The notes below the pieces were generated by a model, which did no database searches, was not told the origin of the DNA, and saw nothing but the letters and a program-made list of their open reading frames with translations. DNA of 64,000 nucleotides from Campylobacterales bacterium (GTDB taxonomy: Bacteria > Campylobacterota > Campylobacteria > Campylobacterales > Sulfurospirillaceae). The translations under genes were made by a program, and so were the position numbers. Shown here one piece after another: positions 1-64,000 of the stretch (positions are counted from its first letter, which is position 1; every line of letters begins with the position of its first letter). Location: assembly GCA_016930915.1 (NCBI GenBank), contig JAFGFU010000015.1, positions 1 to 64,000 on the forward strand, in the 5' to 3' direction.

Positions 1-107
1 ATTCCCTACTTTGGGTACTTCTCTTTAACCCCGTTCTCTCAAACGAGGACGAAATTATATATCCATGTTCCTTAAAAAAAGGTTAAATAAAAAAAAGACT
101 TTTATCC

Positions 108-767
108 TTATAAAATATGTGTATATCCTGTCTCTGGTTCTATGGCAATAATGACATTTGTGGTTCCATCTGTTAAAGTAATTGTGATAGGAGTTGTAGC
201 TACTCTATCAACAGAACTAGCTATTACTCCAGCATTCCCAGCATTTGTATCTCCTCTATACGGTCTGCCCATTGGATCAAAGAGGATTCTATTTGCAATC
301 GAACCAGTACCACCACCTGCAACTGCAATTCTATTAACGCCATAAGTGGTTGTTAAATCTAATTTTTGATTCATAAATTCTTTTTTCTCATTATTGAAGA
401 AAGAGGTTGTAGGTGTTCCAATAAGATATTGAATAGGATTTAAAGGATCTTTTGCAACTTCAATAATGCCACCAACAGAAGCATTAGGATTACCATCACT
501 ATTAATATCAGACATAATGGCATACGATTCCGCACCACTAGCAGTTGAAAAACGAATTTGCCATCGTTTTCGATACCATGTCGCATCATTGAGAGCAAAC
601 TTATCATCCATCATTGCCAAATGTTGTGTGTATCGTATATGACTAACGAGTTGGTCAGCAGCTTCACGTAAAGGATTGCGAGAAAAACTTGAAACAGCCA
701 CATATGCCATAATCCCAACAACGACAATTACAAAAACAAGCTCTAGCATGGTAAATGCTTTTTTCAT
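108..767 (-). CDS. Type IV pilin-like / pseudopilin protein (prepilin N-terminal motif)
   Basis: A 219-residue protein beginning MKKAFTMLELVFVIVVVGI. This is a class III prepilin leader: a short basic leader, a processing site after Ala4, Phe at +1, Glu at +5 and then a hydrophobic helix (about residues 6-27). Prepilin peptidase would cleave and N-methylate it, and the mature protein would enter a type IV pilus or type II secretion pseudopilus at the inner membrane. The rest is soluble, without disulfide-spaced cysteines, and reads like the globular domain of a minor pilin. Ala at -1 is less common than Gly. It is the last gene of a minus-strand operon, 14 bases after the membrane glycosyltransferase-like gene. 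The exact pilus system is unknown because no assembly ATPase is in view. Confidence 0.8.
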   Translation of the reverse strand: MKKAFTMLELVFVIVVVGIMAYVAVSSFSRNPLREAADQLVSHIRYTQHLAMMDDKFALNDATWYRKRWQIRFSTASGAESYAIMSDINSDGNPNASVGGIIEVAKDPLNPIQYLIGTPTTSFFNNEKKEFMNQKLDLTTTYGVNRIAVAGGGTGSIANRILFDPMGRPYRGDTNAGNAGVIASSVDRVATTPITITLTDGTTNVIIAIEPETGYTHIL

Positions 768-781
768 TATGTCTTCTCCTT

Positions 782-1972
782 TTAGCTTACTCTATAAAGA
801 TAAAATGTCTTAATTGTTTTACCATAATAGGATATATCAATTTGCTCATATCCCTCTTCTATCTCTTTTTTTATTGAAAGTTTATAGACTCCACCATTTT
901 GTATATTATAGAAAGCTAAACGCAAAGCAAGTTTTTCATCATAAAAAATAACCTTATCAATTCCTTTTGATTTAAGAATCTCAGACAACTCTTTAGCAAC
1001 ATGGTATTTGACGGCAAAGTGCTTTGATGGATCTTCCATCAAAAGATAAAGTGGCTTATGAAAAAAACTAGCCATTGTATTTATAAAAAGTGTACAAAGA
1101 ACAAATACAAAGACAAACGTATGTAATTTACGAAATTCTGGAAGCCGTACACGATAACTATTAAAAAAAACTTTTACCATTAAAGGAATAGCTAAGACAA
1201 CAAAAGGAGCAAAATCTTCTAATGTCAATCTTTGCCTTAAAGAAAGTAGTAAGGAAACGACAAGCGAAAAGAATGAAATGTACCATAAAAGATTTTTTTC
1301 TTCTTTAACTAAGATGCGATACATAGAATAAATAAAATATAAAAAAACAAAGGGTGAAAAGATAGCAGCATAAACACCTAAAGTATCAACAAAATAACCT
1401 TTTGGTTTTCCTCCTGTATCAAATCCATACAGATACATTGAAGCACCAAATAGCACTAATGTCAAAATAAGTAAGTCTGTCTTTTGTTTAAAAAGGGCAT
1501 AACAGAAAAGTGCTATATAAAAAATAGCAAAGGAATTATCTATAAAAAGGGCTAATACTAAAATCATATGAGAAAAAACTTTATACTCTTTGAGGTATAA
1601 GTATGTAAACAATAAACTAAGAAAAACAACCAGAATACTGTTGTTTACAAGTAAAGCAATACTATTTACCCCTGGCAAAAAAGCATAAATACCAACGGCA
1701 AAAACAAGATCAACTCTTTTTTTCAAAAAAAGTTTACTAATTTTATACACCAAAATGATAGAAGAAAGATGCAGTAAAATAAAAGGCAAACGAAGTGCAA
1801 AATCATTTTGCCCCAATAGCTTAGTTGAAGCAACAACAAGATAATGGATAAAGATAGTACCATGGAAAAAAACTTCTGCTTCATCATAACTAATTGAAAG
1901 AATTGTAGTTTCATAAACCAGCAAAGCACTGCTTAAGACCAATATGAAAAATAAAAAAAGTCTTTCTCTCAT
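782..1972 (-). CDS. Polytopic membrane protein, GT39/ArnT-like glycosyltransferase candidate
   Basis: A 396-residue very hydrophobic protein with about ten predicted membrane helices. Near the N terminus it has an acidic periplasmic loop ([10 protein letters not shown], about residues 27-36), followed by the [18 protein letters not shown] stretch. That 'D-E' loop followed by R-x-P-F is typical of the GT39/ArnT/PMT family, which transfers sugars from polyprenyl-phosphate donors on the outer face of the inner membrane. The start codon overlaps the amidotransferase stop by 4 bases, so translation is probably coupled. The assignment rests on topology and the N-terminal motif only. The acceptor is unknown; the downstream pilin-like gene makes a surface structure conceivable. 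Confidence 0.55.
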
Positions 1973-2538
1973 AGTTTTAGGAAGTTATTTAAAATTGCGT
2001 GTCCGTGTTCACTTAAAATGGACTCGGGATGAAACTGAACACCATAAATAGGTTTGTCTTTAATTTGAAGCGCCATAATTTCATGATCATCAGTACTGTA
2101 AGCTGTTGGAACAACCACCGAAGGAAGCCCTTCTTGTTCAACCGTTAAAGAGTGATAACGTGTAGTGATAAATGTTTCAGGTAAACCATCAAAAAGACAA
2201 CTGTTATGAAGTTGTTTAGTAGTAGAAGTTTTACCATGCATCATACGTTTTGCACGTACCACTTCACCCCCAAAGGCTTGAGCAATAGCTTGATGCCCTA
2301 AACAAATACCTAAAATAGGTATTTTCCCACCAAAATGTCGAATAACATCCAAACTCACACCTGCTTCATTAGGCGTTGCTGGACCTGGAGAAATAATAAT
2401 TTTTGAGGGATTCAGTGCTTCTATTTCTTCAAGACTCAATTCATCATTACGAATCACTTTTAAATCTGCTCCTAATTCTAAGCAGTATTGAACAATGTTA
2501 TACGTAAAACTGTCATAATTGTCTATCATTAATACCAT
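1969..2538 (-). CDS. pabA: Glutamine amidotransferase of the anthranilate/aminodeoxychorismate synthase type (PabA/TrpG)
   Basis: A 189-residue class I glutamine amidotransferase. It starts [18 protein letters not shown], the usual TrpG/PabA N terminus. The nucleophile elbow [15 protein letters not shown] carries the catalytic Cys, and [15 protein letters not shown] supplies the His-Glu pair. It releases ammonia from glutamine for a chorismate-using partner, either anthranilate synthase (tryptophan) or aminodeoxychorismate synthase (folate). No trpE, pabB or trpD is nearby, so the partner cannot be decided; the free-standing form outside a trp operon slightly favours PabA. It is the first gene of the minus-strand operon that continues into the membrane protein and the pilin-like gene. 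Confidence 0.85.
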
Positions 2539-2691
2539 GTAATTTTTCCATATAAAAATAAGCTAACTTTAATAATCATAACACTCTTTTGCTTAAGAAT
2601 TAACTACCAAATTTTTACATGACCCATTAAAAAGTAATTAAAGAAAATAGAGATATACTTTTTAAAGTACGTTTTTAAGGTATTATTTAAC

Positions 2692-4539
2692 ATGCAAAAA
2701 TGGCTTAGATTTGTGATTTTTTTTCACCTGTTCATTTGCCCTCTTTGTAGTTCTACATTTCTGATAGAAAAAAATTCAACCTCATCGATATTTACTTATG
2801 AAAACGTCATTTCTCTTATCCTCTTTCTTTTTGTTTTGGCCTCTGCTATTGCTTTTTATCGCTTAAGAAAAGTGCTGAGAAAACGAAAACTGGGTGAAAA
2901 AAAAGCTAAACGTTCTAATGAACGCCTACAAAAAACGATGGATGATCTTAAAATTGCTATTAAAAAAACAGCTGATGCCCATCAAATTAAAAGTCAATTT
3001 TTAGCTAATATGAGTCATGAACTTAAAACACCTATGAATACTATCATTGCAATGAGTGAACTTTTATTGCATAAAAAGTTACCTGAAAAAGAGCACCGTT
3101 GTTTAGTTAAGGTTGTAGAATCGTCTCATCATCTTATGGACATTATCAACGATATTTTGGATTTTTCAAAGATTGAAGCCAACACTATTGAGCTTGAATC
3201 TGTATCTTTTCAGCTTGAAAAACTTATGCTTTCTATTAGCGAGCTTTTTCGTATCCATGCACAGCAAAAAGGCTTAGAGCTTCTGATTGATTTAAGCAAT
3301 ACAACAGCGCATCACTATAAAGGTGATCCCAAAAGATTAAAACAAGTTCTGTTTAACCTTCTCTCCAATGCTGTAAAATTTACACAAAAAGGAGAAATTC
3401 TTCTTAAAGCCCATGTCACAGAAGAACATGATGGCATACAAACCGTTCGTTTTGAAATTAAAGATACAGGTATTGGTATTGAATCTTCTCAAGCTGAAGA
3501 CCTTTTTAATGCATTTTCGCAGGCTGACATGTCAACCACACGCAATTACGAAGGTATTGGATTGGGGCTTAGCATTGCGCAAGGACTTGTTTTAATGATG
3601 GGAGGAGAAATTCAATACGAAAGTCATTATGGCAAAGGAAGTACTTTTTGGTTTGAGCTTCCACTTTGTATTGATACAGCTATTAAATCCCAAAAACCAA
3701 AGCTTTCAAATTTACGTATTGTAGTTGTGGATACCCAAAAAACTTCTCTTGAAATTCTTGCACATATTCTTCATGATTTAGATTGCGAATGCGTTACATG
3801 TAACAATACTGCTGAAGCATTAAAACTCTTAGACAGTGGCTTTCAAGCAGATGCTGTTATCATTACTTGTTCAAGCAAAACACCAGAAAATATAACACTT
3901 TTTCACACCATAAAACATCGTTTTTGGAACAAAATTCCTTCTGTTTTAGTCATGAATCTGCAGGACAAAGAGATACTTCTTCCTAAACTAGGAGCGAGTA
4001 AACCTTTCAAAATTCTTTTAAAGCCTATTACGCATTCTATTTTATTTGAGACTATTGTGGAACTGAGTGAACGAACATCAACACGAACACCCATTTCTCA
4101 AATCCATCCAAATGCTATTTCCAAATTAAATGCACTGAGTAACATCAATGATGAACAAAGTAAAGAGAGCATTGCGTATGAAATTTTTACCAGCGAGGGT
4201 ATTCATGCCCATTATGCCATAGAATCACTAGGTGGCAATCACTCTTTTTATCGAGAACTATTAAAAATTTTTGCAACAGAACAACGTCATTTTTACACCG
4301 AATATCAAGCACTCGCACTAAGCAATGATAGTATTGCAACCAAACGTATGTGTCATACTCTTAAAGGTATTAGCGCAACACTAGGCATGGAAGAGCTTTG
4401 TACATTAGCACAATATGCTGAGTGCTTAGAACATCCACTGCCTCAAGATTCAACCCTGCTTCAAGAGATAGCAAAAAAAATAGAAACCTACACCCAAATG
4501 ATTCATGCGCTCTATCCCTCTTTACATGTAAAGAGCTAA
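2692..4539 (+). CDS. Membrane hybrid histidine kinase with degenerate receiver and C-terminal Hpt domain
   Basis: A 615-residue sensor. Residues 1-22 are a signal or membrane segment and about 38-58 a membrane helix, followed by a basic coiled-coil linker (60-100). The HisKA domain has the phospho-His in FLANMSHELKTPMN (His109). The ATPase domain shows the N box (NLLSNAVKFT, about 222-231), G1 box (DTGIG) and G2 box (GIGLGLSI). Residues about 340-460 fold like a receiver (VVVDTQ..., KP at the end), but the phospho-acceptor position reads VIITCSS, with no Asp. An Hpt domain follows with CHTLKG (His about 556). The predicted relay must therefore leave this protein or use another receiver. The sensory part is tiny, so the input is unclear. 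The last codons contain a TTTACATGTAAA palindrome. It is transcribed alone, divergently from pabA. Confidence 0.9.
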   Translation: MQKWLRFVIFFHLFICPLCSSTFLIEKNSTSSIFTYENVISLILFLFVLASAIAFYRLRKVLRKRKLGEKKAKRSNERLQKTMDDLKIAIKKTADAHQIKSQFLANMSHELKTPMNTIIAMSELLLHKKLPEKEHRCLVKVVESSHHLMDIINDILDFSKIEANTIELESVSFQLEKLMLSISELFRIHAQQKGLELLIDLSNTTAHHYKGDPKRLKQVLFNLLSNAVKFTQKGEILLKAHVTEEHDGIQTVRFEIKDTGIGIESSQAEDLFNAFSQADMSTTRNYEGIGLGLSIAQGLVLMMGGEIQYESHYGKGSTFWFELPLCIDTAIKSQKPKLSNLRIVVVDTQKTSLEILAHILHDLDCECVTCNNTAEALKLLDSGFQADAVIITCSSKTPENITLFHTIKHRFWNKIPSVLVMNLQDKEILLPKLGASKPFKILLKPITHSILFETIVELSERTSTRTPISQIHPNAISKLNALSNINDEQSKESIAYEIFTSEGIHAHYAIESLGGNHSFYRELLKIFATEQRHFYTEYQALALSNDSIATKRMCHTLKGISATLGMEELCTLAQYAECLEHPLPQDSTLLQEIAKKIETYTQMIHALYPSLHVKS

Positions 4540-4543
4540 ATGT

Positions 4544-5719
4544 CTATAAATGCACATATTTTTTTAAAAGAATCAGAAGAAAAAACATAGCAGAAGCAAA
4601 GAGTGAAAGTAAGATAATAAAGCTATTCCATCCCAAATACTCAAAAAAGACACCAGGAGCAAACGTTCCAATAGTACCGCCTAAATAGTAAAAGGAAAGA
4701 TACAGTCCGCTAGAGATGGCCCGCATTTCATGAGCAAGTTTACTCACTAACCCTGAAGCAATTGAATGAATGATAAAAAATCCTGCACAAACAACAAACA
4801 TCCCTGTAAACATAACCATATAATGATTAATGTGAAAGAGTTGTAATCCAACAAGATAAATGCACAATCCAATAAAAATAGCTTTAATTTCATCACCCAC
4901 AAAGCGAATAATCGACAAAATGCGAATAGAGATGATAAAACCAACAATATACCCCGCATACATCATGCCAACTTTTCCATAACTCACATCCGAACTGAGC
5001 GTACGTAATTGAAAAGGTAAGAAATTTAACAATGCTTGAAAAACAAAAAAGATAAAAAACATTAAAATAAAAAGCGTTAAAAAGATTTTATTCTGACATA
5101 CCCCTATAATTTGCTTCAATTTTGGCTTTACAAAATCAACTTTTATCTCTTCGCTTAAAAAACTTAATGCTCCATACATCACAATGAGTGCTATTCCTAA
5201 TAAAACAAAAAAAGGTCGCCAACCAAAAATATCACTGATGGTACCGGAGAGTAAGCGCCCAAAAAATCCCCCTAAAATCGTCGCTCCAATATAATATCCC
5301 ATGGATTGCTGAACCCTATCTTTAGGTGCCATAAACCCAATGTAGCTCATAAGGGAGGTTAAAATCGCAGGAATCAAAAGCCCTTGCAAGGCTCGAATGC
5401 TCATTAAAAAAATATATTCATTACTCCATGCAAATAAAAGCTCTAACAGCCCCAAAAGTAAAACAGCATTTCTCAAAAAGCGCTTTGTCGAAAATGTTTC
5501 CAAAATATAACCGTAAAAAACAGGTGCAAATCCTAGTGGCAACATAATTACCGTTGTAAACATAACCGCTTCAAAACGGCTTAGAAAAAACTCTTTTTCA
5601 AAAAGGGGTTGAATAGGTTGGGCAGCATACAAAGAGCACAGCGTCAACATCGTGCAGACATACACAATGAGACGCTGTTGTTTTATAAAAAAAGCGTGAA
5701 GGTTATTTGTATTTATCAA
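4544..5719 (-). CDS. MFS transporter, YnfM-like (12 helices)
   Basis: A major facilitator with 12 predicted helices. The N-terminal segment LCSLYAAQPIQPLFEKEF and the late stretch SSGLYLSFYYLGGTIG resemble the YnfM/arabinose-efflux-like MFS group (proton-driven exporters of small molecules). The start is uncertain. The open frame runs to 5866, but the first 150 or so bases overlap the phosphoribosyltransferase gene. A TTG at 5719 gives an N terminus with a basic stretch (KQQR) just before helix 1. A GTG at 5665 would begin inside helix 1. It overlaps the end of the upstream phosphoribosyltransferase by about 17 bases if the TTG is right. The substrate is unknown. Confidence 0.75.
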   Translation of the reverse strand: MINTNNLHAFFIKQQRLIVYVCTMLTLCSLYAAQPIQPLFEKEFFLSRFEAVMFTTVIMLPLGFAPVFYGYILETFSTKRFLRNAVLLLGLLELLFAWSNEYIFLMSIRALQGLLIPAILTSLMSYIGFMAPKDRVQQSMGYYIGATILGGFFGRLLSGTISDIFGWRPFFVLLGIALIVMYGALSFLSEEIKVDFVKPKLKQIIGVCQNKIFLTLFILMFFIFFVFQALLNFLPFQLRTLSSDVSYGKVGMMYAGYIVGFIISIRILSIIRFVGDEIKAIFIGLCIYLVGLQLFHINHYMVMFTGMFVVCAGFFIIHSIASGLVSKLAHEMRAISSGLYLSFYYLGGTIGTFAPGVFFEYLGWNSFIILLSLFASAMFFLLILLKKYVHL

Positions 5720-6152
5720 TCTGGAAATCCCAGAAAAACTCAATCCACTCTGTTGCCTCACGAGCAGCAAAATCAGGACGTACAAGTGCTTTTTCTTTAT
5801 AAAAAACCGAAGCAACTTTGAGCTCAACATCAGGGTATTTTTCGCCCAACACACGTTTAATCTCAATCATCGTTTCACCACTGTCAATAATATCATCCAC
5901 AATGACAACCCGTTTTGCTTTGCTAAGATCGGGAATATTAAAAATATTAATCGTATCAAGTTTGTGAGTCTCTTCATAATGGATGGAGTTGATAGAATAA
6001 AGGGCTCTCATCTCCAACGCTTCTGAAAGAAAATGCCCTAGAGTCATACCTCCACGAGCGACCGCTAAAATAACATCAGGTGCATAAGGTTTAATTTCCT
6101 TTGCCAAATGATTCACATCGACTTTAAACTCTTCATAACTGTAGTAACGCAA
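5703..6152 (-). CDS. Purine phosphoribosyltransferase (xanthine/guanine type)
   Basis: A 149-residue type I phosphoribosyltransferase, starting with TTG at 6152 behind an AAGGA site (LRYYSYEEFKVDVNHL). It has the conserved ILAVARGGMTLG loop and the PRPP-binding motif RVVIVDDIIDSGET. It converts a free purine base plus PRPP to the nucleotide (purine salvage, cytosol). The next gene upstream encodes a purine permease, which supports a guanine/xanthine/hypoxanthine substrate. An in-frame extension to 6245 exists, but it reads through an inverted-repeat element and is rejected. Confidence 0.8.
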   Translation of the reverse strand: MRYYSYEEFKVDVNHLAKEIKPYAPDVILAVARGGMTLGHFLSEALEMRALYSINSIHYEETHKLDTINIFNIPDLSKAKRVVIVDDIIDSGETMIEIKRVLGEKYPDVELKVASVFYKEKALVRPDFAAREATEWIEFFWDFQIDKYK

Positions 6153-6177
6153 ACAAATTCCTTTATAAAAATTTTTT

Positions 6178-6318
6178 ATTAAACTTCTTGCAAAACTCAT
6201 TTTGCAAGAAGGAAAAGCACCAAGAGTGCGCGGGCTTTCTGCCAAAGATTACTCAGTGTTAACGTAGCCTTTAGAGCTTTGCTTTAAAGGTGTGTTAAGA
6301 ATTCTGCAAGAACTCTAT
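6178..6318. repeat. MITE-like element, copy A (imperfect terminal inverted repeats)
   Basis: The region between the purine permease stop and the phosphoribosyltransferase start. The left end reads TTAAACTTCTTGCAAAACTC and the right end GAATTCTGCAAGAACTCTATT; these are imperfect inverted copies. The left end also forms a hairpin of its own (6184-6211, a 12-base stem CTTCTTGCAAAA with a 4-base loop). The part at 6254-6318 aligns base for base over most of its length with 18361-18427 (copy B). The ends match the perfect inverted repeats of copy C at 28748-28827. The right end overlaps the last codon of the permease. Confidence 0.6.
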
Positions 6319-7595
6319 TGAACAATAAATACAATCAAACTAATCGTTGTTAAAAATACTATACCAATATTAATATCGTGATATTCTCTTTTAATGAGTT
6401 TAACCACCAAATAAGAGATAAGCCCAAAGGCCAAACCATTCGTAATCGAAAAGGTTAAGGGCATCATCACGACAATTAAAAAGGTAGAAACCGCAATAGC
6501 GGTATCTTTAAAATTAACATGGGAAAGTTCACTAAACATCAAAACCCCTACCATAACCAGTACAGGATAAATAGCATTTTCAGGAATGGCTTTAAACAGA
6601 GGCATCATAAACAATGTTAAGATAAAAAAGAGTCCTGTTGCCACAGCCGTTAAACCTGTACGCCCACCCTCTTCTACACCACTCGCACTTTCAACAAAAG
6701 CTGTCGTTGTTGAAAGTCCAAAAAGAGTACCAGCTACTGTTGCAGCGGCATCGACTTCTAAGGTTTTTTGCAGTTCTTTACCATCGTCTTTAAAAATACC
6801 CGCACGATACCCAACGCCTGCTAGTGTACCGATGGAATCAAACAAATCGGTAATTAAAAAGGTGATAATCACAGGTAGAAGCGCTAATGAAAAAGCAGAG
6901 ACAATATCAAGTTGCATAAAAATAGGTGCGATAGAAGAAGGCATTGAGAAAAATTCTGTTGGATACGATCCAATACCAAAAACCCATCCCACAATAGAGG
7001 TGAAAAGTACCGCTAAAATAAACGCTCCTTTAAGTTTCCACGAATACAGTGCAAAAACTAAAATAAGCCCTAAAACACCGAGTAAAACATTGGGGTCTTT
7101 AAAATTACCAATGCCCACCAAAACCGCAGGATTAGCAATGACCATACCCATGCTCTTTAACCCAATAAAGGCAATAAATGTCCCAATACCCGCACTAATC
7201 GCTCGTCTTAAATCATGAGGAACACTTTTCATAATCCACACACGAAATTGTGTAAATGAAAGTATTACAAATAAAAGACCTGAGAGAAAAACAACACCCA
7301 AAGCAGTCTGCCATGGCACTTTCATCCCCAAAACCAATCCAAAGGTAAAGTAAGCATTAAGCCCCATGCCCACACTCATAGCAATAGGCGTGTTTGCCCA
7401 AAGCCCATTTAAAATGGTCGATAAAATAGTAATAAGCGCCGTTGCAGTAATGAGCGCATCCATAGGCATGCCTGTTTTACTCATAATAATCGCATTGACA
7501 GGCACAATGTACATCATCGTTAAGAAGATGGTAAATCCAGCGGTCACTTCCGTTTTTACGTTGGTACCGTGTTCTTTCAGTTTAAAAAAGTCCAA
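6315..7595 (-). CDS. Purine (adenine/guanine/hypoxanthine) permease, NCS2/AzgA type
   Basis: A 426-residue transporter that begins MDFFKLKEHGTNVKTEVTAGFTIFLTMMYIVPVNA. This is the AzgA/AdeP/GhxP signature (a TNxxTE-like start, the FxTMxYI helix). It also carries SVGMGLNAYF and LFDSIGTLAGVG, typical of NCS2 substrate-site helices. It would import purine bases with protons. It precedes a purine phosphoribosyltransferase in the same direction, a consistent uptake-and-capture pair. Its stop codon lies in the end of repeat copy A. AzgA-type proteins are not separable by eye for adenine versus guanine/hypoxanthine. Confidence 0.88.
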   Translation of the reverse strand: MDFFKLKEHGTNVKTEVTAGFTIFLTMMYIVPVNAIIMSKTGMPMDALITATALITILSTILNGLWANTPIAMSVGMGLNAYFTFGLVLGMKVPWQTALGVVFLSGLLFVILSFTQFRVWIMKSVPHDLRRAISAGIGTFIAFIGLKSMGMVIANPAVLVGIGNFKDPNVLLGVLGLILVFALYSWKLKGAFILAVLFTSIVGWVFGIGSYPTEFFSMPSSIAPIFMQLDIVSAFSLALLPVIITFLITDLFDSIGTLAGVGYRAGIFKDDGKELQKTLEVDAAATVAGTLFGLSTTTAFVESASGVEEGGRTGLTAVATGLFFILTLFMMPLFKAIPENAIYPVLVMVGVLMFSELSHVNFKDTAIAVSTFLIVVMMPLTFSITNGLAFGLISYLVVKLIKREYHDINIGIVFLTTISLIVFIVQ

Positions 7596-7612
7596 GCCTT
7601 ATCCTTTAAAAG

Positions 7613-8677
7613 TTAGTAACATCTCAATTCATTGTATAAACTATCACGCTCTACTGCTTGAAATCCACTCGTTTCAATGAGCTCTAAAATGCTCTGCAAG
7701 CCAAGCCCTCTAGCACTGTTCGCACCTGCTGCGGATTGAATGGATTCAACTTCAATGGTTCCATCCAAATCATCTGCCCCATACTCCATCGCCACCAACG
7801 CTAAATTGATGGTTGATGTCGCCCAGTATGCTTTAATATGGTCAATATTATCCAACATCAAACGGCTAATCGCAAAGGTTTTTAAAATCTCGCTGGAACT
7901 TAAAAAATCTTCTACATGTAAATAGTTATTGTCTCGTTGATACACCAAAGGAATAAAGGCGTTAAAGCCACCTGTTTTATCTTGCAATTCACGCAAACGA
8001 ATCATATGGTCAATACGGTGTTCACGTTTTTCCACGTGTCCAAAAAGCATGGTAGCATTCGATTCTTTGCCTCTTTGATGCCACAATTCATGTATGTGCA
8101 ACCACTCCTGTGAACTTACTTTCCCTTTACAAATATAATCCCGCACCGCTTCATCAAAGATCTCCGCGCCACCACCAGGCATCGAATCCACACCGTGTTC
8201 TATCATCTTCTCAATGACCTCATCAAAACTTAGCCCATACTGCGTCGCTAAAAAGTTAATTTCCGCTGCGGTGAGTGCTTTTACATGTAAAGAAGGAAAA
8301 CGCTCTTTAATTTTTGAGAAAATTTCTAAATACCACTCTAAACCTGTTGCAGGGTTGTGTGCTGAGACGATGTGTACTTCGGTGATAGCACTGTGTTTAA
8401 GTGTATTTTCAAGCGCACTTAAAATCTCTTCGTGGCTCATAGTGTAAGGATTAGGATTTTTTCGGTTGGCCGAAAAGGCGCAAAATTTACAGACGTCTTT
8501 GCAGATATTGGTGGGGTTAATATGTCGATTGACATTAAAAAAGACTTTGTTGCCATGAAGTGCTCTTCGCTTTTGATTAGCATAGTGACCTAGCGTAAAC
8601 AGGTCTAAATCATACAGCGCAATGCCATCTTCAAGGCTCAATCTTTCATTGTTTTCTAGTTTTTCAATCAGTGTCAT
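7613..8677 (-). CDS. mqnE: Aminofutalosine synthase MqnE (radical SAM)
   Basis: A 354-residue radical SAM enzyme with the cluster motif CKDVCKFCAF (CxxxCxxC) at about residues 59-68 and the family motif MPGGGAEIFDE. MqnE joins a chorismate-derived enolpyruvyl benzoate to S-adenosylmethionine to give aminofutalosine, the second step of the futalosine route to menaquinone used by Campylobacterota. MqnC, the sister enzyme, has closely related motifs; the GGGAEIF wording and the length favour MqnE. No other mqn gene is in the window. It contains one TTTACATGTAAA copy (8282-8293), read as SLHVK. A rho-independent terminator separates it from trpB upstream. Confidence 0.88.
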   Translation of the reverse strand: MTLIEKLENNERLSLEDGIALYDLDLFTLGHYANQKRRALHGNKVFFNVNRHINPTNICKDVCKFCAFSANRKNPNPYTMSHEEILSALENTLKHSAITEVHIVSAHNPATGLEWYLEIFSKIKERFPSLHVKALTAAEINFLATQYGLSFDEVIEKMIEHGVDSMPGGGAEIFDEAVRDYICKGKVSSQEWLHIHELWHQRGKESNATMLFGHVEKREHRIDHMIRLRELQDKTGGFNAFIPLVYQRDNNYLHVEDFLSSSEILKTFAISRLMLDNIDHIKAYWATSTINLALVAMEYGADDLDGTIEVESIQSAAGANSARGLGLQSILELIETSGFQAVERDSLYNELRCY

Positions 8678-8742
8678 GCTGTGCTTTCAATAAGAAATAA
8701 AGAAAGATTTTAGCCATTTTTTTTATAAAGAGAGGTTAAACG

Positions 8743-8768
8743 AAAAGGAGGTTCACCCTCCTTTTTAC
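8743..8768. terminator. Rho-independent terminator of trpB (bidirectional)
   Basis: An AAAAGGAGG stem, a short loop and CCTCCTTTTT, giving a T run on the plus strand and an A/T-symmetrical tail on the minus strand. It lies directly after the trpB stop codon in the trpB reading direction. Confidence 0.75.
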
Positions 8769-9976
8769 ATGTAATCCTCAGGAGGGAAATTCTCCACCAC
8801 AAAATCAATGTCCTTATCGCCCCTTCCACTTAAGTTCACCAAAATAGACTCATACGGTTTTTCTTTGGCAAGCTTCATGGCAAATGCCACAGCATGGGCA
8901 CTCTCAAGCGCTGGAATAATCCCCTCATAATGACTTAAATCGTAAAACGCTTGAATGGTCTCAGCATCATTAGCAATACCTACTTTCGTGCGCCCAATCG
9001 AATTCAAATACGCATGTTCTGGTCCCACAGAAGGATAATCCAATCCACTGGCAATCGAGTAAACCTCTGCAGGCTCGCCCTCATCGTTTTTAAGCATAAT
9101 GGAATTAAAGCCATGCAAAATGCCCTCACTTCCAAAACTCAAACTTGCCGCATGTTCTCCTAGCTTCGTCCCACGCCCACCAGGTTCTACGCCATACATC
9201 TCACAAGAATCCTCGACAAAGGCAGAGAAAAGTCCCATAGCGTTACTTCCACCACCCACACACGCAACCAAATTATCAGGTAAATTACCTGTCATCTCTA
9301 AAAATTGCTCCCTCGCTTCAATGCCCACAACACTTTGAAAATCACGTACCATCATAGGAAAAGGGTGAGGCCCAACCACAGAGCCAATACAATAAATGCT
9401 ATTTTCTGGATCATTTAAATATGCCACAAACGCTGAATCAACGGCTTCCTTAAGCGTCTTCGCCCCAAATGTAACAGGCACCACTTTAGCACCTAAAACA
9501 CGCATACGAACCACATTGGGATGCTCTTTGGCGATGTCCACTTCACCCATGTGAATCTCACACTCCAACCCAAAATACGCCGCTGCAGTAGCCAGTGCCA
9601 CACCGTGCTGCCCTGCTCCTGTTTCAGCAATAAGTTTTTTCTTACCCAAATATTTAGCTAAAAGCGCCTCACCCATGCAGTGGTTGAGTTTATGCGCCCC
9701 TGTATGGTTTAAATCTTCCCGTTTTAAATAAATTCTAGCGCCACCCACATACTCACTTAAGCGCTTTGCATAATACACAGGGGTTGGGCGTCCTTGGTAA
9801 TGTTTACGAATATCACGAAGTTCTCGAATAAAATCATGTGAATTACCAATCGTCAAATACGCCTCTTCAATCTTTTTAAACTGCTCCACGAGTTCTGGAG
9901 GCAAGTAGGCTCCACCAAATTTTCCAAAATAACCCTGTGTGTTAGGAAATGCTCTTAAATAAGGCTTTTGAGTCAT
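8765..9976 (-). CDS. trpB: Tryptophan synthase beta chain (divergent, stand-alone)
   Basis: A PLP enzyme of 403 residues, starting at the ATG at 9976 behind AAGGAT ([22 protein letters not shown]). It carries [28 protein letters not shown] (the PLP lysine in HTGAHK), [21 protein letters not shown] (phosphate loop) and LSGRGDKD, so the fold and active site are those of TrpB (indole plus serine to tryptophan). It differs from usual TrpB in places: [17 protein letters not shown] instead of the HKINNxxGQALLA form, and [16 protein letters not shown] instead of the D/RQxxNVxRM form. No trpA or other trp gene adjoins it. It may act alone with indole or represent a second copy. The stop codon is the TAA of a TTACATGTAA palindrome. 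Confidence 0.85.
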
Positions 9977-10062
9977 AATTATCCTTTTTACATGTAAAGA
10001 TTTTTTCATGCTTTGCTTACAAATTCATCAAATAAATAGGTAAGGAAAAAGCACTTTTTTTG

Positions 10063-10068
10063 TATTAT
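10063..10068 (+). promoter_or_regulatory. Putative -10 element for glnD operon
   Basis: TATTAT preceded by a T-rich stretch and TG, 30 bases before the glnD ATG. This fits the extended -10 promoters of Campylobacterota, which lack a strong -35 box. Sequence-only prediction. Confidence 0.4.
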
Positions 10069-10097
10069 AGCCCATAAGAATTAAAATAGGAAAAATA

Positions 10098-12632
10098 ATG
10101 GAAATCGAAGAGATTATTGAAGATTTAATCGAAAAAAATGCCAGTGATTTTGAGATATCCAAAGTCATTAAAGAGCATATTAAAGCCTATTTAAGCTCAT
10201 TAAATGAGATTTTTGTGGAAAATCAAGGTAAAGATTTCTTAGTCAAACATACCAAAAAAATTGACCAATTTATTCTTTTAATTTACAAATATACCCTACG
10301 CAAATACTTCGGTAATTACATGCCTTTTGCCAATGCTATTCCTGTGGTACTTGTAGGTATGGGAAGTTATGGTAGAGAAGAGCTATGTGTCTACTCCGAC
10401 ATTGACCTCATGGTTGTTTACAAAGCCATTCCAGGGTATAACATTGAACCACTCATCCAATCCATGCTCTATCTTGCGTGGGATGCGGGGATGAAACTAG
10501 GACACCGCACGCATAAACTTGAAGAGCTCTTTGATGCAAGCAATCAAGACCTCACCATCAAAACAGCCATGCTAGAGTCCCGCTTTTTATGCGGTTCAAA
10601 ACTTTTATGGATGGAAACAGAAAGAGAACTTCTTAAACTCCACAGAACCGATAAAGATGATAAAAAAGAGATTATTTTACAAATTATTGCTGCCAATGAA
10701 GAACGAAGAGCCAAACATCCTATGAGTATGGAGCCAAATATTAAAGAGGGCGTGGGAGGGCTCAGAGATGCCCACACGCTTTTTTGGATGTGTAAAATTC
10801 TTTTTGGAAGCATTCGCATTAAAGATAGAGTGCCTGAGATTATTAACGAAGAGGAGTACAAAGAGTTTCGAAGCTCCTTAGAGTTTCTCTACCGTGTGCG
10901 CTCAGCCCTTCATTTAAGTGCCAAGAAAAAGCAAGATATTTTAAACCTTGAATATATTCCTGATGTTGCGGCAAAACTGGGCTTTGAAAATAAGATTTTG
11001 AAAAATGCCCATATGCAACTTGCCTCTCGTACTTTAGCATGTATGCACACGGTGGATGTTACATGTAAAATCTTTATGCGCAAACTCACCGCTTCACTTT
11101 TTTTATACCCAACCTGCTTAAGCGCCCTTAAAAAAGGGCGACTACAAAGGGGGCTTTATAGTGCCAATCATACGGTATACGCTTCGCTGAAAAATCCACA
11201 CCCTAAACTCTCGGTGGTACTAGAACAACTCCAACACTTTGATGATGCTTCGTTGCATTTTGATATTAGCTATGTGCATTACATTAAAAACGCACTCTAC
11301 CCAACACACAACACGCCTAAAACCTATAAACAATTTCGTGCCCTTTTGTTTCAACCCAATGTTTATACGCTTTTTAGCCTTTTGTATGAAGCCTCGCTCT
11401 TGCCTCAACTCGTTAAACCTTTTCGTCATATCTTGAACCTTGCACAATTTGATGGTTACCATAAATTACCTGTAGATATTCACTCACTGCATACCTTATA
11501 TCATCTGGAAAATATTCAAGAACCTTTTATCAAATCCCTCTTTGATGATTTATGTCCAGAAGGAAAAGCAATGCTCAAACTGGTCGCTTTTTTACATGAT
11601 GTGGGCAAAGGCAGGAAAGATGACCACAGTGAACTGGGAGCAAAAATTTTTAGAGCGTATGCTGCGAAATTGCATTTTTCAGAAAAAGCGATTGAAATGG
11701 GTTCGTTAATTATTAGATACCACACGCTTATGAGCAACACCGCGTACCGTGAAGATATTTACAACGAGAATGTCGTTCTTTCATTTATTTCAAAATTACA
11801 AAATCCTCAAGCCCTCAAACTCCTTTACATCTTAACGTATGCTGATATGAGTGCAGTCAATGACAATATTTATTCAGGATTTATTGCTAAATTGCTTCGT
11901 GAATTTTATCAGTACAGTATGGAGATGTTTGAAAAAGAAGAGCTCATTGATGAAACCACAAAACGCTTACGCAAAGAGAGTAGTCTTAAAAAAAGTCCTG
12001 AATTTTTAGAGCTTCCAAAATCCTTACAAAGGCGTATTCTCTCCATCCCTTCCAATTTTTTCTTTTTAAAGCTCAAACCCAACGAAATTGTCTCCATTGC
12101 AAAAGAAGCGGATGATACGCCCCACAACTTATTCCATTATACCATTCATAACGATGACCACTTAAGCATTCAAGTCATTCGAGGGCTTGAATTTAACATT
12201 GGTTATCTCTTAGGTAAACTCTCCTATTTAGACCTCGTCCAAATGGATATTTATAAACTCTTTGATGGGAAAAAATATTTTCAAATTGAGTTTAACGAGA
12301 AAGTTGAAGAGGGCGACATTGCGTACATCACTGAACTTTTAGAAAACTCCTTTGATATGAGCAAAAAAACAACGCTCAAAAAACCTACGATTTTGAAAGG
12401 CGAAATTAGCATCAATTTTGAACACTCCAAATCGTATGCGCTTATGCATTTAAAAACCAAAAATCAACAAGGCTTAATGGCATACATGATGAGTATTTTC
12501 GATGAACATGGCATCGATATTGCTATGGCGAAGATTCAGACCATTAAAAACCGAACCCGTAACTTACTTTTAATTGAAAAAACAGCGCGCTTATGCGACA
12601 ATGAACAAAACATTTTGAATTATTTTTACTAA
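10098..12632 (+). CDS. glnD: Bifunctional PII uridylyltransferase / uridylyl-removing enzyme
   Basis: An 844-residue protein with the GlnD layout. The nucleotidyltransferase domain has GSYGREE (89-95) and SDIDLMV (100-106). Next comes a GlnE/GlnD-type helical region (NIKEGVGGLRDAHTLFW). The HD domain has FLHDVGKGRKDDHSELGA (about 495-512), and two ACT-like regions occupy the C terminus (about 680-760 and 770-840). It uridylylates PII at low glutamine and removes UMP at high glutamine, coupling nitrogen status to glutamine synthetase and transport. It is the first gene of a plus-strand operon with glmS, 13 bases upstream of it. One palindrome copy is read here as VTCK (11059). Confidence 0.92.
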   Translation: MEIEEIIEDLIEKNASDFEISKVIKEHIKAYLSSLNEIFVENQGKDFLVKHTKKIDQFILLIYKYTLRKYFGNYMPFANAIPVVLVGMGSYGREELCVYSDIDLMVVYKAIPGYNIEPLIQSMLYLAWDAGMKLGHRTHKLEELFDASNQDLTIKTAMLESRFLCGSKLLWMETERELLKLHRTDKDDKKEIILQIIAANEERRAKHPMSMEPNIKEGVGGLRDAHTLFWMCKILFGSIRIKDRVPEIINEEEYKEFRSSLEFLYRVRSALHLSAKKKQDILNLEYIPDVAAKLGFENKILKNAHMQLASRTLACMHTVDVTCKIFMRKLTASLFLYPTCLSALKKGRLQRGLYSANHTVYASLKNPHPKLSVVLEQLQHFDDASLHFDISYVHYIKNALYPTHNTPKTYKQFRALLFQPNVYTLFSLLYEASLLPQLVKPFRHILNLAQFDGYHKLPVDIHSLHTLYHLENIQEPFIKSLFDDLCPEGKAMLKLVAFLHDVGKGRKDDHSELGAKIFRAYAAKLHFSEKAIEMGSLIIRYHTLMSNTAYREDIYNENVVLSFISKLQNPQALKLLYILTYADMSAVNDNIYSGFIAKLLREFYQYSMEMFEKEELIDETTKRLRKESSLKKSPEFLELPKSLQRRILSIPSNFFFLKLKPNEIVSIAKEADDTPHNLFHYTIHNDDHLSIQVIRGLEFNIGYLLGKLSYLDLVQMDIYKLFDGKKYFQIEFNEKVEEGDIAYITELLENSFDMSKKTTLKKPTILKGEISINFEHSKSYALMHLKTKNQQGLMAYMMSIFDEHGIDIAMAKIQTIKNRTRNLLLIEKTARLCDNEQNILNYFY

Positions 12633-12645
12633 GAAGGCAGTAAGT

Positions 12646-14457
12646 ATGTGTGGAATTGTCGGATATATTGGCACCAAAGAAAAATGCAATTTTTTAATTA
12701 ATGGACTAAAAGAACTTGAATATAGAGGATATGATTCAGCGGGTATTGCTGTCTTAAAAGAGGGAGACATTACCTCCTTTAAAGCCACAGGCAAACTCTC
12801 AAACTTACAGCATAAAGTTGAAAACTTTAGCTCATCCGGCTTTGGTGTGGGCATTGGACATACACGTTGGGCAACACACGGTAAACCCACAGAAGCTAAC
12901 GCACATCCACATTGGGGTGAATTTTCATACATTATTCACAACGGTATTATTGAAAATTACAAAGAAATCAAAGATGAACTCCTCAAAGATGGCATAAAAT
13001 TTTTAAGCCAAACCGATACCGAAGTAGCGGTGCACCTTTTTGAAAAAAATGTCCATGAGTTGGGAGATTGTTTTAAGGCATTTGAAAAAACTATTGCCTC
13101 GTTGCATGGTGCTTATGCTATTTTACTGATTACTAAAAAAGAACCTGATGTCATTTTCTTTGCTAAAAATGCCGTTCCTTTATTGCTTGGAAAAAGTAAC
13201 GAGGGTGAGGTCTATTTTAGCTCTTCGGATGCACCACTTATTGGATTGGCTAAAGAGGTGGTTTATCTTGAAGATGGCGAGTATGGATGGGCACAAAACA
13301 AAGAGATTTTCCTCTTCAAAGAGTCTCTTCCACAGCACCTCGATTTTAAACCTTTAAGCAACGATAAACTCTCAGCCCAAAAAGATGGCTACCGTTACTT
13401 TATGGAAAAAGAAATTTACGAGCAATCTTTAATCGTAGGCGAAACCTTAATGGGACGCATCAAAGAGAATTCAATCGTTCTTGATGAACTTTCCAACTTT
13501 GATTTTAGCGCTATTGATGCGATTAAAATTTGCGCATGTGGTACCAGTTATCATGCAGCGCTCAGTGCATGCTATATGTTTGAGCGCCTCTCTAAAATTC
13601 GCTGTAACGTGGAAATCGCCAGTGAATTTCGCTATAAAGAGCCTTTACTGGATCCAAAAACACTCTTTATTGTTATCTCTCAAAGTGGTGAAACCGCCGA
13701 TACCCTTGAAGCCTTAAAAATGGCAAAAAAAGGCGGTATGCCAACCCTTGCTATTTGCAACGTCGATAACTCTTCCATCGTGCGAACCGCTGATGCGACT
13801 ATTTTAACACGTGCGGGCATTGAAAAAGGGGTTGCGAGTACCAAAGCATTTGCAACACAAGTCATTGCGTTGTGGCTTCTTAGCCTTTATGTAGCAGAAG
13901 CAAAGCAAACGCTATCGCAAGAAGCACTTGAGCATGAAATCAGATCTCTTTTACGCATTCCCTTGGTTGTAAAAGTAAATGAGAGTGTGCATGAGAAAAT
14001 TCGTCGCCTCTCAAAGCGTTATCTTCACGGTCATGGTTTTTTCTTTATTGGTCGAGATATTTTTTATCCACTCGCACTTGAAGGCGCACTGAAACTCAAA
14101 GAAATTAGTTACTTACACGCAGAAGGCTACCCAGCAGGAGAGATGAAGCATGGCCCCATTGCGTTAGCAGATAGTGAACTTTTCACCATTGCGTTAATGC
14201 CTAAAAACCTTCTCTACGACAAAATGAAAAGCAACGTGGAAGAGTTAAGCGCTAGAGACTCCACGTTGTTAGTCATCAGTCCAGAGCCTTTTGAATTGGC
14301 AGATGATTTTATTAGAACCAAAACACATTCGCATATGATGGATGAATTTTTTGAGATGATGCTTATAACACAGCTACTGGCACTAGAAATTTCCATTCGT
14401 TTAGGTAATGACGTGGATATGCCTAGAAATCTTGCCAAAAGTGTTACCGTAGAATAG
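12646..14457 (+). CDS. glmS: Glutamine--fructose-6-phosphate aminotransferase (isomerizing)
   Basis: A 603-residue enzyme of normal length. The N-terminal Ntn glutaminase begins MCGIVGYIG (catalytic Cys after Met removal), with GIGHTRWATHG and the HNGIIENY loop. Two SIS isomerase domains follow (ICACGTSYHAA, SQSGETADTLEA, ALEGALKLKEISY, HAEGYPAGEMKHGPIAL). The C terminus is LAKSVTVE, as in GlmS. It makes glucosamine-6-phosphate from fructose-6-phosphate and glutamine, the entry to peptidoglycan and LPS amino sugars. It lies in the glnD operon, which links two glutamine-dependent functions. Confidence 0.95.
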   Translation: MCGIVGYIGTKEKCNFLINGLKELEYRGYDSAGIAVLKEGDITSFKATGKLSNLQHKVENFSSSGFGVGIGHTRWATHGKPTEANAHPHWGEFSYIIHNGIIENYKEIKDELLKDGIKFLSQTDTEVAVHLFEKNVHELGDCFKAFEKTIASLHGAYAILLITKKEPDVIFFAKNAVPLLLGKSNEGEVYFSSSDAPLIGLAKEVVYLEDGEYGWAQNKEIFLFKESLPQHLDFKPLSNDKLSAQKDGYRYFMEKEIYEQSLIVGETLMGRIKENSIVLDELSNFDFSAIDAIKICACGTSYHAALSACYMFERLSKIRCNVEIASEFRYKEPLLDPKTLFIVISQSGETADTLEALKMAKKGGMPTLAICNVDNSSIVRTADATILTRAGIEKGVASTKAFATQVIALWLLSLYVAEAKQTLSQEALEHEIRSLLRIPLVVKVNESVHEKIRRLSKRYLHGHGFFFIGRDIFYPLALEGALKLKEISYLHAEGYPAGEMKHGPIALADSELFTIALMPKNLLYDKMKSNVEELSARDSTLLVISPEPFELADDFIRTKTHSHMMDEFFEMMLITQLLALEISIRLGNDVDMPRNLAKSVTVE

Positions 14458-14469
14458 AACACGTCGTCG

Positions 14470-15345
14470 ATGAAATTTTACCGTGTCTATATTGAACTAA
14501 CCAATATTTGTGGGTTAAAGTGTAGCTTTTGCCCACCAAAAATCTTGCCCACACACACGATGACGCTTCCTTTTTTTGAACAGGTGTTAATCGAACTAAA
14601 ACCTTACACTAAAGAGATTGCATATCATGTTGCAGGCGATTCACTCGCCCTTTCAAACCTCTTGGACTATTTAGAGTTAAGCCACAAACATGGTTTTAAA
14701 GTTATCCTGACCACCAGTGGTTATTTTTTAAAAAACCATACGTTTGAGACACTGTTGCATCCAGCTATCAAACAAATCAATATTTCACTCAATAGCTTTA
14801 ATAAAAACAGTATGCCCCTCTCTTTTGAAGCGTATATGCAATCTATTATCGAACTCTGCCATGCAAAGCTTACGCAACGTAAAGCATTGTTTATCAACCT
14901 GCGTTTATGGAACAAGGATGAAACACATAGTGAAGAGTTTTTCAATAAAACACTCTTTGCATACCTTGAAAAGGAATTTGAAACATCTTTACATGTAAAA
15001 ACATTTTATGAAGAGAATCTTCGCTCCATCAGACTAGCAGAAAAAATACGTCTTCATTTTGATGACTACTTCACATGGCCATCCCTCGCTTCTAATGAGT
15101 GTTCTCATGGGACATGCTTGGGGCTTTCTTCACATTTTGGTATTCTCTCAAACGGGAATGTTGTACCTTGTTGTTTAGACAAAGACGGCATTATTGTCTT
15201 AGGGGATTTACATGTAAACCCGTTAAAAGAAATTTTAAATGCACCTCGAACGCAAGCCATAATAGAAGGCTTTAAAGCGCACAAAGCTGTTGAAGTTTTA
15301 TGTCAAAAATGCACCTATAAAAATCGTTTTAAGGAGTCCTCATGA
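14470..15345 (+). CDS. Radical SAM protein with C-terminal SPASM-like cysteine region
   Basis: A 291-residue protein. The N terminus MKFYRVYIELTNICGLKCSFCPPK holds the CxxxCxxC radical SAM motif. The C-terminal part has a cysteine set (NECSHGTCLGL, VVPCCLDKDG, LCQKCTYKNRF) like a SPASM/twitch auxiliary cluster region. Such enzymes modify peptides, proteins or cofactors; the substrate here is unknown. It starts 12 bases after glmS and its last four bases (ATGA) overlap the HIT gene start, so the two are probably translationally coupled. Two palindrome copies lie within it (14988-14999 and 15207-15218), read as LHVK and LHVN. No peptide precursor gene is visible next to it. Confidence 0.75.
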   Translation: MKFYRVYIELTNICGLKCSFCPPKILPTHTMTLPFFEQVLIELKPYTKEIAYHVAGDSLALSNLLDYLELSHKHGFKVILTTSGYFLKNHTFETLLHPAIKQINISLNSFNKNSMPLSFEAYMQSIIELCHAKLTQRKALFINLRLWNKDETHSEEFFNKTLFAYLEKEFETSLHVKTFYEENLRSIRLAEKIRLHFDDYFTWPSLASNECSHGTCLGLSSHFGILSNGNVVPCCLDKDGIIVLGDLHVNPLKEILNAPRTQAIIEGFKAHKAVEVLCQKCTYKNRFKESS

Positions 15346-15716
15346 CAAATCGACTGTACGAAAATGAAATATTCTATGTTGAAAAAGAAGAATCAACAAT
15401 TCCATGGGTCAAAATTTTTACACAAAAACCCTACAAAGAACTAAGCGATTGCGACCCCTTGACGCAGAAAAAAGTACTTGAAGCCATGATAGCAACCGAA
15501 GAGGTGATGAAAGCATATTACAATCCTAAAAAAATCAACATTGCAATGTTTGGAAATTACGTTCCGCATCTGCATATTCATATCATGGCACGCTTTGAAG
15601 ATGACTCACATTTTCCAGAATCTATGTGGGGGATTAAGCAACGAGAAGCACACCTTCTTCTCCCTAATTTTGAAGATTTTGCAAAAATTTTATCTGAAAA
15701 ACTCTCTAAGTTTTAG
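15342..15716 (+). CDS. HIT-family hydrolase
   Basis: A 124-residue protein with VPHLHIHIMARF, the histidine triad HxHxH motif, close to the C terminus as in HIT enzymes. The N-terminal half has the YxxEIFYVEKEESTIPWVKIF beta-hairpin seen in bacterial HIT/Ap4A-type hydrolases. It probably splits nucleotide-phosphoryl or dinucleoside polyphosphate bonds in the cytosol. It overlaps the radical SAM gene by 4 bases and ends the glnD-glmS run. A small AT-rich hairpin (GCTAA/TTAGC) follows it near 15747. Confidence 0.8.
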   Translation: MTNRLYENEIFYVEKEESTIPWVKIFTQKPYKELSDCDPLTQKKVLEAMIATEEVMKAYYNPKKINIAMFGNYVPHLHIHIMARFEDDSHFPESMWGIKQREAHLLLPNFEDFAKILSEKLSKF

Positions 15717-15788
15717 GCATTTTGGTAAAATTTAATCTCCCTTTTGCTAAGCTTTAGCCTTAAAATTATATTAAAATAAAGATACTGA

Positions 15789-17099
15789 ATGAAAAAATGC
15801 TCTCTCGCCTTATCTCTTTTACTCTCAACATATGCCTTTAGTGCTAATTTACACTACTCTTTGATTAAAAAAGAGAGTGGCAAACCCAATGAGAGCACGT
15901 TATTAGTAGTTGGAGGAATCCATGGCGATGAACCAGGTGGTTATTTTGCACCCATGCTTTTAGCCAAACATTACACCATTCAAAAAGGTAATGTCTGGAT
16001 AGTACCTAACTTAAATTTTGATAGTATCGTTAAAAATAGACGTGGAACCTATGGTGATATGAACCGAAAATTTGCCAAAATTGAAACTAAAGATGAAGAT
16101 TTTCAGATTGTCTCAGATATTAAAAAACTTATTCTTCATCCGAACGTTGATTTAACACTTAATCTACACGATGGGCAGGGCTTTTACAGACCAAAAACGA
16201 TTGATAAAAATTTTAACCCAAAAGCATGGGGACAAGCAACCATTATTGATCAACAAAAGATTCCTGATGCTAAATACGGTAACCTTGCAGACATTGCCAA
16301 AAAAGTCAATCAAGAAACCAATGTTGATTTAATTGAAGATGTGCATGAATTTAACGTCAAAAACACCAATACAAAAGACAAAGATAAGGCAATGCAACAA
16401 AGCCTCACCTATTTTTCCATCACCAATAATAAACCTGCTTTTGCGATTGAAACCAGTAAAAATATTACAGACCTTTCACACAAAGTTTTTTACCAACTCA
16501 AAACCATTGAAAAATTTATGAAAGTTATGAATATAGAATTTACACGCTCTTTTGAATTAAAAGAAGAGACGATTAAAACCCTTTTAAACGATGTCGGTAT
16601 GCTTGAGATCCCTCCAACAAAAATCATGCTTAATCTCTCAACGCTTAAGCCTTATATCCGCTTTTTCCCAATCAATAAAGAGGAGTTCCATTACAAAAGT
16701 GACAATCCTCTTGTTGCTGTCCTTAAAGACAAAGATAGCTATAAAATTATGAACGGCAATATCCTCATTTCAACCCTCAAAGCAGATATGATGGAATTTG
16801 ACAACTCTTTAGAAGACATCAGTCTGCTTTTAGATGGAGAAAAAACGCGTGCAAAAGTGGGTTCACTCATTTCTGCCAACAAAAGCTTTGAAATCGCCCC
16901 TATTAAAGGCTATCGTATTAACGTTATTGGGTATTCTAAAGAGGGGATAGTAAGTGAAGAAGGTATTAAAATTGAACCGCATGCATTGATGAAATCGTAT
17001 GCCATTGATAAAAATGAAACAATTTATATGGTACATTTTTACAAAGATAAGAAATTTTGTGGCATGGTCAATATCCAGTTTGTAGAAACCAAAAAGTAG
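15789..17099 (+). CDS. csd4: Periplasmic LD/DL-carboxypeptidase of the Csd4/Pgp1 (M99) type, helical cell shape
   Basis: A 436-residue secreted peptidase. It has a signal peptide of about 19 residues (MKKCSLALSLLLSTYAFSA). The zinc motif is GGIHGDEPGG (His45, Glu48), with the third ligand in LNLHDGQG (about His127). The stretch NRRGTYGDMNRKFA is a substrate-site arginine region. In Campylobacter and Helicobacter this family trims peptidoglycan tripeptides to dipeptides and helps produce helical shape. H. pylori Csd4 is known for a Gln in place of the first zinc His; this protein keeps the canonical His. The C-terminal 200 residues match the beta-rich accessory domains of Csd4. It is followed after 10 bases by the EAL-HDOD gene. 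Confidence 0.85.
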   Translation: MKKCSLALSLLLSTYAFSANLHYSLIKKESGKPNESTLLVVGGIHGDEPGGYFAPMLLAKHYTIQKGNVWIVPNLNFDSIVKNRRGTYGDMNRKFAKIETKDEDFQIVSDIKKLILHPNVDLTLNLHDGQGFYRPKTIDKNFNPKAWGQATIIDQQKIPDAKYGNLADIAKKVNQETNVDLIEDVHEFNVKNTNTKDKDKAMQQSLTYFSITNNKPAFAIETSKNITDLSHKVFYQLKTIEKFMKVMNIEFTRSFELKEETIKTLLNDVGMLEIPPTKIMLNLSTLKPYIRFFPINKEEFHYKSDNPLVAVLKDKDSYKIMNGNILISTLKADMMEFDNSLEDISLLLDGEKTRAKVGSLISANKSFEIAPIKGYRINVIGYSKEGIVSEEGIKIEPHALMKSYAIDKNETIYMVHFYKDKKFCGMVNIQFVETKK

Positions 17100-17109
17100 A
17101 AGGAAAAAC

Positions 17110-18335
17110 GTGCATACCTATATTGGAAGACAACCTATTTTCAATAGAAATGGTGAATGTCTTGCTTACGAACTTTTATACCGTTCGTGCGAAGGCAATA
17201 ACTATGCTACCTTTAATGACAATGCCAAAGCTACCGCACGTGTTATTGTCAGTTTGATTCATACGATTGGATTTCCTTCTGTTATTGGTACTAAAAAAGG
17301 GTACATTAACCTTGATGAATCCATGCTCTTTAGTGATGCTCTGCTTCTCTTACCTCAAGAGAATTTTGGATTTGAAATTTTAGAGTACACACACATCACT
17401 GAGCCTCTTGTTGCACGGATTGCGGAACTTCACGCTAAAGGCTATACCTTTTCGTTAGACGATTTTGACTGCACTGAAGCAATGTTTGAAACGTATGCCC
17501 CCATATTTCCTTATATTGACACAATAAAAGTTGATATTCAGGCCAGTGGACTTTGCAATTTAAAAGATTCTCTTGCAAAACTCTCTTCGTATAAAATTAA
17601 TTTGTTGGCTGAAAAAATTGAAACTCAAGAAGAATTTTCTGCTTGTTTAGAGCTTGATTTTCTTTTTTTTCAAGGCTATTTTTTTGAAAAACCCATTATT
17701 TTAAGTGGTAAAAAAATTGAACCTAATACTATTAACGCGATTAATTTAATCAATTGTATTCAAGAAAATAATGATCCCAACTTTATTAGCCAAAAATTTT
17801 CAACCTGCCCTGATTTGGTCTACAACCTTTTGCGTCATGTCAATTCAGGGGCATACCATTTTAAACAAAAAATAACCTCTATCAAACAAATGGTTACCCT
17901 CTTAGGTCCTCAAAAATTCTCTCGTGGCTAGGACTTTTTTTGTATGGAGCGCCTCATATGCGTCCTTTTGGTGGAGAAATATTTAATAACGCAAAATTTC
18001 GTGCTAAAGTCATGGAAGAGTTAGCTCTTGGATGCCATAAGCCTGAACTTGCTAATAAGGCATTTTTAACGGGTAGCCTTTCATTAATTGATGCTTATTT
18101 AAATATTCCTATGCTGGAATTTTTAAATTACGCCCATTTAGACGATGAGATTAAAACAGCTCTTTTATTTCAAGAAGGTTTTTTAGGCGAACTTCTTAGT
18201 ATTGCCACAGAAATGAATCATGTTATGAATACAGAAAAAACATTGAAATATCTTGAAAAAAAACCTTGTTTTAGCATGGAAGAGCTCTACGAAGCATGCC
18301 ACAAAGCGCTTGTTTTTATTGAGGAAACCTCATAA
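17110..18335 (+). pseudogene. EAL-HDOD (YuxH/CdgR-like) signalling protein, frameshifted in an A-tract
   Basis: Two frames together make one 408-residue protein. The start frame (17110-17931, GTG, VHTYIGRQPIFNRNGECLAYELLYRS) is a degenerate EAL domain: the catalytic E-x-L reads FEILEYTH and most metal ligands are absent. It then enters the HDOD domain (NLLRHVNSGAYHF). It stops soon after LLGPQKF. The continuation (KILSWLGLFLYGAPHMRP..., to 18335) is in another frame. Adding one A to the five-A tract at 17912-17916 joins them exactly (LLGPQ-KILSWLGLF). This may be a real inactivation, a phase-variable tract or a sequencing error. An internal TTG at 17940 could start the distal part. Family members act in regulation without phosphodiesterase activity. 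Confidence 0.8.
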
Positions 18336-18360
18336 TAATCTTTACATGTAAAAAGACCAC

Positions 18361-18427
18361 GTAGTGTTAGCGTAGTCTTAAAAGCATTGCTTTACAGACG
18401 CCTTAAGAGTTATACAAGGAGTCTATT
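18361..18427. repeat. MITE-like element, copy B (partial)
   Basis: This 67-base stretch aligns closely with 6254-6318: shared blocks include AGTGTTA-CGTAG, TTGCTTTA and TTAAGA, and the end is CAAGGAGTCTATT versus CAAGAACTCTATT. It abuts the stop codon of the AEC transporter gene just as copy A abuts the permease stop. The left inverted end was not found, so the copy looks truncated. A TTTACATGTAAA palindrome sits just before it (18341-18352). Confidence 0.55.
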
Positions 18428-19341
18428 TATAAAAAAGGTGTAATAAATAAAAGTGTTGCCATACAAGCAAGTGTTTGCAAGGTAATAATAGAGGCCATTA
18501 AAGAGACATCACCGCCTAACTCTCTGGCTAAAATATACGATGAAACAGCCGTTGGCATTGCACCAAACAATACAGCAATACTTAAATTCATGCCACTAAG
18601 ACCAAAAAGAATTCCAATACCATAAGACAATAAAGGAAACAAAAGCAATTTAGCAACACTTGAGACCACCAACTCTTTTTTAGCAGCTTTTAAATAACGA
18701 AGTTCTAAACCAACACCCACCGATAAAAGACCAATAGGAAGTGCTGCATTACTTAACAAGGAGAGCGTTTTTAAGGTAAAAAGTGGCAATACCCATCCAC
18801 TAATATTAATCAAAATCCCTATTAAACATGCCCCAATGAGTGGATTTTTAATAATGGTTTTTAAAAAAGCTAGAAAGGAAAAGTGACCACTGCGTGTATA
18901 AAAAGCAAAAACACCAATACACAAAATGTTAATAAAAGGAATCGCAAACGCCATCACAATAGCAGCTAAAACCAACCCTTCATCGCCGTACGCAGTATCG
19001 ACAAACGCCAAAAAAACATACGAGTTAAAACGAATACCCCCTTGCACAATGGAAGTAAATGCTTTGCGTTCAAAATGCAATAAGCTATTAAGCAAAATCA
19101 ACACACATAAAACACTCATAATGGCAAGAAGGGTTGTGAGAACAAGATCAGCCGTATGGGCTAAATCCAATTTTGCCAAAGAGAGTTTATACACCAAAAG
19201 AGCGGGCATCAGTACATAATACGTAAAACGATCGGCAAGTGGCCAAAAATCAGTAGAGGGAAATTTCATATGTCTAAAAAGGTACCCCGTCGCAACAATT
19301 AAGCAAATAGGAAGCAATGAGTTAAGCACATACGTCATCAT
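18427..19341 (-). CDS. AEC (auxin efflux carrier) family transporter
   Basis: A 304-residue membrane protein with about ten helices in two inverted halves. It carries the family features LLPICLIVATGYLFRHM at the start and the late LFGAMPTAVSSYILARELGGD motif (helix 8 with the conserved P and the substrate crossover). Bacterial AEC proteins move malonate, malate or similar carboxylates; the substrate here is not predictable. It begins immediately before the end of the SUI1-like gene (no spacer), so it is the third gene of the ABC-F operon. Confidence 0.82.
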   Translation of the reverse strand: MMTYVLNSLLPICLIVATGYLFRHMKFPSTDFWPLADRFTYYVLMPALLVYKLSLAKLDLAHTADLVLTTLLAIMSVLCVLILLNSLLHFERKAFTSIVQGGIRFNSYVFLAFVDTAYGDEGLVLAAIVMAFAIPFINILCIGVFAFYTRSGHFSFLAFLKTIIKNPLIGACLIGILINISGWVLPLFTLKTLSLLSNAALPIGLLSVGVGLELRYLKAAKKELVVSSVAKLLLFPLLSYGIGILFGLSGMNLSIAVLFGAMPTAVSSYILARELGGDVSLMASIITLQTLACMATLLFITPFL

Positions 19342-19701
19342 TTAAACCTTAAAACGAAATCCCTCACTTTGTAGAATGTGTTTAAGTTTTTCACGGCACT
19401 CACCTTGAAATTCCAACCATTCCTCTTTACATGTACCGCCACTTCCTAATTTTTTCTTCACCAAAGAGCACAATTGATTTAAAGCTTCTTTGTTCAGAAA
19501 AAAAGGCCCCACAATAGAGACGGGTTTACCTTGACGTTTTTCCATTTTAAGCACTAACAAATGCTTTGCAGGCTCTTTGAGTACTACGGGTATTGAAGAG
19601 GTTTTCATCTCTTCAAACTGCCAAGCGCTATCGTTGTCTAAAGTGCTCCCTAGGCTAAAAGGGGTGTTTTTAACGGCCATACGTCTCTCTAAAAGCTTCA
19701 T
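19342..19701 (-). CDS. SUI1/eIF1-like protein (YciH family)
   Basis: A 119-residue protein whose C-terminal 70 residues match the SUI1 fold: LVLKMEKRQGKPVSIVGPF, then KKKLGSGGTCKEEWLEFQG (the GSGGT...EIQG-like motif) and LKHILQSEGFRFKV. YciH relatives are ribosome-binding and linked to start-codon fidelity or stress translation in bacteria. The start ATG at 19701 has AAAGG 6 bases before it; MAVKNT (19680) is an alternative. The 5' end overlaps the ABC-F gene, which is interesting because both products would act on ribosomes. A near-palindrome TTTACATGTACC lies in the gene. Confidence 0.8.
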   Translation of the reverse strand: MKLLERRMAVKNTPFSLGSTLDNDSAWQFEEMKTSSIPVVLKEPAKHLLVLKMEKRQGKPVSIVGPFFLNKEALNQLCSLVKKKLGSGGTCKEEWLEFQGECREKLKHILQSEGFRFKV

Positions 19702-21265
19702 AATCGCCTTTAAAATCTGTCATTGTACCATCAGGATGTAACTCGATAATACGATTAGCAAAGGCATCAATAAGCTCTCTATCGTGTGTGACACAAATCA
19801 CATTACCTGAAAACTTAAATAATCCCTCACCTAAAGCAATAATCGCTTCCAAATCAAGGTGGTTATTTGGTTCATCAAGAACAAGAAAATTGCCTTTTTC
19901 TAGCATCATTTTTGAAAGTTCAATACGGTGTTTTTCACCACCACTGAGCTGACTGACACTTTTTTTCTGTTCTTCACCAGAGAAAAGCATACGCCCTAAA
20001 CACTTTCGAATTTCATCTAAATCTTTTTTTGCATCATACTGCTGTAACCATTCAAAAAGTTGTAAATCACCCGTAATCATATCGGTGGTGTTTTGAGGAA
20101 AATAACTCGGAATAATCGTCGCTCCCCATTTTATGGTACCTGCATCTTTTTCCAATTGTTCCATAATAATATTACACAGTGTTGTTTTACCCACACCATT
20201 ATGACCAATGAGTGCAATTTTATCGCCTTTTTCAACTTTAAAACTGATGTTATGAAGTACCTTTTGATCCCCATAACTCTTCTCAATCCCCTCAACGTCT
20301 AAGACTTCATTGCCAATATCACGTCCTGCACGAAACACGATACTCGGATCCCGTCTGGAAGAGGTCTGAATGTCAGCAATATCCAATTTTTCAAGACGTT
20401 TTTGACGAGAGGTTGCTTGTTTAGCTTTTGAAGCATTGGCAGAAAATCGTCTTACAAAGGCTTCAAGCTCCTCTTTCTCTTTGAGTTTTTTATCTCTGTC
20501 CATCTCTTGCTGTTTTGCAATTAAATTTGCAGCCATATACCACTCATCATAATTGCCTGTAAATTCACGAATCTTTTTAAAATCCACATCAAGGATGTTG
20601 GTAACAACCGCATTTAAAAAGTGTCGATCGTGAGAGATAACCACCATGGTTCCCTCATGGCGAATGAGTTGCTCTTCTAACCATGAAATGGCTTCCAAAT
20701 CAAGGTTGTTCGTAGGCTCATCCAAAAAGAGGACATCGGGTTTTGGGTAAAGCACTTGTGCTAATAAAATTTTAAACTTATCGCCACCTGTGAGTTCACT
20801 CATCAAACTCTCATGCATGGAGACGGGAAAACCTAAAGAGGCAAGGATTTTTTCAATATTTACATCCACTTCATAGGTTGGGTCTTCTTCTGCGCAAATA
20901 ATCTCTAATTCCGCCAAACGGTCATTGACTTTTTCATCATTAAAATCACCCGTAACATACAGGTGCTCTTTCTCTTTAATAGCATCATATAAGCGCTTAT
21001 TCCCATACATAACCGCATCTTTTAAGGTGTAGTCTTCGAAAGCGTACTGATTTTGTCCCAAAACCCCTACTCTTAAACCATTTTCAATCGAAATATTGCC
21101 ACTGGTTGGCTCTATCTGACGCGATAAAATTTTTAAAAAAGTGGTTTTACCTGCGCCATTGGCACCAATTAAACCATAACGCTTGCCTTTATCCAATTTT
21201 AAATTGATATTTTCAAATAAAAGCTGATGCGAAAAACGCATTGTTAAATTATTAACTTCAACCAT
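19670..21265 (-). CDS. ABC-F ATPase (YbiT-like translation factor)
   Basis: A 531-residue soluble protein with two ABC domains and no membrane part. The first Walker A is GANGAGKTT and its signature LTGGDKFK. The inter-domain linker is about residues 245-315 and highly charged. The second Walker A is GHNGVGKTT and its signature LSGGEKHR. Both Walker B sites read LFLDEPTNNLDLEA and LVLDEPNNHLDLEA. The start MVEVNNLTMRFSHQLLFENI resembles YbiT. ABC-F proteins bind the ribosomal E site and relieve stalling; antibiotic protection is possible but not indicated. It is the first gene of the operon with the SUI1-like protein and the AEC transporter. Confidence 0.9.
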   Translation of the reverse strand: MVEVNNLTMRFSHQLLFENINLKLDKGKRYGLIGANGAGKTTFLKILSRQIEPTSGNISIENGLRVGVLGQNQYAFEDYTLKDAVMYGNKRLYDAIKEKEHLYVTGDFNDEKVNDRLAELEIICAEEDPTYEVDVNIEKILASLGFPVSMHESLMSELTGGDKFKILLAQVLYPKPDVLFLDEPTNNLDLEAISWLEEQLIRHEGTMVVISHDRHFLNAVVTNILDVDFKKIREFTGNYDEWYMAANLIAKQQEMDRDKKLKEKEELEAFVRRFSANASKAKQATSRQKRLEKLDIADIQTSSRRDPSIVFRAGRDIGNEVLDVEGIEKSYGDQKVLHNISFKVEKGDKIALIGHNGVGKTTLCNIIMEQLEKDAGTIKWGATIIPSYFPQNTTDMITGDLQLFEWLQQYDAKKDLDEIRKCLGRMLFSGEEQKKSVSQLSGGEKHRIELSKMMLEKGNFLVLDEPNNHLDLEAIIALGEGLFKFSGNVICVTHDRELIDAFANRIIELHPDGTMTDFKGDYEAFRETYGR

Positions 21266-21363
21266 GAACTCTCTCTTTTAGTTTTTTTTTGATTATAACA
21301 TTTACGGGCTTTTATAACCCTTTTTAGCCTGATACATCGCATCGTATTTCAATAAAAAAATGT

Positions 21364-21369
21364 TACAAT
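21364..21369 (+). promoter_or_regulatory. Putative extended -10 (TGTTACAAT) for the GGDEF-EAL gene
   Basis: TACAAT with TG one base upstream, 34 bases before the GTG start. It fits the Campylobacterota extended -10 pattern. The same TGnTACAAT form occurs before the genes at 30943 and 56920. Confidence 0.45.
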
Positions 21370-21402
21370 GCCTTATGAAACCTTTTTATGTAAAGGAAAT
21401 TC

Positions 21403-23691
21403 GTGGCAATCATCAAGAAAAATATTTGGTTTATTTTTTATGTTTTATTATTTATTGCTACGGTGTTATTTTTTATCTTGTGTTATGGAACATGGAATAA
21501 TTCCTACACAAAATATCAAACCTCTCAAGAGAACATCGTTGAACTGATTGCGAATACAACACATTCACTCTTTAACACCTACGAACGTCTGAGCGATATT
21601 TTAGGTAAAGCTTTGTTAGAAAATAATTTACATAATATTCACATACATGTAGAACCTCTTCTTAATAACCCTGAAATGGTAGCCTTAGGTATTACAAACC
21701 CAGAAGGCGATTTTATCTATGCTACATCAGATAAAGATCCAACCAATATTCCTAATCTTCTCAAACTACCAGAAACACATGATTCCTTTGTACAGGCGCT
21801 CTCTTCTGAAGGTATGGTTTTTGGACGTACCTATTTTTCGCCACCCCTACAAAAATGGGGGATGCCCATTCGCAAAACCATTCGCAAAACCATTCGCAAT
21901 AAAGCAGGTGAGCCACAGTTTGTCATTACAACCGTATTGAAACATACCAGTACATTTGATGCGCTCTTTAACACTTTAAAGCACAGACACCACCTTAACC
22001 TCTCAATTATTCGAGACCGCGATCTCTACTATCAATACCATTCCAATGGTCAGCAAGATTATGAAAAAGTCTACAGTACTCCGTTTCCTAGCCAAACCAT
22101 GGAAAAACTCTTTACCTCTATTTTTGATATTTATTCGCTAACACCAAAAGAGCTTAAAGAGAATGAATTGCTTGTATCTTTTTTATATGAGCAAGAGGAG
22201 GAAGGGTATTATCTTGCTTCTCTTAAATACAACCATACGTATCATCTTTGGACACTTTCTCAAACACCCCTACCCGTTATTATCAAAGATTTTATGCAAA
22301 AAACCGTCATCTATTTGTTGATTTTTCTCAGTATAGGAAGCATCTTTTTTTACCTTTTTCGTATCATTGCAAGAGCAGAAGAAGAGCGTCGAAATGAGCT
22401 TCTTGAGCAAGCCACACACGATCAACTTACCTTTCTTCCTAATCGTTATTACCTCAACCAATATATCCATCAATGGATTTACAAGGAGGCACTCCCTTTT
22501 AGTATTATTTATGTCGATATGGATCACTTTAAAACAGTGAATGATAGTTTTGGTCACCATTATGGTGATTACGTGTTAGTGCAAATTGCAAAACGCCTCA
22601 ATGCCATTATGCCTGAAGGTTCACTTGCGATCCGATATGGTGGAGATGAGTTTGTTCTAATCGTATCACTGATTCATCGTAACGAGCTCTTAGCGTTTGC
22701 TTCTAAACTGATTGACACCCTCTCAGAACCTTATCTTATCAATCAACTTCACTTTAACCTAGGTGCTAGTGTGGGTATTGCGTGTTATCCTGAGCATGGT
22801 CACAACCTTGATATGTTGCTTCGTGCTTCAGATATAGCCATGTATGAATCGAAAAAAATTAAGAACAGTGCTCATATCTTTGTGAGTGAAATGCAAGAAG
22901 GCTTTTTAAAGAATGTGACTATTGAGCAAGAGTTACGAAAAGCAATTAACAACAATGAACTCTTTATGGTTTACCAACCTCAAATCAATGATGAGGGTTA
23001 TTTTTACGGGGCGGAAGCACTGATACGATGGAACAGTCCCAGCCTAGGGAATGTCCCTCCTAATCATTTTATCCCTTTAGCTGAAGCCTCAGGGCTTATG
23101 CCAAAAATTGGACGATTGATTATTGAAATGGTGTGTGAGGATATTAATGAGATACACCACAAGCTCCAACGCCCCTTTCATGTTTCAATTAACATCTCTG
23201 TTCGCCAATTTATGGATCCTAGGTTTTTAGAGCACATGTTAAATGTTTTTGAAAAAACACAAGCACAGTACTTGCATATTACACTTGAGGTAACAGAAAA
23301 CCTTTTTATCGAAGATTTGCAATATATATTGCCACTTTTACATAAAATAAGGGCTATGGGTATTGAAATTTCTATGGATGATTTTGGTACAGGCTACTCT
23401 TCTTTAAGTATGTTACGCCAATTACCGATTAATGAACTCAAAATTGATAAAAGCTTTGTGGATGCCATTGCATACGATATAACCTCTGCTAAAATGGTTC
23501 AAAACATTATTACCATTGGCAAAAATCTCAACATGCATGTTTTAGCAGAAGGGGTTGAAACAAAAGAGCAAAAAGAGATTCTCAGCACATTTGGATGCGA
23601 TCGTTTTCAGGGATACTATTTTTCAAAACCTCTTTTAAAAGAAGATCTTTTACATTTTCTTCAATCACAAACTTTTACATGTAAAGATTAA
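21403..23691 (+). CDS. Membrane diguanylate cyclase / phosphodiesterase (GGDEF-EAL)
   Basis: A 762-residue protein with a GTG start behind AAAGGAA. An N-terminal helix (about 8-28), a periplasmic dCache-like sensor domain (30-290) and a second helix (about 300-322) come first. The GGDEF domain contains DQLTFLPNR and YGGDEF (about 420). The EAL domain contains AEALIRW, MDDFGTGYSSLSML and KIDKSFVDAI, so both catalytic motifs look intact. It makes or degrades cyclic di-GMP at the membrane in response to an external signal. Residues about 156-165 hold a 12-base DNA repeat (21866-21898) encoding IRKT repeats. It lies 56 bases upstream of a glucan synthase gene, a likely target of c-di-GMP. Its last codons contain a palindrome read as FTCKD. 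Confidence 0.9.
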   Translation: MAIIKKNIWFIFYVLLFIATVLFFILCYGTWNNSYTKYQTSQENIVELIANTTHSLFNTYERLSDILGKALLENNLHNIHIHVEPLLNNPEMVALGITNPEGDFIYATSDKDPTNIPNLLKLPETHDSFVQALSSEGMVFGRTYFSPPLQKWGMPIRKTIRKTIRNKAGEPQFVITTVLKHTSTFDALFNTLKHRHHLNLSIIRDRDLYYQYHSNGQQDYEKVYSTPFPSQTMEKLFTSIFDIYSLTPKELKENELLVSFLYEQEEEGYYLASLKYNHTYHLWTLSQTPLPVIIKDFMQKTVIYLLIFLSIGSIFFYLFRIIARAEEERRNELLEQATHDQLTFLPNRYYLNQYIHQWIYKEALPFSIIYVDMDHFKTVNDSFGHHYGDYVLVQIAKRLNAIMPEGSLAIRYGGDEFVLIVSLIHRNELLAFASKLIDTLSEPYLINQLHFNLGASVGIACYPEHGHNLDMLLRASDIAMYESKKIKNSAHIFVSEMQEGFLKNVTIEQELRKAINNNELFMVYQPQINDEGYFYGAEALIRWNSPSLGNVPPNHFIPLAEASGLMPKIGRLIIEMVCEDINEIHHKLQRPFHVSINISVRQFMDPRFLEHMLNVFEKTQAQYLHITLEVTENLFIEDLQYILPLLHKIRAMGIEISMDDFGTGYSSLSMLRQLPINELKIDKSFVDAIAYDITSAKMVQNIITIGKNLNMHVLAEGVETKEQKEILSTFGCDRFQGYYFSKPLLKEDLLHFLQSQTFTCKD
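21866..21898 (+). repeat. 12-base tandem repeat inside the GGDEF-EAL sensor domain
   Basis: CATTCGCAAAAC is repeated nearly three times in direct succession and encodes Ile-Arg-Lys-Thr units in the periplasmic sensor domain. The period is a multiple of three, so slippage would change length without a frameshift. Confidence 0.6.
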
Positions 23692-23747
23692 CGCCTTATT
23701 TTTTAAACAAACTTGTTGTAAAATCACCCAATTTTTAACACATTTAC

Positions 23748-26321
23748 GTGCTAAAAAACTCTACCATTTCTTTTCGGAGCATACGATTGAAATACTTCAA
23801 ATACGTTCTACTTTCCATTATTGTTACGTCGCTTGTGCACATTTTTTTATGGACAAGAGGTGGCGATAAAATTGTTACATCACCTCAAATTGGTGACAAA
23901 ATAGAATCGCTTTCTTATACCCCTTATCGCGGATTTGAAAAAGCCCCTAAAAGCGATCAAGAGATTGCTGAAGATATGAAAACCATTGAACACATTGCGC
24001 GAAAAGTGAGAACTTACGCCATTGATGATGCAAAACGGGTTTTAAGTAATCTAGGAGAAACAAAACTTAAAGTCGATATTGGGCTCTGGCTTTCAGGCGA
24101 TAAAGGAGCCAATGAGGCTGAGATAGAAACCCTCTTTGAGCTGACCAGACTTTATCATCCTAGAATTGCTTCTATCATCGTAGGAAACGAGGTTTTACTT
24201 CGTGCAGATCTTACCCCTGAAGAATTAATAGCCTATATTGACCGTGTTTCCAAACGAACACGTATTCCTGTCACCACAGCAGAAGTACAACACGTATGGC
24301 TAACAAACACAGAACTAGCAAAGCATGTTGATCTTATTAACGTGCATATTTTACCCTATTGGGAAAAGATTCCTATTGAGCAAACCTTAGCTTTTGCCAA
24401 AGAGAAGTACGACGCTATTGCTGCGATGTATCCTAAAAAGCCCATTACTATTGGCGAGTTTGGCTGGCCAAGCAGTGGATACAATAATGAAAAAGCCGAA
24501 GCCACACTCACCAATCAAATTGCCGCCATTACCGGCTTTTTGGAGATGGCAAAAGCTCAAAACTGGAGTTACAACATTGTTGAAGCCTTTGATCAACCAT
24601 GGAAAGGCGTTCATGAAGGAAGCGTAGGACCTTACTGGGGACTTTTCGATATTAACAAACAGCCTAAATTTCATTTTGTTAAGCAGACGATTCTCAATCC
24701 TCTTTGGCGTGACCAAATGGCAGGAGCAGTCTTTTTTGGTATTTTACTTACCTTCTTTGGCTTAAGAAATCAACGTGTCAACTTTGCCCACGCTATTACG
24801 TATGGTTTTGCCGCACAAGCGATGGGATTTGGTATTGCCATGGCAGCAACCTATCCATTTATTTACTACATGAATTTTGGTATGTGGGTTATGTGGGTTA
24901 TGGGAATTTTTCTGATGATTCCATTGGTCATTATTACCTTAGCAAAAATCAATGAACTCTTTAAATGTACCATCGGTATTGCACCCAAAAGGTTAGCGCC
25001 TCTTAATCTTAAATCTGATCATGTTCCTTTTGTTTCTATCCATGTTCCTGCCTATAAAGAACAACCTCATGTTCTTATTGAGACCCTAGATTCACTTGCA
25101 AAACTTAAATACACCAACTATGAAGTCTTAGTCGTTATCAACAACACACCTGAAGAGTTTTACTGGAAGCCTATTGAAGAACATTGCCAAAAATTAGGTG
25201 AAAAATTTGTCTTTTTGAACATTACATGTAAAGGGTTTAAAGCAGGTGCACTCAACGAGGCACTTAAATACACCCATGAAAAAGCAGAAATTCTAGCAGT
25301 CATTGATGCTGATTATGTGGTAGGTGATAACTGGCTGATTGATTTAGTTCCTTTGTTTGATGACCCAAAAGTTGCCCTTGTTCAAGCACCTCAAGACCAC
25401 AGAGATGGCAATGAATCTCTCATTAAACAAGCAATGAACGCAGAATATGCAGGCTTTTTTGACATTGGGATGGTTGAACGCAATGAAGAAAATGCCATTG
25501 TAGCGCATGGAACCATGCTCATGGCTAGACTTTCAGCCATGCATGAAGTGGGTGATTGGACAACGTATACCATCGTAGAAGACTCAGAGCTGGGACTTCG
25601 TCTTTTTGAAGCAGGCTACACCGCACATTATACTAACCGACGTTACGGTTGGGGATTATTGCCCGATACTGTCGAAGCATTTCGAACACAACGACATCGC
25701 TGGGCATATGGTGCTATTCAGATTCTAAAACGTCACTGGCGTCATTTTATGCCTTCATCCAAAACATTAACTCCCTACCAAAAATATCATTTTGTGGCGG
25801 GTTGGTTTTTCTGGCTTTCTGATGCCTTTGGTGCCATGACAGCATTTTTAAATATTTTTTGGGTTCCATTTATTATTTTTGTAGGGGTCACCATCCCAAC
25901 GCTTCCACTGACGCTACCTATTCTTGTAGCGTTTTTAGTCAATATTTTACATGCATCTATTTTATACCGAACACGGGTAAAAATGGGAATAAAAGAGACT
26001 GTTTTAAGCGCCATCGCCTCTATGAGTTTGCAATTGGTTATTTTTAAAGCGGTTTACGATGGTTTTGTTAAAGATGGACTTCCCTTTAAACGTACCGAAA
26101 AAGGGGGAAATACCAAAAAACAAAACACCAACCCTATTCGTCATGAGATGATTTTAGCTACCCTACTAACGCTCTCTTTCTTTGCTCTGTATTTTACGAA
26201 CTTTACACGTATTACAGAAATTTATGTTTTTGCCTTTACTTTGCTGATTCAGAGTATCCCTTATTACTCAGCGATTATCTTACGTATTATCGAACTTCAA
26301 TCACTTAAAGAAAAAAAGTAG
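23748..26321 (+). CDS. Bifunctional GH17-like / GT2 beta-glucan synthase
   Basis: A protein of 857 residues from a GTG at 23748, or 844 from a TTG at 23787, which has a better ribosome site (GGAG) and begins LKYFKYVLLSIIVTSLV. Domain order: a membrane helix; a GH17-like glucanase/transglycosidase domain (IIVGNEVLLRADLT acid, TIGEFGWPSSG nucleophile); two helices; a GT2 synthase domain with AVIDADYVVGDNW (DxD), IVEDSELGLR (base) and QRHRWAYGA (QxxRW); and C-terminal helices. This resembles the beta-1,3/1,6-glucan synthases of the NdvC type, where glycosyltransfer and glucan remodelling are fused. It probably exports a glucan. The GGDEF-EAL gene precedes it. A terminator follows directly. Confidence 0.85.
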   Translation: MLKNSTISFRSIRLKYFKYVLLSIIVTSLVHIFLWTRGGDKIVTSPQIGDKIESLSYTPYRGFEKAPKSDQEIAEDMKTIEHIARKVRTYAIDDAKRVLSNLGETKLKVDIGLWLSGDKGANEAEIETLFELTRLYHPRIASIIVGNEVLLRADLTPEELIAYIDRVSKRTRIPVTTAEVQHVWLTNTELAKHVDLINVHILPYWEKIPIEQTLAFAKEKYDAIAAMYPKKPITIGEFGWPSSGYNNEKAEATLTNQIAAITGFLEMAKAQNWSYNIVEAFDQPWKGVHEGSVGPYWGLFDINKQPKFHFVKQTILNPLWRDQMAGAVFFGILLTFFGLRNQRVNFAHAITYGFAAQAMGFGIAMAATYPFIYYMNFGMWVMWVMGIFLMIPLVIITLAKINELFKCTIGIAPKRLAPLNLKSDHVPFVSIHVPAYKEQPHVLIETLDSLAKLKYTNYEVLVVINNTPEEFYWKPIEEHCQKLGEKFVFLNITCKGFKAGALNEALKYTHEKAEILAVIDADYVVGDNWLIDLVPLFDDPKVALVQAPQDHRDGNESLIKQAMNAEYAGFFDIGMVERNEENAIVAHGTMLMARLSAMHEVGDWTTYTIVEDSELGLRLFEAGYTAHYTNRRYGWGLLPDTVEAFRTQRHRWAYGAIQILKRHWRHFMPSSKTLTPYQKYHFVAGWFFWLSDAFGAMTAFLNIFWVPFIIFVGVTIPTLPLTLPILVAFLVNILHASILYRTRVKMGIKETVLSAIASMSLQLVIFKAVYDGFVKDGLPFKRTEKGGNTKKQNTNPIRHEMILATLLTLSFFALYFTNFTRITEIYVFAFTLLIQSIPYYSAIILRIIELQSLKEKK

Positions 26322-26341
26322 TGGCTCTTGCCACTGCTTTT
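26312..26341 (+). terminator. Rho-independent terminator of the glucan synthase gene
   Basis: GTGGC-TCTT-GCCAC stem extended by A/T pairs to about ten base pairs and followed by TTTT. It overlaps the stop codon of the glucan synthase. Confidence 0.75.
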
Positions 26342-26472
26342 AAATGCAAGTGTGTAAAAAAAGATATGCCAAAAAAGCATATTTTTGTTTCACTCTCTTT
26401 CATTGACTTCGCTATTTTCATGCTATACACTTCTTATATCATGGGTTTATAACCAAAATAGAAGGAGTTAAA

Positions 26473-28209
26473 ATGGCAGATTTAATCTATCGTGTCAATA
26501 TGACAAATCTTAGCTTTAAAATCGAAGAAGTGCCAACAGAATGGCTAGGACTTGGTGGTCGTGCACTCACCTCAACCATCGTTGCCAAAGAAGTTGATCC
26601 AGAATGTCATCCATTAGGACCCAATAATAAACTCGTTTTTGCACCAGGACTACTCTCAGGAACCAGCGCATCAAACTCTGGTCGTAACTCCTGTGGTGCT
26701 AAAAGCCCTTTAACTGGTGGTATCAAAGAGTCTAATGTTGGTGGTACGAGTGCTGGTATTATGTCAAAGCTTGGCGTTAAAGCGTTGATTATTGAAGGCT
26801 TGCCTAAAAATGAAGAGACATTTTACCAATTACATGTAACAAAAAACAACGTTGAATTTATTGAAGTTCCTGAGCTTGTCGGACTTGATAATTACGCTGT
26901 ATTGGATGCCATGGCAGCCAAATATGACAAAAAAGTTGCGGTTATGAGTATTGGTCGAGTGGGTGAAATGCGTATGAACCTTGCAAATATCTCCGTCAAA
27001 GATCCTAGTGGAAAACTAAGAAGTCACGGACGTGGCGGACTTGGTGCCGTTATGGGTTCTAAAAAAATTAAATGTATCACGGTAGATGCAGAAAACTACA
27101 AAGAAGTGACTATCGCTGATCCTGAAAAATTCAAAGAAGCAAGTAAAATCTTTACCAAAGCCCTTCAAGAAAACCCTATCAGTGGTGAAGGACTCCCTGC
27201 ATTTGGTACCAATGTTCTAGTCAACATTCTCAACGAAGCAGGCGGACTTCCTACCCGTAACTTTAGAGCTGGAAATTGGGAATTTGCTGAGAATATTTGT
27301 GGTGAAACCATGGCAGAAAATATTAAAGCCAGAGGTGGAAAAACGACCCATGGTTGTCACGCAGGTTGTGTCATTCAATGTTCTCAAGTCTATAATGACA
27401 AAGATGGTAATTACCTCACATCAGGCTTTGAGTACGAGACCATTTGGGCACTGGGTGCAAACTTTGGTATTAAAGATTTAGATTTAATCGCCAAAATGGA
27501 TGGATTAATGGATGATTTAGGCGTAGATTCTATCGAAGCAAGCGTCACATTAGGTCTGGCGGTTGATGCTGGAATTTTAGCGTATGGCGATGGTGAAAAA
27601 GCCTATGAGCTCTTATCTAAAGATCTACCAAATGGAACCCCAATAGGTCGTATCATTGGTAGTGGTACACACATTCTTGGTAAAATTTATGGGTTAGTGC
27701 GTGTTCCAACCGTTAAAGGTCAAGGTATTCCTGCGTATGAACCACGTGCGGTAAAAGGGCAAGGAATCACCTATGCTACCTCAACAATGGGAGCAGACCA
27801 CACCTCAGGATATGCCGTTGCTACGAACATCCTAAACAGTGGTGGGTATGTTGATCCACTCAAAAAAGAGGGACAAGTTGAACTTTCTAGGAACCTTCAA
27901 ATCGCAACCGCAGCGGTAGATAGTACAGGTATGTGTATCTTCGTTGCTTTTCCAGCCCTTGATGATCCAAAATGTCTCCCTGCCTTAGTCGATATGATCA
28001 ACGCACGTTTTGGCGCTAGCCTTAGCATTGATGATGTCGTGAATTTAGGTAAGACTATCCTTAAAAGAGAACATGAGTTTAATATCAAAGCAGGTCTTAA
28101 CAGCGCTGAAGATAGGCTACCTGAGTTTATGAAGTACGAAACCCTTCCACCACACAATGTTGTTTGGGACTTTACAGGTGAAGAGATTGATGAATTCTGG
28201 AATTTTTGA
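26473..28209 (+). CDS. aor: Aldehyde:ferredoxin oxidoreductase family enzyme (tungsten/molybdenum pterin)
   Basis: A 578-residue cytosolic enzyme of normal AOR length. The N-terminal WLGLGGRALTSTI and NSGRNSCGAKSPLTGG are the pterin-contacting regions. The 4Fe-4S ligands are in THGCHAGCVIQCSQ (about residue 293), with a fourth Cys in DSTGMCIF. It would oxidise aldehydes to acids or, in reverse, reduce acids with ferredoxin, using a bis-pterin tungsten centre. A GGAGT ribosome site precedes the ATG. The MoaD-like gene overlaps its stop (TGATG), and an E1-like gene lies close by, which fits a dedicated sulfur-transfer supply for the pterin. Substrate specificity is unknown. Confidence 0.88.
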   Translation: MADLIYRVNMTNLSFKIEEVPTEWLGLGGRALTSTIVAKEVDPECHPLGPNNKLVFAPGLLSGTSASNSGRNSCGAKSPLTGGIKESNVGGTSAGIMSKLGVKALIIEGLPKNEETFYQLHVTKNNVEFIEVPELVGLDNYAVLDAMAAKYDKKVAVMSIGRVGEMRMNLANISVKDPSGKLRSHGRGGLGAVMGSKKIKCITVDAENYKEVTIADPEKFKEASKIFTKALQENPISGEGLPAFGTNVLVNILNEAGGLPTRNFRAGNWEFAENICGETMAENIKARGGKTTHGCHAGCVIQCSQVYNDKDGNYLTSGFEYETIWALGANFGIKDLDLIAKMDGLMDDLGVDSIEASVTLGLAVDAGILAYGDGEKAYELLSKDLPNGTPIGRIIGSGTHILGKIYGLVRVPTVKGQGIPAYEPRAVKGQGITYATSTMGADHTSGYAVATNILNSGGYVDPLKKEGQVELSRNLQIATAAVDSTGMCIFVAFPALDDPKCLPALVDMINARFGASLSIDDVVNLGKTILKREHEFNIKAGLNSAEDRLPEFMKYETLPPHNVVWDFTGEEIDEFWNF

Positions 28210-28436
28210 TGCACATTCTTGTTAAACTCTTTGCTCAGTACCGAGAGGGTCGCTTTAAAGCGGAGCAAAGAGACTACCCAGAAGAAGCAACGGCTCAAGC
28301 TATTATTAATGAATTGAATCTTGAGAGTGTGTCACCTTTGGGTGTTTTAATGGTGAATGGAAGACATGTTGATGTAAGTTATCTTTTAAAAGAGGGCGAT
28401 GAAATCGCTCTCTTCCCAAAAGTAGGTGGGGGTTAA
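28209..28436 (+). CDS. MoaD/ThiS-like sulfur carrier protein
   Basis: A ubiquitin-like small protein of 75 residues (ATG at 28209; a TTG three bases earlier is also possible). It ends in LFPKVGGG, with the C-terminal Gly-Gly that an E1 enzyme adenylates and thiocarboxylates, and has the MoaD-like LFAQYREG...LLKEGDEIALFPKVGGG pattern. It starts within the stop codon of aor (TGATG) and so is translationally coupled to it. It would donate sulfur to molybdopterin for the tungsten cofactor. Its stop codon overlaps the stop of the opposite gene. Confidence 0.82.
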   Translation: MHILVKLFAQYREGRFKAEQRDYPEEATAQAIINELNLESVSPLGVLMVNGRHVDVSYLLKEGDEIALFPKVGGG

Positions 28437-28708
28437 TGCTCTTTAAGACCAGAGAGTAACCTGTATGAACCTGGTGTTCCTGGAGGTAAAAGAGCCACCC
28501 TATCTCCTTCTTTAAGGAGTGTCTCCTTAGAACGAACTGTGTGATTTAAAAATACTGCTTCAACATCACTTTGATCAAGACCTAAAGAATCAATCAAGTC
28601 ACAAATACGTGTTTTATCGTTTATAAGCCATTGCGCATCCAAATAAGGAATCCCCTTTTCTTTCAACTTTTCGCGCAAAAATGAAAAAGCATTGAGTATA
28701 ATGTACAT
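28433..28708 (-). CDS. Ubiquitin-like MoaD/ThiS-family protein, Mut7-C-ubiquitin-like
   Basis: A 91-residue protein with a ubiquitin-like beta-grasp pattern (ending LLKEGDRVALLPPGTPGSYRLL). Instead of ending in Gly-Gly it continues past a PPGTPG motif. This form is typical of the MoaD-like proteins and Ub-Mut7C domains found beside AOR genes. The ending makes a sulfur-carrier role less certain than for the neighbour on the plus strand. It is convergent with that gene; the two stop codons share bases 28434-28435. It is divergent from the E1-like gene, and the intergenic region holds repeat copy C. Confidence 0.6.
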   Translation of the reverse strand: MYIILNAFSFLREKLKEKGIPYLDAQWLINDKTRICDLIDSLGLDQSDVEAVFLNHTVRSKETLLKEGDRVALLPPGTPGSYRLLSGLKEH

Positions 28709-28747
28709 TATTTTCCTCCCTTATAAAATGGATTTTCACGTATATTG

Positions 28748-28827
28748 GACTTCTTGCATAACCCTTGGAAAAGTGAAGAGTATTGCGTATAGCACATCAC
28801 TTTTTTCAATGGGTTATGCAAGAAGTC
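28748..28827. repeat. MITE-like element, copy C (80 bases, perfect terminal inverted repeats)
   Basis: Ends are GACTTCTTGCATAACCC (28748-28764) and its exact complement GGGTTATGCAAGAAGTC (28811-28827). The inner arms GGAAAAGTGA / TCACTTTTTTC continue the pairing, so the whole element could fold into one long hairpin with a loop of about 20 bases. It sits between the two divergent genes (starts at 28708 and 28852) and contains no coding capacity of its own. Copies A and B share the end sequence. No clear target duplication could be found. Confidence 0.7.
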
Positions 28828-28851
28828 TATTATACCTTTAAAGGAATTATT

Positions 28852-29637
28852 GTGGAACGTTTAGAGTTTTTACGCAACCATTTAGATGATGGTTTTCTTT
28901 CACTAAAAACAACATTTGACGCTATGAAAATCTTTACATGTAACTTTAAAGATATTGAAGAAGAAGCACTTAAAGCAGGTATCCTGCCCCTTCGTTATAA
29001 ACGAAACCAAAACACACTCTCCACACAAGAGCAATACTCTCTTTTTCAATCGAGTGTTTTAATTATAGGATGCGGAGGGCTTGGAGGGTTTGTGGGCGAA
29101 ATGCTTGCACGTATTGGTGTGGGAAATCTCATTGTATGTGATGGAGATGTTTTTGAAGAACATAATCTCAATCGCCAAAATTTCTCTACCCCAAAAACAC
29201 TAGGACATTTCAAAGCAGAAGTCTTAAAAGAGAGTCTTGAAGCCATTAATCCAGCTTTACATGTAAAGAGCATTCCACACTTTTTTGAGCCAAAAACAGA
29301 TGCCTTTTTACTGGATTCTGTGGATGTAATTGTTGACGCCCTAGACAATCCTGAACTTAAATGTACTCTTGCAACGTTATGTCAACAAAAGAACAAAGCC
29401 TTTGTCCATGGAGCTATTGCTGGATATTACAGTCAATTTGCAAGTTGTACCACACTTGAACATCTCTACAAAGAAAACGGAGATGGTGCTGAAAAAAAAT
29501 CAGGAAATCCCTCCTTCACGGTCTGTTTTGCCGCAGCTATTCAAAGTACAGAAGTAGTAAAATTACTTTTAAAAAAACCACACTTACACGCACCCCTTAT
29601 GGGAGATTTATGGGAATATGAGCTAATTTCGCTATAA
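28852..29637 (+). CDS. ThiF/MoeB/HesA-family E1-like adenylating enzyme
   Basis: A 261-residue protein starting with GTG at 28852 behind AAAGGA (VERLEFLRNHLDDGFLSL). The longer frame from 28783 reads through the repeat element and is rejected. A 60-residue N-terminal helical part precedes the Rossmann domain, which has VLIIGCGGLGGFVGEMLARIGVG and the adenylation residues NRQNF (ATP-contacting Arg). VDALDNPELK is also typical. No CxxC zinc pair is seen. It would activate the C terminus of a MoaD-like protein; the Gly-Gly protein at 28209 is the obvious partner, serving the AOR cofactor. Two palindrome copies lie in it (28934 and 29257). Confidence 0.82.
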   Translation: MERLEFLRNHLDDGFLSLKTTFDAMKIFTCNFKDIEEEALKAGILPLRYKRNQNTLSTQEQYSLFQSSVLIIGCGGLGGFVGEMLARIGVGNLIVCDGDVFEEHNLNRQNFSTPKTLGHFKAEVLKESLEAINPALHVKSIPHFFEPKTDAFLLDSVDVIVDALDNPELKCTLATLCQQKNKAFVHGAIAGYYSQFASCTTLEHLYKENGDGAEKKSGNPSFTVCFAAAIQSTEVVKLLLKKPHLHAPLMGDLWEYELISL

Positions 29638-29658
29638 TCGCAAAAAACAGGGAAGTGA

Positions 29659-30876
29659 ATGCAACGATTTAAAGAAGCTTTTTTTACCTTTCATACACTT
29701 TGCTTTGGCATGATTTTAGTGGCGTTACTTATCACCTATTTTCAATTACTGCCTAATTATGCTTACTATTTTGTATGGCAGAGTACTTTTGTTTTTTTAC
29801 TGATTGCCCTTGCGTTAAGTGTCTATTTTAACAAAAGTAAACTCTTTGTTCTTTTGCTCTTTTCCCTCTTTTTCACAATGTGTTTAGCCTTTCCCAATAC
29901 GCTATTTACCCAATTAAGTGTCTCTGCTTTTTGGCATCTTGCCCCACTAATTACAGCCCTTGGATATTTACTCATTTACGCCTTAAAAGAAAGAGGACTC
30001 TTTAGCAGTTTTGGTGCACTTCGTACGGGTGTAGGTATTTTAATACTAAGTGGTGGCTATTTAGGACTCAATTATTTTTCTCCTTCTATTGAAAAAGCAC
30101 TGAATACACCCCTTTTACATGTCAATATTCATGCCTTAACAAAAGCCAGTGATTTTGTCCTGATTATTTCACTGATTGCCCTCCTTTTTATCTTTTTGAT
30201 TTCTCTTTTATTTGAAGCACAAAGTCAAAAAGCACCTTTTTGGATGCTTGGGGCACAGATGATTCCTTATCTTTTTTTACACGAAAGTAACGCATTTGTT
30301 CTTTTTTCACTCATCAGTGCACTCATTGCCATTAGCGCACTCGTTCATGACGCTTATCGCATGGCATATATTGATACGCTTACGGGAATTCCCTCACGAA
30401 GAGCTCTTGAAGAACGCTTTTTACGTTTAGGCTCTTCGTATCTTATCGCCATGGTTGATATTGATTTTTTCAAAAAATTTAATGATACCTTTGGACATGA
30501 TATTGGGGATGATGTTTTAAAACTGGTTGCCAAAGAGTTAACACAGGTTAAAAATGGAGGTAAAGCCTTTCGTTATGGCGGTGAAGAATTCACTATTTTG
30601 TTTAATGGAAAGAAAAAAGAAGAATGCATTATGGCACTAGAAGAGGTTAGAGAAGCTATTTTTAGACGTGGCTTTGTTGTTCGGGATAAAAACCGTCCCA
30701 CCAAAACACCAAAAAAAAGTACAAATAAACCAACCCTTAAAAAAGAGCGCCTTTCTGTGAGTATCGGCGTTGCACACTCTCAAAAAGGTAAAACACCTCA
30801 AGAAATTATTAAAGAGGCAGATGGCGCTTTATATAAAGCAAAAGAAAGTGGAAGAAATTGCCTTATCTGCTCATAA
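29659..30876 (+). CDS. Membrane-bound diguanylate cyclase (GGDEF)
   Basis: A 405-residue protein with seven to eight hydrophobic helices over residues 1-230, then a GGDEF domain: DTLTGIPSRRALEERF, AMVDIDFFKKFNDTFGHDIGDD and RYGGEEF (the GGEEF form of the active site). An insertion of lysine-rich residues (about 340-370, RPTKTPKKSTNKP) sits in the cyclase domain, before RLSVSIGVA. No extracytoplasmic domain is visible, so it may sense a membrane-derived or redox signal. It starts 21 bases after the E1-like gene. Its activity looks intact by motif. Confidence 0.85.
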   Translation: MQRFKEAFFTFHTLCFGMILVALLITYFQLLPNYAYYFVWQSTFVFLLIALALSVYFNKSKLFVLLLFSLFFTMCLAFPNTLFTQLSVSAFWHLAPLITALGYLLIYALKERGLFSSFGALRTGVGILILSGGYLGLNYFSPSIEKALNTPLLHVNIHALTKASDFVLIISLIALLFIFLISLLFEAQSQKAPFWMLGAQMIPYLFLHESNAFVLFSLISALIAISALVHDAYRMAYIDTLTGIPSRRALEERFLRLGSSYLIAMVDIDFFKKFNDTFGHDIGDDVLKLVAKELTQVKNGGKAFRYGGEEFTILFNGKKKEECIMALEEVREAIFRRGFVVRDKNRPTKTPKKSTNKPTLKKERLSVSIGVAHSQKGKTPQEIIKEADGALYKAKESGRNCLICS

Positions 30877-30905
30877 TTTAGCCATTTAAATAGATATAAC
30901 TATGC

Positions 30906-30911
30906 TACAAT
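30906..30911 (+). promoter_or_regulatory. Putative extended -10 (TGCTACAAT) for the zinc-ribbon protein gene
   Basis: TACAAT with TGC directly upstream, 32 bases before the ATG at 30943. The same pattern precedes the genes at 21403 and 56920. Confidence 0.45.
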
Positions 30912-30942
30912 ATGACAAAAAAAGTCCTAGAGGAGTTTTTTC

Positions 30943-31161
30943 ATGCAACATCCTTCCTTAAAATGCTCTCATACAGAATGTAAAGCCCGTCTCAATGCGG
31001 TTGAAAAAATGAGTTTAGAAGAGCTTGAAACATATGCTACGAAATGTTCAACGTGCGGTAGTTGGATATTAAAAGATGACCCCATTGCTAATCACACCTA
31101 TCTTAAAATCTCAAATAAATGGGCTGAAGCGTTTAACCAATCACTCTTTAAAAACCATTAA
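30943..31161 (+). CDS. Small zinc-ribbon-like protein, function unknown
   Basis: 72 residues with two cysteine groups, KCSHTECKARL and KCSTCGSW (CxxxxC and CxxC), a likely zinc site. The rest is helical with aromatic residues near the end. A good ribosome site (AGGAG) and a candidate promoter (TGCTACAAT at 30903-30911) precede it. It is an independent unit, convergent with dapD. I do not recognise a function. Zinc-ribbon proteins of this size often bind RNA, DNA or partner enzymes, but nothing here shows which. Confidence 0.6.
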   Translation: MQHPSLKCSHTECKARLNAVEKMSLEELETYATKCSTCGSWILKDDPIANHTYLKISNKWAEAFNQSLFKNH

Positions 31162-31194
31162 GAGGAGCTTTACGTAAGCCCCCTTTTATCCAGA

Positions 31195-32412
31195 TTAATG
31201 TAATTCGCTATTGAGTTTAATTTCTCGTTTACTTCTAGCTGCTTGAATCATCCCATTGACACTATTTTGACGGAAATGAATACCATGCAATCCTGCCAAA
31301 TCTAGCCCCTTAAAGAAAACGATCTCTTCTTTGCCCGCTTTTTTGAGTTTTGCTTTTGGATTTGCTTCTGCAATTTTAGCCAATTCACTTACACTCACGC
31401 CAATTTTCGTTCCCTCTAAAATTGCAATCCCTGCATCCACAATACAACCATCGCCCAATGGAATACCCGTCACAGAATTGGCACCCAAAAGTGTGTTCTC
31501 ACCAATACTTACAGGATTACCATTTGTACCACTCAGTACACCTAAAATACTTGCACCCCCGCCAACATCACTTCCACGACCTACCACAACAGAAGAGCTA
31601 ATACGTCCTTCCACCATGACCGCCCCCGTTGTACCGGCGTTAAAGTTTACATAACTCGCCCCTGGCATAATGGTTGTACCTGGATGTAACTGCGCACCCA
31701 TACGTACCTTGCTGGTATCTAAAATTCGGGTATTGTCCGCAGGAATAATGTGTGATAAAAAGCGTGGAAATTTATCAACGGACTCAATCAACGGATATTC
31801 ACCCATCAGTTTCATCTCAATCTCATGCTCTCTAAGCCATGCAAGCTCAATAGGCTGACCAAAAGACCATGCCACATTTTCCAACACACCAAACGCACCT
31901 GTTAAATTAACAGAACGAAGAGGCGCTTTTCCTGTGGAAAGGGCATAAAGTTTCAAATAAACTGCTTCAGGACTTAGGGGTTTATCATCTTCAAATAAAA
32001 AGACAATGCGATACTCTTTTTTCAATTTTTCAGTCTGCGCAATCCAATCAAGTGTTTTAATCACTTGAACATTTTTATGCGCATCTCCAAAAGCAAGGTT
32101 AAGGTATGGCGTAAACGCATTCATGGCATTTTTAACAAATTTTTTCTTCACATCGTAAACAAATTCACTGCTGGTAAAATCTACATCAATGCCACTAGCT
32201 TGCAGTGCGCCAATAAAAATAGCTACACTTCCAAAATTTTCATTCCAGTTAATGACTGGAAAACTGGCTTGAAGAATCTTCTCAGGATTGAGTTGTCCTC
32301 TATCCACCCGTGCGATACCAAAAGCAATCGGTTTTCTATACCCTTCTTGTGATTCAATTTCCTCTACTAATGCTTTAAAATCTGCTTCATCAATACTTAT
32401 ACGCAACGCCAT
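31195..32412 (-). CDS. dapD: Tetrahydrodipicolinate N-succinyltransferase (epsilon-type DapD)
   Basis: A 405-residue enzyme of the long, Campylobacterota-type DapD. An N-terminal region of about 200 residues without hexapeptide repeats is followed by a left-handed beta-helix (about 225-335: VRMGAQLHPGTTIMPGASYVN, GRISSSVVVGRGSDVGGGAS, IGENTLLGANSVTGIPLGDG). It transfers succinyl from succinyl-CoA to tetrahydrodipicolinate, a step to lysine and meso-diaminopimelate for peptidoglycan. The start at 32412 has an AAAGGAGA ribosome site. The Mrp gene is the upstream neighbour on the same strand, 61 bases away. A GC-rich hairpin-like stretch near 31163-31187 may terminate it. Confidence 0.88.
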   Translation of the reverse strand: MALRISIDEADFKALVEEIESQEGYRKPIAFGIARVDRGQLNPEKILQASFPVINWNENFGSVAIFIGALQASGIDVDFTSSEFVYDVKKKFVKNAMNAFTPYLNLAFGDAHKNVQVIKTLDWIAQTEKLKKEYRIVFLFEDDKPLSPEAVYLKLYALSTGKAPLRSVNLTGAFGVLENVAWSFGQPIELAWLREHEIEMKLMGEYPLIESVDKFPRFLSHIIPADNTRILDTSKVRMGAQLHPGTTIMPGASYVNFNAGTTGAVMVEGRISSSVVVGRGSDVGGGASILGVLSGTNGNPVSIGENTLLGANSVTGIPLGDGCIVDAGIAILEGTKIGVSVSELAKIAEANPKAKLKKAGKEEIVFFKGLDLAGLHGIHFRQNSVNGMIQAARSKREIKLNSELH

Positions 32413-32473
32413 AACATCTCCTTTTGTGACAATTTATAAACGATACTTTTAACTGTTTCCTAACACGTAGGAC

Positions 32474-33598
32474 TTATTTGGTTGAACACGCACTTGCACT
32501 ACCATTAACACCCATGGTTGGCTGAATGGCTTCATTACTCACTCCACCCTCTTCATTCACTTTTTCAATGCATTCCCACAATTTTTTGGCTGATTCTTGG
32601 TAACGTTTGGCTGTCTCACTGCTTGGATGGAAAAAAGTCACAGGTTTTCCTGCATCACCACCCTCACGTACGGCTGGCTCAATAGGAATTTCACCAATCA
32701 CAATTGTTCCAAATTTTTCTGCCAAAGGTTTAGTCGTTCCCTTACCAAATATATCATACTCTTTATTGGTCTCAGGGCAGATAAATCCACTCATGTTTTC
32801 CATAATCCCTGCAATAGGAATGTGTAATTTTTGGAACATGTCTAAGCTTCGCTCCGTATCATCAAGCGCAACTTGCTGAGGCGTTGTTACACAAATACCC
32901 GTTGTAACAGGCACACTTTGAGCAAGTGTCAATTGTGCATCACCTGTTCCTGGAGGCATATCGATAAAAAGAACATCCAAATCGCTCCATAAAATATCAC
33001 GTAAGAGTTGCTCAATGGCTTTCATAATCATTGCTCCTCTCCAGATGAGTGACTGACCACCCTCCATTAAAGAGCCCATACTCATCATCTCAACCCCATA
33101 CGCCACAATAGGCTTTACTTTTTGACCAACAACCTCAGGATGTTTATCAACCACACCCATCATACGAGGCACGTTTGGACCATAAATATCAGCATCCAAA
33201 AGTCCTACTTTTTTACCTTGACTTGCAAGCGCAATCGCCAAGTTAACGGTGGTAGTCGTTTTACCAACACCGCCTTTTCCAGAACTAACCATCACAAAGT
33301 TTTTAATGTGTGGTGCCATATTTTTACCCGATTGAGAGTTGCTTTTTTCAACAGGTGGTTTAGGTTGTTTAACAACAACATCCACACGTCCCGCACCCAA
33401 AGCTTTGATAGATTTTTCAATAGAAGCTTTTAATTCCTCAGCTACTTCTTTACTGGAAGAGACGATTTCTGTCTCAACATAAACATTATTCTCTGATACT
33501 TCAATTGCTTTCACAAAACCAAAGGTAACAATATCTTTTTCAAAACCTGGATATTTTACGCTACGAAGCTGTTCTTGCACTGATTCTTTATTTAACAT
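32474..33598 (-). CDS. mrp: Mrp/ApbC-family iron-sulfur cluster carrier ATPase
   Basis: A 374-residue protein. The start is the ATG at 33598 (MLNKESVQEQLRSVKYPGFEKD) behind GAGG; the longer frame to 33664 lacks a ribosome site. Residues 1-85 form an FSCA/MIP18-like domain. The P-loop domain follows with VMVSSGKGGVGKTTTTVNLA (deviant Walker A), LLDADIYGPN, FIDMPPGTGDAQLTL and MENMSGFICPE. The CxxC motif that binds the shared Fe-S cluster in some homologues is not evident here. It carries or assembles [4Fe-4S] clusters for other proteins, and Fe-S enzymes (AOR, MqnE) are abundant in this neighbourhood. Confidence 0.88.
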   Translation of the reverse strand: MLNKESVQEQLRSVKYPGFEKDIVTFGFVKAIEVSENNVYVETEIVSSSKEVAEELKASIEKSIKALGAGRVDVVVKQPKPPVEKSNSQSGKNMAPHIKNFVMVSSGKGGVGKTTTTVNLAIALASQGKKVGLLDADIYGPNVPRMMGVVDKHPEVVGQKVKPIVAYGVEMMSMGSLMEGGQSLIWRGAMIMKAIEQLLRDILWSDLDVLFIDMPPGTGDAQLTLAQSVPVTTGICVTTPQQVALDDTERSLDMFQKLHIPIAGIMENMSGFICPETNKEYDIFGKGTTKPLAEKFGTIVIGEIPIEPAVREGGDAGKPVTFFHPSSETAKRYQESAKKLWECIEKVNEEGGVSNEAIQPTMGVNGSASACSTK

Positions 33599-33668
33599 TT
33601 TCGACCTCACATGCTTTAAGTAATGGCGGAATTTAACACAAAAAAGATAAAAAAAAGCTTTCAAAATG

Positions 33669-33674
33669 TATAAT
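33669..33674 (+). promoter_or_regulatory. Putative -10 (TGTATAAT) for the ispDF-HP1021-like-pgpA operon
   Basis: TATAAT preceded directly by TG, 35 bases before the ispDF TTG. This is a good sigma-70 site by sequence in the divergent gap between mrp and ispDF. Confidence 0.5.
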
Positions 33675-33703
33675 ATCGTAACACTTCAGAAAAAGGACAA
33701 AGT

Positions 33704-34828
33704 TTGCCCGAAATAACCCTTGTCATGTTGGGAGCTGGAAGTTCATCACGCTTTAACCAACGTGTTAAAAAGCAATGGCTACGCATTGAAGAGAGACCAT
33801 TGTGGCTCGTTGCGACCCAAAATCTTCAACGCCTTTTTCCCTTTACACACGTGATTGTTACCACAACACCTGATGAGATGTTTTACGCACAAAAATTTAG
33901 TAATACCATTACTTTCGTTGAGGGTGGAGAAAGCAGACAAGCTTCTTTGAACAATGCCCTTTTACATGTAAAAACACCCTACGTTTTGGTGAGCGACATT
34001 GCACGACCATGTATTGAGCAAGAGATGCTGGTTCGACTCTTCGCTGAAATGGAAAATGCGGATATTGTTGTACCCTATTTACCAGTTGTTGATACCGTTG
34101 TTTATGAAGAGAATACCATTAATCGTGATGCGGTCAAGCTCATACAAACACCTCAACTCTCGCAAACAGCATCGTTAAAAAAAGCTCTTCAAACAGGCAT
34201 TATTTATACCGATGATAGCAGTGCCATCAAAGCTATGGGTGGTAAGGTTGCTTATATTTTGGGTCAGGAGAAAGCCAAAAAACTTACATGTAAAGAAGAT
34301 ATTCAAACAATTGATTGCCTTCAAACACCTTCGAACAGAGCCTTAGTAGGATACGGCTTTGATGTCCATGCTTATGAGGAAGGCAAGCCTATGTTTTTAG
34401 GTGGGGTATGTGTACATGAAACCATTGGTTTTAAAGCACACTCAGATGGAGACGTAGCCATTCACGCTCTTATTGACGCTCTTTTAGGAGCGGCAGGAGC
34501 GGGAGATATTGGTGAATTATTCCCTGATAATGACCCACGCTATAAAAATATTGACTCTAAAACATTGCTCAAGGAGGTTTGTTCCTTTTTAACTAAAGTA
34601 GGATTTGAAATTACCCATTGTGATATTGCCATTATGGCAGAGTTTCCAAGGCTAAGCCCTTTTAAGGATGCTATACGCTTTTGCCTTGCAGAGATTATGG
34701 AAGTAAACCCTGTTCATGTTAACATTAAAGCAACGACCACAGAAAAATTAGGTTTTATAGGTCGAAAAGAAGGTGTCGCAGCCAGTGCGACTGCTACATT
34801 ACATTATTATGATTGGACACATGTATGA
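33704..34828 (+). CDS. ispDF: Bifunctional IspD/IspF (MEP pathway)
   Basis: A 374-residue fusion starting with TTG at 33704 behind AAGGA (MPEITLVMLGAGSSSRFNQ). The IspD half (1-210) has the nucleotide loop LGAGSSSRF...KKQW and makes CDP-methylerythritol. The IspF half (about 215-374) has GYGFDVHAYEEG, AHSDGDVAIHALIDALLG and ATTTEKLGF and cyclises the diphosphocytidyl product. The fusion is typical of Campylobacterota and alphaproteobacteria. Its last four bases (ATGA) overlap the regulator start. Two palindrome copies lie in it (33961-33972 and 34284-34293). It supplies isoprenoid precursors for quinone and undecaprenyl phosphate. Confidence 0.92.
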   Translation: MPEITLVMLGAGSSSRFNQRVKKQWLRIEERPLWLVATQNLQRLFPFTHVIVTTTPDEMFYAQKFSNTITFVEGGESRQASLNNALLHVKTPYVLVSDIARPCIEQEMLVRLFAEMENADIVVPYLPVVDTVVYEENTINRDAVKLIQTPQLSQTASLKKALQTGIIYTDDSSAIKAMGGKVAYILGQEKAKKLTCKEDIQTIDCLQTPSNRALVGYGFDVHAYEEGKPMFLGGVCVHETIGFKAHSDGDVAIHALIDALLGAAGAGDIGELFPDNDPRYKNIDSKTLLKEVCSFLTKVGFEITHCDIAIMAEFPRLSPFKDAIRFCLAEIMEVNPVHVNIKATTTEKLGFIGRKEGVAASATATLHYYDWTHV

Positions 34829-35712
34829 AGATTTTAATTGTCGAAAATGAAATTTATCTTGCCCAAAGTATTGCCTCCAAATTAATGGAAATTGGTCACT
34901 TATGTGAAATTAATACGAATATTAAAGATGCCCTTAAAGATGAAAAATACGATGCTGTGTTGCTTTCAACCAATATCTCAGGTCAAAATTTTTATCCTGT
35001 TATTGAGAAACACCGTAACTCCATTATTATTTTGATGATCTCTTATATCAGCAATGACACGGTTACTAACCCCATTAAAGCAGGTGCGTGTGATTATATT
35101 CAAAAACCATTTATGATTGAAGAACTTATTCGAAAGCTCCAACACTTAAATGATTTTAAAAATCTTAAAAAAGAGAATGAAACGTATAAAGAGTATGTCA
35201 CAAACCTCTTTGCAAGTTCTCACTTAGAGCCCATTGACAAAAAGACCAAATTTCCCCTTTTGATTAAAACCAATTTTCAAAAACATGCGGATGCACTCGT
35301 GTTTAACTATGCACAATCCCTTAATGAAACCTTTACCTTTATTTCACTCATACAAGGTAATGCGCTTGAAAAAATAACACGAACAAGCAATGATGATCTT
35401 TTATATGTAATTGATTTACAAAGCCTTAAACGAAGTGAAAAAATTAAAACATACAGTGTTTTAGAAGGCAAGCGTGCCATTATTTGCAGCACCGATCCCA
35501 ACGAGGAGAGTGTCTTTTCAACCCTTGAAATTAATACCGAAAGCAAAGTCTTAGATCAAGGCGATGTATTAAGCATCGATGAGTATGTCAAATACGTTAT
35601 TTACAATTTTCAAAATAAATTTCCCGATACAGAACTTTCAAAAAAATTAGGAATTTCACGCAAAAGTTTATGGGAAAAAAGGAAAAAATATGGAATCAAT
35701 AAGAAAAAATAA
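34825..35712 (+). CDS. HP1021-type orphan response regulator (atypical receiver)
   Basis: A 295-residue protein starting MKILIVENEIYLAQSIASKL at 34825 (overlap ATGA with ispDF). The receiver domain (1-120) has the Lys pocket (DYIQKPF) and the acidic patch, but the phospho-acceptor position reads DAVLLSTNIS, without Asp. The C terminus ends in a Fis-like helix-turn-helix (FPDTELSKKLGISRKSLWEKRKKYG). In H. pylori HP1021 is an orphan regulator that binds oriC and controls replication, competence and redox-linked genes; Campylobacter Cj1608 lies in the same order ispDF/regulator/sat-like/pgpA. The overlap with the next gene is 23 bases. Regulation by redox rather than phosphorylation is established for HP1021 and inferred here. 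Confidence 0.85.
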   Translation: MKILIVENEIYLAQSIASKLMEIGHLCEINTNIKDALKDEKYDAVLLSTNISGQNFYPVIEKHRNSIIILMISYISNDTVTNPIKAGACDYIQKPFMIEELIRKLQHLNDFKNLKKENETYKEYVTNLFASSHLEPIDKKTKFPLLIKTNFQKHADALVFNYAQSLNETFTFISLIQGNALEKITRTSNDDLLYVIDLQSLKRSEKIKTYSVLEGKRAIICSTDPNEESVFSTLEINTESKVLDQGDVLSIDEYVKYVIYNFQNKFPDTELSKKLGISRKSLWEKRKKYGINKKK

Positions 35713-36883
35713 CAATCAACTCTATCTTGATAATGAATTTTTAGCCACCCTTGCCCTTGCCAAAGAAGGCATTTTACATCCTGTTGATAAACTTATGAAT
35801 CAAAAAGAGGCAAAAGAGGTAGAAGAGAGTGGCTATTATAAAGGCAAACCTTTTCCGTTTCCTTTTATTATTGCACCAGCAGGAGAAAAAAACAAAGCCA
35901 CCCTTATGAATGCTCAAAAAGGTGAGACATTAGATTTAATCGTAGATGGAAAAATACGAGGCTTTTTAATTGTGGATGAAGTCTTTGAAGTCGATAAAAA
36001 ACGACGTATCGAACAACTATTTGGAACCTATGACCTTTCCAACCCCGAAACCCAACTCTTTCTTAAGCGACTAGGCGATTATGCGGTATGTGGAGAGTAT
36101 GAAATTTATTTTGAAGATATCAAACAAATTAAAAACAAAATTAATGAGGCAAAAAAAGAGTTAGATGCCAAAAATGTCGCAGCTATTATGATTAATGCCA
36201 ACCCTTTTCACCGCGCACACGAGAGAGTCATTCGTATGACACTGGAAAAATATGACCTTTTAGTCATTTTTCTTCTCAAACCTTATAAACAAGATATTCT
36301 CTCCTATGACTTACGTATGAGAACTTTACAATATTTTGTAGATAATTACTTGCCAAAAAATAGAGTGGTCATTGTGCCTTTTGAAAGCACTTACTTATTT
36401 TCAAGCTATAAAAACGCAATTTTAGACAGTATTTGTGCTTTAAATTATGGGTGTAATAAGCTTATTTTAGGACAACACCACAGCGGAATTGGAGCGTATT
36501 ACGACAAAAATGAGATGAAATCACTCCTGAGTCAGTACGAAGATTTAGATATTGATATTGAAATTATTGCTGAATTTGTCTATTGTGACGAGTGTAAAAC
36601 ACTTGTGAGTACTAACACATGTCCACATGGAGCACATCATCATATAAAATATCATTCAAAATCGCTTCTGGAAATTTTAAAACTCGGCATGCTCCCTCCT
36701 GCCATTTTTATGCGAAAAGATATCTCTGCGATTCTTTTAAGCGAACTTTTCAAACACCGATTTGATAATATCAGTAAAATTTACGATGCCATTTTCCCTA
36801 ACAATGGACTCCTTGAAAGCCATGATGAGAAAGATTTTTATCTTGAACTTATGCGCTTACACCAAACCACATCACTCACATAG
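35690..36883 (+). CDS. ATP-sulfurylase-like nucleotidyltransferase (divergent active site)
   Basis: A 397-residue protein with the ATP sulfurylase scaffold: an N-terminal PUA-like domain (NQLYLDNEFLATLALAKEGILHPV) and a HIGH-type nucleotidyltransferase domain with NANPFHRAHE. In classical Sat the loop is QTRNPxHRAHE and a later motif is GRDHAG. Here these read MINANPFHRAHE and LGQHHSG, so the Gln/Arg that grips sulfate is missing and the HxG motif is changed. Cysteines in VYCDECKTLVSTNTCPHG could bind zinc. Campylobacter annotation calls the ortholog sulfate adenylyltransferase (Cj1609); a different substrate is possible. It overlaps the regulator by 23 bases and precedes pgpA by 7 bases. Confidence 0.6.
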   Translation: MESIRKNNNQLYLDNEFLATLALAKEGILHPVDKLMNQKEAKEVEESGYYKGKPFPFPFIIAPAGEKNKATLMNAQKGETLDLIVDGKIRGFLIVDEVFEVDKKRRIEQLFGTYDLSNPETQLFLKRLGDYAVCGEYEIYFEDIKQIKNKINEAKKELDAKNVAAIMINANPFHRAHERVIRMTLEKYDLLVIFLLKPYKQDILSYDLRMRTLQYFVDNYLPKNRVVIVPFESTYLFSSYKNAILDSICALNYGCNKLILGQHHSGIGAYYDKNEMKSLLSQYEDLDIDIEIIAEFVYCDECKTLVSTNTCPHGAHHHIKYHSKSLLEILKLGMLPPAIFMRKDISAILLSELFKHRFDNISKIYDAIFPNNGLLESHDEKDFYLELMRLHQTTSLT

Positions 36884-36890
36884 GATTTTT

Positions 36891-37364
36891 ATGCGACCCA
36901 ATGCTTTTTTAACCTTCTTATACTCAGGACTTTGCCCTAAAGCGCCAGGAACGGCAGGCTCATTGCTTGCTCTGCTTGCTGGCGTTTTAATCATTCGCTA
37001 CATCTCTATGGAAACGCTTGTGTTACTTACTATTTTCTTTACCATGATCGGTATACGAGAAATTAATGCCTATGAAGAAAAAAGTGGTATTCATGATGAC
37101 AAACGCATCGTTATTGATGAAGTCATAGGGGTATGGATTGCGCTTATTTTAAGCTCCAGCACTTTTATTCAAATTATTTTATCTTTGCTATTTTTTCGTC
37201 TTTTTGATATTTGGAAACCCTCTATTATTGGAAGAGTTGATCGCAATGTGAAAGGTGGCATTGGGGTTATAGGGGATGATATGATTGCAGGGCTCTTAGC
37301 AGGTGTGTGCAGTGCAGGTGTTTTTCAACTCATTGGTATTCTACAGAGCACTCTCTTAAATTAA
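36891..37364 (+). CDS. pgpA: Phosphatidylglycerophosphatase A
   Basis: A 157-residue membrane phosphatase beginning MRPNAFLTFLYSGLCPKAPGTAGSLLALLAG, the PgpA signature (G-PxAPGTxGSL). The stretch DDKRIVIDEVIGVWIAL holds the catalytic acids, and LFDIWKPSIIGRVDRNVKGG the late motif. Four helices are predicted. It dephosphorylates phosphatidylglycerophosphate to phosphatidylglycerol in the inner membrane. The frame is open farther upstream (36762), but the ATG at 36891 gives the normal family N terminus. It ends the ispDF operon. Confidence 0.88.
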   Translation: MRPNAFLTFLYSGLCPKAPGTAGSLLALLAGVLIIRYISMETLVLLTIFFTMIGIREINAYEEKSGIHDDKRIVIDEVIGVWIALILSSSTFIQIILSLLFFRLFDIWKPSIIGRVDRNVKGGIGVIGDDMIAGLLAGVCSAGVFQLIGILQSTLLN

Positions 37365-37489
37365 AAGATTACTTTTTTATCACGCAAAAATCATAAGCGC
37401 TATCATTCTATACTGCGAACAATAAGAGTTCTTTTATCATCCACAAGATGAGAAGGAGAACTCAATTCCAGTTTAAAAAGGACAGCTTC

Positions 37490-38056
37490 ATGAAACATTT
37501 TGTTAAACTCTTTATAGCACTTTTGCTGACACTCTCTGTTGTACACGCTAAGGAATTTGTGATTGACTCAACACATTCTCACGTAGGCTTTTTTATTAAA
37601 CATATGATGATTTCTAATGTCAAAGGTCATTTTAAAACCTACAGCAGTGAAATCGACTTTGATACAGAAAAAAAACGTTTCACAACGCTGAATGCCAAAA
37701 TTGAAGCAGCTTCGATTGATACAGGTATTGCTAAACGAGATGAGCACCTAAGAAGTGCTGATTTTTTTGATGTTGAAAAGTTTAAAACCATTGAGTTTGT
37801 CATGACATCTATGAAAGAAAATAAAGTTTATGGAAAACTTACCATGCATGGCATTACCAAAGACATTGTCTTAGAATCAACGCTTCATGGTCTTGTAAAA
37901 GATTTTCAAGGGCATCAACGCATCGGATTTAGCCTAGAAGGTAAACTTAATCGTAAAGATTTTGGACTTACCTGGAATAAACTCTTAGAGGGTGGCGGAC
38001 TCACTGTAGATGAAACAGTTAATCTTAGTATTGAAATTGAAGCCATAGAGTTATAA
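37490..38056 (+). CDS. YceI-family periplasmic lipid-binding protein
   Basis: A 188-residue secreted protein. The ATG at 37490 starts MKHFVKLFIALLLTLSVVHAKE, a clear signal peptide cleaved after VHA. The mature part begins EFVIDSTHSHVGFFIKHMM, the YceI lipocalin-like start, and ends with WNKLLEGGGLTVDETVNL, the YceI late motif. YceI proteins bind polyisoprenoid chains such as octaprenyl pyrophosphate in the periplasm; the physiological role is unsettled. It is preceded by an AAAAGGA ribosome site. It is convergent with the IMPACT-family gene, overlapping it by 6 bases. Confidence 0.88.
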   Translation: MKHFVKLFIALLLTLSVVHAKEFVIDSTHSHVGFFIKHMMISNVKGHFKTYSSEIDFDTEKKRFTTLNAKIEAASIDTGIAKRDEHLRSADFFDVEKFKTIEFVMTSMKENKVYGKLTMHGITKDIVLESTLHGLVKDFQGHQRIGFSLEGKLNRKDFGLTWNKLLEGGGLTVDETVNLSIEIEAIEL

Positions 38057-38638
38057 ACAACAAAACCCTTCCCTCTCAAAAGGGTGAGCGAAGCTTAAAA
38101 AAGCCTCTTTTTGGGCTTCGCTCACCTCAAACTCCCAAATAACACCATCACTTTCAAACAAACGCTGTTTTACGTGTAAGCCATGATGCAAAACATAATG
38201 CTCAAAACGAGGAACCAATGGATACGCTGTTTTACATGTAAAGATTTCTTTGAAAACAAAAGGCACTAAAGAAGCAGCCGCAATCACCTCTTTCGCACTA
38301 CTGCCATAGGCTCTCACCAAGCCTCCTGTACCTAATTTAATGCCCCCAAAATAACGTACAATTAAAAGCCCAACTTCAACCAATTCAACCCCACGCATCA
38401 CATTCAGCACAGGAGGGCCTGAGGTACCTTTGGGTTCGCCATCATCGGAGTTATTTTCAACAATCTGGCGAAATTCATTAAAATAACGCTTTGCCCAAAC
38501 AATATGAGCTGCCTTTGGATGTTCATTTTTAAGCTTTACATGTAAAGATTCCATCACTTCAATGGGACATAAAAAACTTAGAAAAGTGGACTTTTTTTCC
38601 TCCAATGAGCTTGAGAAGATCTGCTCTACTGTTTGCAT
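38051..38638 (-). CDS. IMPACT/YigZ-family protein
   Basis: A 195-residue protein of the YigZ/IMPACT family: KKSTFLSFLCPIE, PKAAHIVWAKRY, NNSDDGEPKGTSGPPVLNVM (the family signature) and IVRYFGGIKLGTGGLVRAYG. The N-terminal fold resembles the EF-G domain IV, and it is linked to translation control in other bacteria and to GCN2 control in eukaryotes. Two TTTACATGTAAA copies lie in it (38231-38242, read as FTCK; 38535-38546, read as LHVK). It is convergent with yceI. Confidence 0.88.
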   Translation of the reverse strand: MQTVEQIFSSSLEEKKSTFLSFLCPIEVMESLHVKLKNEHPKAAHIVWAKRYFNEFRQIVENNSDDGEPKGTSGPPVLNVMRGVELVEVGLLIVRYFGGIKLGTGGLVRAYGSSAKEVIAAASLVPFVFKEIFTCKTAYPLVPRFEHYVLHHGLHVKQRLFESDGVIWEFEVSEAQKEAFLSFAHPFEREGFCCL

Positions 38639-38732
38639 AAGACTTTAACCCTATTTTTTGGAGAAATTGTAACACATGAAGCTAAAAAGGATGTTCTTCT
38701 TTTTGGAAAAAATGTAAAGCAATAAAGACACT

Positions 38733-39347
38733 TCAAGAAATCACCATCAAAATAGAACATAAAAACAATGCCAAATCGTATTCACCATCAAAAACAGCAT
38801 TGTAAATGGCTAAAGAAATAGTGTCCGTTTTACCCACAATATTTCCACCCAACATCAACGTAATTCCCACTTCACCCAATGCCCTAGCTAAGGCAATTAA
38901 AAGTGCAGCGATCACACTTTTTTTAATACATGGAAGAATAATAAAAACAAACGTATAAAATCTACTCTTTCCACCGGTATAAGAAGCTTCTTTAATGGAT
39001 TTTGGAAAGAGTTCAATGGCAGATTGAAGCGGTTTAACCATCAAAGGAAGGGCTGCAATAAACCCTGCTAAAACTAAACCTTTAAACTCAAAAATAAACC
39101 CTATACCTAAAGCATTAAAGCAACTTCCAATCCAACCGTATTTTCCTAAAAGAAGCAACAATAAAAACCCAATCGCAATAGGAGGAAAAATAAGCGGAAA
39201 CATAACCAATGCTTCAAAAAACCACTTATATTTCATATCCTCTTTTGAGAGTACAAAAGCCAAGGGAATGCCTAGACATACCAAAAGTATAGCTACACAT
39301 CCAAGCGTTTTCAGGCTTAGCACCAACGGGTGCCAAACCTGCGTCAT
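38733..39347 (-). CDS. modB2: Second molybdate/tungstate ABC permease (ModB-like), C-terminally truncated
   Basis: A 204-residue permease with five to six helices and the ModB EAA-like loop (LPLMVKPLQSAIE, ARALGEVGITLMLGGNIVGKT). The start is the ATG at 39347, with other ATGs at 39359 and 39368. The frame stops at TGA (38733-38735) right after LMVIS, in what should be the last helix. The same frame continues after the stop with 16 hydrophobic-then-charged codons (SVFIALHFFQKEEHPF) to a TAG at 38682. That tail completes a normal ModB C terminus, so the TGA may be a nonsense change. It is the last gene of the six-gene operon and has no ATPase of its own. Confidence 0.7.
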   Translation of the reverse strand: MTQVWHPLVLSLKTLGCVAILLVCLGIPLAFVLSKEDMKYKWFFEALVMFPLIFPPIAIGFLLLLLLGKYGWIGSCFNALGIGFIFEFKGLVLAGFIAALPLMVKPLQSAIELFPKSIKEASYTGGKSRFYTFVFIILPCIKKSVIAALLIALARALGEVGITLMLGGNIVGKTDTISLAIYNAVFDGEYDLALFLCSILMVIS

Positions 39348-39348
39348 T

Positions 39349-40074
39349 TCAAAGACCATACTTCTCAAAAATCTTTTTAGCTTCAGGCGTTTTCAAAAAT
39401 TCAAGAAATGTTTGACAGGAAACATTTCTTTGACAACTCCCTAAACGAGCCGCTACAATATCGATTTTCGTATAATAGCCCTCAGGAATTTTAATATAAC
39501 CCCCAATTTTCGTGTAATTATCTAAAGCTGCACTCAAATTAATAATTCCTACATCGACCTCATGCGTACTCACATACGATGCGACTTGTGGAAGCGTAGC
39601 AACCACCAGTAGTTTATCTTTAACACGTTGCATGATTTGAGCATTCTCTAAAAATTCTGCTCCTGCTTGACCATAAATAGCCTTTTTGGCATCAGGCATT
39701 GCCACGCGTTTGATGGAATCTTTTGCAATATCTTCCCATTTTTCAAGTGTCACACCTTTGGCGTACGCAAGAACCGCCTTCCCCTCACCAAGACTCAAAT
39801 AATCAACCACTTCAAGCTCTTTTTGTTTCTCTAAAAACTTTTTATCTGCAATTAAAATGGAAATTTCAGTCTGCTTTGCTTGCGCAAAAATTTGTGCCAT
39901 ATTGCCATAAATGGCTTCCACCTTCTTATTTTGTTTAGCTTCATACACAGAAACAATCTCTTGTACAGGTTTTTTATATCCAGCCCCAGCGGCAATTGTT
40001 AAGCTCTCTGCGCACACTATCGACACAAAAAATAGACAAAATAGTAAAACCACCTTTTTCATTTTTTCTCCCAT
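39349..40074 (-). CDS. modA2: Second molybdate/tungstate-binding periplasmic protein (ModA-like)
   Basis: A 241-residue secreted binding protein. The start MGEKMKKVVLLFCLFFVSIVCAE gives a signal peptide; the ATG four codons later is an alternative. The mature part SLTIAAGAGYKKPVQEI with TIAAGAGY matches ModA-type domain starts, and QKNKKVEAIYGNMAQIFAQAKQTEISILIADKKF follows the SBP pattern. Two late cysteines (GSCQRNVSCQTFLEF) may form a disulfide. It overlaps modC by 16 bases and the second permease follows. The paired second binding protein and permease suggest a separate oxyanion preference, perhaps tungstate; this is inference. Confidence 0.75.
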   Translation of the reverse strand: MGEKMKKVVLLFCLFFVSIVCAESLTIAAGAGYKKPVQEIVSVYEAKQNKKVEAIYGNMAQIFAQAKQTEISILIADKKFLEKQKELEVVDYLSLGEGKAVLAYAKGVTLEKWEDIAKDSIKRVAMPDAKKAIYGQAGAEFLENAQIMQRVKDKLLVVATLPQVASYVSTHEVDVGIINLSAALDNYTKIGGYIKIPEGYYTKIDIVAARLGSCQRNVSCQTFLEFLKTPEAKKIFEKYGL

Positions 40075-40922
40075 TTTTGAAGTATTGGAGCAAACGCTTT
40101 AGTTCCAATATTAACCCTATCGCCCACGTGTAAATCTAAAGCTTCACTCGCATCTAAAACAACTTCCACTATCTGTTGCCCAATCGCCACGATGGCAATA
40201 TAAATCACATCGACCTTTATAACATCCAAAAGCTCCCCTTCAAAAGAGAATTTTTGACTTCCTTGCGTACGAAGTAGCACACTCTTCGCATCACCATCTT
40301 GCACGATTTTTCCTTGAGAGAGCACCACAACACGAGAGCTTAAACGATACATTTCACTAGGGTCATGGCTCACCATAATCGTTGTAGTACCAAACGTCTT
40401 ATGCAAAGAGAGGATTTCTTGTTGCAGTTTATTGCGCATAAAAGGATCTAATGCAGAGAGAGGTTCATCCATTAAAAGAAGTTTTGGTCTGTTCATCATG
40501 GCTCGGCATAAACTAACACGTTGTTTCTGCCCTCCTGAGAGCGTTGCTGGTTTTCGATGTGCTAATTCTAAAAGTTCACTCATAGATAGAAGCTCTTTGG
40601 CAAGTGCTTTATCTTGACGCACAAACAACAAATTATCCAAAATACTCATATTGGGGAAAAGCGCATAATCTTGAAACACAAACCCAATACCCCTCTTTTG
40701 TGGAGGTAATGCTTTAAAGCCATCTAACCACACCTCATTATCCACCACAATACGCCCTTTTGCCTCTTCCAATCCTGCTAAAATACGAAGCAATGTGGTT
40801 TTTCCACTACCACTTTGACCGGAAAGAGCTACAAAACTTTGAGCCTCAATGGTGAGATTTACATCCAAATCCATTTTCCCCAATGAACCTAAAAGTTCTT
40901 TTTTAACCTCAATCTCAATCAT
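40059..40922 (-). CDS. modC: Molybdate ABC transporter ATPase
   Basis: A 287-residue ABC ATPase: Walker A GQSGSGKTT, signature LSGGQKQR, Walker B LLLMDEPLSALD, H loop VSHDPSEM. A C-terminal TOBE domain (about 220-287) would bind oxyanion or regulate transport. The start MIEIEVKKELLGSLGKMDL overlaps modB by 4 bases. It energises molybdate or tungstate uptake through ModB and, since no other ATPase is present, probably also through the second permease. Confidence 0.9.
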   Translation of the reverse strand: MIEIEVKKELLGSLGKMDLDVNLTIEAQSFVALSGQSGSGKTTLLRILAGLEEAKGRIVVDNEVWLDGFKALPPQKRGIGFVFQDYALFPNMSILDNLLFVRQDKALAKELLSMSELLELAHRKPATLSGGQKQRVSLCRAMMNRPKLLLMDEPLSALDPFMRNKLQQEILSLHKTFGTTTIMVSHDPSEMYRLSSRVVVLSQGKIVQDGDAKSVLLRTQGSQKFSFEGELLDVIKVDVIYIAIVAIGQQIVEVVLDASEALDLHVGDRVNIGTKAFAPILQKWEKK

Positions 40923-41617
40923 ACGACACCTCCTAAACGGTGGCTTTCTTGACGGTTAAAAATGTACACACACAAAAGGACAACAAAACTTATAAACACC
41001 ATAATACCGCTATAAATGTGCGCACTCGTATAATCCATAATCTCTACCATCTCATAAATAGCAACCGAAGCAACTTTTGTCTCTCCTGGAATACTTCCAC
41101 CGACCATTAAAACTACACCAAACTCACCCACCGTATGTGCAAACGTAATAATAATAGCACTCATAAGCGCTGGTTTAATATTTGGTAATGCCACAAAGAA
41201 AAGGGTTTCAATCTTACTTTTCCCCGCAATATACGAAGCTTCTAACATATTTTTAGGTAAGGCTTCAAAGCCACTTTGCAAAGGCTGCACCATAAAAGGA
41301 AGTGAGTAAAAACAACTCGCTACCACAAGCCCCGTAAAGTTAAAAACCAATTTAATGCCTAAAACATCTTGAAAAAAACGTCCAATAGGCGAATGAAATG
41401 AGAGTGCATAGAGAATATAAAAACCTAAAACAGAAGGAGGCAACACAATAGGCAATGCCGTAATCGCTTCAAAGATAGGTTTAAATCGTGACCTGCTTTG
41501 TGCCAAACTCCATGCTAAAAAGAGGGAAATACAAAAAAGAATCAGCGTTGTTATAGAGGCTAATTTAAAGGAAATTAAAAAAGGCGCAAACTCCAAAGCC
41601 ATAACCTTTTCAAACAT
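40919..41617 (-). CDS. modB: Molybdate ABC transporter permease
   Basis: A 232-residue inner-membrane permease with about five to six helices. It has LPIVLPPSVLGFYILYAL, LPFMVQPLQSGFEALPKNMLEASYIAGKS and HTVGEFGVVLMVGGSIPGETK, all ModB landmarks. The C terminus is complete, ending in the normal basic tail. It overlaps both the TOBE gene upstream (8 bases) and modC downstream (4 bases). Confidence 0.9.
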   Translation of the reverse strand: MFEKVMALEFAPFLISFKLASITTLILFCISLFLAWSLAQSRSRFKPIFEAITALPIVLPPSVLGFYILYALSFHSPIGRFFQDVLGIKLVFNFTGLVVASCFYSLPFMVQPLQSGFEALPKNMLEASYIAGKSKIETLFFVALPNIKPALMSAIIITFAHTVGEFGVVLMVGGSIPGETKVASVAIYEMVEIMDYTSAHIYSGIMVFISFVVLLCVYIFNRQESHRLGGVV

Positions 41618-42011
41618 CTAAAACCTCCAAAACAAAAAGTTCACTCGCTTTGATCAGTAAAAGAACTTCATCCCCTACCTTCAAATCCATACGCTGTGCT
41701 GAAGAAAGCGTAATAAAACTTTGCATTTCAGTGCTTTTTATATGTAAAACAATACTACTCAATAATGTCCCATTTTCAGTACTTGCAATACGTGCAGGAA
41801 TTTGATTTGAATAACTAAGTGCTCCGCTAATATTTTTTGCGATGGCAACATGAGAAGGCTTAACACTTAAAATAACATGCGAATGAAGGGCTAAGCCTTT
41901 AGGCAAATCAAGCCCCATCATTTTTAAACAAAGCCCCTCATACTCAAATCCAATAATATGCAAACTCTCTTCACCTTCAATACTGCTTACCACCGCTTTG
42001 AGTCTATTCAT
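41610..42011 (-). CDS. TOBE/Mop-domain molybdate-binding protein in the mod operon
   Basis: A 133-residue protein built of TOBE-like beta units (IPARIASTENGTLLSSIVLHI and MDLKVGDEVLLLIKASELFVLEV) without a helix-turn-helix. The first half ends with SHVILSVKPSHVAIAK, a TOBE-style stretch. Campylobacter has a comparable small gene at the same place of the mod operon. It may store or sense molybdate or act on modC. The gene overlaps modA and modB by 8 bases each. Confidence 0.6.
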   Translation of the reverse strand: MNRLKAVVSSIEGEESLHIIGFEYEGLCLKMMGLDLPKGLALHSHVILSVKPSHVAIAKNISGALSYSNQIPARIASTENGTLLSSIVLHIKSTEMQSFITLSSAQRMDLKVGDEVLLLIKASELFVLEVLDV

Positions 42012-42759
42012 TGACTAAGTATCCATAATTTTTGAAAATTTCTTTAGCCTTTGCACTGAGAATAAAATCATAAAATGCTTTAGCATCAGCACTATTTTCT
42101 GCTCTTTTTAAGAGAACAACACCTTGGGCAATAGGAGTATATAGTTTGGCATCTACATCTACCCAATGTACCCCTTTTTGATACGCTTTCATTTTATCAC
42201 TGTAAAAAGCTGAAGCATTGACAAATCCAACATCTGCTGCACTGATTGCAAACTGTAATGCCTGAGAGATACTATCGCCTTGAACCAATTTTGGCTCTAC
42301 TTTCTCAAGACGATTCGCATTTTTAAATGCCTCAAGACTTGCTACACCATAAGGAGCAATTTTAGGATTGGCAATAGCAATTTTTTCTACTTTTGCATCA
42401 TCTAAAACAGCCATGCCTTTACTTAAATCAAAACCCTTCACACTCACCATGGCTAAGGCGCCACTGGCATAGACAATAGGCTTTGTTATGGCAATTTTTT
42501 CAGCATACAAATTTTCAGGAAATTTCATATCCGCACTCATAAAAAGATCAAATGGGGCGCCATTTTTTATCTGTGTTGTCAGTTTGCCACTCGCACCTAA
42601 AATCGTATTGATTTTTATCGTAGGATTTTCTTTTACAAACTCACTTTTAATATGCTCTATCGCATCACTTAAATTGGCTGCAACAGCAACACTAATTTCC
42701 CCCGCACTCAATGAAAGAGCCAGCACCATACTCGCCATAAAAACTTTTAACATACACAC
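42004..42759 (-). CDS. modA: Molybdate-binding periplasmic protein
   Basis: A 251-residue secreted protein with a signal peptide (MCMLKVFMASMVLALSLSAGEI; the actual start may be the second Met). The mature part reads ISVAVAANLSDAIEHIK, and GASGKLTTQIKNGAPFDLFMSAD is the ModA anion site. DVGFVNASAF is the late motif. It captures molybdate (or tungstate) in the periplasm for ModBC. It is the first gene of the operon. The upstream 200 bases hold a perfect palindrome that could be an operator. Confidence 0.9.
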   Translation of the reverse strand: MCMLKVFMASMVLALSLSAGEISVAVAANLSDAIEHIKSEFVKENPTIKINTILGASGKLTTQIKNGAPFDLFMSADMKFPENLYAEKIAITKPIVYASGALAMVSVKGFDLSKGMAVLDDAKVEKIAIANPKIAPYGVASLEAFKNANRLEKVEPKLVQGDSISQALQFAISAADVGFVNASAFYSDKMKAYQKGVHWVDVDAKLYTPIAQGVVLLKRAENSADAKAFYDFILSAKAKEIFKNYGYLVNE

Positions 42760-42820
42760 TCCTTATAGAATTAAAGTATATAACGCTAAAGCCTTCAAAA
42801 AAGCTCATCGTTCTAAAGTA

Positions 42821-42834
42821 TTATAACGTTATAA
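42821..42834. promoter_or_regulatory. Candidate operator, perfect palindrome TTATAACGTTATAA upstream of mod operon
   Basis: A 14-base perfect dyad, 62 bases from the modA start, in the 206-base gap shared with the carboxypeptidase gene. Similar half sites flank it (GTATATAACGC near 42777 and AAGTGTTATATCGC near 42839-42852). Molybdate operons of other bacteria are repressed by ModE-type proteins at sites containing GTTATAT-like halves. Function is inferred. Confidence 0.4.
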
Positions 42835-42965
42835 CCTTAAGTGTTATATCGCTTTATGCTTCATTTTTCATCAATAAAAGCAAAGTGGCTATTTTAGCCA
42901 TTCTAAAAGGAGAAATTTAAGAGAATTTCATTAAAATAAGCAAAAATCATTTTAAAAAGAGTAGC

Positions 42966-43895
42966 ATGACTAAAAAACTCCTAACCCTTTTATGTGGTAT
43001 TTCTCTCATAACCACCAGTTTAAGTGCAAATTATCTCGATAAAGAAACGGCGGATAGACTTCGTAAAAACACCGATGCCATTATTGCCAAAGATTTAAGT
43101 ACCAAAGAGCTTATCTTTTCAAAAGATGCACAAAAAATCAATCAACCTGCCAGTCTTACAAAAATCATGACTTCTATTTTAGCCATCGAAAGTGGCAGGA
43201 TGAATGATGTTGTAACAATCACCCGTGATATGATTCAAGTAGAACCCACCAAAGCAGGTCTTAGAATTGGAGAAAAATTTTATTTAAGAGATTTAGTTAA
43301 AGCGGCTATGGTTATGTCTGCCAATGATGCGGCCATGAGTATTGGTGTCTATCTGGGTGATGGTAACGTTGAAAACTTTGTTGCACAAATGAACAAAAAA
43401 GCTAAAGCCATGGGTATGAAAAATACCCATTTTACAAACCCCTGTGGTTTTGACATTGGCGATCACTACTCCACAGCATTAGACCTTTTAAAAATGAGTG
43501 AATATGCCATTAGAAATAGTCAATTTAATGAAATGGCAAAGCTCAAACGCCATGATTTTAAATCGATTAATACAAAACGTGCTTATGCTGCATACACCCA
43601 CAATAAACTCTTAAACAACTATAAATACGCCGTAGGTATTAAAACAGGTTACACCAGAAAAGCAGGTCCCTGTCTTATTGCGCGCGCTAAAAATGGCAAT
43701 AAAGATATTTTAGTCGTTATGCTAAACTCAGAGCAACGCTGGAAAGATATTCGAACCATTTTTGAAGATGTTTTGCCTCAAATCACAAAAACAGCTGTTC
43801 AACAATCTACCGAAAAACCTGTCAAAAAAATTGCAACTCCTAAACAAAAGAAGAGCAAAAAAACACCAAAAAAGAAGAAAACACAAAAAGCATAA
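42966..43895 (+). CDS. D-alanyl-D-alanine carboxypeptidase (PBP5/DacA type)
   Basis: A 309-residue peptidase S11 with a signal peptide (to about SLSA, residue 20). Active-site motifs are SLTK (about residue 62), SAND (about 118) and KTGYT (about 221). The C-terminal 50 residues are a lysine- and proline-rich tail (PKKKKTQKA), unlike the amphipathic anchor of E. coli PBP5. It would cut the terminal D-Ala of peptidoglycan pentapeptides in the periplasm. It is divergent from the mod operon. A long terminator follows, with a palindrome copy between (43900-43911). Confidence 0.88.
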   Translation: MTKKLLTLLCGISLITTSLSANYLDKETADRLRKNTDAIIAKDLSTKELIFSKDAQKINQPASLTKIMTSILAIESGRMNDVVTITRDMIQVEPTKAGLRIGEKFYLRDLVKAAMVMSANDAAMSIGVYLGDGNVENFVAQMNKKAKAMGMKNTHFTNPCGFDIGDHYSTALDLLKMSEYAIRNSQFNEMAKLKRHDFKSINTKRAYAAYTHNKLLNNYKYAVGIKTGYTRKAGPCLIARAKNGNKDILVVMLNSEQRWKDIRTIFEDVLPQITKTAVQQSTEKPVKKIATPKQKKSKKTPKKKKTQKA

Positions 43896-43910
43896 TATCT
43901 TTACATGTAA

Positions 43911-43943
43911 AGAAAGGTGCTTGCATCTAGCAAGCACCTTTCT
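43911..43943. terminator. Bidirectional rho-independent terminator between carboxypeptidase and proC
   Basis: AGAAAGGTGCTTGC, a five-base loop, then GCAAGCACCTTTCT: a perfect 14-base-pair stem followed by T-rich sequence, between convergent genes. It is the most stable hairpin noticed in the window. Confidence 0.85.
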
Positions 43944-43945
43944 TT

Positions 43946-44692
43946 CTACTTTGAAAACCCTTTAGCTCGCTCATATGAGGCTTCCATCGCTTTGATAAAA
44001 CTATCTCTCACTTTTCCCTCTTCTAATTTTGCGTACCCTGCTGCAGTGGTTCCAGCTGGAGACATGACTTTATCTTTTAAGAGTGCTGGATGTTCACTTT
44101 TAAGTACCTCGCCTACACCCTCAAAGAGTGCTGCCACATACGCATAGCTTATATCTCGTTTCATGCCTAAATTCACCGCACCATCACTCAAAGCTTCTGC
44201 AACTAAGGCAATCCACGCAGGAGCAGAACCTGCTAACCCTGTGGCTATATCTAACTCTTTTTCACTCTCCAACCAAAAACAATATCCAATGGAGCCTAAC
44301 ACTTCTGTAGCCTCCTCTTTTAATGCAACATCACCACATAAAGAGGTGGCTGATTTACGTACAAGCGCTGCCATATTGGGCATAGAGCGAATATAATGCT
44401 TTGCCATAATACCCGCACGAAGTCTTTCCAAACTAACACCCGCCATAATAGAAATAACACCCTCAGCAATACCTTTAGTCTGAAGTGTTGCAAACGATTG
44501 TGGTTTAATCGCTAAGATAACAATGTATCCATCTAAAGAGGGAATTTCATGTACCACTTTAATGCTAGGATAAAGTGTTTGAAGCTCTTGAGCCCTCGAA
44601 GCATGAGGTTCAACTACTGTTATATCGTTTACATGTAAACCCTGAAGCATTGCGCCACCCATGTTACCCGCACCAATCAAAAGTAATTTCAT
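43946..44692 (-). CDS. proC: Pyrroline-5-carboxylate reductase
   Basis: A 248-residue NAD(P) enzyme: MKLLLIGAGNMGGAMLQGL (Rossmann start), VILAIKPQSF, RSMPNMAALVRKSATSL and the ProC signature region MSPAGTTAAGYAKLEEG near the end. It makes proline from pyrroline-5-carboxylate. The family motif is complete and length is near normal. One palindrome copy (44628-44639) is read GLHVND. Confidence 0.9.
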   Translation of the reverse strand: MKLLLIGAGNMGGAMLQGLHVNDITVVEPHASRAQELQTLYPSIKVVHEIPSLDGYIVILAIKPQSFATLQTKGIAEGVISIMAGVSLERLRAGIMAKHYIRSMPNMAALVRKSATSLCGDVALKEEATEVLGSIGYCFWLESEKELDIATGLAGSAPAWIALVAEALSDGAVNLGMKRDISYAYVAALFEGVGEVLKSEHPALLKDKVMSPAGTTAAGYAKLEEGKVRDSFIKAMEASYERAKGFSK

Positions 44693-44758
44693 TCTTCATC
44701 CTCGTTTTTAAAAAATTATAACCAAAATAGCGTTACACTTTGTTAATAAAGGGCGGTG

Positions 44759-44764
44759 TATAAT
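44759..44764 (+). promoter_or_regulatory. Putative -10 (TGTATAAT) for the RND efflux operon
   Basis: TATAAT with TG directly before it, 34 bases ahead of the outer-membrane factor ATG in the divergent gap with proC. Confidence 0.45.
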
Positions 44765-44792
44765 AAACATCATTTTATGTTTTGGAGATTGT

Positions 44793-46169
44793 ATGAATCT
44801 ACCCGCTAAACTATTAGCCTGTTGTAGCTTTACCCTACTGATACAAGGCTGTATTGCACCCAGCCCACCACCTCTGCCCACACCAAAACCCTCTGAGGTA
44901 CATATAGATCCGTGGTGGCAAGAGCTAAACGATACCCATTTAAACGCTCTTGTAAACACGGTTATCACAGAAAATTTAAGCCTTCAAATGGCGCAACAAC
45001 GTGTACTTCAAGCCTATGCAACCCTTGAAAATAAAAAAGCAAGCAACCTTCCTAACGCCTCACTCTCAGGCGCAAGAGGCCATCAAGACGAACTCAAAGG
45101 GAGCGAATCTAAAAAAGAGAGTTATGCTGCTACACTAAGCGCTTCGTATGAAGTAGATTTATTTGGGAAAAGAAGCGATGCCATCCAAGCCCAAAATGCC
45201 ACTTTTCTCTCAACACAAGAATCCTTACATGTAAAAGGAATTAGCCTTGTAGCAGAACTTGCTAACGCATGGTATACCTTAGGATACAAGCAAGAGAGCT
45301 TAGCCCTTCTTGAAGAACAGTTCAAAGTCGCTACGACTATTTTAACCCTCACTCAGCTCAGTTTCCAAAATGGTACCAATTCCATCACCGATGTCTGGCA
45401 ACAAGAACAATACATTAAAAATTTAGAAGCACAAAAAATTACACTTCAAGGGGATATTGAAACACAAAAGCGTGCCATTAACCTCTTGCTTGGTCGCTCG
45501 GCGCTTGAAGCGCTGGATTTAGCAAAAGAGGCAAAGCTTATTGCGCTTCCACCGCAACCAGAAGTTGGCATTCCTGCAACTAAACTCTTAGCACGACCTG
45601 ATGTAAAGCAAGCCTTTTTTAGTCTTGAATCATCCAATTATTCTCTCTCAGAAGCCATTAAAAATCAATACCCCTCACTCAATCTCTCTTTAACTACCGT
45701 CGCAACCGCAGCCCATTTTTCAAACCTTTTAGATACGATTATTGCAACGGCAACAGCAACACTCAGTGGCACCCTTTTTGATGCTGGAGCGAAAGAAGAT
45801 TTGGTAAAAAAAGCACTTTTTATCTCTAAAGAGTCTTCTCTCTCTTACAAACAAACGCTTCTTGAAGCCTTTAAAGAAGTACAAGATGCATTGGAAAACG
45901 AGAAAACCAAAACCATTTACCTTCATCATTTAGATGAACGTTTAGCGCTAGCTAAAGTTATTTTAGAGAGACAACAAGCCAAATACCGCTATGGCATGGT
46001 AGGGTATCTTAGTGTCCTTAATGCCCAAGAGAGTTTGCAAGAATTAGAACAAACACGCCTTTCACAACACCTAGAATTACTAAAATACCGCATTGCTCTG
46101 CACCGTTCTTTGGCTGGGGGAATGATGACATATGATGTAAACAACGAATGGAGAAATTATGATCGCTAA
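44793..46169 (+). CDS. TolC-like outer membrane efflux lipoprotein
   Basis: A 458-residue outer membrane factor. The N terminus MNLPAKLLACCSFTLLIQGCIAP has a lipobox (LIQGC). The OEP domains repeat helical segments such as ATLENKKASNLPNASLSGARG and LSASYEVDLFGKRSDAI; the latter is a typical NodT/CusC family phrase. It forms the exit duct of an RND pump. It overlaps the adaptor gene by 11 bases. One palindrome is read as SLHVKG. Confidence 0.88.
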   Translation: MNLPAKLLACCSFTLLIQGCIAPSPPPLPTPKPSEVHIDPWWQELNDTHLNALVNTVITENLSLQMAQQRVLQAYATLENKKASNLPNASLSGARGHQDELKGSESKKESYAATLSASYEVDLFGKRSDAIQAQNATFLSTQESLHVKGISLVAELANAWYTLGYKQESLALLEEQFKVATTILTLTQLSFQNGTNSITDVWQQEQYIKNLEAQKITLQGDIETQKRAINLLLGRSALEALDLAKEAKLIALPPQPEVGIPATKLLARPDVKQAFFSLESSNYSLSEAIKNQYPSLNLSLTTVATAAHFSNLLDTIIATATATLSGTLFDAGAKEDLVKKALFISKESSLSYKQTLLEAFKEVQDALENEKTKTIYLHHLDERLALAKVILERQQAKYRYGMVGYLSVLNAQESLQELEQTRLSQHLELLKYRIALHRSLAGGMMTYDVNNEWRNYDR

Positions 46170-47340
46170 AAAGACCATTGTTAATCTGACCGCTTCACTG
46201 GTCATTATTATTATAGGCGTAGGTGCAAGCAAGTACCTTCTGAGTTCTGCCCCGCAAGCACAAAAACAAAATCGCCCACAAACAGGAACCATTGTAGAAA
46301 CTATGCGTGTAAGCCCCACATCCAGAGAGGTGATTTTACCGCTCATAGGAACCATAGAAGCAGCTCAAAAAACAACACTCAGCAGTAAAGTTTCGGGAAA
46401 GATTATTCAAACACACCCTAATTTTATCTTAGGAAGCAGGGTTAAGAAAGGCGAACTACTAGCACAAATTGACCCGATAGATTATCAAGCGAGTGTCGAT
46501 GAAATCAAAGCAAAACTCCTCTCTGCCAAAGCAAGTGAAACCATAGAAATGGGACAGCAAGAGAGCGCAAAAAAAGAGTTAGAACTCTCAGGAGAAAAGC
46601 CAACGGCTTTGAGTCGCTCTTTAATACTAAGAGAACCACAACTAGCGCAAGTAAGAGCCTCCATTGCCCAATTAGAAGCCTCTTACCTTAGCGCACAGAA
46701 CAATCTTAAAGAGACTAGCATTAAAGCACCCTATGATGGTGTTATTGTGAGTAAATCTGCTGAACTTGGAGCCTATGTAAGTGCTCAAAGCAGTATTGTT
46801 GAGTTGGTTTCTACGGATACCTTTTGGATGAGTGCAACCCTTCCCTTAGCCTATTTAAAGTTTTTTGACATCGACAATGCTCAAGCCCTTTCAAAGACAA
46901 AAGTTACCCTCTTTGCAGAAGGAAAATCTTTACATGTAAAAGCACATATCATCAAACTTTTACCTGAACTTGATGGCACAACCAAACAAGCCAAACTACT
47001 TATCAGTATTGAAGACCCACTAGGGTTAAAAAGCACAGAAAAGAGAAATTATGCGCTACTCTTAGGCGATACCCTTGAAGCGCACATTCATGCCAATACC
47101 TATGAAAATATTCTCACACTTCCCTCTTCCTTACTACGAGCTAATAACACCGTATGGGTTATGAAAGAAGATAATACCCTAGAGATCAAACCTGTGGAAG
47201 TACTGTTTAAAAATGCCCATGAGGTACTTATTCAAAAGGGTATTAGTGCTGATGACAAAATCATTTCCACCTACCTTAGCGCACCCGTTGCGGGGATGAA
47301 ACTCATTGAACTCTCAACGTCTAAGAAAAAAGGGAAATAA
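46159..47340 (+). CDS. RND efflux periplasmic adaptor (membrane fusion protein)
   Basis: A 393-residue protein with an N-terminal membrane anchor (TIVNLTASLVIIIIGVGA). The beta-barrel and lipoyl halves are recognisable by IEAAQKTTLSSKVSGKI and IKAPYDGVIVSKSAELGAYVS, with a coiled-coil region between (about 115-180). It links the RND pump to the outer membrane duct. The RND gene starts at its stop (1-base overlap). One palindrome copy (46929-46940) is read as SLHVKA. Confidence 0.9.
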   Translation: MIAKKTIVNLTASLVIIIIGVGASKYLLSSAPQAQKQNRPQTGTIVETMRVSPTSREVILPLIGTIEAAQKTTLSSKVSGKIIQTHPNFILGSRVKKGELLAQIDPIDYQASVDEIKAKLLSAKASETIEMGQQESAKKELELSGEKPTALSRSLILREPQLAQVRASIAQLEASYLSAQNNLKETSIKAPYDGVIVSKSAELGAYVSAQSSIVELVSTDTFWMSATLPLAYLKFFDIDNAQALSKTKVTLFAEGKSLHVKAHIIKLLPELDGTTKQAKLLISIEDPLGLKSTEKRNYALLLGDTLEAHIHANTYENILTLPSSLLRANNTVWVMKEDNTLEIKPVEVLFKNAHEVLIQKGISADDKIISTYLSAPVAGMKLIELSTSKKKGK

Positions 47341-50300
47341 TGCATAAAGAACCCAATTCGATTATTGCATGGCTTGTCAAAAATAAGGTCACTGCCAATA
47401 TTTTAATGCTTATCTTTTTAATTGGTGGCGTATATATGTCACTGTTTATTAAAAAAGAGGTTTTTCCTGAGTTTGATCTGGACATGGTTACCATTAGCGT
47501 TTCTTATCCCGGTGCGAGTCCTGAAGAAGTAGAGCAAGGCATTATTCTTTCGATTGAAGAGGAAATTCGAAGCATTGAAGGGGTTAAAGAGGTTACTGCT
47601 ACGGCAAAAGAAGGCGTGGCTTCAGTCATTGCAGAGTTGCACGAGAAAGGAAATAAAAACAGAGCCTATCAAGATATTCAACAAGCCGTAGATAGCATTA
47701 CCACCTTTCCAGAAGATGCTGAAAAACCTGTTATTTCTATGAGTTCACGTAAACGCCGTGTTGTCTCTTTGGCTATCATGGGAGAAGGAGATCCACTGGT
47801 TCTTAGAGAACTAGCAGAGATCGTGCGAGAGCGATTGCTCCAAAATCCTGGTATTTCACAAGTTGAACTTGTGGGTGCTCGCACCTACGAAGTTGAAATT
47901 GCCCTGAGTAAACTCGCCCTTGAACGCTATGGACTTTCTATGCAAAACGTTTCTGACATCATTGCAAAAGAATCCGTAGAACTTTCAGGAGGGAACATTA
48001 AAAGTAATGCAGGAGACATACTCCTTCGTGTTAAAACACGTAAAATTAAAGCGGTAGATTTTGAGGCACTTCCTATTTTAACCACGTCATTGGGCACAAG
48101 TGTCCGTTTAGGTGAAATTGCAACGATTAAAGATACCTTTGTGGATGACTCTATCTTTTTTACCTACAACAATAAACCTGCCATTGAAATTGAAGTCTAT
48201 CGATTGGGAGATGAAACACCCAAAAGTGTCTCCCGTGCCACCAAAGCGACTATGGAAGAGATATCGAAAGAGCTCCCTGCCTCTTATCAACTTCAAATTA
48301 ATGATGATAGTTCTGAGGTTTATGATGCAAGGCTTGAATTGTTAATCAAAAACGGTGTCATTGGGCTACTTTTAGTGCTTCTTATTTTAGGTGCTTTTTT
48401 AGAATTTAAACTCGCTTTTTGGGTCTCGCTTGGTATCCCCACCTCCTTTTTAGGGTCGTTACTTTTATTGGAATATTTTGGTGTCTCTATTAATATGATT
48501 TCTATGTTTGCTTTCATTATAGCTCTGGGAATTGTAGTGGATGATGCGATTATTGTAGGGGAAAACATTTACGAGTATAAACAACGTGGCATGAACTATA
48601 TAGAAGCTGCCATTCAAGGGACAAAAGACGTTGCCATTCCTGTTACGTTTAGTATTTTAACCAATATTGTTGCGTTTATACCGCTCATGTTTATTCCTGG
48701 AGTTTTTGGAAAGATGTTCTACCCTGTCGCCATTGTCGTTTCTACCGTTTTTATAATTTCATGGATTGAAGCTATTTTAATTTTACCTGCGCACCTTGCG
48801 TTTAAAGAGAGCGTTAAGGAGCATACGTTTTTTCATGCCATTGAGAGGCAACAACAAAAAGTAGCGCAAGCGTTCAATCGTTTTGTCGACACTGTGTATC
48901 AACCTTTTTTACTCTTTTGTCTACGCAATCGCTATCCAACTATTCTTGCTGGTTTTTTCATTTTGATTGTCGTGTTAGCCTATGCCAAAAGCGGTAGACT
49001 AGGTTTTGAGATGATGCCACGTATTGAATCAAACCGTGCTGTGGTCTATGCAACACTTCCCATTGGTACACCTCAAAATGTCATGGAAAAAGCAAATCAA
49101 AAAATTATTGCATCAGGACTTAAAACCATGGAAGATTTTGGAGAAAAAGGTCTAAATCAAGGCTATAAAAGCAAGATTAATGAAAACGAAATTCAAGTGA
49201 CATTTTATCTCCTTGATGGAGAAATTCGCCAAACATCCACCAGTACATTTAATGATAAATGGCGAGAAAATTTAGGAAAAATTGCGGGTGCAGAGTCCTT
49301 GGTTTTCAAAAAAGACATTGGAGGGCCAGGGGGAGGAAAAGCAGCCTTGACTATTGAGCTAAGCCACCGAGATACCACACAACTAGAAGCAGCCGCTCAA
49401 GAACTCGCCAATGTCCTTAAAAGCTTTTCTATCGCACAAGATGTTGATGATGGTATCTCTACTGGAAAACGCCAAATTGATTTTGAACTCTTGCCCCTAG
49501 GACAAAAGCTTGGTCTCACAGCCTATGAAATCGCTCGTCAAGTACGCTATACCACCTATGGAAAAGAAGCCATTCGTGAACAACAAGGACGCAATGAAGT
49601 CAAAATCATGATACGTCAAATAGAAAATGAACGTAACAGTGAGGCAATTATTGATGATATTAAGATCAAAACACCTAGCGGTGGATTTGTAAGACTAGGC
49701 GATGTTGCCAAACGTATTGAAGGCAATGCTTACACGCAAATTTCAAGACGTGAGGGGAAACGTATTATTAATGTAACCGCTAACGTAGAACCTGAACGTA
49801 ACACGCCACAACTCACAGCTTCTTTGGATAAGGAGTTTATTCCACAATTGCAACAAAAATATCCTGAACTCAAGATCTCCTATCAAGGGCGTCAAGCAGA
49901 GACGAAAGAGAGTGGACAAAGCTTAATTTCAAGTTTTCTCTTAGTCCTAGCTGTTCTCTACATTATGCTTGCCATTCCTTTTGCAAGTTATACCCAACCT
50001 TTGATTATTATGATTGCGATTCCTTTTGGCATTGTTGGTGCTTTTTTAGGGCATATGCTTTTAGGATATAGCCTGAGTATGGTAAGTATTTTAGGCGTTG
50101 TGGCACTTTGTGGTGTCGTGGTCAATGATACCCTTGTACTCATTGATTATGCGAACAGTATGCGCAAAGAGGGACATAAACCTTTTGAAGCTATCATTCT
50201 TGCAGCAAATAGGCGTTTTAGACCCATATTTCTTACGACAGCAACCACGTTTGGCGGACTCGCTCCTATGATTTATGAGAGTTCTATTCAAGCAAAATTT

Positions 50301-50420
50301 ATGATTCCTATGGCAATTTCATTGGGCTATGGTATTCTTTTTTCAACCATTATTTCTTTAATTTTAGTTCCAGCTATTTTTATGATGTTTGAAGATATCA
50401 AAGCACTTTTTCATCGTTAA
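47340..50420 (+). CDS. RND (AcrB/MMPL-type) efflux permease
   Basis: A 1026-residue inner-membrane pump with twelve helices in two halves and two large periplasmic loops. Typical phrases: SVSYPGASPEEVEQGI at the start, FAFIIALGIVVDDAIIVGENIYEY (helix 4 region with the acidic pair), MLAIPFASYTQPLIIMIAIPFG and RRFRPIFLTTATTFGGLAPMI. It exports drugs, metals or other compounds by proton exchange. The phrase VVDDAI is the acidic relay site. The substrate class is not clear; it is of the group annotated 'efflux RND transporter permease' in Campylobacterota. Confidence 0.9.
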   Translation: MHKEPNSIIAWLVKNKVTANILMLIFLIGGVYMSLFIKKEVFPEFDLDMVTISVSYPGASPEEVEQGIILSIEEEIRSIEGVKEVTATAKEGVASVIAELHEKGNKNRAYQDIQQAVDSITTFPEDAEKPVISMSSRKRRVVSLAIMGEGDPLVLRELAEIVRERLLQNPGISQVELVGARTYEVEIALSKLALERYGLSMQNVSDIIAKESVELSGGNIKSNAGDILLRVKTRKIKAVDFEALPILTTSLGTSVRLGEIATIKDTFVDDSIFFTYNNKPAIEIEVYRLGDETPKSVSRATKATMEEISKELPASYQLQINDDSSEVYDARLELLIKNGVIGLLLVLLILGAFLEFKLAFWVSLGIPTSFLGSLLLLEYFGVSINMISMFAFIIALGIVVDDAIIVGENIYEYKQRGMNYIEAAIQGTKDVAIPVTFSILTNIVAFIPLMFIPGVFGKMFYPVAIVVSTVFIISWIEAILILPAHLAFKESVKEHTFFHAIERQQQKVAQAFNRFVDTVYQPFLLFCLRNRYPTILAGFFILIVVLAYAKSGRLGFEMMPRIESNRAVVYATLPIGTPQNVMEKANQKIIASGLKTMEDFGEKGLNQGYKSKINENEIQVTFYLLDGEIRQTSTSTFNDKWRENLGKIAGAESLVFKKDIGGPGGGKAALTIELSHRDTTQLEAAAQELANVLKSFSIAQDVDDGISTGKRQIDFELLPLGQKLGLTAYEIARQVRYTTYGKEAIREQQGRNEVKIMIRQIENERNSEAIIDDIKIKTPSGGFVRLGDVAKRIEGNAYTQISRREGKRIINVTANVEPERNTPQLTASLDKEFIPQLQQKYPELKISYQGRQAETKESGQSLISSFLLVLAVLYIMLAIPFASYTQPLIIMIAIPFGIVGAFLGHMLLGYSLSMVSILGVVALCGVVVNDTLVLIDYANSMRKEGHKPFEAIILAANRRFRPIFLTTATTFGGLAPMIYESSIQAKFMIPMAISLGYGILFSTIISLILVPAIFMMFEDIKALFHR

Positions 50421-50444
50421 TTTTTTTACATGTAAGGAAAAAAT

Positions 50445-51236
50445 ATGGACACATCATTTTCACTCATTTCAATCTCTCTGCCAAAGCCTTTAGCAAAACA
50501 TGAGATTGAAATACGCTTAGAGTGTGTTTTAAAAAAAGGCATTGAAAAGACTTTCTATACGCAAGAGGGTGAGCGCTACCTCATTTACACGCATTTTAAT
50601 GTGCTCAGTTTCATCAATTGGGATAAAGCATCTATTGAAAAAGCGCTCATAAAATTGGGAGTGGACCATGCTGCTTCCTTTGAGCAAGACTGTTTGTTTC
50701 AAGACTATCCTATTCTCATCAAGCCTTCTTTAGAAGTTACATGTAAAGTCACGAATGAGCACATTATATTGAAAGAGCCTTTGCCCATCTATTTTATTAT
50801 TAGTGCTTTAGTGGTTTCTCAAAGTGTGGGGCTTGAAAAGTATGAACAAGATTTGGATGTTTACTTTGGAAAAAGTCAAGCACTGCTTGATGTCACCAAA
50901 AGCTATACTTTTTTTAAACGCTCTCGTTTGGTAGAGTTTGCACGCAATCTTATTTTTATTCAACATGGCATGGTCAATGATCTTTTTTTACTTGATAAAC
51001 CCAATATTTTATGGGATAACGAAGAAGCAGAAAAACTCTATAATATGCTCTCCTCAACCCTAGAGCTTAAAGATCGTTTTGAGATTGTTGAGCATAAACT
51101 TACTCATCTTAAAGAAAATATAACCCTAGCACTTGATCTGTTCAACCATAAACACAGCGAAGTGCTAGAGTGGATTATTATTCTTTTAATTGCGTTTGAA
51201 ATTGTCATGGGGTTGATTGAATTTTTTGGACATTAA
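50445..51236 (+). CDS. DUF155/RMD1-family protein with C-terminal membrane helix
   Basis: A 263-residue protein of the RMND1/DUF155 type: residues 30-180 carry the pattern EGERYLIYTHFNVLSFINWD and IFIQHGMVNDLFLLDKP; a coiled region follows with LKDRFEIVEHKLTHLKENI; and the last 20 residues are a membrane helix (VLEWIIILLIAFEIVMGLIEF), the usual DUF155 ending. Eukaryotic members support mitochondrial translation; bacterial function is unknown. It begins 24 bases after the RND gene. Two palindrome copies are associated (50426-50435, in the leader and next to the ribosome site; 50737-50746). Confidence 0.7.
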   Translation: MDTSFSLISISLPKPLAKHEIEIRLECVLKKGIEKTFYTQEGERYLIYTHFNVLSFINWDKASIEKALIKLGVDHAASFEQDCLFQDYPILIKPSLEVTCKVTNEHIILKEPLPIYFIISALVVSQSVGLEKYEQDLDVYFGKSQALLDVTKSYTFFKRSRLVEFARNLIFIQHGMVNDLFLLDKPNILWDNEEAEKLYNMLSSTLELKDRFEIVEHKLTHLKENITLALDLFNHKHSEVLEWIIILLIAFEIVMGLIEFFGH

Positions 51237-51460
51237 TGGGGTTTAACTAATTTGTGTACTAATTTACGCACAAAAGGAACAACCACTAAAATAGTAGGAA
51301 ACGCTATAAAATAAGTTCGCCAAAAAGCCCTAAACCAAAGGGTAAAAAAATGTTCAACCCAGCCTACGTTAATAAAAGTAATCACACACGACATTAGGGT
51401 TGTCATAAAAAGTGACATTAAAAACGCAAATGCCAGAAACTCATATTTTTTTGGAATCAC
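51233..51460 (-). CDS. Small membrane protein, DUF2798 family
   Basis: A 75-residue protein with two membrane helices (FLAFAFLMSLFMTTLMSCVITF and RTYFIAFPTILVVVPFVRKLV), matching the DUF2798 pattern. Function unknown. It overlaps the end of the DUF155 gene by 4 bases in the opposite direction. Confidence 0.65.
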   Translation of the reverse strand: MIPKKYEFLAFAFLMSLFMTTLMSCVITFINVGWVEHFFTLWFRAFWRTYFIAFPTILVVVPFVRKLVHKLVKPH

Positions 51461-51539
51461 ACACTATCCTTTTTCTGTAAAGTCATGCACATTGTAATGA
51501 AGTTGTATTAACAAAAATTTAATATAAATATTCTTTGCT

Positions 51540-52361
51540 TTAATGCTCTACAATACGCACTTCACGCTGTGGAAATGGAATACTAATATTCTTTACATGT
51601 AAAGCAGAATAAATTGCTAAATTAATCTCATACTGTGTTTTAAAAAAATGTTTGGTAGGAACCCAATAACGAAGCCCTAACTCTATAGCACTATCGCCAA
51701 ATTTTGCAATACCCACCACAGGCGTATGCGCTTTACTTACCTTGGTATTCTGTACCAATACATCATAAATCACCTCAATTGCAACGGAGGGATCTTGCGC
51801 ATAAGAGACGCCAATGCTTGATTCAACTACTCTGTATTCAAACGAGTTCACTAAGATATCACCAATCATTTGTTTATTAGGGATCGTAATGAGCTCTTCA
51901 TCTTCATTACAAAGTGTGGTATAGGAGAGCCTTATCTCTTCTACCACACCATACACGCCCGCAACCAAAAGAGTATCGCCTACTTTAAACGGACGTGAGA
52001 TAATGAGTAAAACACCCGCTGCATAGTTAGAAACGCTACCTTGAAGCGCTAAGCCAGCGGTAAGAGAAACCGCACCAATGGCAGCTACAAAAGGAGCAAT
52101 TGAAATGCCAATTTTTCCAAGAGCGATGACAATCATCGCTGCAAAAACCACTATTTTTGCAATATTTGCAACAAATTTAGCAAGCGTCATATCAAAATGA
52201 TGACGTTCAAAAAGGCGTAATAAAAGGGCATAAATGTATTTGGAAGCAAACCAACCGATTAGTACAATTAAAAAAGCACCCAAAAGTTGAAAACTATAGG
52301 TTGTTAAAAACTCAATCACCACCGTGTAAAATTTTTGAAGACTTTGTAGTTCTTTATCCAT
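51540..52361 (-). CDS. MscS-family mechanosensitive channel
   Basis: A 273-residue protein of classical MscS length. Three helices are followed by the pore-lining helix and the beta domain: LTAGLALQGSVSNYAAGVLLI, SRPFKVGDTLLVAGVYGVVEEI (beta-domain signature) and TIPNKQMIGDILVN. The C terminus is short. It opens under membrane tension. One palindrome copy (51592-51603) is read as ALHVKN. It is divergent from the receiver-PAS gene. Confidence 0.9.
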   Translation of the reverse strand: MDKELQSLQKFYTVVIEFLTTYSFQLLGAFLIVLIGWFASKYIYALLLRLFERHHFDMTLAKFVANIAKIVVFAAMIVIALGKIGISIAPFVAAIGAVSLTAGLALQGSVSNYAAGVLLIISRPFKVGDTLLVAGVYGVVEEIRLSYTTLCNEDEELITIPNKQMIGDILVNSFEYRVVESSIGVSYAQDPSVAIEVIYDVLVQNTKVSKAHTPVVGIAKFGDSAIELGLRYWVPTKHFFKTQYEINLAIYSALHVKNISIPFPQREVRIVEH

Positions 52362-52462
52362 TGTTCACTCCTTTAAAAAAGTCTATCTATTATACGATAG
52401 AAAAAGTAGAAAAGAGAGTATAATCGTTGTGTAAGTAATGTATCGTGTTAGGAAAATTTATT

Positions 52463-53284
52463 ATGATTTATGACAATAGTGCGTCCTTAATTCAGCAAAA
52501 AGACAGTGCGTGTTCAGTCCTGTTTATTGGTGAAGATTCTTCTTTCTTGCCTCCCCTTTTAGAAACGCTCTTTTCTCACGTTTATTGTACAAATTCACAA
52601 GAGGAAAGTCTGCTACTTTTTGAAGAACATGAAATGGATTTGGTGATGATTGATACTGATACACAACAGTATGATTGGCGCTATTTAGTCCATCAATTCC
52701 GTTTAAAAATCCATGATATATTTATTGCATTGCTTGTTGATTTTTCTCAACAAAACGAACGTAAAGCATTTATTAACGCAGAAGCTTCCCACTACTTTTT
52801 TAAACCTTTAGAGGAAGAAAAGGTGCATTTTATGTTATGCGATTTACTGCACAAAATCAATGTAAAAAAAGACACTAAAACATACCATATGTTAAGAGAA
52901 AAACGTAAAATTCATGGGCTGGCTCTTTTTACCATTCAACGAGTCATTGAAGAGATTCCTTCACCTATTTTTGCCTACAATGAATATGAAAAAGTTCTCT
53001 TTTATAATAAAAGTCTCGGACAACTTTTTGACGATAAAAAATTACAAATCCCTGAGATGTTACACGTCTGGAATATTGAAGATTTGTTTGAAAATTTTTC
53101 AAAAGAGCTTCATTTTCTAACGATTCACTCAGGAAAATCTTTAGACCTGAAGTATTGCTATCAAAATAATAGCAACCAGAAAATCTTTATTCCTACAAAA
53201 TTTAATGTCTCACTTGATAATGAAGAAGAGCCATTTGATGTGATTGTACTGACCGATATTGCGCCTTTAATTTTAAAAATTTAA
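52463..53284 (+). CDS. Receiver-PAS protein without an output domain
   Basis: A 273-residue protein from the ATG at 52463. The N-terminal 120 residues look like a receiver (CSVLFIGEDSS, with the phospho-Asp in DLVMIDTDTQQYDW and the Lys in SHYFFKPLEEE). A PAS-like domain follows (IPSPIFAYNEYEKVLFYNKSLGQLF, about 160-270). No kinase, GGDEF or DNA-binding domain is present, so it may act as a single-domain relay or partner of another sensor. A TATAAT (52419-52424) lies 39 bases upstream. Confidence 0.65.
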   Translation: MIYDNSASLIQQKDSACSVLFIGEDSSFLPPLLETLFSHVYCTNSQEESLLLFEEHEMDLVMIDTDTQQYDWRYLVHQFRLKIHDIFIALLVDFSQQNERKAFINAEASHYFFKPLEEEKVHFMLCDLLHKINVKKDTKTYHMLREKRKIHGLALFTIQRVIEEIPSPIFAYNEYEKVLFYNKSLGQLFDDKKLQIPEMLHVWNIEDLFENFSKELHFLTIHSGKSLDLKYCYQNNSNQKIFIPTKFNVSLDNEEEPFDVIVLTDIAPLILKI

Positions 53285-53371
53285 CATTAAACAACACTTC
53301 ATAAAGGATAAAATTACTCTTAATTTTGAAGATTAGCTGGTAATTGTCTCGTTTTTATTAATTAAAATAAA

Positions 53372-53399
53372 TTATCATTTGCATAAATTTTAATGATAA
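53372..53399. promoter_or_regulatory. Inverted repeat TTATCATT-N12-AATGATAA upstream of the cyd operon
   Basis: A perfect 8-base dyad with a 12-base AT-rich spacer, ending just upstream of the ribosome site of the DUF6858 gene. The position fits an operator for an iron- or oxygen-responsive regulator. Only the symmetry is seen; the regulator is unknown. Confidence 0.35.
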
Positions 53400-53410
53400 A
53401 AGGAAATCGA

Positions 53411-53800
53411 ATGAAAAAAACAACCTTTATGGACAAATATCCCGTTTTTAGTCTCACTATCGACAAAAGCGAATGCAAATACGAAACTATGCAAGAAGTA
53501 GTGGAGGATTTAAAAGCAAAAATTGATGCGCATCCTATCGCAAAATTTATTGCTATTTTTGACCATTATGCGCACACTAAAAATATTAATGGCGAAATTG
53601 CGCCTGAGATTTTAGATGCGAAAAATATCGTTTTCTGTTTTGGCGCCGCCATTCCTAACTCTAAAATTTTAGCGGTTCGTCCTCGTTCTATTGGTTTATG
53701 TGAAACCAAAGATCAGTTTATTGTTGACTTTTTAGAAGCCCCAAAAGAAGAGCTTCATGTTCTTATGGAAACATGGGCAAAATTGCTTGCAAAAGCCTAA
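53411..53800 (+). CDS. DUF6858-family protein, first gene of the cyd operon
   Basis: A 129-residue soluble protein starting at 53411 (MKKTTFMDKYPVFSLTIDKSE) behind AAAAGGA. It has no membrane helices and a conserved core (KFIAIFDHYAHTK, NIVFCFGAAIPNSKILAVRPRSIG). It resembles a small conserved family seen in Campylobacterota next to cytochrome bd genes. Function unknown. The DUF4492 gene starts 14 bases after it. Confidence 0.65.
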   Translation: MKKTTFMDKYPVFSLTIDKSECKYETMQEVVEDLKAKIDAHPIAKFIAIFDHYAHTKNINGEIAPEILDAKNIVFCFGAAIPNSKILAVRPRSIGLCETKDQFIVDFLEAPKEELHVLMETWAKLLAKA

Positions 53801-53814
53801 ATAAAGGAGTAAAA

Positions 53815-54030
53815 ATGCAATTTATCCACACCTTCTTTAGCCTCTACAAAGAAGGCTTTGCCAACCTTAAACTAGGAAAGACATTGTGGAAAATTGTTCT
53901 TCTTAAACTACTGATTATGCTGGTCGTGTTTAAATTTTTCTTCTTTAACACGACCCTTCACTCCCACTTTTTAGACGATACCGCTCGTAGTAATTATGTA
54001 TTAGACAATCTTATTAAGGAGACACCATGA
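53815..54030 (+). CDS. DUF4492-family membrane protein ahead of cydA
   Basis: A 71-residue protein (MQFIHTFFSLYKEGFANLKLGKTLWKI) with one membrane helix (VLLKLLIMLVVFKFFFF). A protein of this kind is the regular companion of cytochrome bd genes in Campylobacterota and Bacteroidetes. Its stop overlaps the cydA start (ATGA). It is probably an assembly or stability factor; this is inference from location. Confidence 0.7.
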   Translation: MQFIHTFFSLYKEGFANLKLGKTLWKIVLLKLLIMLVVFKFFFFNTTLHSHFLDDTARSNYVLDNLIKETP

Positions 54031-55556
54031 ACGAACTCGCTTCGGTTGATTGGAGTAGAGCCCAGTTTGCGCTCACTGCTATCTACCATTTTCTTTTTGT
54101 ACCCCTCACGTTGGGGCTTAGTTTTATCATCGCTATTATGGAGACACTCTATATCAAAACAGGCGATGCGCATTGGAAAAAAATCACTCAATTTTGGATG
54201 AGCCTTTTTGCGATCAATTTTGCAATTGGTGTTGCAACAGGGCTTATTATGGAGTTTGAGTTTGGTACCAACTGGGCAAATTATTCGTGGTTTGTCGGCG
54301 ATATTTTCGGCGCACCTTTAGCCATTGAGGGTATTTTAGCCTTCTTTATGGAATCCACCTTTTTTGCGGTCATGTTCTTTGGCTGGAATAAAGTTAGCCC
54401 AAAATTCCACTTACTCTCTACGTGGTTAGTGGCGATTGGCTCCAACCTCTCCGCCTTTTGGATTTTAGTCGCCAATGGCTGGATGCAATACCCTGTAGGC
54501 ATGCATTTCAACCCCGCCACGGCTCGCAACGAAATGGAAAATTTCTTTGATGTTGCCCTCTCCCCTGTAGCGGTTATAAAATTTTTACACACTGTTGCCA
54601 GTGGCTATGTCATTGGAGCTTTATTTGTGGTGGGAATTTCAGCATGGTTTTTGCTCAAAAAGAAAGAGCTACTTTTTGCTAAACGCAGTATGGTGGTAGG
54701 AGCAACCTTTGGGCTTATCACCTCACTTTTCTTAGCCTTCAGTGGCGATGAAAGTGCCTATCAAGTCACCCAACACCAACCCGCAAAACTCGCTGCTATG
54801 GAAGGACTTTATAAAGGCGAATCCAGAGCAGGGCTCATTGCCTTTGGTATTTTAAATCCTAACAAAAAATTAGGCGATAATGAACCTGAGTTTTTAGGTG
54901 ACATCGAAATTCCTTATATGCTCTCCTTATTAGGTCACCGTCATGTCGATGCCTTTGTGGCTGGACTCGAAGATTTGGTCTATGGCAATCCTTTACACAA
55001 TATTCCATCTGCTAGTGAGCGCATCGCCAATGGCAAAATTGCCTTACAAGCGCTCAGTGATTTTAGAGAGGCAAAAAAAATGGGAGATGCCCCAAAAATG
55101 AGAGAAAATGAGGCGATTTTACAAACGCATATGAAAGATTTTGGCTATGGTTATTTTGAAAAACCTGAACAAATTATCCCACCCATTGCCCTTTCATTTT
55201 ACAGCTTCCATATCATGGTCTCCTTAGGTATGTGGTTTATCGCACTCTTTGCGCTGGTTCTCTTTTATATACTCAAGCGTGATATTACACGCTATCCTTT
55301 AGTCCTTTATGCGGCATTGTGGAGCATTCCCTTAGGCTACATTGCAGCAGAAGCAGGATGGATTGTGGCAGAAGTCGGCAGACAGCCATGGGCGATTCAA
55401 GATTTGATGCCCACACACATCGCCGCAACCCATTTAGGTGGAGGCAATGTCGCCCTCTCATTTACACTCTTTGCCATTTTATTTACCGTGCTCCTCATTG
55501 CGGAGATAAAAATTATGCTCAGGCAAATTTCCAAAGGCTTTGAGGGAGGTCATTAA
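54027..55556 (+). CDS. cydA: Cytochrome bd quinol oxidase subunit I
   Basis: A 509-residue subunit. It starts MNELASVDWSRAQFALTAIYHFLFVPLTLG (haem b595 His region), with MQYPVGMHFNP and the GRQPWAIQDLMPT signature near the end. The Q loop is about 250-370. It reduces oxygen to water with quinol, at high oxygen affinity, in the inner membrane. It starts in the DUF4492 stop and ends overlapping the cydB start (TAATG). Confidence 0.93.
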   Translation: MNELASVDWSRAQFALTAIYHFLFVPLTLGLSFIIAIMETLYIKTGDAHWKKITQFWMSLFAINFAIGVATGLIMEFEFGTNWANYSWFVGDIFGAPLAIEGILAFFMESTFFAVMFFGWNKVSPKFHLLSTWLVAIGSNLSAFWILVANGWMQYPVGMHFNPATARNEMENFFDVALSPVAVIKFLHTVASGYVIGALFVVGISAWFLLKKKELLFAKRSMVVGATFGLITSLFLAFSGDESAYQVTQHQPAKLAAMEGLYKGESRAGLIAFGILNPNKKLGDNEPEFLGDIEIPYMLSLLGHRHVDAFVAGLEDLVYGNPLHNIPSASERIANGKIALQALSDFREAKKMGDAPKMRENEAILQTHMKDFGYGYFEKPEQIIPPIALSFYSFHIMVSLGMWFIALFALVLFYILKRDITRYPLVLYAALWSIPLGYIAAEAGWIVAEVGRQPWAIQDLMPTHIAATHLGGGNVALSFTLFAILFTVLLIAEIKIMLRQISKGFEGGH

Positions 55557-56686
55557 TGTTTGAATTACTCTCTTTTTTACAACTGCAACAGTTGTGGTGG
55601 ATGATTGTCAGTCTTTTAGCAGGACTCTTTGTCTTTTTAATGTTCATTCAAGGCGGACAAAGTCTGCTTTTTAGTCTGCCTGAGAATGAAGTGGAAAAAA
55701 GCATGCTCATTAACTCCTTGGGACGCAAATGGGAGCTTGGCTTTACCACGCTTGTTCTCTTTGGTGGAGCATTGTTTGCGGCATTTCCTCTTTTTTACGC
55801 TACTAGTTTTGGAGGGGCGTATTGGGTGTGGCTTGCCATTTTATTTTGTTTTATCATTCAAGCCGTAAGCTACGAATACCGCAAAAAAGAGAACAATTTT
55901 TTGGGTCAAAAAACTTATGAAATGTTCTTGTATATTAACGGCTCATTGGGTGTGATTTTACTCGGTGTTGCGCTAAGTACACTTTTTAGTGGTGCCTCTT
56001 TTCATTTAGATGAAAATTTCTTTGTGCAATGGGATACAAATCTTAGAGGGCTTGAAGCGCTCTTTATCCCTCAAAACTACCTTTTAGCCTTCTCTCTTTT
56101 CTTTTTAGCACGTCTGAGTGCGGGGCTTTATTTTCTCAGCAACATCAACCACGCCTCTTTACATGTAAGAATTCAAAAGATGCTTTTGAAAAATACCTTG
56201 CTCTTTTTGCCGTTCTTTTTGGGCTTTTTGGCGTGGATTTTTCTCAAAGAGGGATTTGCTTACGATACCTCGGGTGTCGTGCATATCGAAGCCTACAAAT
56301 ACCTAAGCAACCTTCTTGCCTTACCCGTGGTCGCTGTGATGATTCTTCTAGGTGTGGTATTAGTGCTTGTAGCGCTTTATTTGGGTATTTTTAAAGCCAA
56401 TGTTCATGGGATCAAAGTGATGGGCGTGGGAATTGTCCTTGCGGTGATGGGTATTTTCTTACTTTTAGGGTTTAACCAAACAGCGTTTTACCCCTCTTTG
56501 AGTGCGCTTCAAAGCTCACTCACTATCGAGAATTCAAGCGGAAGTCACTATACATTAACCGCCATGAGTTATGTTGCCCTTATCATTCCTTTTGTCCTTG
56601 CCTATATCACCTATGCATGGTATGCGATGGATAAAAAAGATATTGATGAAGCGGAGATACGTGATGCTTCAGAGCACCACTACTAA
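55556..56686 (+). CDS. cydB: Cytochrome bd quinol oxidase subunit II
   Basis: A 376-residue protein with about eight to nine helices. It begins MFELLSFLQLQQLWWMIVSLLAGLFVF; the QQLWW and later FIQGGQSLLF stretches are CydB landmarks, though the loop is the shorter CIO/bd variant. It stabilises haems in the bd oxidase. One palindrome variant lies in it (56159-56168), read SLHVR. The small gene follows after 9 bases. Confidence 0.9.
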   Translation: MFELLSFLQLQQLWWMIVSLLAGLFVFLMFIQGGQSLLFSLPENEVEKSMLINSLGRKWELGFTTLVLFGGALFAAFPLFYATSFGGAYWVWLAILFCFIIQAVSYEYRKKENNFLGQKTYEMFLYINGSLGVILLGVALSTLFSGASFHLDENFFVQWDTNLRGLEALFIPQNYLLAFSLFFLARLSAGLYFLSNINHASLHVRIQKMLLKNTLLFLPFFLGFLAWIFLKEGFAYDTSGVVHIEAYKYLSNLLALPVVAVMILLGVVLVLVALYLGIFKANVHGIKVMGVGIVLAVMGIFLLLGFNQTAFYPSLSALQSSLTIENSSGSHYTLTAMSYVALIIPFVLAYITYAWYAMDKKDIDEAEIRDASEHHY

Positions 56687-56695
56687 GGAGATTTT

Positions 56696-56797
56696 ATGGA
56701 TTACACAAGCGCACTCATCTGGCTTGCATGCTGGCCAGTACTGATTTATGGGACGTACCGATTTATTCTCTTTACTGTTAAAAAATTAGACGCCTAA
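56696..56797 (+). CDS. CydX-like 33-residue membrane protein
   Basis: A short gene: an AAGGAG site at 56685-56690, five spacer bases, ATG, 33 codons, TAA. The product begins MDYTSALIWLACWPVLIYG, a single helix, and ends in a basic tail (VKKLDA). Its place directly after cydB and its form match the small third subunit (CydX/CydS) of bd oxidases, which stabilises haem binding. No sequence similarity to E. coli CydX is claimed. The terminator after it ends the operon. Confidence 0.7.
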   Translation: MDYTSALIWLACWPVLIYGTYRFILFTVKKLDA

Positions 56798-56800
56798 ATA

Positions 56801-56826
56801 AGAGGCAGGATAACTGCCTCTTTCTT
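56801..56826 (+). terminator. Rho-independent terminator of the cyd operon
   Basis: AGAGGCAG, a five-base loop and CTGCCTCT, followed by TTCTTCTTT. It begins four bases after the stop codon of the small CydX-like gene and confirms that gene as part of the operon. Confidence 0.8.
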
Positions 56827-56881
56827 CTTTACATGTAAAGATTTATGACCCACGTCAACGAGAAAAATCTCTGCTTTTTGC

Positions 56882-56887
56882 TACAAT
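56882..56887 (+). promoter_or_regulatory. Putative extended -10 (TGCTACAAT) for the cytochrome c gene
   Basis: TACAAT preceded by TGC, 33 bases ahead of the ATG at 56920. It resembles the sites at 21364 and 30906. Confidence 0.45.
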
Positions 56888-56919
56888 AAAATCTAATATA
56901 TCACACATAGAGAAAAATC

Positions 56920-57258
56920 ATGAAACAATTTTTTGGACTTATTTGTATCGCCACAAGCCTTAGTGCTACAAACTTGGGAGAAACGCTTTTTCAGGGCAAC
57001 TGTGTCACCTGTCATGATACAAAGAAGGCAAACTCAGCCCCTTCCATTAAAGAGATACAAATCCGCTACAAACAAAAACTTCCCACCAAAGAAGCATTTG
57101 TCTCCTTTATGGCACAATGGGTTTTAAAACCTGATGCCAAAACAGCCTTAATGCCTGAAGCAATTGCAAAATACGAGCTTATGCCTATTTTAGGCTATGA
57201 TAAAGAGAGCTTAGAGGAGATTGCACACTACCTCTATGATGCAACATGGCAACCTTGA
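56920..57258 (+). CDS. Small periplasmic monohaem cytochrome c
   Basis: A 112-residue protein with a signal peptide (MKQFFGLICIATSLSAT). The haem motif is CVTCH (residues about 28-32). An axial Met is available in TALMPEAIAKY or ELMPILGY. It is probably an electron carrier or a cytochrome c subunit in the periplasm. It stands alone, with a candidate promoter TGCTACAAT before it. Its 3' end overlaps the convergent P-type ATPase gene by 25 bases. Confidence 0.8.
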   Translation: MKQFFGLICIATSLSATNLGETLFQGNCVTCHDTKKANSAPSIKEIQIRYKQKLPTKEAFVSFMAQWVLKPDAKTALMPEAIAKYELMPILGYDKESLEEIAHYLYDATWQP

Positions 57259-59939
57259 CGCTTTTTACATGTAAAGTATTTTTCGACCTCAACAATGCCA
57301 TAAATCAGCAAACTTGAAAGAGACACTATACCCCATTCAAACCATCCCAAAGGTGCCGTATCAAAAAGCGTATTCATCCATGGATGATACGTTAAGAAAA
57401 ATTGTAATCCTCCAACAACAAACATGGCATAAAGCAAATAAGGATTACTAAAAAAGCCTATTTTAAAAACAGAGTAATGAAATGAACGGCAATTAAAGAG
57501 ATAGAGCATTTCGCCAAAAACAAAAATATTAATTACCAACGTTCGAGCAACCCTTTCATCCATCCCTAAAGAGAGTGTGTAAAAAAAGGCTCCAAACGCA
57601 TGTATAAAGAGTAAACATCCCACCAAAATAACTCGAAATAAAAGCGCTTGACTCATAATGGGTGTTTGTGGAGAACGAGGAGGATTTTGCATAAGTGCTT
57701 TTTCTTTGGGCTCATACGCCAACATAATGCCTAGCGCACTATCGCTTAGCATATTAATCCACAAAATCTGTAAAGGAAGCAAAGGAAGCACCACTCCAAA
57801 ACAAATCGCCACAATAATCACCAACCCTTCTCCTACGTTGGTCGGCAAAATCCATGTGATAAATTTAATCAGATTGTCATAGACAACCCTTCCTTCTTCA
57901 ATGGCATCTTTAATGCTCAAAAAATTATCGTCTGCTAAAATCATATCTGCGGATTCTTTGGCAACTTCTGTGCCTGAAATACCCATGGCGATACCAATAT
58001 TTGCCTGTCTGAGCGCTGGTGCATCATTAACCCCATCGCCTGTCATCGCCACAATCTCATTGTGTGCTTGAAGCGCTTTGACTAACCGCAATTTTTGCTC
58101 AGGGGCAATACGAGCAAACACATTCACCTCTTTTATGGTTTCTAAAAGCTGTGCATCCGTATACATATCCATCTCTTTGCCCGTTAAAAATGGTTTTTGG
58201 GTACTGACTTTAATACCAATCGCTTTGGCAATAGCCAATGCAGTAACACCATGATCCCCCGTAATCATCTTCACCTCAACACCCGCTTCATAACAACGCT
58301 GCACTGCCTCATTCACGCCCACACGAGGAGGATCCATCATGCCTTGCAAGCCTAAAAAAATTAACCCTTTTTCAAGATGCTGATGCTCTAGCACTTCAAC
58401 TTTTTCACTCAAACAAAGTTTTGCAAACGCTAAAATACGCAGTCCTGATGTAGCCATTCTCTCAGCGTGATGAACAACAAGCGCTTTATCAATCGCACGT
58501 TTTGCTCCCTCCATGCTCATCACCCAATCGCATCGCTCTAAAATCTTCTCAACAGAGCCTTTCATATAAACCACGAACCCCTCATCGCTCTGGTACAGTG
58601 ACGCCATATATTGACGTTCAGATTCAAAATGCAAGGTATCAACAAGCGTGCTTTGATGTGCCATTACCTCCGTAATGCCTCCCTTCTTAGCAGAGACAAT
58701 TAGCGCTCCTTCAGTAGGATCGCCCTCAATGCTATAACGCCCTTGAATTTGATGGTGCAATGCAGTATTACATAAAAGACCACAATAGAGCGTTTCATAT
58801 AACGCACTTTTTGGTTTAGGAACCAAAGCCTTACCACCAGCTATAACATCTCCTTTGGGGTCATACCCGCTTCCGCTCAAAGAAAAAGAGTGATTGTCCA
58901 CGTAAATCTGTGTTACACTCATAGCATTTTGCGTCAATGTACCTGTTTTATCAGAACAAATGACAGTTGTGCTCCCTAAAGTTTCTACCGCAGGAAGCCT
59001 TCTGATAATGGCATTTTTACGTGCCATTTTAACAACGCCAATCGCAAGAATAATAGTCATAACCGCAGGCAAACCCTCAGGAATAATGCCCACAGCTAAC
59101 GCCACAGAAGCCATAAAGGTCTCCACAAGTGGCTCTTCATGCCACAATCCTAATCCAAATGTGATGAAAGAAATCGCAACAATACTGTAAAGCATACGTT
59201 TTGAAAAACGTGCTAATTTTTGGGTGAGTGGGGTTTGAAGCATTTGCGCCGTTGCAATGAGTGTATTGATTTTTCCTATTTGTGTTGCATCGCCAACCTC
59301 AACCACAACTCCTTGCGCAAAACCATGGGTGATAAGCGTCGACGCATAGAGCATACTGAGACGATCGGCTAAAGGCGTATCAGAAGCATCAACCCCCGCA
59401 CGTTTACTCTCACTCACAGACTCTCCCGTTAAGGAAGACTCATCCACACGAAGTTCTTTACTCAGGCATAACTTGATATCTGCAGGAACTTTGTCGCCTG
59501 AATAGAGCAACACAATATCTCCTACAACAAGCTCTTTTGCATCTAAAAGATACTTTTCACCATTGCGTAAAATCGTTATTTTGTTAATGCTAAGTTTTGA
59601 AAGGGCTTCAATGGCTTGACGTGCTTTGGCTTCTTGAATATACCCAATCACAGCGTTGATAACAATAACTATAAAAATAACACTCGCATCTAACCACTCT
59701 TGAAGCATTCCCATTACAACGCACGCAACGATAAGAATATAAACAAGCGGTTGATGAAATTGAAGCAAAAAGAGTTTCAAGGCACTCTCAGATTTTTTTT
59801 GTTTTAACCTATTTTCACCATAACGAAGACGGCGCTTTTCAATCTCTTGCGTATGAATTCCAGCCTTTACATCGACATCCAATAGTTCTAAAACAGAACC
59901 TGAGTCTAACGTGTGCCAAGCCATTGCTTCTTTTAACAT
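57234..59939 (-). CDS. P-type cation-transporting ATPase (P2A, Ca/Mn type)
   Basis: A 901-residue enzyme with the P2A layout. The N-terminal cation ATPase domain (AWHTLDSGSVLELLDVD), the TGES phosphatase motif (SSLTGESVSE), VGIIPEGLPAV (metal-site helix 4), the phosphorylation site ICSDKTGTLTQN (Asp about 327), the KGSVEKILERC nucleotide domain, MTGDGVNDAPAL and the helix 5-6 stretch are present. It would expel Ca2+, Mn2+ or a similar cation. The C-terminal CKKRQG is partly coded by the palindrome at 57264-57275. Confidence 0.9.
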   Translation of the reverse strand: MLKEAMAWHTLDSGSVLELLDVDVKAGIHTQEIEKRRLRYGENRLKQKKSESALKLFLLQFHQPLVYILIVACVVMGMLQEWLDASVIFIVIVINAVIGYIQEAKARQAIEALSKLSINKITILRNGEKYLLDAKELVVGDIVLLYSGDKVPADIKLCLSKELRVDESSLTGESVSESKRAGVDASDTPLADRLSMLYASTLITHGFAQGVVVEVGDATQIGKINTLIATAQMLQTPLTQKLARFSKRMLYSIVAISFITFGLGLWHEEPLVETFMASVALAVGIIPEGLPAVMTIILAIGVVKMARKNAIIRRLPAVETLGSTTVICSDKTGTLTQNAMSVTQIYVDNHSFSLSGSGYDPKGDVIAGGKALVPKPKSALYETLYCGLLCNTALHHQIQGRYSIEGDPTEGALIVSAKKGGITEVMAHQSTLVDTLHFESERQYMASLYQSDEGFVVYMKGSVEKILERCDWVMSMEGAKRAIDKALVVHHAERMATSGLRILAFAKLCLSEKVEVLEHQHLEKGLIFLGLQGMMDPPRVGVNEAVQRCYEAGVEVKMITGDHGVTALAIAKAIGIKVSTQKPFLTGKEMDMYTDAQLLETIKEVNVFARIAPEQKLRLVKALQAHNEIVAMTGDGVNDAPALRQANIGIAMGISGTEVAKESADMILADDNFLSIKDAIEEGRVVYDNLIKFITWILPTNVGEGLVIIVAICFGVVLPLLPLQILWINMLSDSALGIMLAYEPKEKALMQNPPRSPQTPIMSQALLFRVILVGCLLFIHAFGAFFYTLSLGMDERVARTLVINIFVFGEMLYLFNCRSFHYSVFKIGFFSNPYLLYAMFVVGGLQFFLTYHPWMNTLFDTAPLGWFEWGIVSLSSLLIYGIVEVEKYFTCKKRQGCHVAS

Positions 59940-59960
59940 TTTAAACCCCTACTTTGCCTA

Positions 59961-60650
59961 TTACTCAACCCGCCATCCATGATTTGCTTTAATAATCTCA
60001 GCGTTTTTACACCCGCTCTGCTCTCCTAAATCACACGCATTTTGGAACGCTTCTTTGGCTTTTTGCTCATTTTGAGCCACCCCTTGACCATAATAATACA
60101 TCTCTCCCAAACGCACACACGATTCTGCCATACCTGCATCACATGCCCGCTGATAATAAATAACCGCATCCACAACATTTTCATCTTGCTCATAGAGTAA
60201 ACCCAAATGCGCACAACTGCGACCAACCCCATATGCACACGCCCTATCGTGATAGTCCACCGCCTTTTGCATATCTTCCCTCACGCCTGTGCCATTTTCA
60301 TACATCAACGCCACACTCGCACACCCTTCCCCATCGCCTAGCGCACACGCTCTCTCATACCACTGAAGTGCTAAAGAGAGGTTTTTTCCTGCATGACCAT
60401 TTTCATACATGTAACCGACATTGGCACACCCACTGCCTAGTCCTAGCTCGCAGGCTCGTGTGTATAAGGCTTTGGCACGTACAAAACTTTGTAATACCCC
60501 ATCGCCTGAATGGTACATAGCACCTAAGGCGACACACGCTTTAGCATCGCCCCTATCGCAGGCGTTTTGGTACGTACTTTCTCGCTCAAAATCAAGCCCG
60601 TACACCAGTGTTGTCATAACAATTGTTATCATAAAAAAGAGTTTTTTCAT
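59961..60650 (-). CDS. Secreted Sel1-repeat, cysteine-rich protein (Hcp-like)
   Basis: A 229-residue protein starting at 60650 behind AAGGA (MKKLFFMITIVMTTLVYG signal peptide). Five to six Sel1 repeats of about 36 residues follow, each holding a Cys pair spaced by seven (CDRGDAKAC, CELGLGSGC, CALGDGEGC, CAYGVGRSC, CDAGMAESC, CDLGEQSGC), which is exactly the Helicobacter cysteine-rich protein pattern. Some Hcp proteins bind beta-lactam compounds or act on the host; most are of unknown function. It is transcribed divergently from the AraC gene with only 45 bases between. Confidence 0.85.
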   Translation of the reverse strand: MKKLFFMITIVMTTLVYGLDFERESTYQNACDRGDAKACVALGAMYHSGDGVLQSFVRAKALYTRACELGLGSGCANVGYMYENGHAGKNLSLALQWYERACALGDGEGCASVALMYENGTGVREDMQKAVDYHDRACAYGVGRSCAHLGLLYEQDENVVDAVIYYQRACDAGMAESCVRLGEMYYYGQGVAQNEQKAKEAFQNACDLGEQSGCKNAEIIKANHGWRVE

Positions 60651-60695
60651 GTGCATTCCTTGTCATTGTTTTATTGATTATATTACAATACCACT

Positions 60696-61508
60696 ATGAA
60701 GCCAACAAAAACAACCCTTATCGCCTATAAAAATGCTCCCTTTGTGCAGATTCGCCAAACCTTTCAGAGTAAAAGAGTCTACGAAACCCATGCCCACACG
60801 ACGCTTTCCATTGGTTTCATGGTAGAAGGAGAAACCTCGTTTCAGACACCATCTGGCGCATTTCTTTTACAGCAAGGCGCACTTGCGGTGATTCCACCTT
60901 TGATGCAGCACGCCTGCAATCCCCTAGCACACCAAGCTCGAAGTTACGTGATGGTCTATTTTGAACCTGCATTTTGCGCACAACTCCAATCACGTTTGTT
61001 TCATCAGCCCACGACCACTCTTTTACCTCTTAAAAATCCTCTTATCTATCACCAAGAACTCTATGAGGAATTTATCACCATTATAGATGCGCTCATTCGT
61101 GGCTATGAGCCTTTACATGTAAAGGCACTCGAACAATGGTTAGAGCGCTTTTTATGGCTCTACACACAAAATATTTTGCCCAAAACACCCGCTCCTACCT
61201 TGCAAGCCATAGCGCATTTTTTAACACAACGTCTGGATGAAACACCCAGCCTTCAAGACTTAGCAAAGCGCTTTTCTTACAACCCTTATGTGCTCTTACG
61301 TCATTTTAAAAAAGCCTATGGCACAACCCCAAAACGCTACGCTTTACAGCTTAAAATAGAACTTGCTAAAAAATTGCTCCAAGAAGGAATGCCCGCTTCT
61401 TTGTGTGCGCATTATTGTGGATTTGTGGATCAGAGCCATTTTCAGCGCTTCTTCAAACGCCACACCGCACTCACCCCAAAAGAGTACCACGTCAATTTTG
61501 TACAATAA
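60696..61508 (+). CDS. AraC-family transcription regulator
   Basis: A 270-residue protein. Residues 1-100 form a cupin-like sensor domain (VYETHAHTTLSIGFMVEGETSF, the AraC cupin start). The DNA-binding domain has two helix-turn-helix motifs (PSLQDLAKRFSYNPYVLLRHFKKAYG and GFVDQSHFQRFFKRHTALTPKEY). It probably controls the LysE-type exporter 45 bases downstream, as AraC-RhtB gene pairs often do. One palindrome copy (61112-61123) is read LHVK. No ligand can be predicted. Confidence 0.88.
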   Translation: MKPTKTTLIAYKNAPFVQIRQTFQSKRVYETHAHTTLSIGFMVEGETSFQTPSGAFLLQQGALAVIPPLMQHACNPLAHQARSYVMVYFEPAFCAQLQSRLFHQPTTTLLPLKNPLIYHQELYEEFITIIDALIRGYEPLHVKALEQWLERFLWLYTQNILPKTPAPTLQAIAHFLTQRLDETPSLQDLAKRFSYNPYVLLRHFKKAYGTTPKRYALQLKIELAKKLLQEGMPASLCAHYCGFVDQSHFQRFFKRHTALTPKEYHVNFVQ

Positions 61509-61553
61509 TTTTTTTTACCTTTTTTCTATGCTTACATGTAAAAAAGGTATGCA

Positions 61554-62171
61554 ATGTTTGGCAGTGAATTTTTAACGCTTACAAGTATCTATTTTCTTGC
61601 ACTTCTAAGCCCTGGACAAGATTTTTTTCTGATTATGAAACAAGCGCTCACGCATGGGTATCAAAAAGCATGGTGGGTCTGTTTGGGTATTGCAAGTGGT
61701 AATGCCTTGTATATAATTCTTGCCTATATGGGGCATCATTTTTTTACGCAGTTTCAAACGCTTATGCATTTGATTGAATTAGGAGGTGCGCTCTTTTTAC
61801 TCTATTTGGGTGTTTTACTCAGTATAGCTCCTAAACCTCATGCCAATTCTTCTTTACATGTAAAAAGCATACGTGCACGAAAACTTTTTACACAAGGTCT
61901 TTTCTCAGCCCTGCTCAACCCTAAAAATATTCTTTTTTACTTTTCCCTACTTTTTACCATTATTGAAGCCAATCAACAGTTACATGTAAAGGTATTTTAT
62001 GCAGTATGGATGGTTAGTCTATTGCTAATATGGGATGTTTGTGTAGCATTTTTATTTGGCAATACCAGAGCTTTAAAACTTCTGCCTTATTTGTATCTTA
62101 TTCAAAAAATGATTGGTGTTTTCTTTATTCTTTTTGCGCTTAATCTCTTTGTGGCATGGTTTTTAAAATGA
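61554..62171 (+). CDS. LysE/RhtB-family exporter
   Basis: A 205-residue transporter of six helices: the N terminus FLTLTSIYFLALLSPGQDFFLIMKQAL is the LysE motif (SPGPxxL-like, here SPGQDF), with LLNPKNILFYFSLLFTI in the second half. It exports amino acids or related compounds. Two palindrome copies (61853-61864 and 61980-61989) are read as LHVK. It follows the AraC gene with only 45 bases between, so a regulator-exporter pair is probable. Confidence 0.85.
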   Translation: MFGSEFLTLTSIYFLALLSPGQDFFLIMKQALTHGYQKAWWVCLGIASGNALYIILAYMGHHFFTQFQTLMHLIELGGALFLLYLGVLLSIAPKPHANSSLHVKSIRARKLFTQGLFSALLNPKNILFYFSLLFTIIEANQQLHVKVFYAVWMVSLLLIWDVCVAFLFGNTRALKLLPYLYLIQKMIGVFFILFALNLFVAWFLK

Positions 62172-62288
62172 GTTTGTTGGTATCATATCCAACAGAAGAG
62201 GTTCATTCACCATCACATACGAGTCATCTACCACTGCATCCACGGAAGCAACAGCAAACATTCCCGTACCAAAACAACTATGCTCCAT
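62163..62288 (-). CDS. Short ORF of 41 residues after the RND exporter (doubtful)
   Basis: A possible product MEHSCFGTGMFAVASVDAVV and onwards, starting 11 bases after the exporter stop codon and running into the end of the LysE-type gene. No ribosome site precedes it and no family is recognised. It fills the only gap in this part and may be a remnant or chance frame. Confidence 0.2.
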   Translation of the reverse strand: MEHSCFGTGMFAVASVDAVVDDSYVMVNEPLLLDMIPTNSF

Positions 62289-62299
62289 AATTTACACAT

Positions 62300-64000
62300 C
62301 TATTGCTCTTTTTTTGTATACCCAAAAGGTTTAAAAAGCAACACCAAAAGCGGTGAAAAAAGCAAATCTGAAACAATGGCTGTCATCAACACAATCACCG
62401 TTAAAAGCCCAAAAATCATCGTTGGAATAAAGTTGGATGTCACCATGACCAAAAAGCCTACAATGGTGGCAAGTGAGTAGTAAAACATCCCAAACGCAAT
62501 ACTTCCATGGGCTCTGTGCATGGATGCGACGTAATTGCCATCAAGAGCAAGTTCTTCTCTAAAGCGGTAGTAGTAGTGAATGGTATTGTCCACCGTAATG
62601 CCAAGCGCAATGGAGGCTATGGTAATGCTCATCATATCCAAAGGAATGTTAAACACCCCCATAATGCCAAAAATGACACTCACAGGTACCATATTAACCG
62701 TCATCGCCAACAACGCTACTTTAAGGGAGCGAAATAAAAACAGAAACATTGAACCTAAGCTTAATACCGCTAAACCTAGCGTTGATATTTGTGAAGAAAA
62801 GAGCGATTGGAGCATATTGTTATAGAGCACCATCATTCCCACCAACTGATAATCCTCTTGTGGCAAACCTACTTTTGTCTCTAATTCATTTTGAATTTTT
62901 TCCAAAAGTTCTGAGCGTCTTAAATGTGGATTAGAATCCACCATGCGCACCACAAAACGTGCCTCATCGTGCTCTATGTTCACATAAGGCGTTAAAATGA
63001 CTTTTTTATAGACCTCAGGAAGCTCATTGTAAAGCAGTGCCAACTCAAAGGTGTCAAAATCTTTACCCTCTTTTAAAATGCGCCCTACTTTGGAGAGTGT
63101 ACCCAAAGAGGAGACGTTGCCCACTTCTGGCAAAGACTCTAAATAATCATGCACCTTTAAAATGGTCTGCATTTTTTGCGCGGTAAACCAGTACTGAGCT
63201 TCAGCGTTTTTCTCTTCAAATTCGGCTTCAAACTCATCAAGCACACCCTTGTCTTTGCCTTGTGCAACATCCACTTTAGGCAGACGTACGACAATTTCAA
63301 GCGGCGTGGTTCCGCCTAGTTCATTGTCGATTTTTTGCATCCCTTTGTAAATTTCCGTGCTCTCTTTAAAATAGTTAATAAAACTGTTCTCCACCACCAA
63401 ACGGCTCACCCCAAAAAGGCTAAACAGCGCAATAAGCACCACCACACTTAAAATAACCCCACGGCGTTTTTCAACAATGCATGCAAAGGTGGCATTTAAG
63501 GTAAAGGCATTATCAAAAATCATCACAGGCGCCTTTTTCTCCAACAGCATCAGCATGGAAGGAAAGAGTAAATAGGTCACAATTAAAGAGACACTCACCC
63601 CAATGTTCATCATATTTCCAAGGTCAATAATAGGCACAATATCACAGGTCATTAAAGAGCCAAATCCCGCCACAGAGGTTAAAATAACAAAAACAGAGGG
63701 AACACTCATACGTTTTAAAGTCACACCAATCAACTCTTGTTGCGTAAAGTGTGGATAAACCTGATACTCTTCTCTGTAACACACAATTAAATGAATCACC
63801 AAAGAGAGCGTGGTAATGAGTTGCATCGCAATGTAATTGGACGAAATCACCGTAATCTCTAAGCCCAAAAGAGCGTTGATACCCACGGTGATGACCACCG
63901 CACTAAAGGAAGCAACAATAGGCAAAACCACAAAGCGCACTTGCCTAAAAATAACCCATAAGATAAGAATCATAATAAGTAAAATGGCAATGCCATAATT
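62300..64000 (-). CDS. RND superfamily exporter (MMPL/SSD type), 5' part outside the window
   Basis: The frame is open to the right edge, so the protein is partial; 566 residues are visible. Two membrane blocks (upper: VSSNYIAMQLITTLSLVIHLIV, FVILTSVAGFGSLMT, VTYLLFPSMLMLLE; lower: VPVSVIFGIMGVFNIPLDMM, IALGITVDNTIHYYYRFREE, SLATIVGFLVMVTSNFIPTMI) flank a periplasmic domain. The motif GITVDNTIHYYYR is typical of the MMPL-like RND group with a sterol-sensing-like core, often linked to lipid or hopanoid export. The window ends within its first half. Confidence 0.85.
   Translation of the reverse strand, partial: NYGIAILLIMILILWVIFRQVRFVVLPIVASFSAVVITVGINALLGLEITVISSNYIAMQLITTLSLVIHLIVCYREEYQVYPHFTQQELIGVTLKRMSVPSVFVILTSVAGFGSLMTCDIVPIIDLGNMMNIGVSVSLIVTYLLFPSMLMLLEKKAPVMIFDNAFTLNATFACIVEKRRGVILSVVVLIALFSLFGVSRLVVENSFINYFKESTEIYKGMQKIDNELGGTTPLEIVVRLPKVDVAQGKDKGVLDEFEAEFEEKNAEAQYWFTAQKMQTILKVHDYLESLPEVGNVSSLGTLSKVGRILKEGKDFDTFELALLYNELPEVYKKVILTPYVNIEHDEARFVVRMVDSNPHLRRSELLEKIQNELETKVGLPQEDYQLVGMMVLYNNMLQSLFSSQISTLGLAVLSLGSMFLFLFRSLKVALLAMTVNMVPVSVIFGIMGVFNIPLDMMSITIASIALGITVDNTIHYYYRFREELALDGNYVASMHRAHGSIAFGMFYYSLATIVGFLVMVTSNFIPTMIFGLLTVIVLMTAIVSDLLFSPLLVLLFKPFGYTKKEQ

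Follow-up and report, generated by a model that had tools for sequence, protein, structure and literature searches.

An EAL-HDOD gene of Sulfurospirillum is split where a short A run lacks one base, probably through a recent deletion

A gene for an EAL-HDOD protein (17110–18335, + strand) in the 64,000-nucleotide stretch of DNA analysed here, hereafter the window, has its reading frame broken by a deficit of one base in a short A run at 17912–17916. This frameshift is far beyond chance, and it was probably caused by a recent, lineage-private deletion of one base in the A run of an ordinary EAL-HDOD gene. We infer that the deletion is present in the actual DNA and is not one local error. The loss of one A from a short run in an otherwise ordinary gene would leave a product which keeps the whole EAL domain, with HDOD cut inside its helical core. 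Such a truncated product would presumably be unstable, leading to loss of function; a less likely alternative is that the EAL domain would be freed of HDOD control.

The 5′ frame (17110–17931, + strand) runs from a GTG start to a TAG stop at 17929–17931 and encodes a product of 273 aa, containing the entire EAL domain (45.6 bits in Pfam) and the initial part of HDOD (28.9 bits, covering positions 17–68 of 196 in the profile). Beyond residue 269 the frame breaks, at five consecutive As (17912–17916, + strand) flanked by C and T, and the stop follows four residues later, these last residues (FSRG) being out of frame with respect to the relatives. The 3′ part (17917–18335, + strand) lies in another frame, which is open from 17865, has TTG at 17940 as its first listed start and ends at 18335. 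Taken alone, this part matched no Pfam family at E 0.001; sequence comparison shows that it matches the rest of HDOD and the C-terminus of the relatives. An intact relative (L008, 410 aa) aligns to both frames, with residues 2–271 matching 17113–17922 (E 5.6e-150) and residues 265–408 matching 17901–18332 (E 1.2e-68), and these two pieces abut end to end in the window with an overlap of a few residues. The initial annotation had placed a split with one base too few at 17912–17916, which is confirmed both by the match of this relative to the two frames and by the gene being in frame in 23 of 23 relatives.

Those relatives come from a search of 24 genomes of the genus Sulfurospirillum, including the window's own, all of which (24/24) contained the gene. 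An unbroken frame of 408–416 codons, counted from the match start, was present in each of the 23 other genomes. Among these 24 only the window's genome lacks the base, since none of the relatives is broken at this point. Recent pseudogenes by indel are characterised by a frame that one lineage has lost and its relatives keep, which is the pattern found here (0/23 relatives broken). The nearest relatives (G020 and G016), with ~94% DNA identity to the window, carry one base more in the run, and the length differences between them and the window consist of this base and three bases near the 3′ end.

In an order-wide draw of 199 genomes, 58 were matched at E ≤ 1e-25, coming from 19 of 70 genera, hence the EAL-HDOD family is patchy outside the genus. 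One of these genomes (G043, contig 41) has an EAL-HDOD homolog that appears in two overlapping pieces (1388–1786 and 1776–2489), so a broken EAL-HDOD copy is not unique in the order. Within the genus, Asn replaces the second Asp of DDF in the copy at locus L007 of G016, and the EAL activity of this copy may be altered, judging by that residue.

The age of the change was approached through dN/dS, with the split gene handled as two pieces and compared with the two nearest relatives. Values were low in the 5′ half (0.061 to G020, 0.069 to G016) and in the 3′ half (0.089 to G020, 0.078 to G016), and both parts are under strong purifying selection. Changes were also assigned to the window branch, taking G002 for the outgroup and G016 for the sister and dropping the codons that could not be polarised (13 in each half). 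Synonymous changes numbered 16 in the 5′ half and 4 in the 3′ half, against 3 and 0 nonsynonymous ones; these numbers are small, above all in the 3′ half. Had a part gone untranslated for much of the window branch, it would be expected to have accumulated nonsynonymous changes. The purifying selection visible in both halves means that the change is either very young or not in the DNA, and no sign of a long decay of the gene was found. No second disruption of the EAL-HDOD gene was found, so the view that both parts are well preserved and free of other lesions holds, with dN/dS of 0.06–0.09 against the two nearest relatives. Recent inactivation, one of the three explanations first offered for the split, is the best fit to a change shared by 0 of 23 relatives in a gene with both halves constrained; the term “inactivation” has to be qualified, however, since the EAL domain stays complete.

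The foremost competing explanation is a sequencing or assembly error, by which the strain's gene would be intact and the draft short of one base of the run; we regard this as possible but rather doubtful. In its favour, all 23 relatives have the gene intact, the assembly is a draft (2,230,579 bases in 37 contigs), and the absence of decay is what an error predicts too. The case also resembles the singleton frameshifts described in one published account, which may be pseudogenes or sequencing errors, in having one frame transition in one genome with the relatives intact; according to that account, BLAST-validated singletons in databases are expected to be mostly sequencing errors (PMC3711429), an expectation that we take seriously.

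Against an error stands the result of a survey for split genes covering ~195 of 2,231 kb (the window and the 131-kb contig C22), which used the collinear regions of G002 and G003 as references and misses shifts close to gene ends. One of 45 matched window genes was split by the G002 reference and one of 48 by G003, in both cases the EAL-HDOD gene, and no other matched gene was split in the window or in C22 (0/116 by G002, 0/126 by G003). The totals are 1/161 and 1/174, and a systematically error-prone assembly was thus not found in this sample. Furthermore, errors should strike longer runs first, and the matched genes of the two stretches contain 1,962 A/T runs of at least five bases, 694 of at least six and 204 of 7–8 bases. 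That the EAL-HDOD gene is the sole split in the surveyed ~195 kb, despite these 204 runs of 7–8 bases, argues against systematic homopolymer error. The base-calling error raised by the initial annotation could still apply as one local error, on which the survey bears indirectly; it finds no companion in the surveyed part of the assembly.

A third genome, G020 (a MAG with cov_6.3 in its contig name), was excluded as a clean survey reference, as 11 of 36 matched window genes were split in it, although its EAL-HDOD copy is intact. G020 thereby illustrates how a homopolymer-prone assembly would look, with more splits than were seen in the window's genome. Two G020 genes besides EAL-HDOD looked split in the window; we ascribe these to G020, as neither was split by G002 or G003. 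The G003 reference (S. deleyianum) has a split gene of its own at a T9 run (C1, ~528463–528946), which is intact in the window's genome (G000) and in G002. A published account of S. deleyianum gives 26 pseudogenes among 2,343 genes (PMC3035281), and with this figure and the one split in G003, the rate of splits seen here is no more than expected. Two S. multivorans genes are described as non-functional through frameshifts (PMC7755780).

Across an alignment of 37 proteins, no variation occurs at E21 (in YELL.R), N67, E89, D117, K140, E168, E171 and Q188, and hardly any at D118; the window gene has all of these residues, which we take to be the EAL catalytic set. The structure modelled for L008, the intact relative (mean pLDDT 85.3, pTM 0.86), is mixed strand-helix to about residue 190 and helical from 205, hence the loss of frame falls inside the helical part of the model. 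EAL proteins such as YahA, PA3825 and YkuI come first among the 50 PDB matches listed for this model (modest TM-scores of 0.31–0.39, whole query), and no HDOD structure was seen among those 50. Support for HDOD comes from sequence profiles, by which the C-terminal part of L008 is matched by HDOD structures, among them Cj0248 of Campylobacter (1vqr). An N-terminal EAL followed by a C-terminal HDOD is found in the intact relatives and in the window's two pieces taken together, but not in the window's 273-aa product, in which HDOD is cut.

The same domain order is seen in ZpdA (VC0515) and CdgJ (VC0137) of Vibrio cholerae, a likeness drawn without direct sequence comparison and one from which the window copy departs in being cut inside HDOD. 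On the strength of this shared architecture, the intact protein is predicted to be a c-di-GMP phosphodiesterase, with modulation by HDOD possible, and it is possibly metal-responsive. ZpdA is described as an active phosphodiesterase which needs Mn or, less effectively, Mg, with inhibition by Zn reported, and it has ELL in its active site, as in the “ELL”-type EAL of the window's family (PMC12607878). Deletion of cdgJ in V. cholerae is reported to lower motility (PMC4624765). Among four papers listed for Sulfurospirillum together with c-di-GMP, none concerns the EAL-HDOD gene, judging by titles and abstract openings.

It is conceivable, though improbable, that the deletion is real and has been selected, cutting off HDOD so that the phosphodiesterase would be unregulated and c-di-GMP constitutively lowered. 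If this were true, loss of HDOD would be a one-base route to rewiring the motile/sessile decision. The preserved EAL half is compatible with this explanation without singling it out, because the 3′ half looks equally preserved, and that equal preservation gives no pointer towards an EAL domain acting without HDOD control, as it might if the truncated product were stable.

Reversible slippage in the A run, toggling the gene or its HDOD part, with the window's genome in the off state, is very unlikely. The lesion does share with homopolymer phase-variable (contingency) genes its position in a coding-region homopolymer, and it amounts to one unit of that homopolymer. A C5/C6 tract that varies between strains is known (PMC5084427), so a short tract alone is no bar to switching. 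In the same source, however, the variable tracts are mostly those of at least 8 bases, and another gives a minimum of seven for poly-A/T (PMC3711429); the run here has five As and those of the relatives at most six, shorter than the usual tracts. Neither is the run conserved, as its length is six As in just 12 of the 23 relatives and five (2 relatives), four (6) or three (3) in the others, every relative being in frame, and its sequence varies among them; in none of the 24 genus genomes does it exceed six. No second state appears either, the off state being present in 0 of 23 relatives, all of which are other species, and the surveyed genes show no break at longer runs. The length of the tract weighs less against switching than do its lack of conservation and the absence of a broken frame in 23 relatives. 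The on/off switching by slippage suggested by the initial annotation is accordingly rejected as the main explanation.

Programmed ribosomal frameshifting or transcriptional slippage, yielding a short EAL product alongside the full EAL-HDOD protein, is hardly credible: a -1 slip at AAA would reach the downstream frame, but programmed -1 frameshifting follows the heptamer rule X XXY YYZ, and the zero-frame codons CAA AAA TTC provide no such heptamer. Folding of the downstream RNA is no stronger than that of shuffled sequences (z -0.37) and the two-frame arrangement occurs in 0 of 23 relatives, hence heptamer, downstream structure and conservation are all lacking at this site. For transcriptional slippage, the published figure is more than seven As (PMC3711429). 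The 3′ part is also unlikely to be a separately started protein, with no clear ribosome-binding site seen by eye in the 18 bases before either of its first starts (TTG 17940 and ATG 17958).

The window's genome gave 19 EAL, 30 GGDEF and 4 HDOD hits, the pieces of the split gene included, so the organism could plausibly do without one such protein. For a genome of 2.2 Mb, this c-di-GMP network is rich. The split EAL-HDOD gene, ordinary in kind, carries little weight by itself. It does call for caution in annotation, where two genes or a pseudogene may be recorded at this locus. If the deletion is real, the strain also offers a small natural test of the role of HDOD in the EAL-HDOD architecture.

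The upstream neighbour of the EAL-HDOD gene is a Peptidase_M99 gene (15789–17099, + strand), assigned by family match as a cell-shape carboxypeptidase of the Csd4/Pgp1 type. The gap between the two genes is 10 bases, hence they are probably co-transcribed. At 23 of the 24 loci of the genus (L005–L028), a Peptidase_M99 gene immediately precedes EAL-HDOD; at L025 none was found in the 1.5 kb before the gene. This adjacency, which hints that cell shape and c-di-GMP may be connected, is a modest lead to the role of the EAL-HDOD protein across the genus.

Further along the window, at 19342–21265, a 531-aa gene with ABC-F-like sequence (recognised by eye) and an adjoining 119-aa gene look recombinant. 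Their dS is 0.62–0.77 to G016 and 0.27–0.35 to G002, whereas other compared genes show about 0.20–0.29 to G016 and 0.93–1.26 to G002. At these positions G016 is close to G003.
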